Of a DNA stretch of 26,701 nucleotides, positions 1 to 26,701 are shown piece by piece. Position numbers and translations under genes: made by a program. Numbering within the stretch: position 1 is the stretch's first letter; the number at the start of each line of letters is the position of its first letter. Origin of the DNA: a virus; IMG/VR virus record IMGVR_UViG_3300042402_000088, positions 1 through 26,701 of that record; one strand, written 5' to 3'. The notes under the pieces were generated by a model. That model did not search any database and had not been told where the DNA came from. It was given only the letters and a program-made list of their open reading frames with translations.

Positions 1-23
1 CTGGGCCGATGATGAGATTAGAT

Positions 24-66
24 TTTAAAGAAACGGGCCACTCCACAACGAGCGGCCCGTTTTTTA
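24..66 (-). terminator. Bidirectional intrinsic terminator closing the late operon
   Basis: An 8-bp stem (positions 32-39 pairing with 54-61) with a GGGCC core encloses a 14-base loop that can add three more pairs (CTC with GAG). On the plus strand the stem runs into six T residues. On the minus strand it is followed by a T-rich tract (TTTCTTT). It lies directly after the stop codon of the last minus-strand gene (68-70), so its natural job is to end the late transcript. The plus-strand T tract would also stop transcripts entering from the left. Confidence 0.82.
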
Positions 67-67
67 T

Positions 68-274
68 TTAGCCGTTGATGATTTGCAACAGGCCAGCAGC
101 GGCGGCAGCAACAAACGCCAGCGCGGCAGCAACCGTTGTTTTCCAACCCAGCTTCTTTTCAGATTCATCGACCATAGGCAAAAGTTTGCCCGTGGCCTTC
201 TTGATGATGGCTTTTTCGGCTTCTTTCTTCAAAGCCTTGCCAGCTTCTTTCTTCAATGTGCTTTTAATATCCAT
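68..274 (-). CDS. Small basic protein with C-terminal membrane helix (possible holin or lysis accessory)
   Basis: This 68-residue protein starts at ATG 272-274, preceded by a good ribosome site (TAGGAG) that overlaps the stop of the endolysin gene. A longer reading frame begins upstream at 328 but lies inside the endolysin gene and has no such site. Residues 1-40 are very rich in Lys and Ala with some Glu and should form an amphipathic helix. Residues about 46-66 form one Ala-rich hydrophobic helix near the C terminus, ending in two Ile, Asn and Gly. It is the last gene of the operon, right after the endolysin, where phages often carry holins, pinholins or spanins. I recognise no family, and there is no lipobox or signal peptide, so a spanin is less likely. 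The lysis role is inferred from size, topology and position only. Confidence 0.6.
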   Translation of the reverse strand: MDIKSTLKKEAGKALKKEAEKAIIKKATGKLLPMVDESEKKLGWKTTVAAALAFVAAAAAGLLQIING

Positions 275-284
275 GTTTATTCTC

Positions 285-896
285 CTATAACCAAGTTGCG
301 TATTTCTTGGTCTTTTGTTTGCGGTCATCTAGGCCGTGGGTTCCGCCATTGATGCGCTTGGTAAGTGCAAGGATAGCAGCGTCGTTGATGCCCTGATCGC
401 AGATGCTCCACAACTTGTTCTTGTCGAAGAACCACAAGGCGCTTTCAAAGCATAGTTCACCAGCCACAAGGTCTGGATTGGTCATGATGTCGGGACGGCC
501 AATATAATCAGCAAATGCCTTGTAATTCGACTTGCCAGTTAATTGGAGCGCACCCCTTCCTTTGTATGCGAAACCCTCGCCAGACGCTTCGTCGCCATTG
601 CCCATACGATTGGCATAGACGCGGTTAGCAATCTTGGCTGGCTGACGCTCATAGGCACGGGCCATTGCATCAGTTGGAAAGTATTTTCCAAAAATACCAC
701 GAAGCCCCTTCGCGCTGTAGTTCAGGTTTTCGCTGAACGCTTTGAAGTTACCACTTTCATGCGCCGTCTGAGCAAAGAAATGCGCAGCACGATTAGGTGA
801 TAGTTTATAGTAAGCCGCAGCCGCCTTAAGTGTACCAGGACCAAACGCGCCATCTGCATGACACCCACATTTGCTTTGAAGATTAATTAAGCTCAT
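285..896 (-). CDS. Endolysin, GH19 chitinase-like muramidase
   Basis: This 203-residue protein should cleave the glycan strands of peptidoglycan at the end of infection. The start is ATG 894-896, which overlaps the stop of the upstream gene in an ATGA junction. A frame extending to 914 adds only six residues. Residues about 3-30 resemble a short peptidoglycan-binding repeat (Gln, then DGAFGPGTLKA). The catalytic domain follows: an AHESGNF motif whose Glu (about residue 47) is the expected general acid, then ENLNY with a second Glu (about 56), then YKGRGALQLTGKSNY, the signature substrate-cleft motif of phage GH19 lysins. There is no signal peptide or membrane segment, so it should depend on a holin for release. 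Two flanking membrane genes (893-1399 and 68-274) are candidates. The family assignment is firm. The exact bond cleaved is not shown by the sequence. Confidence 0.9.
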   Translation of the reverse strand: MSLINLQSKCGCHADGAFGPGTLKAAAAYYKLSPNRAAHFFAQTAHESGNFKAFSENLNYSAKGLRGIFGKYFPTDAMARAYERQPAKIANRVYANRMGNGDEASGEGFAYKGRGALQLTGKSNYKAFADYIGRPDIMTNPDLVAGELCFESALWFFDKNKLWSICDQGINDAAILALTKRINGGTHGLDDRKQKTKKYATWL

Positions 897-1399
897 TTGC
901 CAGCACCTCGCCAATCAGGGAAATCGTCTGCATCGACTACGCCGTCTCCGTTGCTGTCGTAGCGCAGGTCGCCGCGATACTTCTCCCACGGCTCCATGTC
1001 GTCATCATCATCGATTTCTGGTTCATCAATAAACACAGTCGCGGCTGGATCATCATAACGTGGCGCAGGAGCAACCATGTCAGGTGTAAGCGGCAGCGGG
1101 TCTGGTTGTGGCGCTACAGGGGCCATAGGCTCCGGCTCAGGATCATCACGGTCTTCTGGTGGTGGTGGGGCCAATTCGCCCTTCATGCCCATCAGGGTAG
1201 CGTAGGAGCCAGCCACAGCGCCGACAACTGAAGTCATGACGTATGACAGCAAACCGAATACATCTTTATTGTCAATAATCTCATTCGATACGAATAGGCC
1301 GACAATCATTGCGCAAGTGATGGCGATAATGACAAATGCCATTGTTTTTGCCGCCAGCAGCAACGCTTTAATCCGTGCCTCTAATAATTTATCATCCAT
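893..1399 (-). CDS. Two-helix holin-like membrane protein with Pro-rich stalk and EF-hand-like loop
   Basis: This 168-residue protein starts at ATG 1397-1399 after a good ribosome site (AGGAAAGGA). Two hydrophobic helices (about residues 15-38 and 47-70) are separated by a short polar turn, which would place both ends on the same side of the membrane, as in class II holins. The rest is unusual for a holin: a Pro/Glu/Asp-rich stalk (about 75-135), then an acidic run, then near the C terminus a DSNGDGVVDADD segment. That segment fits the EF-hand or dockerin calcium loop (Asp at 1, Asn at 3, Asp at 5, Gly at 6, Asp at 9 and 12). It directly precedes the endolysin with an ATGA overlap, so a holin role is likely. 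The calcium-loop function is inferred from the pattern alone. Confidence 0.65.
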   Translation of the reverse strand: MDDKLLEARIKALLLAAKTMAFVIIAITCAMIVGLFVSNEIIDNKDVFGLLSYVMTSVVGAVAGSYATLMGMKGELAPPPPEDRDDPEPEPMAPVAPQPDPLPLTPDMVAPAPRYDDPAATVFIDEPEIDDDDDMEPWEKYRGDLRYDSNGDGVVDADDFPDWRGAGK

Positions 1400-1402
1400 A
1401 TA

Positions 1403-1933
1403 TTAGTCCTTTCCTGCCAGCGGATTTGCCAGCGTCTTTTGAATGCGCTCATTAGTTTGCGCCTCCAACTCTTTGATGCGGCGTTGCTGTTCCTGATCTT
1501 GCTGACGCAACTGATCGATCACTGCACGTTGCATAGCCATGTTTTGAGCATCGCTGCTCCTGACGCTACTGGAAACAGCATCAACGGTCTGGCGCGTTCC
1601 ACTGACGCTGCTGCTGATGCTGCCCGTCATGTAATTTAAGGCTTCGCTGTTGATCTTGGTAAGCCGCTCAACGCTTGTGACGCGCTCATCAAGAACCGAA
1701 ATGCGGCCTTCAATGCCAGACAAGTCTGGCGGAACATATGCCGCCGTCACTTCCTGCATGGTCAGGAATTGCTGATACACTTGGAAGCCAGCCCAGAGGC
1801 CACCAAGGATTGTCGAGAATGCAGCAAAGATGATTGCGATCTTGCCGCTGCTCAGGCCACCAATGTTGAAGCTAAAGCCGCTTTCATCAAAGGATACTTT
1901 GGGTTCTTCTTTTTCATCATTTGTATTGCTCAT
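1403..1933 (-). CDS. Membrane-anchored coiled-coil protein
   Basis: This 176-residue protein is of unrecognised family. An acidic, soluble N terminus (about 1-28) leads to one hydrophobic helix (about 30-53). A long polar helical region follows, with a Ser-rich stretch (about 100-130) and a strongly charged, Gln/Glu-rich coiled coil near the C terminus (about 135-165). There is no signal peptide and no cysteine. Its ATG (1931-1933) lies inside the last codons of the upstream secreted-protein gene, a 17-base overlap that suggests translational coupling. The downstream holin-like gene starts 3 bases after its stop. The layout (membrane helix plus coiled coil) resembles the shorter protein at 5565-5795. 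It could be a spanin-like, holin-regulating or envelope-anchoring protein; the sequence does not decide. Confidence 0.7.
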   Translation of the reverse strand: MSNTNDEKEEPKVSFDESGFSFNIGGLSSGKIAIIFAAFSTILGGLWAGFQVYQQFLTMQEVTAAYVPPDLSGIEGRISVLDERVTSVERLTKINSEALNYMTGSISSSVSGTRQTVDAVSSSVRSSDAQNMAMQRAVIDQLRQQDQEQQRRIKELEAQTNERIQKTLANPLAGKD

Positions 1934-3986
1934 CTACCATCTCCTGCCATCTGGCATCGTTTGTCTGCATCAATCGATACAACTCAAAGTTTGCGTCTTG
2001 CAGCCTACGTCTGCGATATATATCACGAACTGCATAAAAGTCAGCCCTATCTTGTAAAGACGCTTGGGTGTACGCCGCGAAGCCAGGTACTGTGCCGATC
2101 TCCGATATTTTTTCGCTTTGCCCTTCGGACATTCCGCTTTCGGTTTGCGTAGTGTTTTCGTTGGAAGATGCAGCAGGAGGTGGGCCAAGGCTTAGAACCT
2201 CAACTGCGTTTGCCATAGATACTGGGCTGGTTACCGATATGGTCGCATCCAATGGTAAAACACTCTGCGCCGAAGATACGCTTGGCCCTTGCACGAACAA
2301 CTCGCTAAATGCGCTTTCGAAACGCGCTTGCGCTGAGAAGGTATTTGACGAAGACGTATCCTGCACCTCCTGCATACCACTCTCTTGCTGTTGTGTGCTT
2401 TCTTTAACTTCCGAATTGGCTACAGCCAGTGCGGGGGCTTGATTTAATTCAGGTTGCTCAATCACATCTGCGATGGCTAACGCTGGAGTCTGATTTACCT
2501 CCACCCGCTCAGTTACTTCTGACACAGTTACGGCAAGCGAAGGTGCTTGTTCTTGCTCTACGCGCTCTGTTGCGTCTGGACCAATTGAATCTAGTGCAGA
2601 GGATTGTTCAGACTCTACCCGCTCGGATATGTCTGGAGTGGTCACCGACAGCGTAGCGGGTTGTTCTGGCTCCGACTGCTCGACTGCATCTTGGTCGGAT
2701 GCGACCAGCACAGGGGATTGTTCTAATTCCAGCCGCTCAACTACGTCTGGTCCGGTTATGCTCAACGCCGGGTTTTGATCTATTTCCAGCCGCTCGGCTG
2801 CGTCTAATTCAATTGCTTCAAACGTATCAACTTGTTCCGACTGCTCGGTTATGTCAGAGACAGTTGCCTCAAGCGCATCGTCTTGGCTTATTTCCGACTG
2901 CTGGGCAGCGTCTAGATCGTCTGCATTCAACGCATCAACTTGGTCAGATTTGTCCACTGCTTCTGGCTCATCAACATCCATTGCAGTTGATTGTTCTGAT
3001 TCCGATCTTTCGGTTGCGTCTGTTCCAGTTGCGGCCAGAGCAGCAACCTGATCTGGATCAAGGCGCTCAACCGCTTCGACCTCGCGCACACTAGCCTCCA
3101 CGTCCGCCTCCGGCTCGTCAGCGATTGTTGCAACCTCCTCGGTTTCCGCGACTTCCTCCACCTGCTCAACTTCGACGGCCACTTCGCTTATCTCCTGCGC
3201 TTGCTCCAGTGCATCTGTGGCTGTCTCTTGCACCTCTTCTATTTGCTCTGTCGTAAGCTCCGCGCTCTGCTCAACGGCTTCGGCAATCGCAGCCACAGGG
3301 TCTGCAATAGTTTCGATAATGGCTGGTGGGCAGCTTGGGTCCATAGGTGTCAGATTGCAGTCAACGGTCACGATAGGCGTTGGTGCAACCCATGAAAGAA
3401 TGCCAGATTGGTTCTGAAGATATTGCGCGTTGCGCCCATAGAAGAGCGAGATGTTATCGTCCGCAGTTGGACCAGTGATCCCTGCGGTGAAGGTGTGGCC
3501 CCCATTAAAGCCCAAATTGCCGTAATTCAGTTGTATCTTGCCGTCGGCAAAGAGGCCAATCTCGAAGGTGCTGCTGTTGTTCGTGCCGTACTCGTTCACG
3601 CCATACCAACCGAAAAGGATAGAGCCATTGTCGCGGCGATAATAGGGATTGCCGGTGTAGCTGATTAAGTCTGACCAGTAGCCGTATATCGTGTTGCGCT
3701 GCGCCAGTTCGATAGGCTGGCCATCGCAGCATAAATGCGCGCCGCTCTGGAACGACACAAAGCCGTTACTCGACACCCAAGCGTCGGTGAATGTCTGGCC
3801 CCAATATTCAAACTCAAAGCCAAGAGCCACGTTACGCGTGTTATCGTCGCCCAGATTGAGCGGCGTCATTGTCGTTGGGACACCGTTGATTTGCGGCGGG
3901 ATTAGGGCAGCCTCGTAGGTCTGCGCGAAAACGGGTGTTGCGCAAGCCAGCAGAATAACCTGCAAAGCGTATGTCTTATTTCTCAA
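1917..3986 (-). CDS. Secreted protein with NIDO-like beta domain and long acidic repeat region
   Basis: I choose TTG 3984-3986 as the start, which gives 689 residues. It overlaps the upstream stop by 11 bases and yields a clean signal peptide: a short basic start, a hydrophobic core, then TPVFA before Gln. A longer TTG frame to 4037 would bury this signal behind an unlikely basic extension. After the signal, about 190 residues have the pattern of a nidogen-like (NIDO) beta domain: LGFEFEYWGQTF, SSNGFVSF, then FEIGLFADGKIQLNYGNLGF. A long Glu/Gln/Ala/Ser-rich region follows, with about ten repeats of 19-20 residues built on an ERxExEQxPAL core. The C-terminal 100 residues are less repetitive and end in a polar, charged helix. 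NIDO domains usually occur in extracellular adhesive proteins. A role as a surface, adhesion or virion-associated protein is inference. Confidence 0.72.
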   Translation of the reverse strand: MRNKTYALQVILLACATPVFAQTYEAALIPPQINGVPTTMTPLNLGDDNTRNVALGFEFEYWGQTFTDAWVSSNGFVSFQSGAHLCCDGQPIELAQRNTIYGYWSDLISYTGNPYYRRDNGSILFGWYGVNEYGTNNSSTFEIGLFADGKIQLNYGNLGFNGGHTFTAGITGPTADDNISLFYGRNAQYLQNQSGILSWVAPTPIVTVDCNLTPMDPSCPPAIIETIADPVAAIAEAVEQSAELTTEQIEEVQETATDALEQAQEISEVAVEVEQVEEVAETEEVATIADEPEADVEASVREVEAVERLDPDQVAALAATGTDATERSESEQSTAMDVDEPEAVDKSDQVDALNADDLDAAQQSEISQDDALEATVSDITEQSEQVDTFEAIELDAAERLEIDQNPALSITGPDVVERLELEQSPVLVASDQDAVEQSEPEQPATLSVTTPDISERVESEQSSALDSIGPDATERVEQEQAPSLAVTVSEVTERVEVNQTPALAIADVIEQPELNQAPALAVANSEVKESTQQQESGMQEVQDTSSSNTFSAQARFESAFSELFVQGPSVSSAQSVLPLDATISVTSPVSMANAVEVLSLGPPPAASSNENTTQTESGMSEGQSEKISEIGTVPGFAAYTQASLQDRADFYAVRDIYRRRRLQDANFELYRLMQTNDARWQEMVDEQYK
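2410..3040 (-). repeat. Degenerate acidic 19-20 residue tandem repeats inside the secreted protein gene
   Basis: About ten to eleven in-frame units of 57-60 bases encode variations on VxERxExEQxPALxVxxPD. The amino-acid pattern (ER, then EQ, then Ala-Leu, then Pro-Asp) is kept while the DNA has drifted, so the repeats are old or under selection at protein level. Charged and hydrophobic positions alternate as expected for an extended or helical stalk. No unit is exact enough to be a recent expansion. Confidence 0.75.
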
Positions 3987-5568
3987 CAGGGCGAAGCTCG
4001 ACGTTTTCGGTCCACGCGGCGCGGGCTTCCTCGCCAATCAAACCCAAGAATGGGCAAGGTGTTCCGGCCATCTCCATTGCCCTAAAGACGCGGAAGTCTT
4101 GGCATAGGAGGCTGACGGCGGCGACACGCATACCCATATCGTAAAGGGTCTTAGACAGCTTCATCCGTTCGCAGTTCTGGTCACGCACGGTGCGGCCAGC
4201 CGACAAGCCAATGATTTGCGTCTGCACTGCGCCAGACTGGCCAGTGGTGCATAGGTCTTGGCTGTAGGACATCATGCTTGGCGCGATGGCGCTCGGCGGT
4301 GGCGACTTGATGTTTTGGTCGATGACCTGACGCGATACGTTCTCGCTGTAGCTTTTGCTGTCAGATACGTTGACGTTATTGTTCTGATTGACGTTGTTGC
4401 TGGTCTGGTTGACCGTGCTGTTGCTAGTTTCATTCGTCGTATTGATGTTGTTATTCGTGTTTTTGCTATCCACCGTGCTGTTTTGGTTGACGGTTTGGTT
4501 CACCGTGGATGTGCTGACATCGTTATTGAAATTGCGGTTTGTATTATCAGATGTGCTGTCAGAAGTGTTCTGGTTAATGTTGTTCATTGTGCCAGAGTTC
4601 ACGTTGTAGTTCGTGTTGGTGCTGTTATTCGTATTTTGGTTTACGTTCGTAGCGTTTAACGTGTTCTGATTAATATTAGTAACAGTACCAGAGTTGATAT
4701 TCTGATTTACGTTATTGTTCGTATTCACGTTTGTAGCGTTCAGCGTATTCTGGTTAATGTTAGTCATAGTTCCAGAATTGATGTTCTGATTAACATTTGT
4801 GTTCGCGTTTGTGGCGTTCGACGTGTTCTGGATGATCGACGTAACGGTTCCAGAATTAATGTTCTGGTTGACGTTGTTATTGGTATTTACGTTCGTGGAC
4901 GTACTAGTGTTCACGTTTGTGTTGTTAGCACTGGACGTGTTCTGATTGATGTTGGTCATCGTACCAGAATTGATGTTCTGGTTGACATTCGTGTTGGTGT
5001 TATTCGATGTGTTTTGATTAATGTTAGTCATCGTCCCAGAGTTTATATTCTGGTTGACGTTGTTGTTTGTGTTTACGTTCGTGGAACTTGACGTATTTTG
5101 GTTAATATTAGTCATTGTCCCAGAATTGATATTTGTATTGGTGTTGGTAGAATTTAACGTGTTTTGATTGATATTTGTCATAGTCCCAGAATTAATGTTC
5201 TGGTTGACGTTTGTGCTAGTTGATGTGTTCTGGTTTACGTTCGTACTGGTGTTTACGTTCGTGTTGGTGTTCACATTAGTAGCGTTCGACGTGTTCTGGT
5301 TAATGTTTGTAACCGTTCCAGAATTGATGTTCTGGTTTACATTATTGTTAGTGTTTACATTTGTGCTGGTTGATGTGCTGGTAGACGTGTTATTATTCTG
5401 GTTGACGTTCGTGTTAGTGGACGTGCTGGTAGACGTATTAGTATTATCTGTCGTGCTGTTGGTTGTCGTGTTATATATGTATTCCGTCGGCGCTGTGGAT
5501 GTGGCCTGTGCCAACACCATCGACGATGACGCAATTAACGAGATAAAACCCAGCACAAATTTTTTCAT
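3976..5568 (-). CDS. Secreted Asn/Thr-repeat protein with Cys-containing C-terminal domain
   Basis: This 530-residue protein starts at ATG 5566-5568 in an ATGA overlap with the upstream gene. Residues 1-20 are a typical signal peptide (Met-Lys-Lys, hydrophobic core, cleavage after VLA). Residues about 30-420 are almost entirely Asn, Thr, Ser, Val, Gln and Ile, with nine copies of a unit built on INSGTMTNINQNT joined by TNVNTNNNVNQN spacers. This alternating polar/beta-branched pattern suits a beta-solenoid or amyloid-like fibre such as curli subunits, but I see no true curli signature. The last 110 residues are quite different: a compact domain with four Cys (in LCTTG, QNCER, LLCQD and TPCPF). 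Function is unknown; it may be a secreted or virion-surface fibre. I have an unsourced impression of similar proteins in uncultured aquatic phages. Confidence 0.75.
   Translation of the reverse strand: MKKFVLGFISLIASSSMVLAQATSTAPTEYIYNTTTNSTTDNTNTSTSTSTNTNVNQNNNTSTSTSTSTNVNTNNNVNQNINSGTVTNINQNTSNATNVNTNTNVNTSTNVNQNTSTSTNVNQNINSGTMTNINQNTLNSTNTNTNINSGTMTNINQNTSSSTNVNTNNNVNQNINSGTMTNINQNTSNNTNTNVNQNINSGTMTNINQNTSSANNTNVNTSTSTNVNTNNNVNQNINSGTVTSIIQNTSNATNANTNVNQNINSGTMTNINQNTLNATNVNTNNNVNQNINSGTVTNINQNTLNATNVNQNTNNSTNTNYNVNSGTMNNINQNTSDSTSDNTNRNFNNDVSTSTVNQTVNQNSTVDSKNTNNNINTTNETSNSTVNQTSNNVNQNNNVNVSDSKSYSENVSRQVIDQNIKSPPPSAIAPSMMSYSQDLCTTGQSGAVQTQIIGLSAGRTVRDQNCERMKLSKTLYDMGMRVAAVSLLCQDFRVFRAMEMAGTPCPFLGLIGEEARAAWTENVELRPVEK
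4560..5460 (-). repeat. Coding Asn/Thr repeat array (nine SGT units)
   Basis: Nine units each contain an SGT[M/V] tripeptide context followed by NINQNT (once IIQNT), spaced by variable Asn/Thr spacers of 10-35 residues. At DNA level the units share a near-constant block reading CCAGA, then TT[A/G]AT on the plus strand, but the spacers differ in length and codon choice. Such DNA is prone to slippage, so copy number may vary between relatives. Confidence 0.8.
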
Positions 5569-5795
5569 GATCTGTCAGCCTTGTTATCCAGCTTGTCTTC
5601 AATTCTGCGAAGGTGCGTCATTACTTCGTCAAATTTCTTGTCGATGGATTGAAATTTCTCATCGCCAAAGCCCAGCCGCGCTTCAAGCAGCGTCAGTTTG
5701 TTGGTCAGATTCACCCAGACAGTTATCAGCGCCCCAATAAAGCTAAGGGCGGTGATGACAAAGCCAAGGATGGTGAAAAGTGTGTTAGTATCCAT
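5565..5795 (-). CDS. Short membrane-anchored coiled-coil protein
   Basis: With the start at ATG 5793-5795 this is 76 residues: one hydrophobic helix at residues 5-29, then a charged helical segment with heptad-like spacing (LEARLGFGDEKF, IDKKFDEVMTHL, IEDKLD). A GTG frame extends upstream to 5855 but overlaps the fibre-chaperone gene and gives a poor N terminus. The ATG has no good ribosome site of its own. A strong one lies 29-33 bases upstream and serves a 12-codon reading frame that ends just inside this gene (see 5785-5823). Its stop overlaps the next ATG by four bases. The topology recalls small phage membrane proteins such as XhlA-type or holin-associated proteins, although XhlA has the opposite order. 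Function is not assigned. Confidence 0.6.
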   Translation of the reverse strand: MDTNTLFTILGFVITALSFIGALITVWVNLTNKLTLLEARLGFGDEKFQSIDKKFDEVMTHLRRIEDKLDNKADRS

Positions 5796-5823
5796 GAGAA
5801 ATGATACTTGAAAGAGTCGCCAT
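5785..5823 (-). CDS. Putative 12-residue leader peptide with strong ribosome site
   Basis: CGGAGGATAGC precedes ATG 5821-5823, an ideal ribosome site at good spacing, yet the frame runs only 12 codons (MATLSSIISHGY) before TAA at 5785-5787. The stop lies 8-10 bases inside the downstream membrane-protein gene, whose ATG (5795) has no clear ribosome site of its own. This is the arrangement expected for translational coupling through a leader. The alternative is a single-base change that split a once longer N terminus. Whether the peptide is made is unknown. Confidence 0.4.
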   Translation of the reverse strand: MATLSSIISHGY

Positions 5824-5824
5824 G

Positions 5825-6301
5825 CTATCCTCCGGATGATGGCGACGCAGGCCACTCAATGTTGAACGGGTCACTTTGCGTTGTTATATCACGCAATGCC
5901 TGCCGATACGATCCCCAATTTGCAGCTTCCGCGCTTGTCAGTGGCGCATCAGGAAGCTGGGTCCAATCGCAAGCGGTTAGACGGCGGTTGCGCTCAAAGC
6001 GGACAGCGCCCCACTCTTGCTTTGTGCGGGTCGCAATCTCTTCCTCGTCCATTGGAACAGCAATGCGTGTCTGGTAGTAGACGCCATTGTCAGGCGACTT
6101 GACCGGGGCAACTTCTTCCAGCTTCTCAAACACACCGTGTTCTGGTGGCATAGAGAAGTCGTAGATGCCATAGCCGTGTGGTTCGATGTGTTCCGGCAAA
6201 AGCGGGAACGGCAGCGACATACCAGCGTTCAGCAACTTAAAGTTATCGAGAGTTATGGGGTGGCCGACAGGCTCGCCGTTTTCAAGTGCAATAAGAAACA
6301 T
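5825..6301 (-). CDS. Tail fibre assembly chaperone
   Basis: This 158-residue protein starts at ATG 6299-6301, sharing one base with the upstream stop (TAATG). The C-terminal third carries the recognisable tail-assembly-chaperone pattern (Phage_tail_APC-like): an RFERNRRL segment, DWTQLPDAPLT, WGSYRQALRDI, then DPFNIEWPASP. The N-terminal half is a small beta-rich region with no catalytic features. Such proteins help fibre trimers fold or attach and usually sit right after the fibre genes they serve, as here after the glycine-rich fibre and two repeat fibres. Its last codons contain the ribosome site for the 5785-5823 leader. Confidence 0.82.
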   Translation of the reverse strand: MFLIALENGEPVGHPITLDNFKLLNAGMSLPFPLLPEHIEPHGYGIYDFSMPPEHGVFEKLEEVAPVKSPDNGVYYQTRIAVPMDEEEIATRTKQEWGAVRFERNRRLTACDWTQLPDAPLTSAEAANWGSYRQALRDITTQSDPFNIEWPASPSSGG

Positions 6302-7098
6302 TAGACGTTCCCTGTGTTAGTTGATGGAAAGGAGCGACCTGTGCCCCAAATTATGCGGACAGCGCCGCCGCCGGGAGAGCCGTAAGAGCCTTGAGCAAGT
6401 AGGTTAAAATCATAATCATAAATATAGGACGGTCCACCGCCGCCGCCACCAAAGAAGCCGCCACTACCGCCATTAGAGCCGTAATTACCTTGCCCGCCAT
6501 TATCGCCGCCAGAGCCTCCGCCACCACCTTGACCATCACCAGCACCAGCAGCACCATTACTGCCTTGGCCTAAAAGACCGACGCCGCCGCCGCCACCCGC
6601 GCTGCTTACGTATATAAGGTCTTCATACGCCACTGGACCCGCGACACCACCACCTCCACCACCGCCGCTTCCTGCTGATGGTCCCGTGCCGTTGGCATCG
6701 CCGCCGTTGCCTGTATAGCCCCCAGCACCTCCGCCTCCCGGCCCACTACCCTTACCGCCATTACCGCCGCCGCCGCCGGGAGCGTAAAAATCGCCTCCGG
6801 TGTTAGCACCTCTCCCTTCTAGGAATGTAGTTGTTGGGCTAAAAAGTCGGCTATCGCTGCTGCTAATTAAGACAGTGAACGGACCACTTCCTACTGAAAT
6901 GTTGTTACGCCAAGCAAGGCCACCAGCATAACTAAAGCCATCACCGCCAGCGCCGACGCACACAATACAAAAACTGTCTACACCTGGTGGGGGAACAAAG
7001 GTATAAGTTCCATTCGTCGTGTATTGAATTTGCCCTGCTGGTGGCCCACTTGGACCGCCACCACTAACCATCAACAATGCGCGAGATACGCTATCCAT
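6301..7098 (-). CDS. Glycine-rich tail fibre tip or adhesin
   Basis: I choose ATG 7096-7098, four bases after the upstream stop, giving 265 residues. The longer frame to 7182 runs through the end of the previous fibre gene. Residues about 20-85 form a beta-rich entry with the usual pattern of glycine-rich phage fibres (YTTNGTYTFVPPPGVDSF, VGAGG, LAWRNNI). From about 110 to 240 there are repeated runs of four to seven Gly split by Asn, Ser and Ala. In known phage adhesins such runs form packed polyglycine II helices whose loops bind the receptor. A GGGAVRIIWG closing motif is typical of this family. Location after the fibres and before the fibre chaperone fits a receptor-binding tip. The receptor cannot be predicted. 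Confidence 0.78.
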   Translation of the reverse strand: MDSVSRALLMVSGGGPSGPPAGQIQYTTNGTYTFVPPPGVDSFCIVCVGAGGDGFSYAGGLAWRNNISVGSGPFTVLISSSDSRLFSPTTTFLEGRGANTGGDFYAPGGGGGNGGKGSGPGGGGAGGYTGNGGDANGTGPSAGSGGGGGGGVAGPVAYEDLIYVSSAGGGGGVGLLGQGSNGAAGAGDGQGGGGGSGGDNGGQGNYGSNGGSGGFFGGGGGGPSYIYDYDFNLLAQGSYGSPGGGAVRIIWGTGRSFPSTNTGNV

Positions 7099-7102
7099 CG
7101 CC

Positions 7103-9283
7103 TTACGCCGTGTAGTTCGTTTGTGCCACGCCGCGCCAATTTGTTCCGGCATCGTCAGTGACAAATGTGAATAGGTGAACACGGCTAGTTGTCAGTGTTG
7201 GCGCAGTGCCGCCACCCCACCTGACAGTAGTCGGCCAGGTGACCGTGCCGCTGGTATGCGTAAGTTCCAGCGTAAAGGCGAAAGCGCGAGTAGACGGCGG
7301 GTTGCTAAACGTGAATGTGCTGTTCGCGGCAATTGTCTTGGTGAAGAAGTTACCCAAGGAACAGTTAATGTCGAGGGCTGCTACAGCAACAATGTTTTGC
7401 CGCACAGGGCCAAGCGCGTCTGTTGTCGCAAAGGTGGCCGTGCCTGTAAATGTCGGTGAAGCTAAAGGCGCAGCGCCCGTTACATCAGCCACAGGGATTG
7501 CAGCCGATGCTGTTAAGGCGGCTGTGCCGCTGCCTTTTAGGTAGCCTGTAAGCGTGGTTGCGCCTGTTCCGCCCTCTGATACAGTTACTGTTCCAGCCGT
7601 CATTGCTGACGTACCATTACCTTTAACTACACCTGTAAGAGTGATCGCACCAGTACCGCCATTAGCAACAGGTAGTGTGCCAGTAACTTGGGTGGCAAGA
7701 TTGACGCCAGACAGTGTGCCACCAAGGGTCAACGACCCGGAAGCTGTCACCGTACCAGTGAGCGTAATGCCGTTGACGGTTCCTGTGCCGCCTACTGATG
7801 TTACAGTTCCTGCATTTACCGTATCAACCCAAGGAACATTGACAACCATTTGGTCGGCTGCGTTTAATTGAACGCCATAGGTCCGTGACGCCGTGCTGGT
7901 CACAGCATTCGCAGCTACAGTCTGCACTGTCGCATCGAACACCTCAACTCCGCCCAAAGCTGTAGCAGTAGCTTTGGGCAAAACGTAATTGTTCGCACTC
8001 GCTGCAATGCCATCAAGTTTGGTTTTGTCAGCAGAAGACATGCTGCCAGCCGCACTGGTAGTAGCCGCGCTTATGGAGATAGCTGGAGCAGTTCCGCCAG
8101 AACTAACGATAGGCGCTGTTCCTGTAACGCCAGTGACCGTTCCAGTGTTGGATGTATAGCCATTAGGATTTGTGGCTGGATAAGCGCCAAGTGCAGTCAG
8201 GGCGTTAGCCGCAGTGGTTGACCCTGTGCCGCCATTAGCAATCGGCAGCGTTCCATTAACGCCAGCCGTCAGCGATACAGTGTTCTTTTCCCAAAGGCTT
8301 GTCGTGCTGTTATAAACGATAGTTTGGCCGTTAGTTGGCGAAACCACAGACACATCGTGAAGCTCGTCAAGCTCATAGCCGTTTTGAACAGTAACGAACA
8401 GACGGCCAGATGAAGCATGGCTTTTGATGCAACGCGCCACATATACCATGTGAAGCGGGGCCACTGGTTTGGTTGCGGTCAATCCGCCAGCCGTTGAGCC
8501 GGAAAGGTAAAGCTGTGCGCCAGCAGTAAATGCAGATGTGTTGATGTTTTCAACAATGCCAAGCGTCGATACCCAGCCTTCCGCTCCATTGGCGATGGCT
8601 TCAGCAACGATACCAAGCGTCCGTGCAGATGTTGCATCGCCCGTAGCAAGCGCCAAAGCAACCGTCGGACGCTGCCCCTGCGCTCCATTGCTGTAAACGA
8701 CCTGTCCTTTGCTCAATGCTGCGCCAGTGCCGTTATAAACAAGCACCTGTTGCGATTGCCCAACCTCTTGAACGACATTTCCGCCCTTAAGCGTATAGGA
8801 TAGGCCACCTTCGCTATCGTTGAAATATAGGCGACCAGTGGCAGGGGTGACAGTTGCCGTTGTATCAAACTGCACAAAGTCAGGCGATGAGATTCCGCCC
8901 GTGATTGCAGTCATTGATGTGATATCAGCGTTAGCGCCAGATGCGGCAGCACCAAGGTTTGAACGCGCCGTAGAGGCGTCTGTCGCGCCAGTTCCGCCGT
9001 TAGCTATAGCCAGAGTTCCACCAAGCGTCAAAGTGCCGGTTGTAGTGATTGGTGATCCGGTGAACGTCAGACCAGTAGTGCCGCCAGAAGCAGCTACAGA
9101 TGTTACCGTCCCTGAACCACCACCACCAGCGCCGATTTCAATAACTGAAACCGTGCCGTTATCCTTTTTGGTGTAGAGCTTGCCGTCGAACGTGTTAATC
9201 GCAAGTTCGCCAAGCTCAAGATCGGTGGACAAAGGAACTCTGCCCGATACTGCCGACCTTTTAATCTTTAATTTATTTGCCAT
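7103..9283 (-). CDS. Large repeat-type tail fibre
   Basis: This 726-residue protein starts at ATG 9281-9283 after a good ribosome site (AAAGGGAAG). The N-terminal 50 residues (KIKRSAVSG, then LELGELAINTFDGKLYTKK) are a fibre head domain shared with the gene at 9324-10547 and common in phage fibres. The shaft is made of recurrent GTLPIANGGTGATT-type segments (at least six), interspersed with beta-rich blocks, including VYSNGAQGQRPTVALAL near residue 220. The C terminus (about 640-726) is a compact Trp/Thr-rich domain ending in WRGVAQTNYTA. It presumably forms a trimeric side or tip fibre for host binding. The exact attachment point on the tail is unknown. Confidence 0.85.
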   Translation of the reverse strand: MANKLKIKRSAVSGRVPLSTDLELGELAINTFDGKLYTKKDNGTVSVIEIGAGGGGSGTVTSVAASGGTTGLTFTGSPITTTGTLTLGGTLAIANGGTGATDASTARSNLGAAASGANADITSMTAITGGISSPDFVQFDTTATVTPATGRLYFNDSEGGLSYTLKGGNVVQEVGQSQQVLVYNGTGAALSKGQVVYSNGAQGQRPTVALALATGDATSARTLGIVAEAIANGAEGWVSTLGIVENINTSAFTAGAQLYLSGSTAGGLTATKPVAPLHMVYVARCIKSHASSGRLFVTVQNGYELDELHDVSVVSPTNGQTIVYNSTTSLWEKNTVSLTAGVNGTLPIANGGTGSTTAANALTALGAYPATNPNGYTSNTGTVTGVTGTAPIVSSGGTAPAISISAATTSAAGSMSSADKTKLDGIAASANNYVLPKATATALGGVEVFDATVQTVAANAVTSTASRTYGVQLNAADQMVVNVPWVDTVNAGTVTSVGGTGTVNGITLTGTVTASGSLTLGGTLSGVNLATQVTGTLPVANGGTGAITLTGVVKGNGTSAMTAGTVTVSEGGTGATTLTGYLKGSGTAALTASAAIPVADVTGAAPLASPTFTGTATFATTDALGPVRQNIVAVAALDINCSLGNFFTKTIAANSTFTFSNPPSTRAFAFTLELTHTSGTVTWPTTVRWGGGTAPTLTTSRVHLFTFVTDDAGTNWRGVAQTNYTA

Positions 9284-9323
9284 GTGGCTTCCCTTTATTC
9301 GCTATATAGCAGGGTGGTATTTT

Positions 9324-10547
9324 TTAGAATGTGCCGCCGTCAATAGTGCTGTTTGGATCAAGATAATCAGTTCCAGCAACGGCCACCGAATAAGCTGATC
9401 CGTTGCCCTTCAACAAGCCATTAACAGCAGTTGTCAGACCAATGCCGCCATAAGCGATGCCAATGGTCGAGCCATTCCACGTTCCGGTTCCAATCGTTCC
9501 AAGCGTGGTGATTGATGTTTGGCCAACATAGGTCGAAGCAATGTCAACGCCTGAGCCACTAACCGAAATGCGGTTGGAAGTGCCAGTAACGCTGAACGAG
9601 TTACCTGTAAGCGCAAGGCCGTTGCCAGCAACATATGTGCCAGCGCCAGAGAATTGAGCAAATGTGACGTTAGTTGAGTTAAGCGTACCGCCTGGATCGA
9701 CTGTGCAAACATAACCAGTGTCTGCGTTGATCGTTCCGCGCTCAACAAACACAAATGCGCTGATTAATTCAGCCCAAGTATCGGCGTCAACAGCGCGTGT
9801 CCAAGAGCCAGCAGCAACAACATAAATACCGTTAGTGGAAGCAGTTGTTTGGTTCTTAACTAGAACACGATCACCGGCAATGACAGAAATGCCGTCAATG
9901 GTTTGCGGAGCCGAAAGCGTGATGTTCGCAGTGGTGGCTGCAACAACAGATGTTTTGACATCCAAGCCCTGCGCTACGCTATCAACATAGTTCTTAGTTG
10001 CAGCGTCAGTCGATGCGCTTGGCTCTGCAAGGTTCGTGATACGTTGTGAGTTAAACGAATAAGCAGACGTTGGTGCGCCAATATCGTTAAGGATCGCATT
10101 CGCAGCAGCAGTTACTAAGCCCTTACCGTTGACAGTCAGCTTTGTGAATGTGCCAACATTGGAGTTTACCGTTGCGAGAGTAAGAGCCGCGCTGACGTTT
10201 GCAGAACCATTAAAGCTGCTCAGGGTTGCAGTTGCATCACCAGTCAGAGACAGGTTTCGTGCAGTGGCAAGAGTTGTCGCAGTACCAGCGTTTCCAGTGA
10301 TTGAGCCGCTAATGGTATCGGAAAAGGTCTTAACGCCAGCAACTGTCTGAGCGCCAGTAAGAGCGACATAAGCACCGCTACCAGCAATAGCTTCAACAGT
10401 TGTCGCTGATCCGCCAGCGCCGCCAGTTCCCTTACCGTAGTAAAGTACGTTATCAACTTCGTTAAAGGCTAATTCAGCATTCTGTAGGCTTGCTGGCGCT
10501 CCAGCACCACCACTCGCTCTACGTTTGATTCTTAGTGTATTAGCCAT
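9324..10547 (-). CDS. Tail fibre with fibre-head domain and NYVDS shaft motif
   Basis: This 407-residue protein starts at ATG 10545-10547, which shares a base with the upstream stop (TAATG). The N terminus (TLRIKRRASGG, then LQNAELAFNEVDNVLYYGKG) matches the head domain of the next fibre gene. The middle contains the common fibre motif RITNLAEPSASTDAATKNYVDS, followed by a DRVLVKNQTTASTNGIYVV block, both familiar from many caudovirus fibres. The shaft is Gly/Ser/Thr-rich. The last residues (STIDGGTF) echo the end of the preceding small fibre gene (VDGGNF). I take it to be a structural fibre; there is no enzymatic motif. Confidence 0.84.
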   Translation of the reverse strand: MANTLRIKRRASGGAGAPASLQNAELAFNEVDNVLYYGKGTGGAGGSATTVEAIAGSGAYVALTGAQTVAGVKTFSDTISGSITGNAGTATTLATARNLSLTGDATATLSSFNGSANVSAALTLATVNSNVGTFTKLTVNGKGLVTAAANAILNDIGAPTSAYSFNSQRITNLAEPSASTDAATKNYVDSVAQGLDVKTSVVAATTANITLSAPQTIDGISVIAGDRVLVKNQTTASTNGIYVVAAGSWTRAVDADTWAELISAFVFVERGTINADTGYVCTVDPGGTLNSTNVTFAQFSGAGTYVAGNGLALTGNSFSVTGTSNRISVSGSGVDIASTYVGQTSITTLGTIGTGTWNGSTIGIAYGGIGLTTAVNGLLKGNGSAYSVAVAGTDYLDPNSTIDGGTF

Positions 10548-10921
10548 TAGAAGTTGCCTCCATCAACAAGATTTTCACGCGCTTCATTACGCCACTTATT
10601 GAGTGACGACGCATAACATAAAACGTTACCATCAGCAAGATTGGATAAATCTACATCATCCAAGTCAGCCAAATTCCTAGGGCTTGCTGCGGTCTGGGTT
10701 GTACCGTCGGGAAATTTGAATCCACCAGCAGTGCTTTCTACAACGCCAGCAGCAGTAACACTTCCAGTTTTACCAACTCTAAACTTGGATGTGTTATTGA
10801 TTTGCAGATCAAGCAGCTTTGACCCAGCGGCGCTGGCCGTATCATTTACGTTGATTTTAATGCCATCGAAAGCAATTAAAGAATTGCCCCAAGTGTCAGT
10901 CAGGTCGTAAATATAGGCCAT
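10547..10921 (-). CDS. Short tail fibre segment protein
   Basis: This 124-residue protein starts at ATG 10919-10921 after a good ribosome site (AAGGG). Its centre carries GGFKFPDGTTQTAA, a phrase that recurs in many phage fibre and neck-appendage proteins, followed by LADLDDVDLSNLADGNVL, a common link before a fibre shaft. The C terminus ends in VDGGNF, like the next fibre's DGGTF. It is too short for a full fibre, so it may be an adaptor or a fibre gene cut down by rearrangement. The coupled TAATG junction with the next fibre suggests co-assembly. Confidence 0.72.
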   Translation of the reverse strand: MAYIYDLTDTWGNSLIAFDGIKINVNDTASAAGSKLLDLQINNTSKFRVGKTGSVTAAGVVESTAGGFKFPDGTTQTAASPRNLADLDDVDLSNLADGNVLCYASSLNKWRNEARENLVDGGNF

Positions 10922-10975
10922 GCTTATCCCTTCGGATTCTTCTTAGCATTTTAAGAGTTAGATGCCAACTCTGTA

Positions 10976-11161
10976 TTATGGCTCAGGCTCTATTGGGACA
11001 ACATCCAATGTGTCTAGATCAACCTTGTATTTTGAGTCATCGACCCATTCGTGTTCTATGTAAGCCTCACCTACACCACACTGCTCTGCCTCCATATCTG
11101 GTGGGCATGAAACGCAACGGCTTATTATACCAGTGGTAATATTATAGACAATAATGTTCAC
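10976..11161 (-). CDS. Small hypothetical protein between tip protein and fibres
   Basis: This 61-residue ORF starts at GTG 11159-11161, overlapping the stop of the gpJ-like gene in a GTGA junction. The sequence opens with a beta hairpin-like MNIIVYNITTGII, has three Cys (two in CVSCPP, one later), an acidic middle and a Pro/Glu C terminus. Small proteins of this size and style often sit between tip and fibre genes in phages, but I do not recognise the family. Coupling to the upstream gene makes it a likely real gene. A 54-base gap follows before the next fibre gene. Confidence 0.55.
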   Translation of the reverse strand: MNIIVYNITTGIISRCVSCPPDMEAEQCGVGEAYIEHEWVDDSKYKVDLDTLDVVPIEPEP

Positions 11162-13764
11162 CGTTTTACCTCCTGTGCAGTCATAATGCGGTTATCTAGG
11201 CCTGAAATACCAACAATGCTGGCGCTCGAATATTGAGCGTTCATAGTATAAGTATAGGTTCGACCAGAAACCGTTGAGGCGTGTACCGCAGGAATTGAAA
11301 CCATCATGTCAGTTTGAACATTGGTCGTATGTACAAATGTAGGTTGCACATTATTTACTAAAGTTCCAGTGTTGCCAAGGTTATCAACCCAGCTAACCCA
11401 TATCAAAACCCTAACTGCAATTGGGAGTGAACCACTTGAAACTTGCGCCCTAATAATTGAACTGGAGTTTACTAAAATAGTATTGCCAGTTGAGGTTATA
11501 GAGACAGTTTGAATTGCAAGAGTTGCCCCAGATGTTGTTGTGCTAACACTACCCGTCGAATAAGCTGTAGCAATCGCGTTGATTGAGTTGGTTTGGACAG
11601 ACGCAGTATTCACCTTGTCAGTGTTGACAACGCCATCAGTTTTAATGGTTCCAGCAACTGTGGACGCAGCCAAGCCAGCAACGGTGGTCCCAGAAGGTGC
11701 GCCATTGGTAGCGGTTGTAACCCAAGCGGAGCCATCCCACCGACTCAAAACTAAGGTGGTAATGTTATACCAAAGGTCGCCAATGGCCTCTGCCGTAGGT
11801 GCGCTGGTGGCATAAAAAGTTGTTACCTTGCCAGCATCCCTGACGCTAACCCAAGCCGATCCGCTCCAGCGGTACATCTTGTTTTTGTCATCCAAGTCCA
11901 TCCACAGGTCACCGATAGCCTCAGCCGTTGGCGCACTTGTCTGGAAAAAGGTCTTAACCTTTCCGTCAGCGGTAGCTTGGGCATCTGATGCTGCGTTGAT
12001 GGCTGTCGTAATTTCTGTATCCTGAGCCACTGCCCATGATACCCCATTCCAACGATACATTTTATTGCCGTCATCGGTATCAAACCAAATGTCGCCAATG
12101 CCGTCAGCAGTTGGCGTTGTTGATTGATAGAAGCTGGTAATCTTACCATCCAACACTGCCTCTGCATCTGTGATGGCGAGGATCAATGGGTTGTTCAGCG
12201 GGTTGTAGATAGTTGGAGCGGTTGCCGTTAAGGGGGCGCTTTCATCTGAGTCCCAGGCGTAAATGGCAGCATTTTCTTCGATCAATGCCATTGGCACTTG
12301 ACCGTCAAAGCGAATCTCTTGGCTAACAACGCGGAATAATTTATCCGCCCACCCAAGAGAAGATAAATTAACGCGCACAATATCGCCAACCTGACAGCCA
12401 AGAGCTTTGGCGTTAAAGGTTGTGGAGAACAACCCGCGATACTGGTTGCGCTGCAATACCTGATTGGCGATGCGCTGCGCCCTGCGCCCATCTTCTACAT
12501 ATGGCAGATCAAGTGACATAACTCGCTCTACACCGTCCGGTGAAGCGAAACCGACCTGTGGATAGTCTACCATTTGATAAAGGCTATTATTTGATGGATC
12601 AACATAGCGGCCACGGGCAATGTTGTAGTTGTCGGTCAAGCCACGAGTTTGCTGCCAATCAAACCCACCGATCATGTCGCCTTCATTAAGGTCAAGGACG
12701 TAATCAGCAAGATCGTTTTTCATTGCTGTTACTGTCAACTTACCACCGTTGTCACGGAGTGTGCCATTCATTGAAGCAAGAAGGTTATTGATAATTTCCA
12801 TGCGGTCATCAGAATCTGAAGCCGTGCCGCTTGAGCGATAGCGTTTCTGAGTTCCGCCAATTGCTAAAGTGACGTTCTCATCACAAATGTTAGCTGCTGT
12901 AATGAACGATTCCATATCAATTCGACCATACGGTACTCCGCAGCCTACAGATAATTTGTTATTGATTTCCCAGCCGATTAACCACCAAAGCAATTGCAGC
13001 ACTGGGTTGTCAGTGTCATCAGCATTTGTGTAAGCACCCCAAGTGCTTTGGTTAGTTGCACGATGCGTACCAGAGCCACCAGGCACAGTGCTGTCTTTGC
13101 GTGGATCATAAAGCAAAGCGCCGTCGCCAATGATTGTTACGCGGCTAGGTAAGCCGTTTACCAGTGGGCTATCTTGCTTCTTATCATTCCCAGTACGCTT
13201 AATGCGTAAATGCACATATGCGCAGCCTGTAAGGCGACGGCTTGCACCCCACTTAGAGCCACCGTTAATGGAAATGTAGTTGGCATCAGTTCCCTCAGTG
13301 CGAACTGCAATCGTCAAATAACCAGAGTAAGTGGCCGTAACACCGCCAGCAAGTGTCCACGCTTGCTTTTCTTCAAACCATATTTCAGTAATTGACGCAA
13401 CTTTATGAGCGGCCACAGCAATAATATAATCAACATATTCTTGGTCTGTCCCACTGGATTCGTGATAGCGAAGGTCGAGTGGCATCGCCGTTGTGCCGAA
13501 TACAACTTTGCGCGGCGTAGATGGATCAAGGCTGACGTTTAAGCGAGATAACTGCGTCCTTGGTATCTTTGGTCCAAAAAGTGCCATTGAGGCTGTAGAG
13601 AGTGCTAATGAAGCGCCTATGCCAACAATAGTGCTGGTCAATGCGGCTCCAGCGGCTGTTGCTGCCCCAGCACTGCCAAGAATTGCCACAGAAATCTGCG
13701 GAGCAAAGTAGGCAACAGCAACAGCAGCCGCGATTATCGCAACAGTTTTTAAAGTCTTACCCAC
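11158..13764 (-). CDS. Tail tip protein, gpI/gpJ-like central fibre
   Basis: This 868-residue protein starts at GTG 13762-13764, overlapping the upstream stop by 8 bases. The first 70 residues contain two hydrophobic helices (about 5-28 and 35-60), like the lambda gpI region, here apparently fused to the tip protein. Residues about 70-500 have the tail-tip hub pattern: PRKVVFGTTAMPLDLRY, a WWLIGWEI core, the FITAANICDE segment, and GLFSTTFNAKALGCQVGDIVRV, a strong gpJ-family signature. From about 539 to 690 three tandem Trp-rich repeats form a probable binding stalk. A beta-rich end follows. It should close the tail tube and contact the host surface. The position after an NlpC-like gene and before the fibres agrees with lambda order. 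Confidence 0.85.
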   Translation of the reverse strand: MGKTLKTVAIIAAAVAVAYFAPQISVAILGSAGAATAAGAALTSTIVGIGASLALSTASMALFGPKIPRTQLSRLNVSLDPSTPRKVVFGTTAMPLDLRYHESSGTDQEYVDYIIAVAAHKVASITEIWFEEKQAWTLAGGVTATYSGYLTIAVRTEGTDANYISINGGSKWGASRRLTGCAYVHLRIKRTGNDKKQDSPLVNGLPSRVTIIGDGALLYDPRKDSTVPGGSGTHRATNQSTWGAYTNADDTDNPVLQLLWWLIGWEINNKLSVGCGVPYGRIDMESFITAANICDENVTLAIGGTQKRYRSSGTASDSDDRMEIINNLLASMNGTLRDNGGKLTVTAMKNDLADYVLDLNEGDMIGGFDWQQTRGLTDNYNIARGRYVDPSNNSLYQMVDYPQVGFASPDGVERVMSLDLPYVEDGRRAQRIANQVLQRNQYRGLFSTTFNAKALGCQVGDIVRVNLSSLGWADKLFRVVSQEIRFDGQVPMALIEENAAIYAWDSDESAPLTATAPTIYNPLNNPLILAITDAEAVLDGKITSFYQSTTPTADGIGDIWFDTDDGNKMYRWNGVSWAVAQDTEITTAINAASDAQATADGKVKTFFQTSAPTAEAIGDLWMDLDDKNKMYRWSGSAWVSVRDAGKVTTFYATSAPTAEAIGDLWYNITTLVLSRWDGSAWVTTATNGAPSGTTVAGLAASTVAGTIKTDGVVNTDKVNTASVQTNSINAIATAYSTGSVSTTTSGATLAIQTVSITSTGNTILVNSSSIIRAQVSSGSLPIAVRVLIWVSWVDNLGNTGTLVNNVQPTFVHTTNVQTDMMVSIPAVHASTVSGRTYTYTMNAQYSSASIVGISGLDNRIMTAQEVKR
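11705..12150 (-). repeat. Three tandem Trp-rich repeats in the tail tip protein
   Basis: Three in-frame units of about 42 residues share PTA[D/E][G/A]IGD[I/L]W, then a short acidic turn, then RW[N/S/D]G[V/S][S/A]W. The first two also keep the NKMYRW core; the third is diverged in its middle. The units are joined by linkers of different length, a helical one between the first and second. Such repeats are common in phage tip and fibre proteins and may bind surface glycans; that role is inference. Confidence 0.8.
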
Positions 13765-14155
13765 GGCCTACGCTCCAGCATTTGTCCCATAGGGATCGGT
13801 TAATGCGCTCCAACCCATCATCTGAAACAAAATAAGCGAAGCCACCCATTACTACACCAACGCTGCCATCAAGGAAAGCGAGGTCCCCGCGCTGGGCGTG
13901 ACCTATTTCTATTTCTGGGAACTTTGCATCCATCGTAGCCTCAAGGGTTCCTGCGCCAATGTCTTTAATGACCTGTAGGCTGGTTTTAAGACTATCATAT
14001 TGACCACGGAACTCAGGCATAGGGTCTTCGCCAGTAATAGCCTCGACAGCCCCTGCGGCAAACAGGCAGCAGTCATTTACGCCATACTCAAACGGCTCAT
14101 GCCGCTTAGTGGCGATGTAATTAGATAGAGCGTCTTCCCAAGCATTTATTCTCAT
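13757..14155 (-). CDS. Tail assembly protein, DUF6950/NlpC-like (gpK position)
   Basis: This 132-residue protein starts at ATG 14153-14155 in an ATGA overlap. It has the EYGVNDCCLFAAGAVEAITG pattern of the DUF6950/NlpC-P60-like tail proteins, with the presumed nucleophile Cys near residue 28. The second half has the usual QRGDLAFLDGSVGVVMGG strand pair and ends in WSVGRG. In classic NlpC/P60 enzymes a His precedes the Val-Gly pair; here that position is Ser. The active site may therefore be different or lost. The position (before gpI/gpJ) matches lambda gpK, which is thought to act on peptidoglycan during entry. The family call is fairly firm and the activity is uncertain. Confidence 0.75.
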   Translation of the reverse strand: MRINAWEDALSNYIATKRHEPFEYGVNDCCLFAAGAVEAITGEDPMPEFRGQYDSLKTSLQVIKDIGAGTLEATMDAKFPEIEIGHAQRGDLAFLDGSVGVVMGGFAYFVSDDGLERINRSLWDKCWSVGRG

Positions 14156-14802
14156 CTGAAATCCGTATTTTGAGATCCAGGTACACCACCGTCACCAGAA
14201 CCATTACCGCCACCGGGACCATACATATATGCGCCAGCGCCAGCCATACCATTGGCCGCAGAGATAGACGCTTCAGCAGATAAATCGCCAGCATCGTAAA
14301 TGTTTTGAATTAAGTATGTCTTATTCTGTGCGCCAGCGATGCTGACCAAATAGTTTTCGATTGTCAGGGTTACTGTTTGGCTTTCTGCGCTGCCTGAAAT
14401 ACTGACCTCGTTCATGTACCCAGTATAGTAAGGGATAATTGATCCGACTTGGCCTTCATTCTCATTAACGCAATAAAACCAAAGCCGCGCAATGCGTCCC
14501 TGCCACTTTGACTTGTCACCGATAATCGCCAAAAAGTCAGCATTGTTCACAACAAGGCCGCTCATGGAAATGGACACAGTATCTGAGCCAGATTCGTTGT
14601 GCTTCACAGTCGATACGTTAATTAGATCGTGGTTGAAGCTATCGTAAGTTCCATCCAGTTCTGTGTCGCCCGATCCGGAAATAACTTTGTCGTAAAGGCC
14701 GCTTGTGCCACGCAAGACATCACCAACAAAGTCAGCGTAAATTAGAACGCGCCAATTAACGACTGTGGCTTCAAGCGCAGCTTGTGTGGTTGGATCAACC
14801 AT
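14152..14802 (-). CDS. Tail tip/hub protein (gpL position)
   Basis: This 216-residue protein starts at ATG 14800-14802 in a TAATG junction. It begins with a strand-rich region (VVNWRVLIYADFVGDVLRG), then an EVSISGSAESQTVTLTIEN segment resembling hub domains of DUF2163/gpL-type tail proteins, and finishes with a Gly/Ser-rich tail (about 185-212). It lacks the four-Cys cluster of lambda gpL. Placement between the tape measure module and the gpK-like gene makes a role in the tip complex very likely. The precise family is my estimate. Confidence 0.65.
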   Translation of the reverse strand: MVDPTTQAALEATVVNWRVLIYADFVGDVLRGTSGLYDKVISGSGDTELDGTYDSFNHDLINVSTVKHNESGSDTVSISMSGLVVNNADFLAIIGDKSKWQGRIARLWFYCVNENEGQVGSIIPYYTGYMNEVSISGSAESQTVTLTIENYLVSIAGAQNKTYLIQNIYDAGDLSAEASISAANGMAGAGAYMYGPGGGNGSGDGGVPGSQNTDFR

Positions 14803-15392
14803 TAGAAGGACTCCCGTAAATTCAGCGAGAGGTTATATACATAACCCGCCTCAACTGAAAGCGTTGGCTCCTCTAACAGATACATTAGGCAAAACGGATT
14901 CTTGTATTCGATTGCAGCGTTATCAGATGGCGATACGCGGATAGATGGCTCAAATGTTAGTGTTGCCACGCCAGACCCATTAACCGTTACGTTTTCAGTC
15001 AACTGCAAAAGCTGATTATTAATGGTGACGAACTGACCAGCCACTAGCGGAGTAGTAGATGGTGTCCAGCCGTCTGTGTTAAGCTGTCGGCCTGTCTGGT
15101 TAGCACCATTCACCGAAGGTGTGGCAGATGATGTAGACTGCGCAGTCGGATCAACTGGTATCTGGAAATCATTGGCACCACCACGGGATTTAGCCGTAAA
15201 CGCCCTCCAAGCATTGATGTTGGTCGTGCCTACAATTGGTGGCAGAGTAATTTGGCATTCCCACCAACCTCGACCTGACGCTATGGTCTGACGCCGACCC
15301 GTCCAATCAGATATGTTGGTCTGCGCTGGCATAACCAGCCGCCAAGACATACCCTGCGCTTTGGGTGTTGAGGGATATGTGATTGTTGCCAT
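14802..15392 (-). CDS. Tail tip protein (gpM or distal tail position)
   Basis: This 196-residue protein starts at ATG 15390-15392, sharing one base with the tape measure stop. It is beta-rich: MSWRLVMPAQTNISDWTGRRQ near the start, a WWECQITLPPI strand, then a Trp-Arg-Ala-Phe motif. A barrel-like middle (about 95-155) leads to an LRESF end. The pattern suits a ring-forming distal tail protein that joins tube and tip. No enzymatic motif is visible. It occupies the gpM position of lambda but is nearly twice as long, so homology is not claimed. Confidence 0.62.
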   Translation of the reverse strand: MATITYPSTPKAQGMSWRLVMPAQTNISDWTGRRQTIASGRGWWECQITLPPIVGTTNINAWRAFTAKSRGGANDFQIPVDPTAQSTSSATPSVNGANQTGRQLNTDGWTPSTTPLVAGQFVTINNQLLQLTENVTVNGSGVATLTFEPSIRVSPSDNAAIEYKNPFCLMYLLEEPTLSVEAGYVYNLSLNLRESF

Positions 15393-17158
15393 TACTGCAT
15401 AACTCCACCAAGGCGCGGTCTGCGCAGCCCTGCAATTGTCCGTGACTCTGCCGCAGCGATAATAGCTGGAGCAGCCTCAAGGATGCCCTGTTGCACCTGA
15501 GCGCGAACTGCGGCTGGATCGGAAGAGCCACGAGCATCTACGCTGATGTTAAAGTTGCCGCCCATCATCCCGCCCATTTTATGATTTGGTATAACTTCGC
15601 TACCCTTAGGCAAATTGACCAATTCAGGTCCGCGCTCACCGACAACCGCCATGCCTCCAGGAGCATACGTTGTTCCTTTTGCAAAGAACGATGGCGGTTT
15701 TACAGAAGTTGTTGGCGCAAAACTCTTTGGTGTGCCAGTTGCGCTGCCAAGTGCGTTACTAATGACACCGACAATTTGCTGTACAACAAAAAGCTTCCAC
15801 AGTTGGTCAATCACTGAAGCAATAAGGCTACGCATTCCGTCCTTCCAAGACATAGCGCCAGTCAGCATACCCTTAAAGGCATCGCTCACAGTCATGCCAA
15901 CCGCCTTAAACGAATCATTTAGTTCTTCGGTACGAGAAATTATGGCTTCCATTTCTTTGCTGACAGGAATTTCACCCAAATCAGGCAAGGCATCTTTAAC
16001 CATGCGGTCTGCTTCTTTGAGATCATCCTTTAGAGCATCGCTGTAGGCGTTCATTTCAATTGACTCTACAGCAGCCTTGAAAGGAGCAATGGTTGCGGCC
16101 TGTCCAACTTTTGACAGTTCCATGAAGTCTTTTTCCAACTGCGCAATCTCTCTTTGATACGCAGGGATTTCCTTCATTCCCACTTTTCCGATCTTATCCA
16201 TGAAGGACTCGATTGATTTTAATTCTTTTTCACGTTCAGCTTCCGCTGCCTTTGCATCCCGCTTGGATTGCGCTTCAAATTTATTGGCAGCAGTTTGCGC
16301 AGCGCGTAAAGCCTTGGCGGACTCTCTGCTATCTTCAGTTGCATGACGCTTTCTCATTTGGGCAAGCGTATTCTGCAACTGAAGCATCTCAGTATTTAAT
16401 TCTAAAGTTTTAGTTGTGGCTTCGTTGTATTTGCCAGTTGCCACAGTGTTCTGATACATGGCTGCACCAACTTGCCATATCGGCTTGGTGCGCCAGTTAT
16501 CCAAAATATCTCGACTTTCTTGGACTTTTCGGCCAAATTTACCAGCATCTGTAGCTGACTTCTGAAATTCAAATTGAAGACCAGCTAATTTGGTTTCATA
16601 TAAAGCCAACACCTCTTCGCGTGTTTTTGCCAGAGTAACTTGATAATCAAAAAGCGCATCACGGGAACGTGAAAGAGCGTTTGCAAATTTATCATTTACC
16701 TCTGGGGCTTGGTCCATCATGTTCCATAATGCGGAAACAGCCATTGTACCGATGACAAGAGCAGCACCCCAAGGCCCAGCTAAAAATGCGCCAACTTTTC
16801 CTGCTATGCCGCCCATTTGCGACATGGCGAAACCAACTTGACCGATTTGCTGGTTAAACGCCTGAACTGGACTTGCACCAGTTGAAACACTGGTCGCAAA
16901 GTCATTGATCTGCATACCAAGTTGCTGAGTGCCTTGCCGCGCTTGGCGAAGCGCCTTGGACTGTGCATCAATGGCATTATTATAACGAGTGCCATTGCGG
17001 ATCACGGCATCAGTGGATGAAGCTAGGCCAGCGTTGGAAGATTTAAGTTGTTCAGTCTCTTTGCGCAGCGAATCGACAGAAGATATTAGCTTCTGAAGCT
17101 GCTCCTGCCCAGAAACCTGAGCCGCGAATAGAAACTCAACTCTTTGGTCCTGAGCCAC
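15392..17158 (-). CDS. Tail tape measure protein
   Basis: This 588-residue protein starts at GTG 17156-17158, inside the end of the T frame (23-base overlap). The first 110 residues are a coiled coil (LQKLISSVDSLRKETEQL) followed by the GMQINDFATSVSTGASPVQAF segment that many lambda-like tape measures share. A short hydrophobic stretch (about 125-150) precedes a long Lys/Glu-rich helical region (about 250-400). Near the C terminus, SWKDGMRSLIASVIDQLWKL resembles the lambda tape-measure C-terminal region, followed by GGMAVVGERGPELVNLPKG, a hallmark closing motif. By the known 0.15 nm per residue rule the tail should be near 85-90 nm, an estimate. The G/GT chaperones just upstream should bind it during assembly. 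Confidence 0.9.
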   Translation of the reverse strand: MAQDQRVEFLFAAQVSGQEQLQKLISSVDSLRKETEQLKSSNAGLASSTDAVIRNGTRYNNAIDAQSKALRQARQGTQQLGMQINDFATSVSTGASPVQAFNQQIGQVGFAMSQMGGIAGKVGAFLAGPWGAALVIGTMAVSALWNMMDQAPEVNDKFANALSRSRDALFDYQVTLAKTREEVLALYETKLAGLQFEFQKSATDAGKFGRKVQESRDILDNWRTKPIWQVGAAMYQNTVATGKYNEATTKTLELNTEMLQLQNTLAQMRKRHATEDSRESAKALRAAQTAANKFEAQSKRDAKAAEAEREKELKSIESFMDKIGKVGMKEIPAYQREIAQLEKDFMELSKVGQAATIAPFKAAVESIEMNAYSDALKDDLKEADRMVKDALPDLGEIPVSKEMEAIISRTEELNDSFKAVGMTVSDAFKGMLTGAMSWKDGMRSLIASVIDQLWKLFVVQQIVGVISNALGSATGTPKSFAPTTSVKPPSFFAKGTTYAPGGMAVVGERGPELVNLPKGSEVIPNHKMGGMMGGNFNISVDARGSSDPAAVRAQVQQGILEAAPAIIAAAESRTIAGLRRPRLGGVMQ

Positions 17159-17638
17159 GCTTTTTCTGCCTCTCTACGTCCAGCTTAAAGTAAGCGACCC
17201 ACTCGTTATACTCGTCTATTGAGATTTCTTCAATCTCTGAGATGCTTTTGCCAAGCCGATCCGCCAAGGTCAGTAGATTGAACCTAAACGGATCGTCTGT
17301 TAGTTTTTTTCATGCTCCTCAACGCTGCTACCGCTCATTAAAGCGGCTGCAACAGTCGAAATCACGCCAACCTCTTCGCGCATTAGAATCGCCTTGTCCT
17401 CAAGCGTAAATAGCTTTTCGCCTTGGCCATTCTCTGCTTTGAGAATGATTAGATCAACCATTGCCTCAAACGATGCGTTGTTAAGAAACTGAGGATGCTT
17501 GCGCTGTATCCGGTTCAGTTCGCCAGCAAGCAGGGGGCCGTAATAAACCTTTTCCGGCGTCCCATTTTCACCCCATTCTGCAACTTCAATATGTGTCTTG
17601 GTAGATGTACGCTCTGCAATACGCTTTGAAATACTCAT
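17136..17638 (-). CDS. Tail assembly chaperone GT, -1 frameshift product
   Basis: Reading slips back one base at 17303-17309 and continues to TGA at 17136-17138. It gives a 167-residue protein: the 112 residues of G plus a 55-residue extension starting LTDDPFRFNLL. The extension has the standard features of phage T domains: DPFRFN, LADRLG, then an EYNEWVAYFKL helix with Trp, and a basic C terminus. The frame is open throughout and has no ribosome site or good start of its own, so it is only reached by frameshifting. In lambda, GT binds the tail tube protein through T and the tape measure through G. The event itself is inferred from sequence, not shown. Confidence 0.85.
17300..17638 (-). CDS. 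Tail assembly chaperone G
   Basis: This 112-residue protein, from ATG 17636-17638 to TAA 17300-17302, is the product made without frameshifting. It lies between the tail-tube and tape measure genes, where lambda G lies. Its body is helical and charged (IQRKHPQFL, FEAMVDLIILKAENGQG) and it ends SVEEHEKN, with the slippery site in its last codons. G-type chaperones coat the tape measure protein until the tail tube polymerises. Sequence conservation is low in this family, so the call rests on position, size and the frameshift signal. Confidence 0.85.
   Translation of the reverse strand: MSISKRIAERTSTKTHIEVAEWGENGTPEKVYYGPLLAGELNRIQRKHPQFLNNASFEAMVDLIILKAENGQGEKLFTLEDKAILMREEVGVISTVAAALMSGSSVEEHEKN
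17303..17309 (-). promoter_or_regulatory. -1 ribosomal frameshift slippery heptamer (A AAA AAC)
   Basis: On the minus strand a G precedes seven A residues and a C, so the zero-frame codons are GAA AAA AAC TAA. The heptamer A AAA AAC is one of the most efficient bacterial -1 sites, and it sits two codons before the G stop, as in other phages. The first base of the stop codon follows at once. A downstream stimulatory structure was not worked out. Confidence 0.9.
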
Positions 17639-17655
17639 AATTATATCCTCTTAAA

Positions 17656-18048
17656 TTAAACCGTAGCAGCACTCAATGAACCAGTACCCTGAAGTGTGAT
17701 TGTGGATTCTACCATGCCGTCAAAGCTGCCTGTGATAGTTTTGCCAGTGACAATTGCACTGCCCGTCAGATACGCATCACCAGATGCTGCACCTTCTGGC
17801 ATAAAGCGAACAGTCACTTCTGAGCCAACAAGCAGAGCGCCTTGGCCAGTGGTGTCCGTTTCATCCCAAAATACGTCAACCGAACCTGTCCACGCTTTCA
17901 AAGTGGTCTTAAAGGTACGGTAGCTATCACCCATCGAAGTGTCTTCCGCAGTGTCAGCGGTTTCTTCTACTGAATAAGAGCGGATTTCAACAATGCTGTT
18001 GGTCGAGCCAACTTTAACAGTGCCTTCAGAGCCAGTATGCGTTGCCAT
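17656..18048 (-). CDS. Tail tube protein, copy 2
   Basis: This 130-residue protein (ATG 18046-18048) is a close relative of the gene just upstream (18060-18458). The N-terminal 15 residues and the block YSVEETADTAEDTSMGDSYRTF are almost the same in both, as is the C-terminal SFDGMVESTITLQGTG strand. By my alignment about 80 percent of residues agree, while codon third positions have diverged. The size, the beta-rich sequence and the place directly before G/GT fit a short lambda-family tail tube subunit without an Ig extension. Differences cluster at a VGSEVTVRF loop and a loop near residue 90, where this copy lacks three residues. It may be a main or a minor tube subunit. Confidence 0.82.
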   Translation of the reverse strand: MATHTGSEGTVKVGSTNSIVEIRSYSVEETADTAEDTSMGDSYRTFKTTLKAWTGSVDVFWDETDTTGQGALLVGSEVTVRFMPEGAASGDAYLTGSAIVTGKTITGSFDGMVESTITLQGTGSLSAATV

Positions 18049-18059
18049 CTAGTTAGTCC

Positions 18060-18458
18060 TTACGCCAAGGTGGAGAGCGTCAAAGCACCAGTGCCTTGAA
18101 GCGTGATTGTGGATTCGACCATACCGTCAAAGCTACCAGTTACGGTCTTGCCAGTAACGATTGCCTCACCGGAATAATACTTTTCAGATACACCAGAAGA
18201 AGCGCCTTCTGGGAAGAAGTTTGCAGTGACTGTTGAGCCTACAGAAAGGGCAAACTGACCGTCCGTATCAGTCTCATCCCAGAAAACATCAACCGATCCG
18301 GTCCATGCCTTCAGAGTTGTCTTGAACGTGCGATACGAATCGCCCATTGAGGTATCTTCAGCAGTGTCAGCCGTTTCCTCAAGCGAATAGGAACGGATTT
18401 CAGCAATGGCATTTGCGCCAACCTTAACAGTTCCCTCTGAACCAGTGTGCGTAGCCAT
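18060..18458 (-). CDS. Tail tube protein, copy 1
   Basis: This 132-residue protein (ATG 18456-18458) shares one base with the upstream 47-residue ORF's stop (TAATG). It is the closest relative of the next gene, with the same DTAEDTSMGDSYRTFKTTLK and TGKTVTGSFDGMVES blocks. It differs mainly in a VSEKYYSG insertion (about residues 90-97). The family should form stacked hexameric rings of the tail tube. Phages usually have one such gene; two intact, similarly conserved copies suggest either a mixed tube or distinct roles such as tip-proximal and main rings. Nothing in the sequence shows which is the main subunit. Confidence 0.82.
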   Translation of the reverse strand: MATHTGSEGTVKVGANAIAEIRSYSLEETADTAEDTSMGDSYRTFKTTLKAWTGSVDVFWDETDTDGQFALSVGSTVTANFFPEGASSGVSEKYYSGEAIVTGKTVTGSFDGMVESTITLQGTGALTLSTLA

Positions 18459-18601
18459 TACTCAGTCTCCTCTTTAGCCTCTGGCTTCGCCTTGGGCTTT
18501 TCTTTAATAGGTGTCCAGCCAATCTGCGCATAGCGGTCAAGATCAACCTCACAGGCAAGTATCTCATCGCCAGCTTTGTTATAAACTTTGACCATCTTCA
18601 T
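18458..18601 (-). CDS. Small 47-residue ORF between terminator and tube genes
   Basis: ATG 18599-18601 overlaps the upstream stop (ATGA) and the frame runs to TAA 18458-18460, which shares one base with the tube gene's ATG. Such perfect fit at both ends supports a real gene, although it is short. The protein starts KMVKVYNKAGDEILACEVDL, continues with a GWTPI turn, and ends in a Lys/Pro/Glu-rich tail. That pattern (a small beta start, Gly-Trp, charged low-complexity end) is seen in short phage virion-associated ORFs of unknown function. An alternative start two codons in (18593-18595) is possible. Confidence 0.7.
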   Translation of the reverse strand: MKMVKVYNKAGDEILACEVDLDRYAQIGWTPIKEKPKAKPEAKEETE

Positions 18602-19041
18602 CGCGGTGTCTCCAGATCAGCTAGTAGCGTAACATATTGCACTGCGTAAGACAACCGCGCATTAGCAACTGGCTTCTCACCTTCAACATTAATGTCAACG
18701 TCCGACTGCGACAGAATACAGCTTTTTACTAATCCTGACAACTGGAAATCAGAACCGATGGCATCCTCAATCAAAACACAGGCGTCATCTACTTGGTTTA
18801 TGATTGTTGAACTTTGGCCCTTAATAAAAATCTCTACAAAAACTTGCAGTGACCCCATAGATGTTTTTGTTCCTATGGTCGCCAGAGAATTAGTTTGGCT
18901 GTTTGTGTATATCACAGCCGCTGGAAGTTTCTCATCATCCAATGCGTAGGATCGCATCTTATACACGCGCCCAGAAAAGAAAGGCAAAGCGCCTATGATG
19001 TCAGCGATTCGGTCGCGTATCTGATTATTAATGTGCGACAT
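18598..19041 (-). CDS. Tail terminator-like protein, copy 2 (lambda U position)
   Basis: This 147-residue protein starts at ATG 19039-19041, sharing one base with the upstream stop (TAATG). It aligns with the upstream gene along its whole length: MSH at the start, a YALDD[E/A][K/Q]LPA[A/L] block, NLATIG, SGLVKSC[I/V]L[S/T]QSD, then GEK. The pattern and position before the tube genes match lambda gpU, which caps the tail. The two copies agree at roughly 40 percent of positions by eye. This copy lacks a 20-residue insertion near the N terminus. It may cap the tube while the other joins it to the head, or the reverse. Confidence 0.75.
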   Translation of the reverse strand: MSHINNQIRDRIADIIGALPFFSGRVYKMRSYALDDEKLPAAVIYTNSQTNSLATIGTKTSMGSLQVFVEIFIKGQSSTIINQVDDACVLIEDAIGSDFQLSGLVKSCILSQSDVDINVEGEKPVANARLSYAVQYVTLLADLETPR

Positions 19042-19556
19042 TAGATAGACACCTGGCAGTTATTGATGGCGGTCATGTACTTAACGTCAAAGATCATTTT
19101 GCCAGTGCCAATTGCCTTTTCGCCAGTTGTATTGACGCTGAAATCTGATTGCGTCAGCACACAGCTTTTGACAAGTCCTGAAAAGCTATAGTCATCTTCG
19201 ATTGCGCCATTCAATTCAGCGCAGAAAGCCTCTATGTTTTCAAAGATGTTTAGGCTTGATCCTTTGTTAATTACATCAACCCTTAATTCAAGGTTGTGTG
19301 ACAAAGTGCGACTGCCGATAGTGGCAAGGTTCGTTACATCATTTGTCGTGTAAACAATCAGTGCCGGAAGCTGTGCATCATCAAGCGCATATTTACGAAA
19401 CTTGTACAATGTTCCTGTGGAAAGTAAATTTTGACCCTGCCTAGCTGCAAGCTCAATGTTAAAGCGGTCCAGAATTACAATCCCGAACCTATCGTAGATA
19501 AAGTTTACCAGCAGGGTGGCAGCATAATCTCTGATCTGTTGCCGAACGTGGCTCAT
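19041..19556 (-). CDS. Tail terminator-like protein, copy 1 (lambda Z position)
   Basis: This 171-residue protein starts at ATG 19554-19556, two bases after the upstream stop, with a good ribosome site (AAGGTG). It carries the same KYALDDAQLPALIVYTT and SGLVKSCVLTQSD blocks as the next gene but has an extra segment near residues 20-45 (YDRFGIVILDRF). In lambda the Z gene in this slot is not related to U; here both slots hold members of one family. A role at the head-tail or tail end ring is likely. Which copy performs which step cannot be told. Confidence 0.72.
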   Translation of the reverse strand: MSHVRQQIRDYAATLLVNFIYDRFGIVILDRFNIELAARQGQNLLSTGTLYKFRKYALDDAQLPALIVYTTNDVTNLATIGSRTLSHNLELRVDVINKGSSLNIFENIEAFCAELNGAIEDDYSFSGLVKSCVLTQSDFSVNTTGEKAIGTGKMIFDVKYMTAINNCQVSI

Positions 19557-19557
19557 G

Positions 19558-19869
19558 TTACACCTTTTCGAGAATAAGGGTACTTACGCCAGTTCCATCC
19601 GTCAAAACAACCCGCACGTTATAAGTTACAGAGCGAATGATTATTTCATCGCCATCAGCGGCCAAAGGCACATCAGCAGTGCGGCAAACAAACTGCGGCG
19701 ATGGGATTGTAATCTCCATCAGGTCTGTTGCGCCACGGCTGGCTTGCGGGGCATCAAAGATTCCGTTCACAGAAACAGGACTGCCACCTACGGCAGTGTA
19801 AGTGGCAGTATCTGCAAAATCATCGACTTCAAAGAAATCGAGAATGTCAGTGGCGGATTCAATCCCCAT
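19558..19869 (-). CDS. Head-tail attachment protein (lambda FII position)
   Basis: This 103-residue protein starts at ATG 19867-19869, overlapping the upstream stop by 11 bases. It is a beta-rich protein with an acidic N terminus (MGIESATDILDFFEVDDFAD), an AVGGSPVSVNGIFDAP hairpin, and a C-terminal strand pair ending in STLILEKV. This arrangement fits the Phage_attach/FII-like family that binds the portal exit and completes the head for tail joining. It comes after the capsid and the small FI-position gene and before the tail terminator genes, as in lambda. Confidence 0.75.
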   Translation of the reverse strand: MGIESATDILDFFEVDDFADTATYTAVGGSPVSVNGIFDAPQASRGATDLMEITIPSPQFVCRTADVPLAADGDEIIIRSVTYNVRVVLTDGTGVSTLILEKV

Positions 19870-20092
19870 TCTTGAAACTGCGCTTAACGACAGGATCGCG
19901 ATTTTCTATTTCTGTGATTACAGGATCACGATGTTCAACCTTTGGGGCTTGAGCCACACGGACTTCCTCAAAGATTTCGATTTTTTTATGAGCGATAAGC
20001 ACCAAAGCCTCGCTATGTGGAAGAGTAACAACATCACCCACGCTTAGTGGACCTTGCGATGTTATTACGCCACGAATGCACTTGTATTGCAT
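19859..20092 (-). CDS. Small head protein in the lambda FI position
   Basis: ATG 20090-20092 has a good ribosome site (TTTGGAG) and gives 77 residues. A longer frame starts at 20149 but its first 19 codons run through a strong hairpin. The protein opens with a small beta domain (MQYKCIRGVITSQG, LSVGDVVTLPHSEA), then a charged tail with two near-repeats (HRDPVITEIENRDPVVK). It lies between the capsid gene and the FII-like gene. In lambda the FI gene there assists packaging, but no homology is seen, so only the position is claimed. Confidence 0.62.
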   Translation of the reverse strand: MQYKCIRGVITSQGPLSVGDVVTLPHSEALVLIAHKKIEIFEEVRVAQAPKVEHRDPVITEIENRDPVVKRSFKNGD

Positions 20093-20109
20093 ATCATTCT
20101 CCAAAGAAG

Positions 20110-20146
20110 TTGAGGGCTGATATGACTTCCAAATATCAGCCCTCAA
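20110..20146 (-). promoter_or_regulatory. Perfect 14-bp hairpin after the capsid gene
   Basis: Positions 20110-20123 are exactly complementary to 20133-20146, leaving a 9-base loop. The hairpin begins 6 bases after the capsid stop codon. There is no T tract after it on the minus strand, so it is not a classic intrinsic terminator. It ends just before the ribosome site of the next gene. It could stabilise the capsid message, mark an RNA processing site or weaken translation of the genes beyond. Confidence 0.75.
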
Positions 20147-20152
20147 CATTAC

Positions 20153-21385
20153 TTATGCGCCGTCGTTGTTGTATGCGAACGAGACTGCGTTGCGAAGTGC
20201 AACGTCAATAGTCTGAAGCGCACGAACGCGAACAGTACCGCTGCTCGAAGCAGTGTATGGATCAACCAGAAGATCGAGTCCACCCCACATACCGATGAGG
20301 CAGTCAGCAAAGTTACCGAAGTATACGTTACCAGCAGTTGCCTGCTGAGTACGAATTACATTGTAACCGTTCGCTTCGCCGCCTTCGAGGACGAACATAC
20401 CCGAACCAGCGTCCTTGGCTTTGGTCTTCAGACCGCCGTAAGTGGCTGCGTCTGTGATGTAGGCCAAGTTGCCGAACAGAGCGTTGTCTTCTGCAACAGC
20501 AGTTTCCATCGCAACCATTTCAGCAAAGGTTGGAACAGCAGCAGCAAACGAGGTTGGCTTGTTTACACCAGAGGTGTTCAAGATACCCGTTGGCTGACCG
20601 GACGATCCGGAACCTTCCAATGCGCCCTTGTCGATTGCCAAGGCCAGAGCCTGTGTCAAATCGTCACGAACCAGTGCTTCGATGGCAGGGGTTGATTGCA
20701 GGATCAACTGGCGGGTCATGTCGGTGAATGCACCAACATTCTTTGGAGCCATCGATACCGTGCCGAAGGTTGGTTCAGATTCAGAGGCAGCGCCGCCTTC
20801 AGAACTGATCCAGCCGCCCGACGAAGCAGCAGTCTTCTTAGGGATAGCTACGTTGCCAACAAGACCTGGGAGCATACGCGCACCAGCTTGCATAACGGAC
20901 GAGGAGTTACGCAGAACGTCGATGAACTCGTTAGCAAGCAAGTTAGTTGCTACGATTTCGTTGTCGTCGCTGGTGTTCAGGTCGCGCTTCCAAACGCCGA
21001 GAACGTCGGTTGGGAGCATAACGCCCTGTGCAGCGCGGCCATAACGCTGTGCAGCAGCTTCCGAGACTTCAAACTCGAATGCAGCGGCTTCGCGAAGGCG
21101 ACGGTCAGTTGGGTTTGCGAGAGCAGCAATTGCACGAACAACCGAGAACTGACGGGCTTCTTTCTTCGTCAGGCCAATGTTTTCGTTTGCAAGTGGCTTG
21201 TCCGAACCAATTGCTTCGAGCAATTCACCACGGAATTGTTCAATGCTCTTGCCCGAACGGAGAGCGGCATCGCCAAGGTCACGTTTGTTATGACGAGCGG
21301 CGAGTTCGACGATTGCGGAGGCGTTACGAGCGGCAGCTTCAGCAGCTTCGGCCCGAACCGCATCCAAGTTTACTTCGTTGTCCAT
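20153..21385 (-). CDS. Major capsid protein from an internal start
   Basis: Within the fusion gene, ATG 21383-21385 is preceded by AAGAAGGAGTCCAAA, a near-ideal ribosome site with 6-base spacing. The resulting 410-residue product begins MDNEVNLDAVRAEA, exactly at the delta domain, and contains the whole capsid part. This is the usual size of an HK97-type capsid precursor with its delta region. Such in-frame internal starts are known in lambda (C and Nu3). It would let the phage make far more capsid subunit than protease from one gene. This second product is an inference from the ribosome site and domain edge. Confidence 0.7.
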   Translation of the reverse strand: MDNEVNLDAVRAEAAEAAARNASAIVELAARHNKRDLGDAALRSGKSIEQFRGELLEAIGSDKPLANENIGLTKKEARQFSVVRAIAALANPTDRRLREAAAFEFEVSEAAAQRYGRAAQGVMLPTDVLGVWKRDLNTSDDNEIVATNLLANEFIDVLRNSSSVMQAGARMLPGLVGNVAIPKKTAASSGGWISSEGGAASESEPTFGTVSMAPKNVGAFTDMTRQLILQSTPAIEALVRDDLTQALALAIDKGALEGSGSSGQPTGILNTSGVNKPTSFAAAVPTFAEMVAMETAVAEDNALFGNLAYITDAATYGGLKTKAKDAGSGMFVLEGGEANGYNVIRTQQATAGNVYFGNFADCLIGMWGGLDLLVDPYTASSSGTVRVRALQTIDVALRNAVSFAYNNDGA

Positions 21386-22045
21386 TTTGGACTCCTTCTT
21401 GATGGATGGTTCAATGGTAGGTTTGGGTTCGAGAGCAGCCGCGCTACGACCCACGCCAACTGACGGGTCAGCAGGGATAGAAACGACAGATACCTCAAGG
21501 GGCGACCAAGAGCGAACAAAGTATTCATCCTTATTCGTCGTGGATCGCTCCATTTTGTTGACGCGATAGCCCACCGAAACATTCGACCGGATACCATCGA
21601 CAACGTCCTGAAAAACTTCCTGAGCAAGTGCCGAGCGCCCGAACCTGACTTTGGCTCGAAGAACACGGTCCCCAGAAAGTTCCACGGATTCAATAACGCC
21701 AATCTGACGCTCTGGATCATGGTCCAGAAGCAGTGGCGCACGGCCCGAAGCGACAAAGCCCATATCAATGGCTCCGCTTTCATGGACCAGTATTTCCTTA
21801 CCGAATGAGCGGTCAACCGCCAGTTCAGAAGAAACAGCTATCTCAACAGTGCGCTTTTTCTCATCAACTGACTTAGCTGACATATCCATAGCGCGATGCA
21901 GAAGTTCGACAGGGGCTTTGCGCTCTTCCTCAGAAGGCAATTCCTCTTCGTCAACAACTTCCTCGACCATTTCCACTTCAGGATGATCTTCAGTGTCGAT
22001 TTCTATCTCGACTTTAATTGTGGCGCGTTCTTCAACTTCTGACAT
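20153..22045 (-). CDS. Prohead protease-major capsid fusion protein
   Basis: I use ATG 22043-22045, with a GGAG ribosome site at good spacing; an upstream TTG adds four residues only. The 630-residue protein has three parts. An acidic N terminus (about 1-45) leads to an S78/U35-type prohead protease (about 45-200): LLLDHDPERQIG with the expected catalytic His, and GIRSNVSVGYRV with the Ser. From about 221 a helical delta (scaffold) region is followed by an HK97-type capsid domain: VAIPKKTAASSGGWISSEG, ALAIDKGALEGSGSSGQPTGIL and a GGLDLLVDPYTASSSG end. Phages usually encode protease and capsid separately. Here they are in one frame, but an internal start could also make the capsid part alone (20153-21385). 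Cleavage between the parts is expected. Confidence 0.88.
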   Translation of the reverse strand: MSEVEERATIKVEIEIDTEDHPEVEMVEEVVDEEELPSEEERKAPVELLHRAMDMSAKSVDEKKRTVEIAVSSELAVDRSFGKEILVHESGAIDMGFVASGRAPLLLDHDPERQIGVIESVELSGDRVLRAKVRFGRSALAQEVFQDVVDGIRSNVSVGYRVNKMERSTTNKDEYFVRSWSPLEVSVVSIPADPSVGVGRSAAALEPKPTIEPSIKKESKMDNEVNLDAVRAEAAEAAARNASAIVELAARHNKRDLGDAALRSGKSIEQFRGELLEAIGSDKPLANENIGLTKKEARQFSVVRAIAALANPTDRRLREAAAFEFEVSEAAAQRYGRAAQGVMLPTDVLGVWKRDLNTSDDNEIVATNLLANEFIDVLRNSSSVMQAGARMLPGLVGNVAIPKKTAASSGGWISSEGGAASESEPTFGTVSMAPKNVGAFTDMTRQLILQSTPAIEALVRDDLTQALALAIDKGALEGSGSSGQPTGILNTSGVNKPTSFAAAVPTFAEMVAMETAVAEDNALFGNLAYITDAATYGGLKTKAKDAGSGMFVLEGGEANGYNVIRTQQATAGNVYFGNFADCLIGMWGGLDLLVDPYTASSSGTVRVRALQTIDVALRNAVSFAYNNDGA

Positions 22046-22098
22046 AAATTGCTCCAAAAAGCGTTTCAGCGAAACAATAACACCTAATTAAGAAAGAA

Positions 22099-23577
22099 TC
22101 AAACAATCGGTTCTGGTTCATCTTGACCCTTGATTGCTTCATTCGCGCCAAACGGGAAGAATGCTAATTCAAGACCAAAAGCGTCAGCCATTTCCTTGTC
22201 GCGCTGCCACTGGCTAAATGTCTCTTCGACATCGCGGCCATACTGACCAGCAACGTCCTGCATCGACATAACGCCATTGTGCATAGCGGTAACGGCTGCG
22301 TTGATTTCCTTTTGAGGATCGACCCACTGCCAACCACGGGGACGGAAACTTGAAGCGGATGAAAACTTGTCAAAGCGCGATACTGGAATTGGAATAAAAC
22401 CAAACTCCATAACGTGCCTGAGCCAAGCATTGTATGCTGGGATGACAAAATGCTCCATCAGGAACTGCTGCATCATCTTATAAGAGTCACGCTCTTCCAG
22501 CGCACCTTGACGGATCGAACTGTAGGATGTGCCTTCCAGATCGTTCGACAGCGCAGCATAGGATACGCCAAGGCCAGACGCGATACCGCGAATGATGCCC
22601 TTCTGGAAATCGCTGAATGCAGTCGCTGGGTGCGATGGATCAAATGGCTTGAAGTCAACGCCATTGGGCAACTGATGGAAAGTGCCTGGTTCCGCATCAA
22701 TGATCGGGACAGTGTTGTCGTAATCGTCGGCTGGGGCATCTTCGCCATTGTCTGACGTAAAGAAGCCCATCTTAGATGCAGCCATACGCGATGCGACCAA
22801 CTCAGCCTCACGGTGAGCGTTCAACATCTTCAACTGGCTCATGGCAGGGGCCAGCCAAGGTTCGCCGCGTGTCTGACCAGCGCGAAGCGGATCATAAACA
22901 TGGATGATATTTTTCGCGTCAATGCGGTTAGACGAATTGATAGAGATGGATGAGAAATCAGAATCACCAGGGTGACGCTTCTTTACCCAATAGGCAACAG
23001 GACGCTGGAACTCATCGACCTCAACGCCCATGCGGATTTCGCGTCCGTTACGCAGCTTCTCGTTCTTCTGCTCATCGATCTGGTCAGATTCAATAGGGTG
23101 GAATGCGATGCCGTGAATAAACACACGGTTAGGCACGATCTGGATAATAGCCTCGCCATCACGCGCAGTCGCTTCTATCACATATTTCTGAAGGTCGATC
23201 CAGCTTAGGCGACCATCTGCCGTGCAGTTGCCTTTAAGGGCAAACTGGGAAAACGCATCTTCAATAATTTGGTTGCCAATTGAATCCAGCGATCCGTTCG
23301 TGTTTCGCGCCTTAACTTGCAGGGTCATGCCCTTGTCACCGACCACGTTGGTCTTGAGCAAGTTCATAAAACGCTTAACGTAAACATCATTACGCGCCAG
23401 TTCACGCGAACGGTTACGCATCAGAACTAGGTCAGGTTTTAATTCACTGTCAGGGCTGCGGCTAGATGCCATAAAGTCGGCAAAGAGCCGACCCGTATTC
23501 GCAGCGTGATAAGAACGCTTCGCTACTTTGTTCTGTACCTTTGGGGGCAAGCCCAATGCTTCACGCCACAAACTCAT
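22099..23577 (-). CDS. Portal protein, lambda gpB family
   Basis: This 492-residue protein starts at ATG 23575-23577 in an ATGA overlap. It has the Phage_portal_2 pattern: a RNRSRELARNDVYVKRF helix near residue 60, VVGDKGMTLQVKA, WIDLQKYVIEATARDGEA, then FHPIESDQID, HVYDPLRAGQTRGEPWLAPA and GLGVSYAALSNDLEGTSYSS. The last part contains FIPIPVSRFDK, RGWQWVDPQKE and a Lys/Ala-rich tail. The length is typical. Twelve copies form the DNA entry ring at one head vertex, where terminase docks and the tail later joins. No anomalies. Confidence 0.93.
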   Translation of the reverse strand: MSLWREALGLPPKVQNKVAKRSYHAANTGRLFADFMASSRSPDSELKPDLVLMRNRSRELARNDVYVKRFMNLLKTNVVGDKGMTLQVKARNTNGSLDSIGNQIIEDAFSQFALKGNCTADGRLSWIDLQKYVIEATARDGEAIIQIVPNRVFIHGIAFHPIESDQIDEQKNEKLRNGREIRMGVEVDEFQRPVAYWVKKRHPGDSDFSSISINSSNRIDAKNIIHVYDPLRAGQTRGEPWLAPAMSQLKMLNAHREAELVASRMAASKMGFFTSDNGEDAPADDYDNTVPIIDAEPGTFHQLPNGVDFKPFDPSHPATAFSDFQKGIIRGIASGLGVSYAALSNDLEGTSYSSIRQGALEERDSYKMMQQFLMEHFVIPAYNAWLRHVMEFGFIPIPVSRFDKFSSASSFRPRGWQWVDPQKEINAAVTAMHNGVMSMQDVAGQYGRDVEETFSQWQRDKEMADAFGLELAFFPFGANEAIKGQDEPEPIV

Positions 23578-24161
23578 AGGAAACGCACCTTCATCGTGGT
23601 CTTAGTCGGCTTTCCAAGAGCAATGGCGTTATCGCGCCGCTCCTTTGAAACTTCCTTGCGATAATAATCGCGCCACTGCAACAAGTCCACAATGGACATT
23701 TTCGCAATAGAGCGACCCTGAATAGAGTAGGAAGACACATCCTTGTCAGCACGACCCTGCAACAAAGACTCAATCTTATTGAGCATAATCTCAGCATGAG
23801 TGCGTGGATCAGCGCCGCTATTGTCGAGGTCTTGGATGGCCTCGAACTCACCGCGCTCAACAACAACGCGGTTGCCGCTGGATGTTTGTACAACTTCAAG
23901 CTGCCAATGATAAAAGCCAGGGGTAAACGCAGCAGATGTCGCGCTACTTGCCGTAAATAAATAATATCCAGTTCTTTCAACCGCAGCTATTTGTATTTCA
24001 GCAGTAGTCCCAGCAGCTATCCGCGCAACATAGTTAGCGGAGTAAAGTGCAGGAGGATAAGTCTCTGCCAGAGCCGTCTTTTTCCACTGAATGAAATCGC
24101 CAACAACGATCTTCAGTGGTTCGCCCTCTGGTGCTTCATTCTCGTCAAAAAGATTAGCCAT
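23574..24161 (-). CDS. Virion protein in the gpW position
   Basis: The ATG at 24159-24161 has a GAGGG ribosome site that overlaps the terminase stop; an ATG one codon earlier (24164) is also possible. The 195-residue protein has two parts: an N-terminal beta-rich domain (about 10-110; FIQWKKTAL, YYLFTASS, FYHWQLEVV) and a helical C-terminal part (about 115-195). The latter carries ADPRTHAEIMLNKIESLL, the SYSIQGRSIAKMS turn and a LLQWRDYYRKEV helix. The helical part recalls small head-completion proteins found between terminase and portal, but lambda gpW is only 68 residues. Function as head-tail joining protein is inferred from position. Confidence 0.68.
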   Translation of the reverse strand: MANLFDENEAPEGEPLKIVVGDFIQWKKTALAETYPPALYSANYVARIAAGTTAEIQIAAVERTGYYLFTASSATSAAFTPGFYHWQLEVVQTSSGNRVVVERGEFEAIQDLDNSGADPRTHAEIMLNKIESLLQGRADKDVSSYSIQGRSIAKMSIVDLLQWRDYYRKEVSKERRDNAIALGKPTKTTMKVRFL

Positions 24162-24167
24162 CATCCC

Positions 24168-26024
24168 TCAGCGCCAGTTGTTAGCGAAACCGCCTCTACG
24201 AACAGGCTTTTTGCCAGCCGTTAAAGGATGGCGTTTATCAGCTTCTTCGACATTTGGCAATTTATGCTTTTCCATGTTAGCATAAAACTTACGGGCCACG
24301 CTATCCATATTTACATTTAGGATCGTAAGAGCCGCAATTGCATACACTCTAACGTCCAAAGCTTCGTTTCTTGTTCGCGTTTTAACCCAGACACGCGATG
24401 GGAAACCCTTGTGATAGCGGATCATCTGCTTTTCAGCAGTTAGCTGCTTAAAATACTCGTCATCCCGCTTGGCAGGGAAGTGACAATAGCCTGGACCAGC
24501 CTCATCCATCTTCAAGCGCGAGTAATGAACCTCTTTTGCCGTATCAACGCCAATGGGATAAAGCGGAACCCTGCCGATGTTGTTCTTGGACGGACGCCCG
24601 ACAATCGGCTTGCCCTCTCCGCCAACACCCTTGATGGCAAACACTCTATGTCCGGCGCGTGTCTTAGCATAGTTGTAAACAGCCCGTGTGTGGTGTCCGC
24701 CAGTATCAATACAGGTGGCACGGACAAGCATTGGCTCACCAGATGGATGCTCATAGGTCGCCAGCAAGACCTCATCGACCTTGTGCCATAGCTGTGTGGT
24801 GGATGGGTCGCCGTAAATTACATGGTAATCGATCTGCCAGCTTTCTTCGCCAGCGCCCCAGCCCACAATCTCGACTTCGACGCGGTCATCCTGAACGTCG
24901 GCTCCAGCCGTCAGCAGTACCACCTCATCAGGGATGCCTTCGTAATCTTCCTTACGCTGCGCCACAGCATAATCATCCACACCCTCGCCAGCATCTTCCC
25001 ATGTCTCGCCAAGGAAGGTGTTTACAAAGGTCTTTAGCCGCATTGGGTTCTTCCGCGCCGCCAAAAACTCCTCGATTGCGTCGGATAACACTGACCACGG
25101 TGAGTAAAGTGCGTTTAAATGGAACCCTGCCACACCGTTGAACGGCGCAAAAGCCACCCATTCACCATTGCGAACAGCCCTGTGCCGATCCGTATCTGAC
25201 CAGACAGAGCCACATTCAGCGCAGTGATAAGCGCCAGTGCTGGGATTATCGTCAGTCCAAGTCACGTTCGACCACGCCAAGACCTGTTTGTGTCCGCATT
25301 GATGGCACGGAACCATAAACTTGCGCTGGTCGCTTTCGTTATAGGCCGACTCAATTCGGCTCCCACCCTTATTCGTAGGCGTGGATACTAGAATGATCTT
25401 CCTGTTCCAGAAGGTTGCGGCTCTTCGTTTGGCAAGAGATATTGGATCGCCCTCTTCACCAGCAGAAGGAGGGTATCGATCAACTTCATCGCAAAGAACA
25501 ACACGAATCGGGCGAGAAGCAAGGGAACTAGGAGAATTAGCGCCGACAAGAGAAAGAGCGCCACCGGGAAAAACTTTATGAAGCGTAGTGTTGTTTGCAT
25601 CTTTGGCCTTACTGTCTTTAACCTTGTCTCGAAGGCAAGGGGTTGAGCGTAACAGACCCGCTGTCACACGGTCCTTACTAAAACTCTGCGCCATATCCAC
25701 AGTTGGCTGCATCATCAGAATAGGCGCAGGATCGTGGGCCATGTGGTATCCAATGGTGTTCAGCAGCATCTCAGACTTGCCAAGCTGCGCACCGCACATC
25801 ACCACAACCTCTTTGACCAGCGGATCAGAGCAAGCATCCATGATACCGCGCTGGTACTCAGCCCTTGATGTCACCCATCGACCAGGCTCAGAACTACTCT
25901 GTGAGTCCAACCGACGTTCATGGTCGGCCCACTGGGCCACACTCATACGCGGAGGCGGCGTCATCTGCTTCATGGCCTTGGCCATTTGCTCCAGTGCGGA
26001 TTCTCTGGTGGCTTGTTCGATCAT
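24168..26024 (-). CDS. Terminase large subunit, GpA family
   Basis: This 618-residue ATPase/nuclease pumps DNA into proheads and cuts the concatemer. ATG 26022-26024 overlaps the small terminase stop. The ATPase domain has a Walker A-like CGAQLGKSEM (about residue 77), LMMQPTVDMAQSFSKDR, and a Walker B VVLCDEVDRYP (about 177). A zinc-binding segment follows (CHQCGHK, then CAECGS, about residues 241-270). The nuclease half begins near 340: LTAGADVQDDRVEVEIVGWG holds the first acidic residue, DTGGHHTRAVYNYAKTR the next. The C terminus is basic. GpA-type terminases usually cut at cos sites, so cohesive ends are likely, though no cos site was identified. Confidence 0.94.
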   Translation of the reverse strand: MIEQATRESALEQMAKAMKQMTPPPRMSVAQWADHERRLDSQSSSEPGRWVTSRAEYQRGIMDACSDPLVKEVVVMCGAQLGKSEMLLNTIGYHMAHDPAPILMMQPTVDMAQSFSKDRVTAGLLRSTPCLRDKVKDSKAKDANNTTLHKVFPGGALSLVGANSPSSLASRPIRVVLCDEVDRYPPSAGEEGDPISLAKRRAATFWNRKIILVSTPTNKGGSRIESAYNESDQRKFMVPCHQCGHKQVLAWSNVTWTDDNPSTGAYHCAECGSVWSDTDRHRAVRNGEWVAFAPFNGVAGFHLNALYSPWSVLSDAIEEFLAARKNPMRLKTFVNTFLGETWEDAGEGVDDYAVAQRKEDYEGIPDEVVLLTAGADVQDDRVEVEIVGWGAGEESWQIDYHVIYGDPSTTQLWHKVDEVLLATYEHPSGEPMLVRATCIDTGGHHTRAVYNYAKTRAGHRVFAIKGVGGEGKPIVGRPSKNNIGRVPLYPIGVDTAKEVHYSRLKMDEAGPGYCHFPAKRDDEYFKQLTAEKQMIRYHKGFPSRVWVKTRTRNEALDVRVYAIAALTILNVNMDSVARKFYANMEKHKLPNVEEADKRHPLTAGKKPVRRGGFANNWR

Positions 26025-26458
26025 ACGATTATCGTCCGGCCCTTCTTAGGGCGTCCGACCTTGCGCTTAGGCTGTTCGACCACAGCGGTTTCAACTGTGG
26101 CCTCTTCTGACACTGATCCAGTGCGGACAGGATCAATGCTGGGCTGGTAGTTGGACAGTTCTGCCAGTGCCTCGCGGATCGCATTCTCCAAATGGTCCTT
26201 CGCCACCACAACATCTGTTTCCGTGGCTAAAATTGGAGCGACTTTAGTAGGCAGGGCAAGAAACTTGGCTTTACAGGCGTGAAGAACGCTTTCCCAAGCC
26301 GCGACAACATCGTTGGTCATGCAAAGAGTGCCGCGAATCTTGGCAAGTTCCAGTTCCGCAATTTCAGCTTCGGCATTTACCTTGCGTGTACGCGCCTCGT
26401 CATACGACGATCCGATTATAACCCCACCAGTGGTAGGTTTACGCTGATATGATGTCAC
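26021..26458 (-). CDS. Terminase small subunit, Nu1-like
   Basis: This 145-residue protein starts at GTG 26456-26458, preceded by a weak AGGA site. It has a charged helix (RKVNAEAEIAELELAKIRG), then WESVLHACKAKFLALPTKVAPIL and a third helix, the pattern of Nu1-like small terminases (oligomerising helical part). The N-terminal winged helix of Nu1 is not evident. Instead the C terminus carries KRKVGRPKKGR, an AT-hook-like element that could provide DNA binding. Its stop overlaps the large subunit start (ATGA), as expected for the pair. The start codon lies within one arm of an inverted repeat (26449-26606). Confidence 0.8.
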   Translation of the reverse strand: MTSYQRKPTTGGVIIGSSYDEARTRKVNAEAEIAELELAKIRGTLCMTNDVVAAWESVLHACKAKFLALPTKVAPILATETDVVVAKDHLENAIREALAELSNYQPSIDPVRTGSVSEEATVETAVVEQPKRKVGRPKKGRTIIV

Positions 26459-26606
26459 AATGGTTCCTAAATTCGTATAAAAATATCATTTTAGTATCCG
26501 TTTAAAACTGCGCCTACCATTTTGTTCCGGTGTTTAGCTGGTAAACTTACTCCCGCATTCCCCCGAAAGCGGTCTACATGGCTCAGTAAAAGCATTGTGA
26601 CATCAT
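26449..26606. repeat. 14-bp inverted repeat flanking the small terminase start
   Basis: CATTGTGACATCAT reads on the plus strand at 26593-26606 and on the minus strand at 26462-26449. The match is exact over 14 bases and the arms are 130 bases apart. One arm contains the GTG start of the small terminase gene. It may be a protein-binding pair (terminase, regulator) or a remnant of rearrangement. A 14-bp match could occur once somewhere in a window of this size by chance, but at such short distance it is uncommon. Confidence 0.6.
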
Positions 26607-26700
26607 GGCAACAGCCTGTCCAGCCCCAATCTACGCAACAATGTTTCAAGAATAGGTTTGGAAATTGCTGTCTCTGGAAATCGTTTGGGCTCCTAATCAC
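26491..26700 (-). CDS. Doubtful ORF upstream of the small terminase, cut by the window edge
   Basis: An open frame of 69 codons runs from the right edge (GTG at 26698-26700) to TAA 26491-26493. The frame is open to the window edge, so a true start may lie outside. The protein is rich in Cys and His (HCC, GCCHDV) and ends in a basic segment (LPAKHRNKM), which is loosely zinc-nuclease-like but matches no family I can name. Other frames here are shorter and broken. It could be the end of a real early gene or a chance frame in the operon's upstream region. The remaining 30 bases before the small terminase are AT-rich and may hold promoter elements, but I cannot pick one out. Confidence 0.3.
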   Translation of the reverse strand: MIRSPNDFQRQQFPNLFLKHCCVDWGWTGCCHDVTMLLLSHVDRFRGNAGVSLPAKHRNKMVGAVLNGY

Positions 26701-26701
26701 C

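Follow-up and report, generated by a model that had tools for sequence, protein, structure and literature searches.

The fused protease–capsid gene and its setting

The window (the whole stretch of DNA analysed here, a record of 26,701 bases) carries a lambda-like head and packaging module on the minus strand, comprising terminase, head–tail joining, portal, a fused protease–capsid gene and head closure. The fused gene, also on this strand, starts at ATG 22045, ends with a stop codon at 20155–20153 and encodes 630 amino acids; the mechanical ORF caller places its start at TTG 22057, not at ATG 22045. The features of the locus are as follows.

20153..22045, minus strand: fused gene, S78 prohead protease, linker, delta (scaffold) domain and HK97-type major capsid protein (ORF, translation, Pfam, PHROG, NCBIfam)
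22052..22055, minus strand: GGAG before the full-length start ATG 22045 (sequence; duplex −5.6 kcal/mol)
21482..21901, minus strand: protease domain, strands, residues 49–188 (AlphaFold2 model, alignments, Pfam S78)
21377..21469, minus strand: variable low-confidence linker holding the internal start, residues 193–223 (pLDDT < 50; column entropy)
21392..21397, minus strand: internal Shine-Dalgarno sequence AAGGAG (sequence; conservation)
21380..21392, minus strand: 5-bp start-codon hairpin GUCCA-AAA-UGGAC, with the U and G of the AUG in the stem (folding, covariation)
21383..21385, minus strand: internal start codon ATG, codon 221 (sequence; conservation of the Met column)
20156..21385, minus strand: predicted internal product, delta plus capsid, 410 amino acids (translation; proposed from the conserved start)
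21041..21367, minus strand: delta (scaffold) domain helices, residues 227–335 (AlphaFold2 model)
20156..20965, minus strand: mature capsid domain, approximately residues 361–630 (alignment to the R4C capsid chain 8gta; exact cleavage site predicted)

Peptidase_S78 is matched at residues 101–197 (E 3e-8; 34.4 bits against a Pfam cut-off of 21) and Phage_capsid (PF05065) at residues 370–624 (E 3e-36; 125.6 bits against a cut-off of 24.2), so that the gene carries both domains, each above its Pfam cut-off, by which we recognized an HK97-type head module. PHROG 617, the family of fused prohead protease–major capsid proteins, is matched over residues 49–627 (profile 9–622 of 626, E 3e-150). The NCBIfam protease model TIGR01543 scored 41.7 bits, below its cut-off of 59, and the protease/capsid fusion model NF045541 scored 154.5 bits, over residues 60–318 only, below its curated cut-off of 525 bits. 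An AlphaFold2 model of the 630-residue protein (mean pLDDT 74, pTM 0.49) shows a second low-confidence stretch at residues 352–372, between the delta helices and the capsid part. The proposal of the sequence-only reading that one frame joins a prohead protease to delta and capsid domains is thus confirmed by the ORF, Pfam, PHROG 617 and the structural model. Neither H109 nor S157 varies in two alignments, each of 36 sequences; Met221 is nearly invariant in one of these and not in the other. The solved capsid chain of R4C (8gta) comprises residues 362–629 of that phage's own fused protein, with nothing before residue 362 present.

Two further observations concern the surrounding module. PHROG 4204, a tail-terminator family, is matched by two adjoining minus-strand genes (18598–19041 and 19041–19556), representing either a duplication or two related neck proteins. 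The terminase large subunit (24168–26024, minus strand) has a TFIIS-type zinc ribbon above the Pfam cut-off (27.0 versus 21 bits) at residues 239–275, where the ATPase match ends and ahead of the nuclease match.

A probable internal start site at the edge of the delta domain

Reading along the gene strand, AAGGAG (21397–21392) is followed by TCCAAA and then by ATG (21385–21383). This is the arrangement given by the sequence-only reading, an AAGGAG six nucleotides before an in-frame ATG, here assigned to the minus strand. Its further claim that this ATG lies at the edge of the delta domain agrees with structure prediction: AlphaFold2 places Met221 within the linker, between the protease domain and the delta helices and just before the first of them.

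Shine-Dalgarno strength was scored as the energy of the RNA duplex with the 3' tail of 16S rRNA. The internal site scores −8.3 kcal/mol by comparison with −5.6 for the fused gene's own start. Among 150 internal in-frame ATGs in the window (taken from 28 minus-strand ORFs hand-chosen as likely genes, with the first 30 codons excluded) it is the joint strongest, tying with one other, and only two of the 28 chosen ORFs have a gene start that scores stronger.

A separate short capsid message made from an internal promoter could also underlie a second product; in herpesvirus UL26/UL26.5 the short message does come from an internal promoter. One sigma70-like match, at 21816–21789, precedes the junction on the coding strand of the gene; however, in this search of sigma70-like promoters a single match is the level of shuffled sequence (mean 1.1), and a short message would still require the Shine-Dalgarno match. 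We consider such a message extremely improbable.

The start codon at the junction is conserved among diverse fusions

Relatives were drawn from viral contigs, genomes and named phages, among them Roseobacter phage CRP-811, at 63% identity, and the coliphage vB_EcoM-ep3, which belongs to group B below. Each scan yielded its best loci, up to 80, and the relatives are therefore samples. A second fusion family was seeded with Stenotrophomonas phage S1 and a third, of ClpP type, with Gifsy-2; R4C, used as a seed, found no relatives. Thinning by shared 5-mers kept 133 of at least 282, 41 of at least 76 and 18 of at least 81 loci listed, giving 192 representatives, 182 of which entered the counts. 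These were divided into five groups: window-like (A), Persinger-like (B), cyanophage-like (C), S1-like (D) and ClpP-like (E). By Pfam, the window, Persinger and S-LBS1 combine S78 with Phage_capsid; RcOceanus combines S78 with Phage_capsid_4, S1 itself hitting the capsid model only; and Gifsy-2 combines CLP_protease with Phage_capsid_4.

Ten of the 192 rows were dropped (L101, L123, L124, L125, L184, L189, L190, L192, L185 and L282), L123 being counted in group D instead; six of them (L123, L124, L125, L189, L190 and L192) were removed manually because they were unfused, only partly aligned or counted elsewhere. At the junction column, the dropped rows L192 and L189 have an ATG with a Shine-Dalgarno match (−8.3 and −9.3 respectively), L125 an ATG with a weak match (−1.5) and L190 an ATG without one. 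L184 is split over several frames and L101 is truncated, and the distant loci L124 and L125 encode protease and capsid protein in separate genes; a non-systematic look at such odd loci revealed no clean split relative, i.e. one in which a stop codon immediately precedes the internal ATG. In L077 (2839–4699) the N-terminal part of the protease is in a different frame from the rest, through a frameshift or a sequencing error, with the internal start and the capsid part staying open.

In 169 of the 182 representative fusions there is a start codon no more than two codons from the junction column (A, 30/32; B, 57/63; C, 28/28; D, 36/41; E, 18/18). Counting a Shine-Dalgarno match as −4.5 kcal/mol or lower, a threshold set after the junction scores were known but with which threshold-free rank tests agree, the junction start has a match far more often than the other in-frame ATGs of the same ORFs in four groups: window-like, 30/30 versus 61/419; Persinger-like, 43/57 versus 127/918; S1-like, 32/36 versus 69/568; and ClpP-like, 18/18 versus 49/471. 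In all five groups, RNA folding is weaker around the junction start than it is at other ATGs. When the same amino acids were recoded with each ORF's own codon usage, the observed match was stronger than the synonymous mean in 21/30 sequences of group A, 44/57 of B, 33/36 of D and 16/18 of E (Wilcoxon 7e-4, 1e-6, 2e-7 and 7e-5 respectively; these p-values are inexact because the representatives share ancestry and were treated as independent). This is a group effect, the median single-sequence p being 0.22–0.43 in these four groups. The motif also occurs in all three codon phases among Persinger-like fusions (24/14/11). The phase argument rests on this group, since one phase dominates in window-like (28/29), S1-like (31/34) and ClpP-like (18/18) fusions.

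The sequence-only reading had tied its proposal to retention of the internal ribosome site in relatives that keep the fusion, and loss of the site was seen only in part. The cyanophage-like group retains ATG or GTG in 28/28 sequences but shows no Shine-Dalgarno enrichment (4/28 at the junction versus 68/375 at other in-frame ATGs), and only 12/28 exceed their synonymous mean. S-LBS1 has a Shine-Dalgarno match at 19 of 46 scored annotated starts (52 annotated), and its absence at the junction is therefore not simply a genome-wide habit of this phage. Cyanophage-like fusions (e.g. L105, L208 and L235) have a C-rich, weakly folded stretch before the ATG or GTG in place of the match; this could suit initiation without a Shine-Dalgarno sequence, or be a mere effect of a proline-rich linker.

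In the remaining 13 of the 182 fusions, no start codon falls within this two-codon limit around the junction column. Four of them (L165, L098, L178 and L183) have a start 2 to 24 codons downstream with a match, that of L165 being GTG, and L170 has a GTG with a match six codons downstream. In L310, L314, L317 and L176 an ATG lies 10–12 codons downstream and its match is weak or absent; in L345 and L358 an ATG lies nine and six codons upstream respectively and has no match. In only two fusions is ATG missing from the 30 codons on either side of the junction: L091, with a GTG 10 codons upstream and a borderline match, and L187, in which ATG, GTG and TTG are all absent from this interval.

Could the protein, as opposed to the DNA, be what is conserved? 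Met221 and the nearby K-E might be kept as a processing site or helix cap, the DNA motif being a by-product. Consistent with this, the ClpP group also conserves the residues around the Met (R, E, E/D, F, then M-P), K-E is common in the window clade and, as above, groups A, D and E hold a single codon phase. However, where Val replaces Met at the junction column of cyanophage-like fusions it is encoded by GTG in 6/6 cases, by comparison with 715 of 1518 Val codons elsewhere in those ORFs. The junction Met, found in 102 of 120 occupied rows and the best-conserved Met column of the alignment, has an entropy of 1.03, against 2.5–3.6 for the flanking columns and 1.86 for the median column. The synonymous tests, on the motif and on the hairpin described below, also argue against a constraint at the protein level, which we judge very unlikely. 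Among 73 distinct window-clade ORFs, the motif lysine codon is AAG in 71/71 and the adjoining upstream codon is AAA in 36 and AAG in 30; lysine elsewhere in these ORFs is encoded by AAG 1416 times and AAA 647 times.

From this comparison, the junction ATG is very likely a working internal start; the conservation of its Shine-Dalgarno sequence holds across three architectures, with an S78 or a ClpP protease and two capsid families.

A covarying hairpin on the internal start codon

In the window the internal AUG lies in a small hairpin that is absent from the sequence-only reading. We examined it in a window-clade sample of 124 loci among the matches listed, with at least 58% identity and with some contigs duplicated, which gave 31 distinct 27-mers. 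Four or five pairs with a 3-nt loop form in 25 of these 31, in stem variants that include AGUCA/UGACU, GGUCA/UGACC, GGCCA/UGGCU, AGCCA/UGGCU, GUCCA/UGGAC, GGACA/UGUCC and AGACA/UGUCU; the hairpin is in a different register in L046 and L484 and is not formed in L059, L081, L082 and L102. As the U and G of the AUG are fixed, two-sided variation is possible at only three of the five pairs. The outer pair provides two double synonymous contrasts, GAG GTC AAA ATG ACC with GAA GTC AAA ATG ACT, and GAG GAC ACT ATG TCC with GAA GAC ACT ATG TCT.

By comparison with shuffles, 91.0% of hairpin cells are paired versus 74.8% (0/500), the covariation score is 0.511 versus 0.233 (0/500; 0.007–0.112 with a slid partner) and 30 cells are altered on both sides versus 10.1 (0/500). 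Two cruder measures of covariation were no better than shuffles (pairs changed on both sides, 3 versus 2.0, 129/500; further pair types, 7 versus 7.5, 462/500). When the 3' arms were re-dealt in 20,000 trials the maximum was 67 of 93 paired cells, against 79 observed; the same re-dealing over the 14 distinct arm combinations gave p = 0.00065. On an 89-tip tree, 7/7, 6/7 and 5/7 of the double changes that fall on a single branch leave the bases paired at the three variable pairs; these events are not independent, in that several pairs often change at once and one event may be repeated through recombination. Further one-sided changes (totals 15+15, 10+7 and 15+11) fall on different branches in the reconstruction.

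Synonymous recoding predicts 3.75 pairs where 4.55 are observed, with 27 of the 31 haplotypes exceeding expectation. RNAalifold on 51 sequences predicted four of the five hairpin pairs, with a weak total energy of −2.9 kcal/mol, and a 3-pair stem further downstream with next to no covariation. In a scan of 1485 positions from codon 131 onward, for which the representatives had been selected by variation at the hairpin site, the hairpin ranks first in two-sided changes (25; next 17). No Rfam family reached its gathering score within 20100–22200.

The hairpin is not a general feature of these fusions. A stem of at least 4 bp with a 3-nt loop on the ATG occurs in 21/30 window-like sequences; in the other groups, such a stem occurs in 1/57 (B), 1/22 (C), 3/35 (D) and 0/18 (E). 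We also considered an outer stem, GAACC-AUCCA upstream with UGGAU-GGUUC downstream, suggested by single-sequence folds of several relatives; it was rejected, being absent from the RNAalifold prediction on the 51 sequences and, as judged by eye from a sequence listing, broken in some relatives.

The hairpin and the motif share one base, the last of the motif, and a G at this position strengthens both the Shine-Dalgarno match and the stem. In the window clade the AUG hairpin probably tunes the internal start; with the AUG inside the stem, initiation could be lowered rather than raised.

Two proposed nested products from one frame

Taking as observations the site, its conservation, nucleotide-level selection and the covarying hairpin, we propose that the gene very probably consists of two nested, 3'-coterminal genes in one frame, encoding the 630-residue protease–delta–capsid protein and a predicted 410-residue delta–capsid protein. 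Both would be translated from one mRNA: ribosomes starting at 22045 would make the full-length chain and those starting at 21385 the short chain, which we infer to be the major form, making up most of the shell. Sharing their assembly domains, the two chains should co-assemble, and the minority of full-length chains would thereby carry a covalently tethered protease into the prohead. Cleavage of every chain near residue 361 by this protease would follow, leaving identical mature capsid subunits; given that the R4C chain comprises residues 362–629, long and short precursors would yield one and the same mature subunit. If maturation does remove both N-termini in this way, virion proteomics would hardly see the internal start.

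The sequence-only reading had suggested two products in unequal amounts as a solution to the stoichiometry of a fusion. Two products from one gene are strongly supported by the start-codon conservation, by Shine-Dalgarno matches beyond coding need in four of the five groups and by the covarying hairpin; the unequal ratio is plausible by analogy. The HK97 prohead has 415 capsid proteins to about 60 proteases, and that of D3 about 90 proteases, according to the available text of PMC12749128. A fusion poses a problem of numbers, protease versus capsid, to which the conserved internal start would be an answer.

It is also conceivable that only the 630-residue fusion is made and cleaves itself to release the capsid protein, with the ATG and AAGGAG being relics of a once separate capsid gene. 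All 24 annotated fused phage records that we examined give one protein (24/24), and a second same-strand coding sequence at the junction is listed in 0/24; processing, as in 8gta, hides the start of the precursor; and group C lacks the Shine-Dalgarno match. A relic should decay, however, and yet the motif persists in linkers that vary greatly in sequence; it is on average stronger than synonymous recoding predicts, group B has it in more than one codon phase, and the AUG retains a covarying hairpin. Production of the full-length chain alone is thus unlikely. Under the two-product model, recurrence of the internal start with different proteases and capsid families indicates that annotation of these genes as single products is probably wrong, all 24 records omitting the start of a possible major precursor.

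Nested starts in protease genes and protease–capsid fusions are each already known. In phage Mu and PaMx73 the scaffold is made from an in-frame start inside the protease gene, as we propose for the window, and the internal scaffold start of PaMx73 has a plausible Shine-Dalgarno sequence (available text of PMC4378225). In lambda, C/Nu3 is one gene encoding protease and scaffold (available text of PMC8508860, the reference list of which includes a title on the C/Nu3 overlap). With lambda C/Nu3 and Mu the window gene shares an in-frame internal start with a Shine-Dalgarno sequence after the protease domain. It differs in that the nested product of lambda, Mu and PaMx73 is scaffold only, with a separate capsid gene, whereas that of the window would contain scaffold and capsid (PF05065). 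HK97 has the same protease–delta–capsid order in gp4 protease and gp5 capsid (PMC12749128 and PMC8508860, available text), but as two separate genes rather than one continuous frame. The fused architecture is common to MD8 gp5 (ClpP type), the Rhodobacter RcC cluster, PHROG 617, PHROG 4523 and NF045541. The MD8 and RcC fusions have been described (PMC8508860 and PMC8601537), with no mention of an internal start or hairpin in the available text of these two papers. No report of an internal capsid start within a protease–capsid fusion was found in searches directed at the start, in a literature with few subscription papers; on this basis, the internal start for the capsid protein within a fusion appears to be new.

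In the window clade, the hairpin may go beyond tuning and act as a translational gate, a possibility we put forward tentatively and consider rather less likely than not to hold. The Shine-Dalgarno sequence would be exposed and the AUG locked in the 5-bp stem, so that internal initiation would depend on ribosomes arriving from the protease start, which would perhaps melt the stem; simple tuning is the alternative reading. If there is such a gate, capsid output would be coupled to protease output and their ratio fixed in one RNA, with the other groups, as a rule without such a hairpin, leaving the site open. The covarying hairpin offers a compact example of a start codon within a coding sequence that is itself part of an RNA structure.
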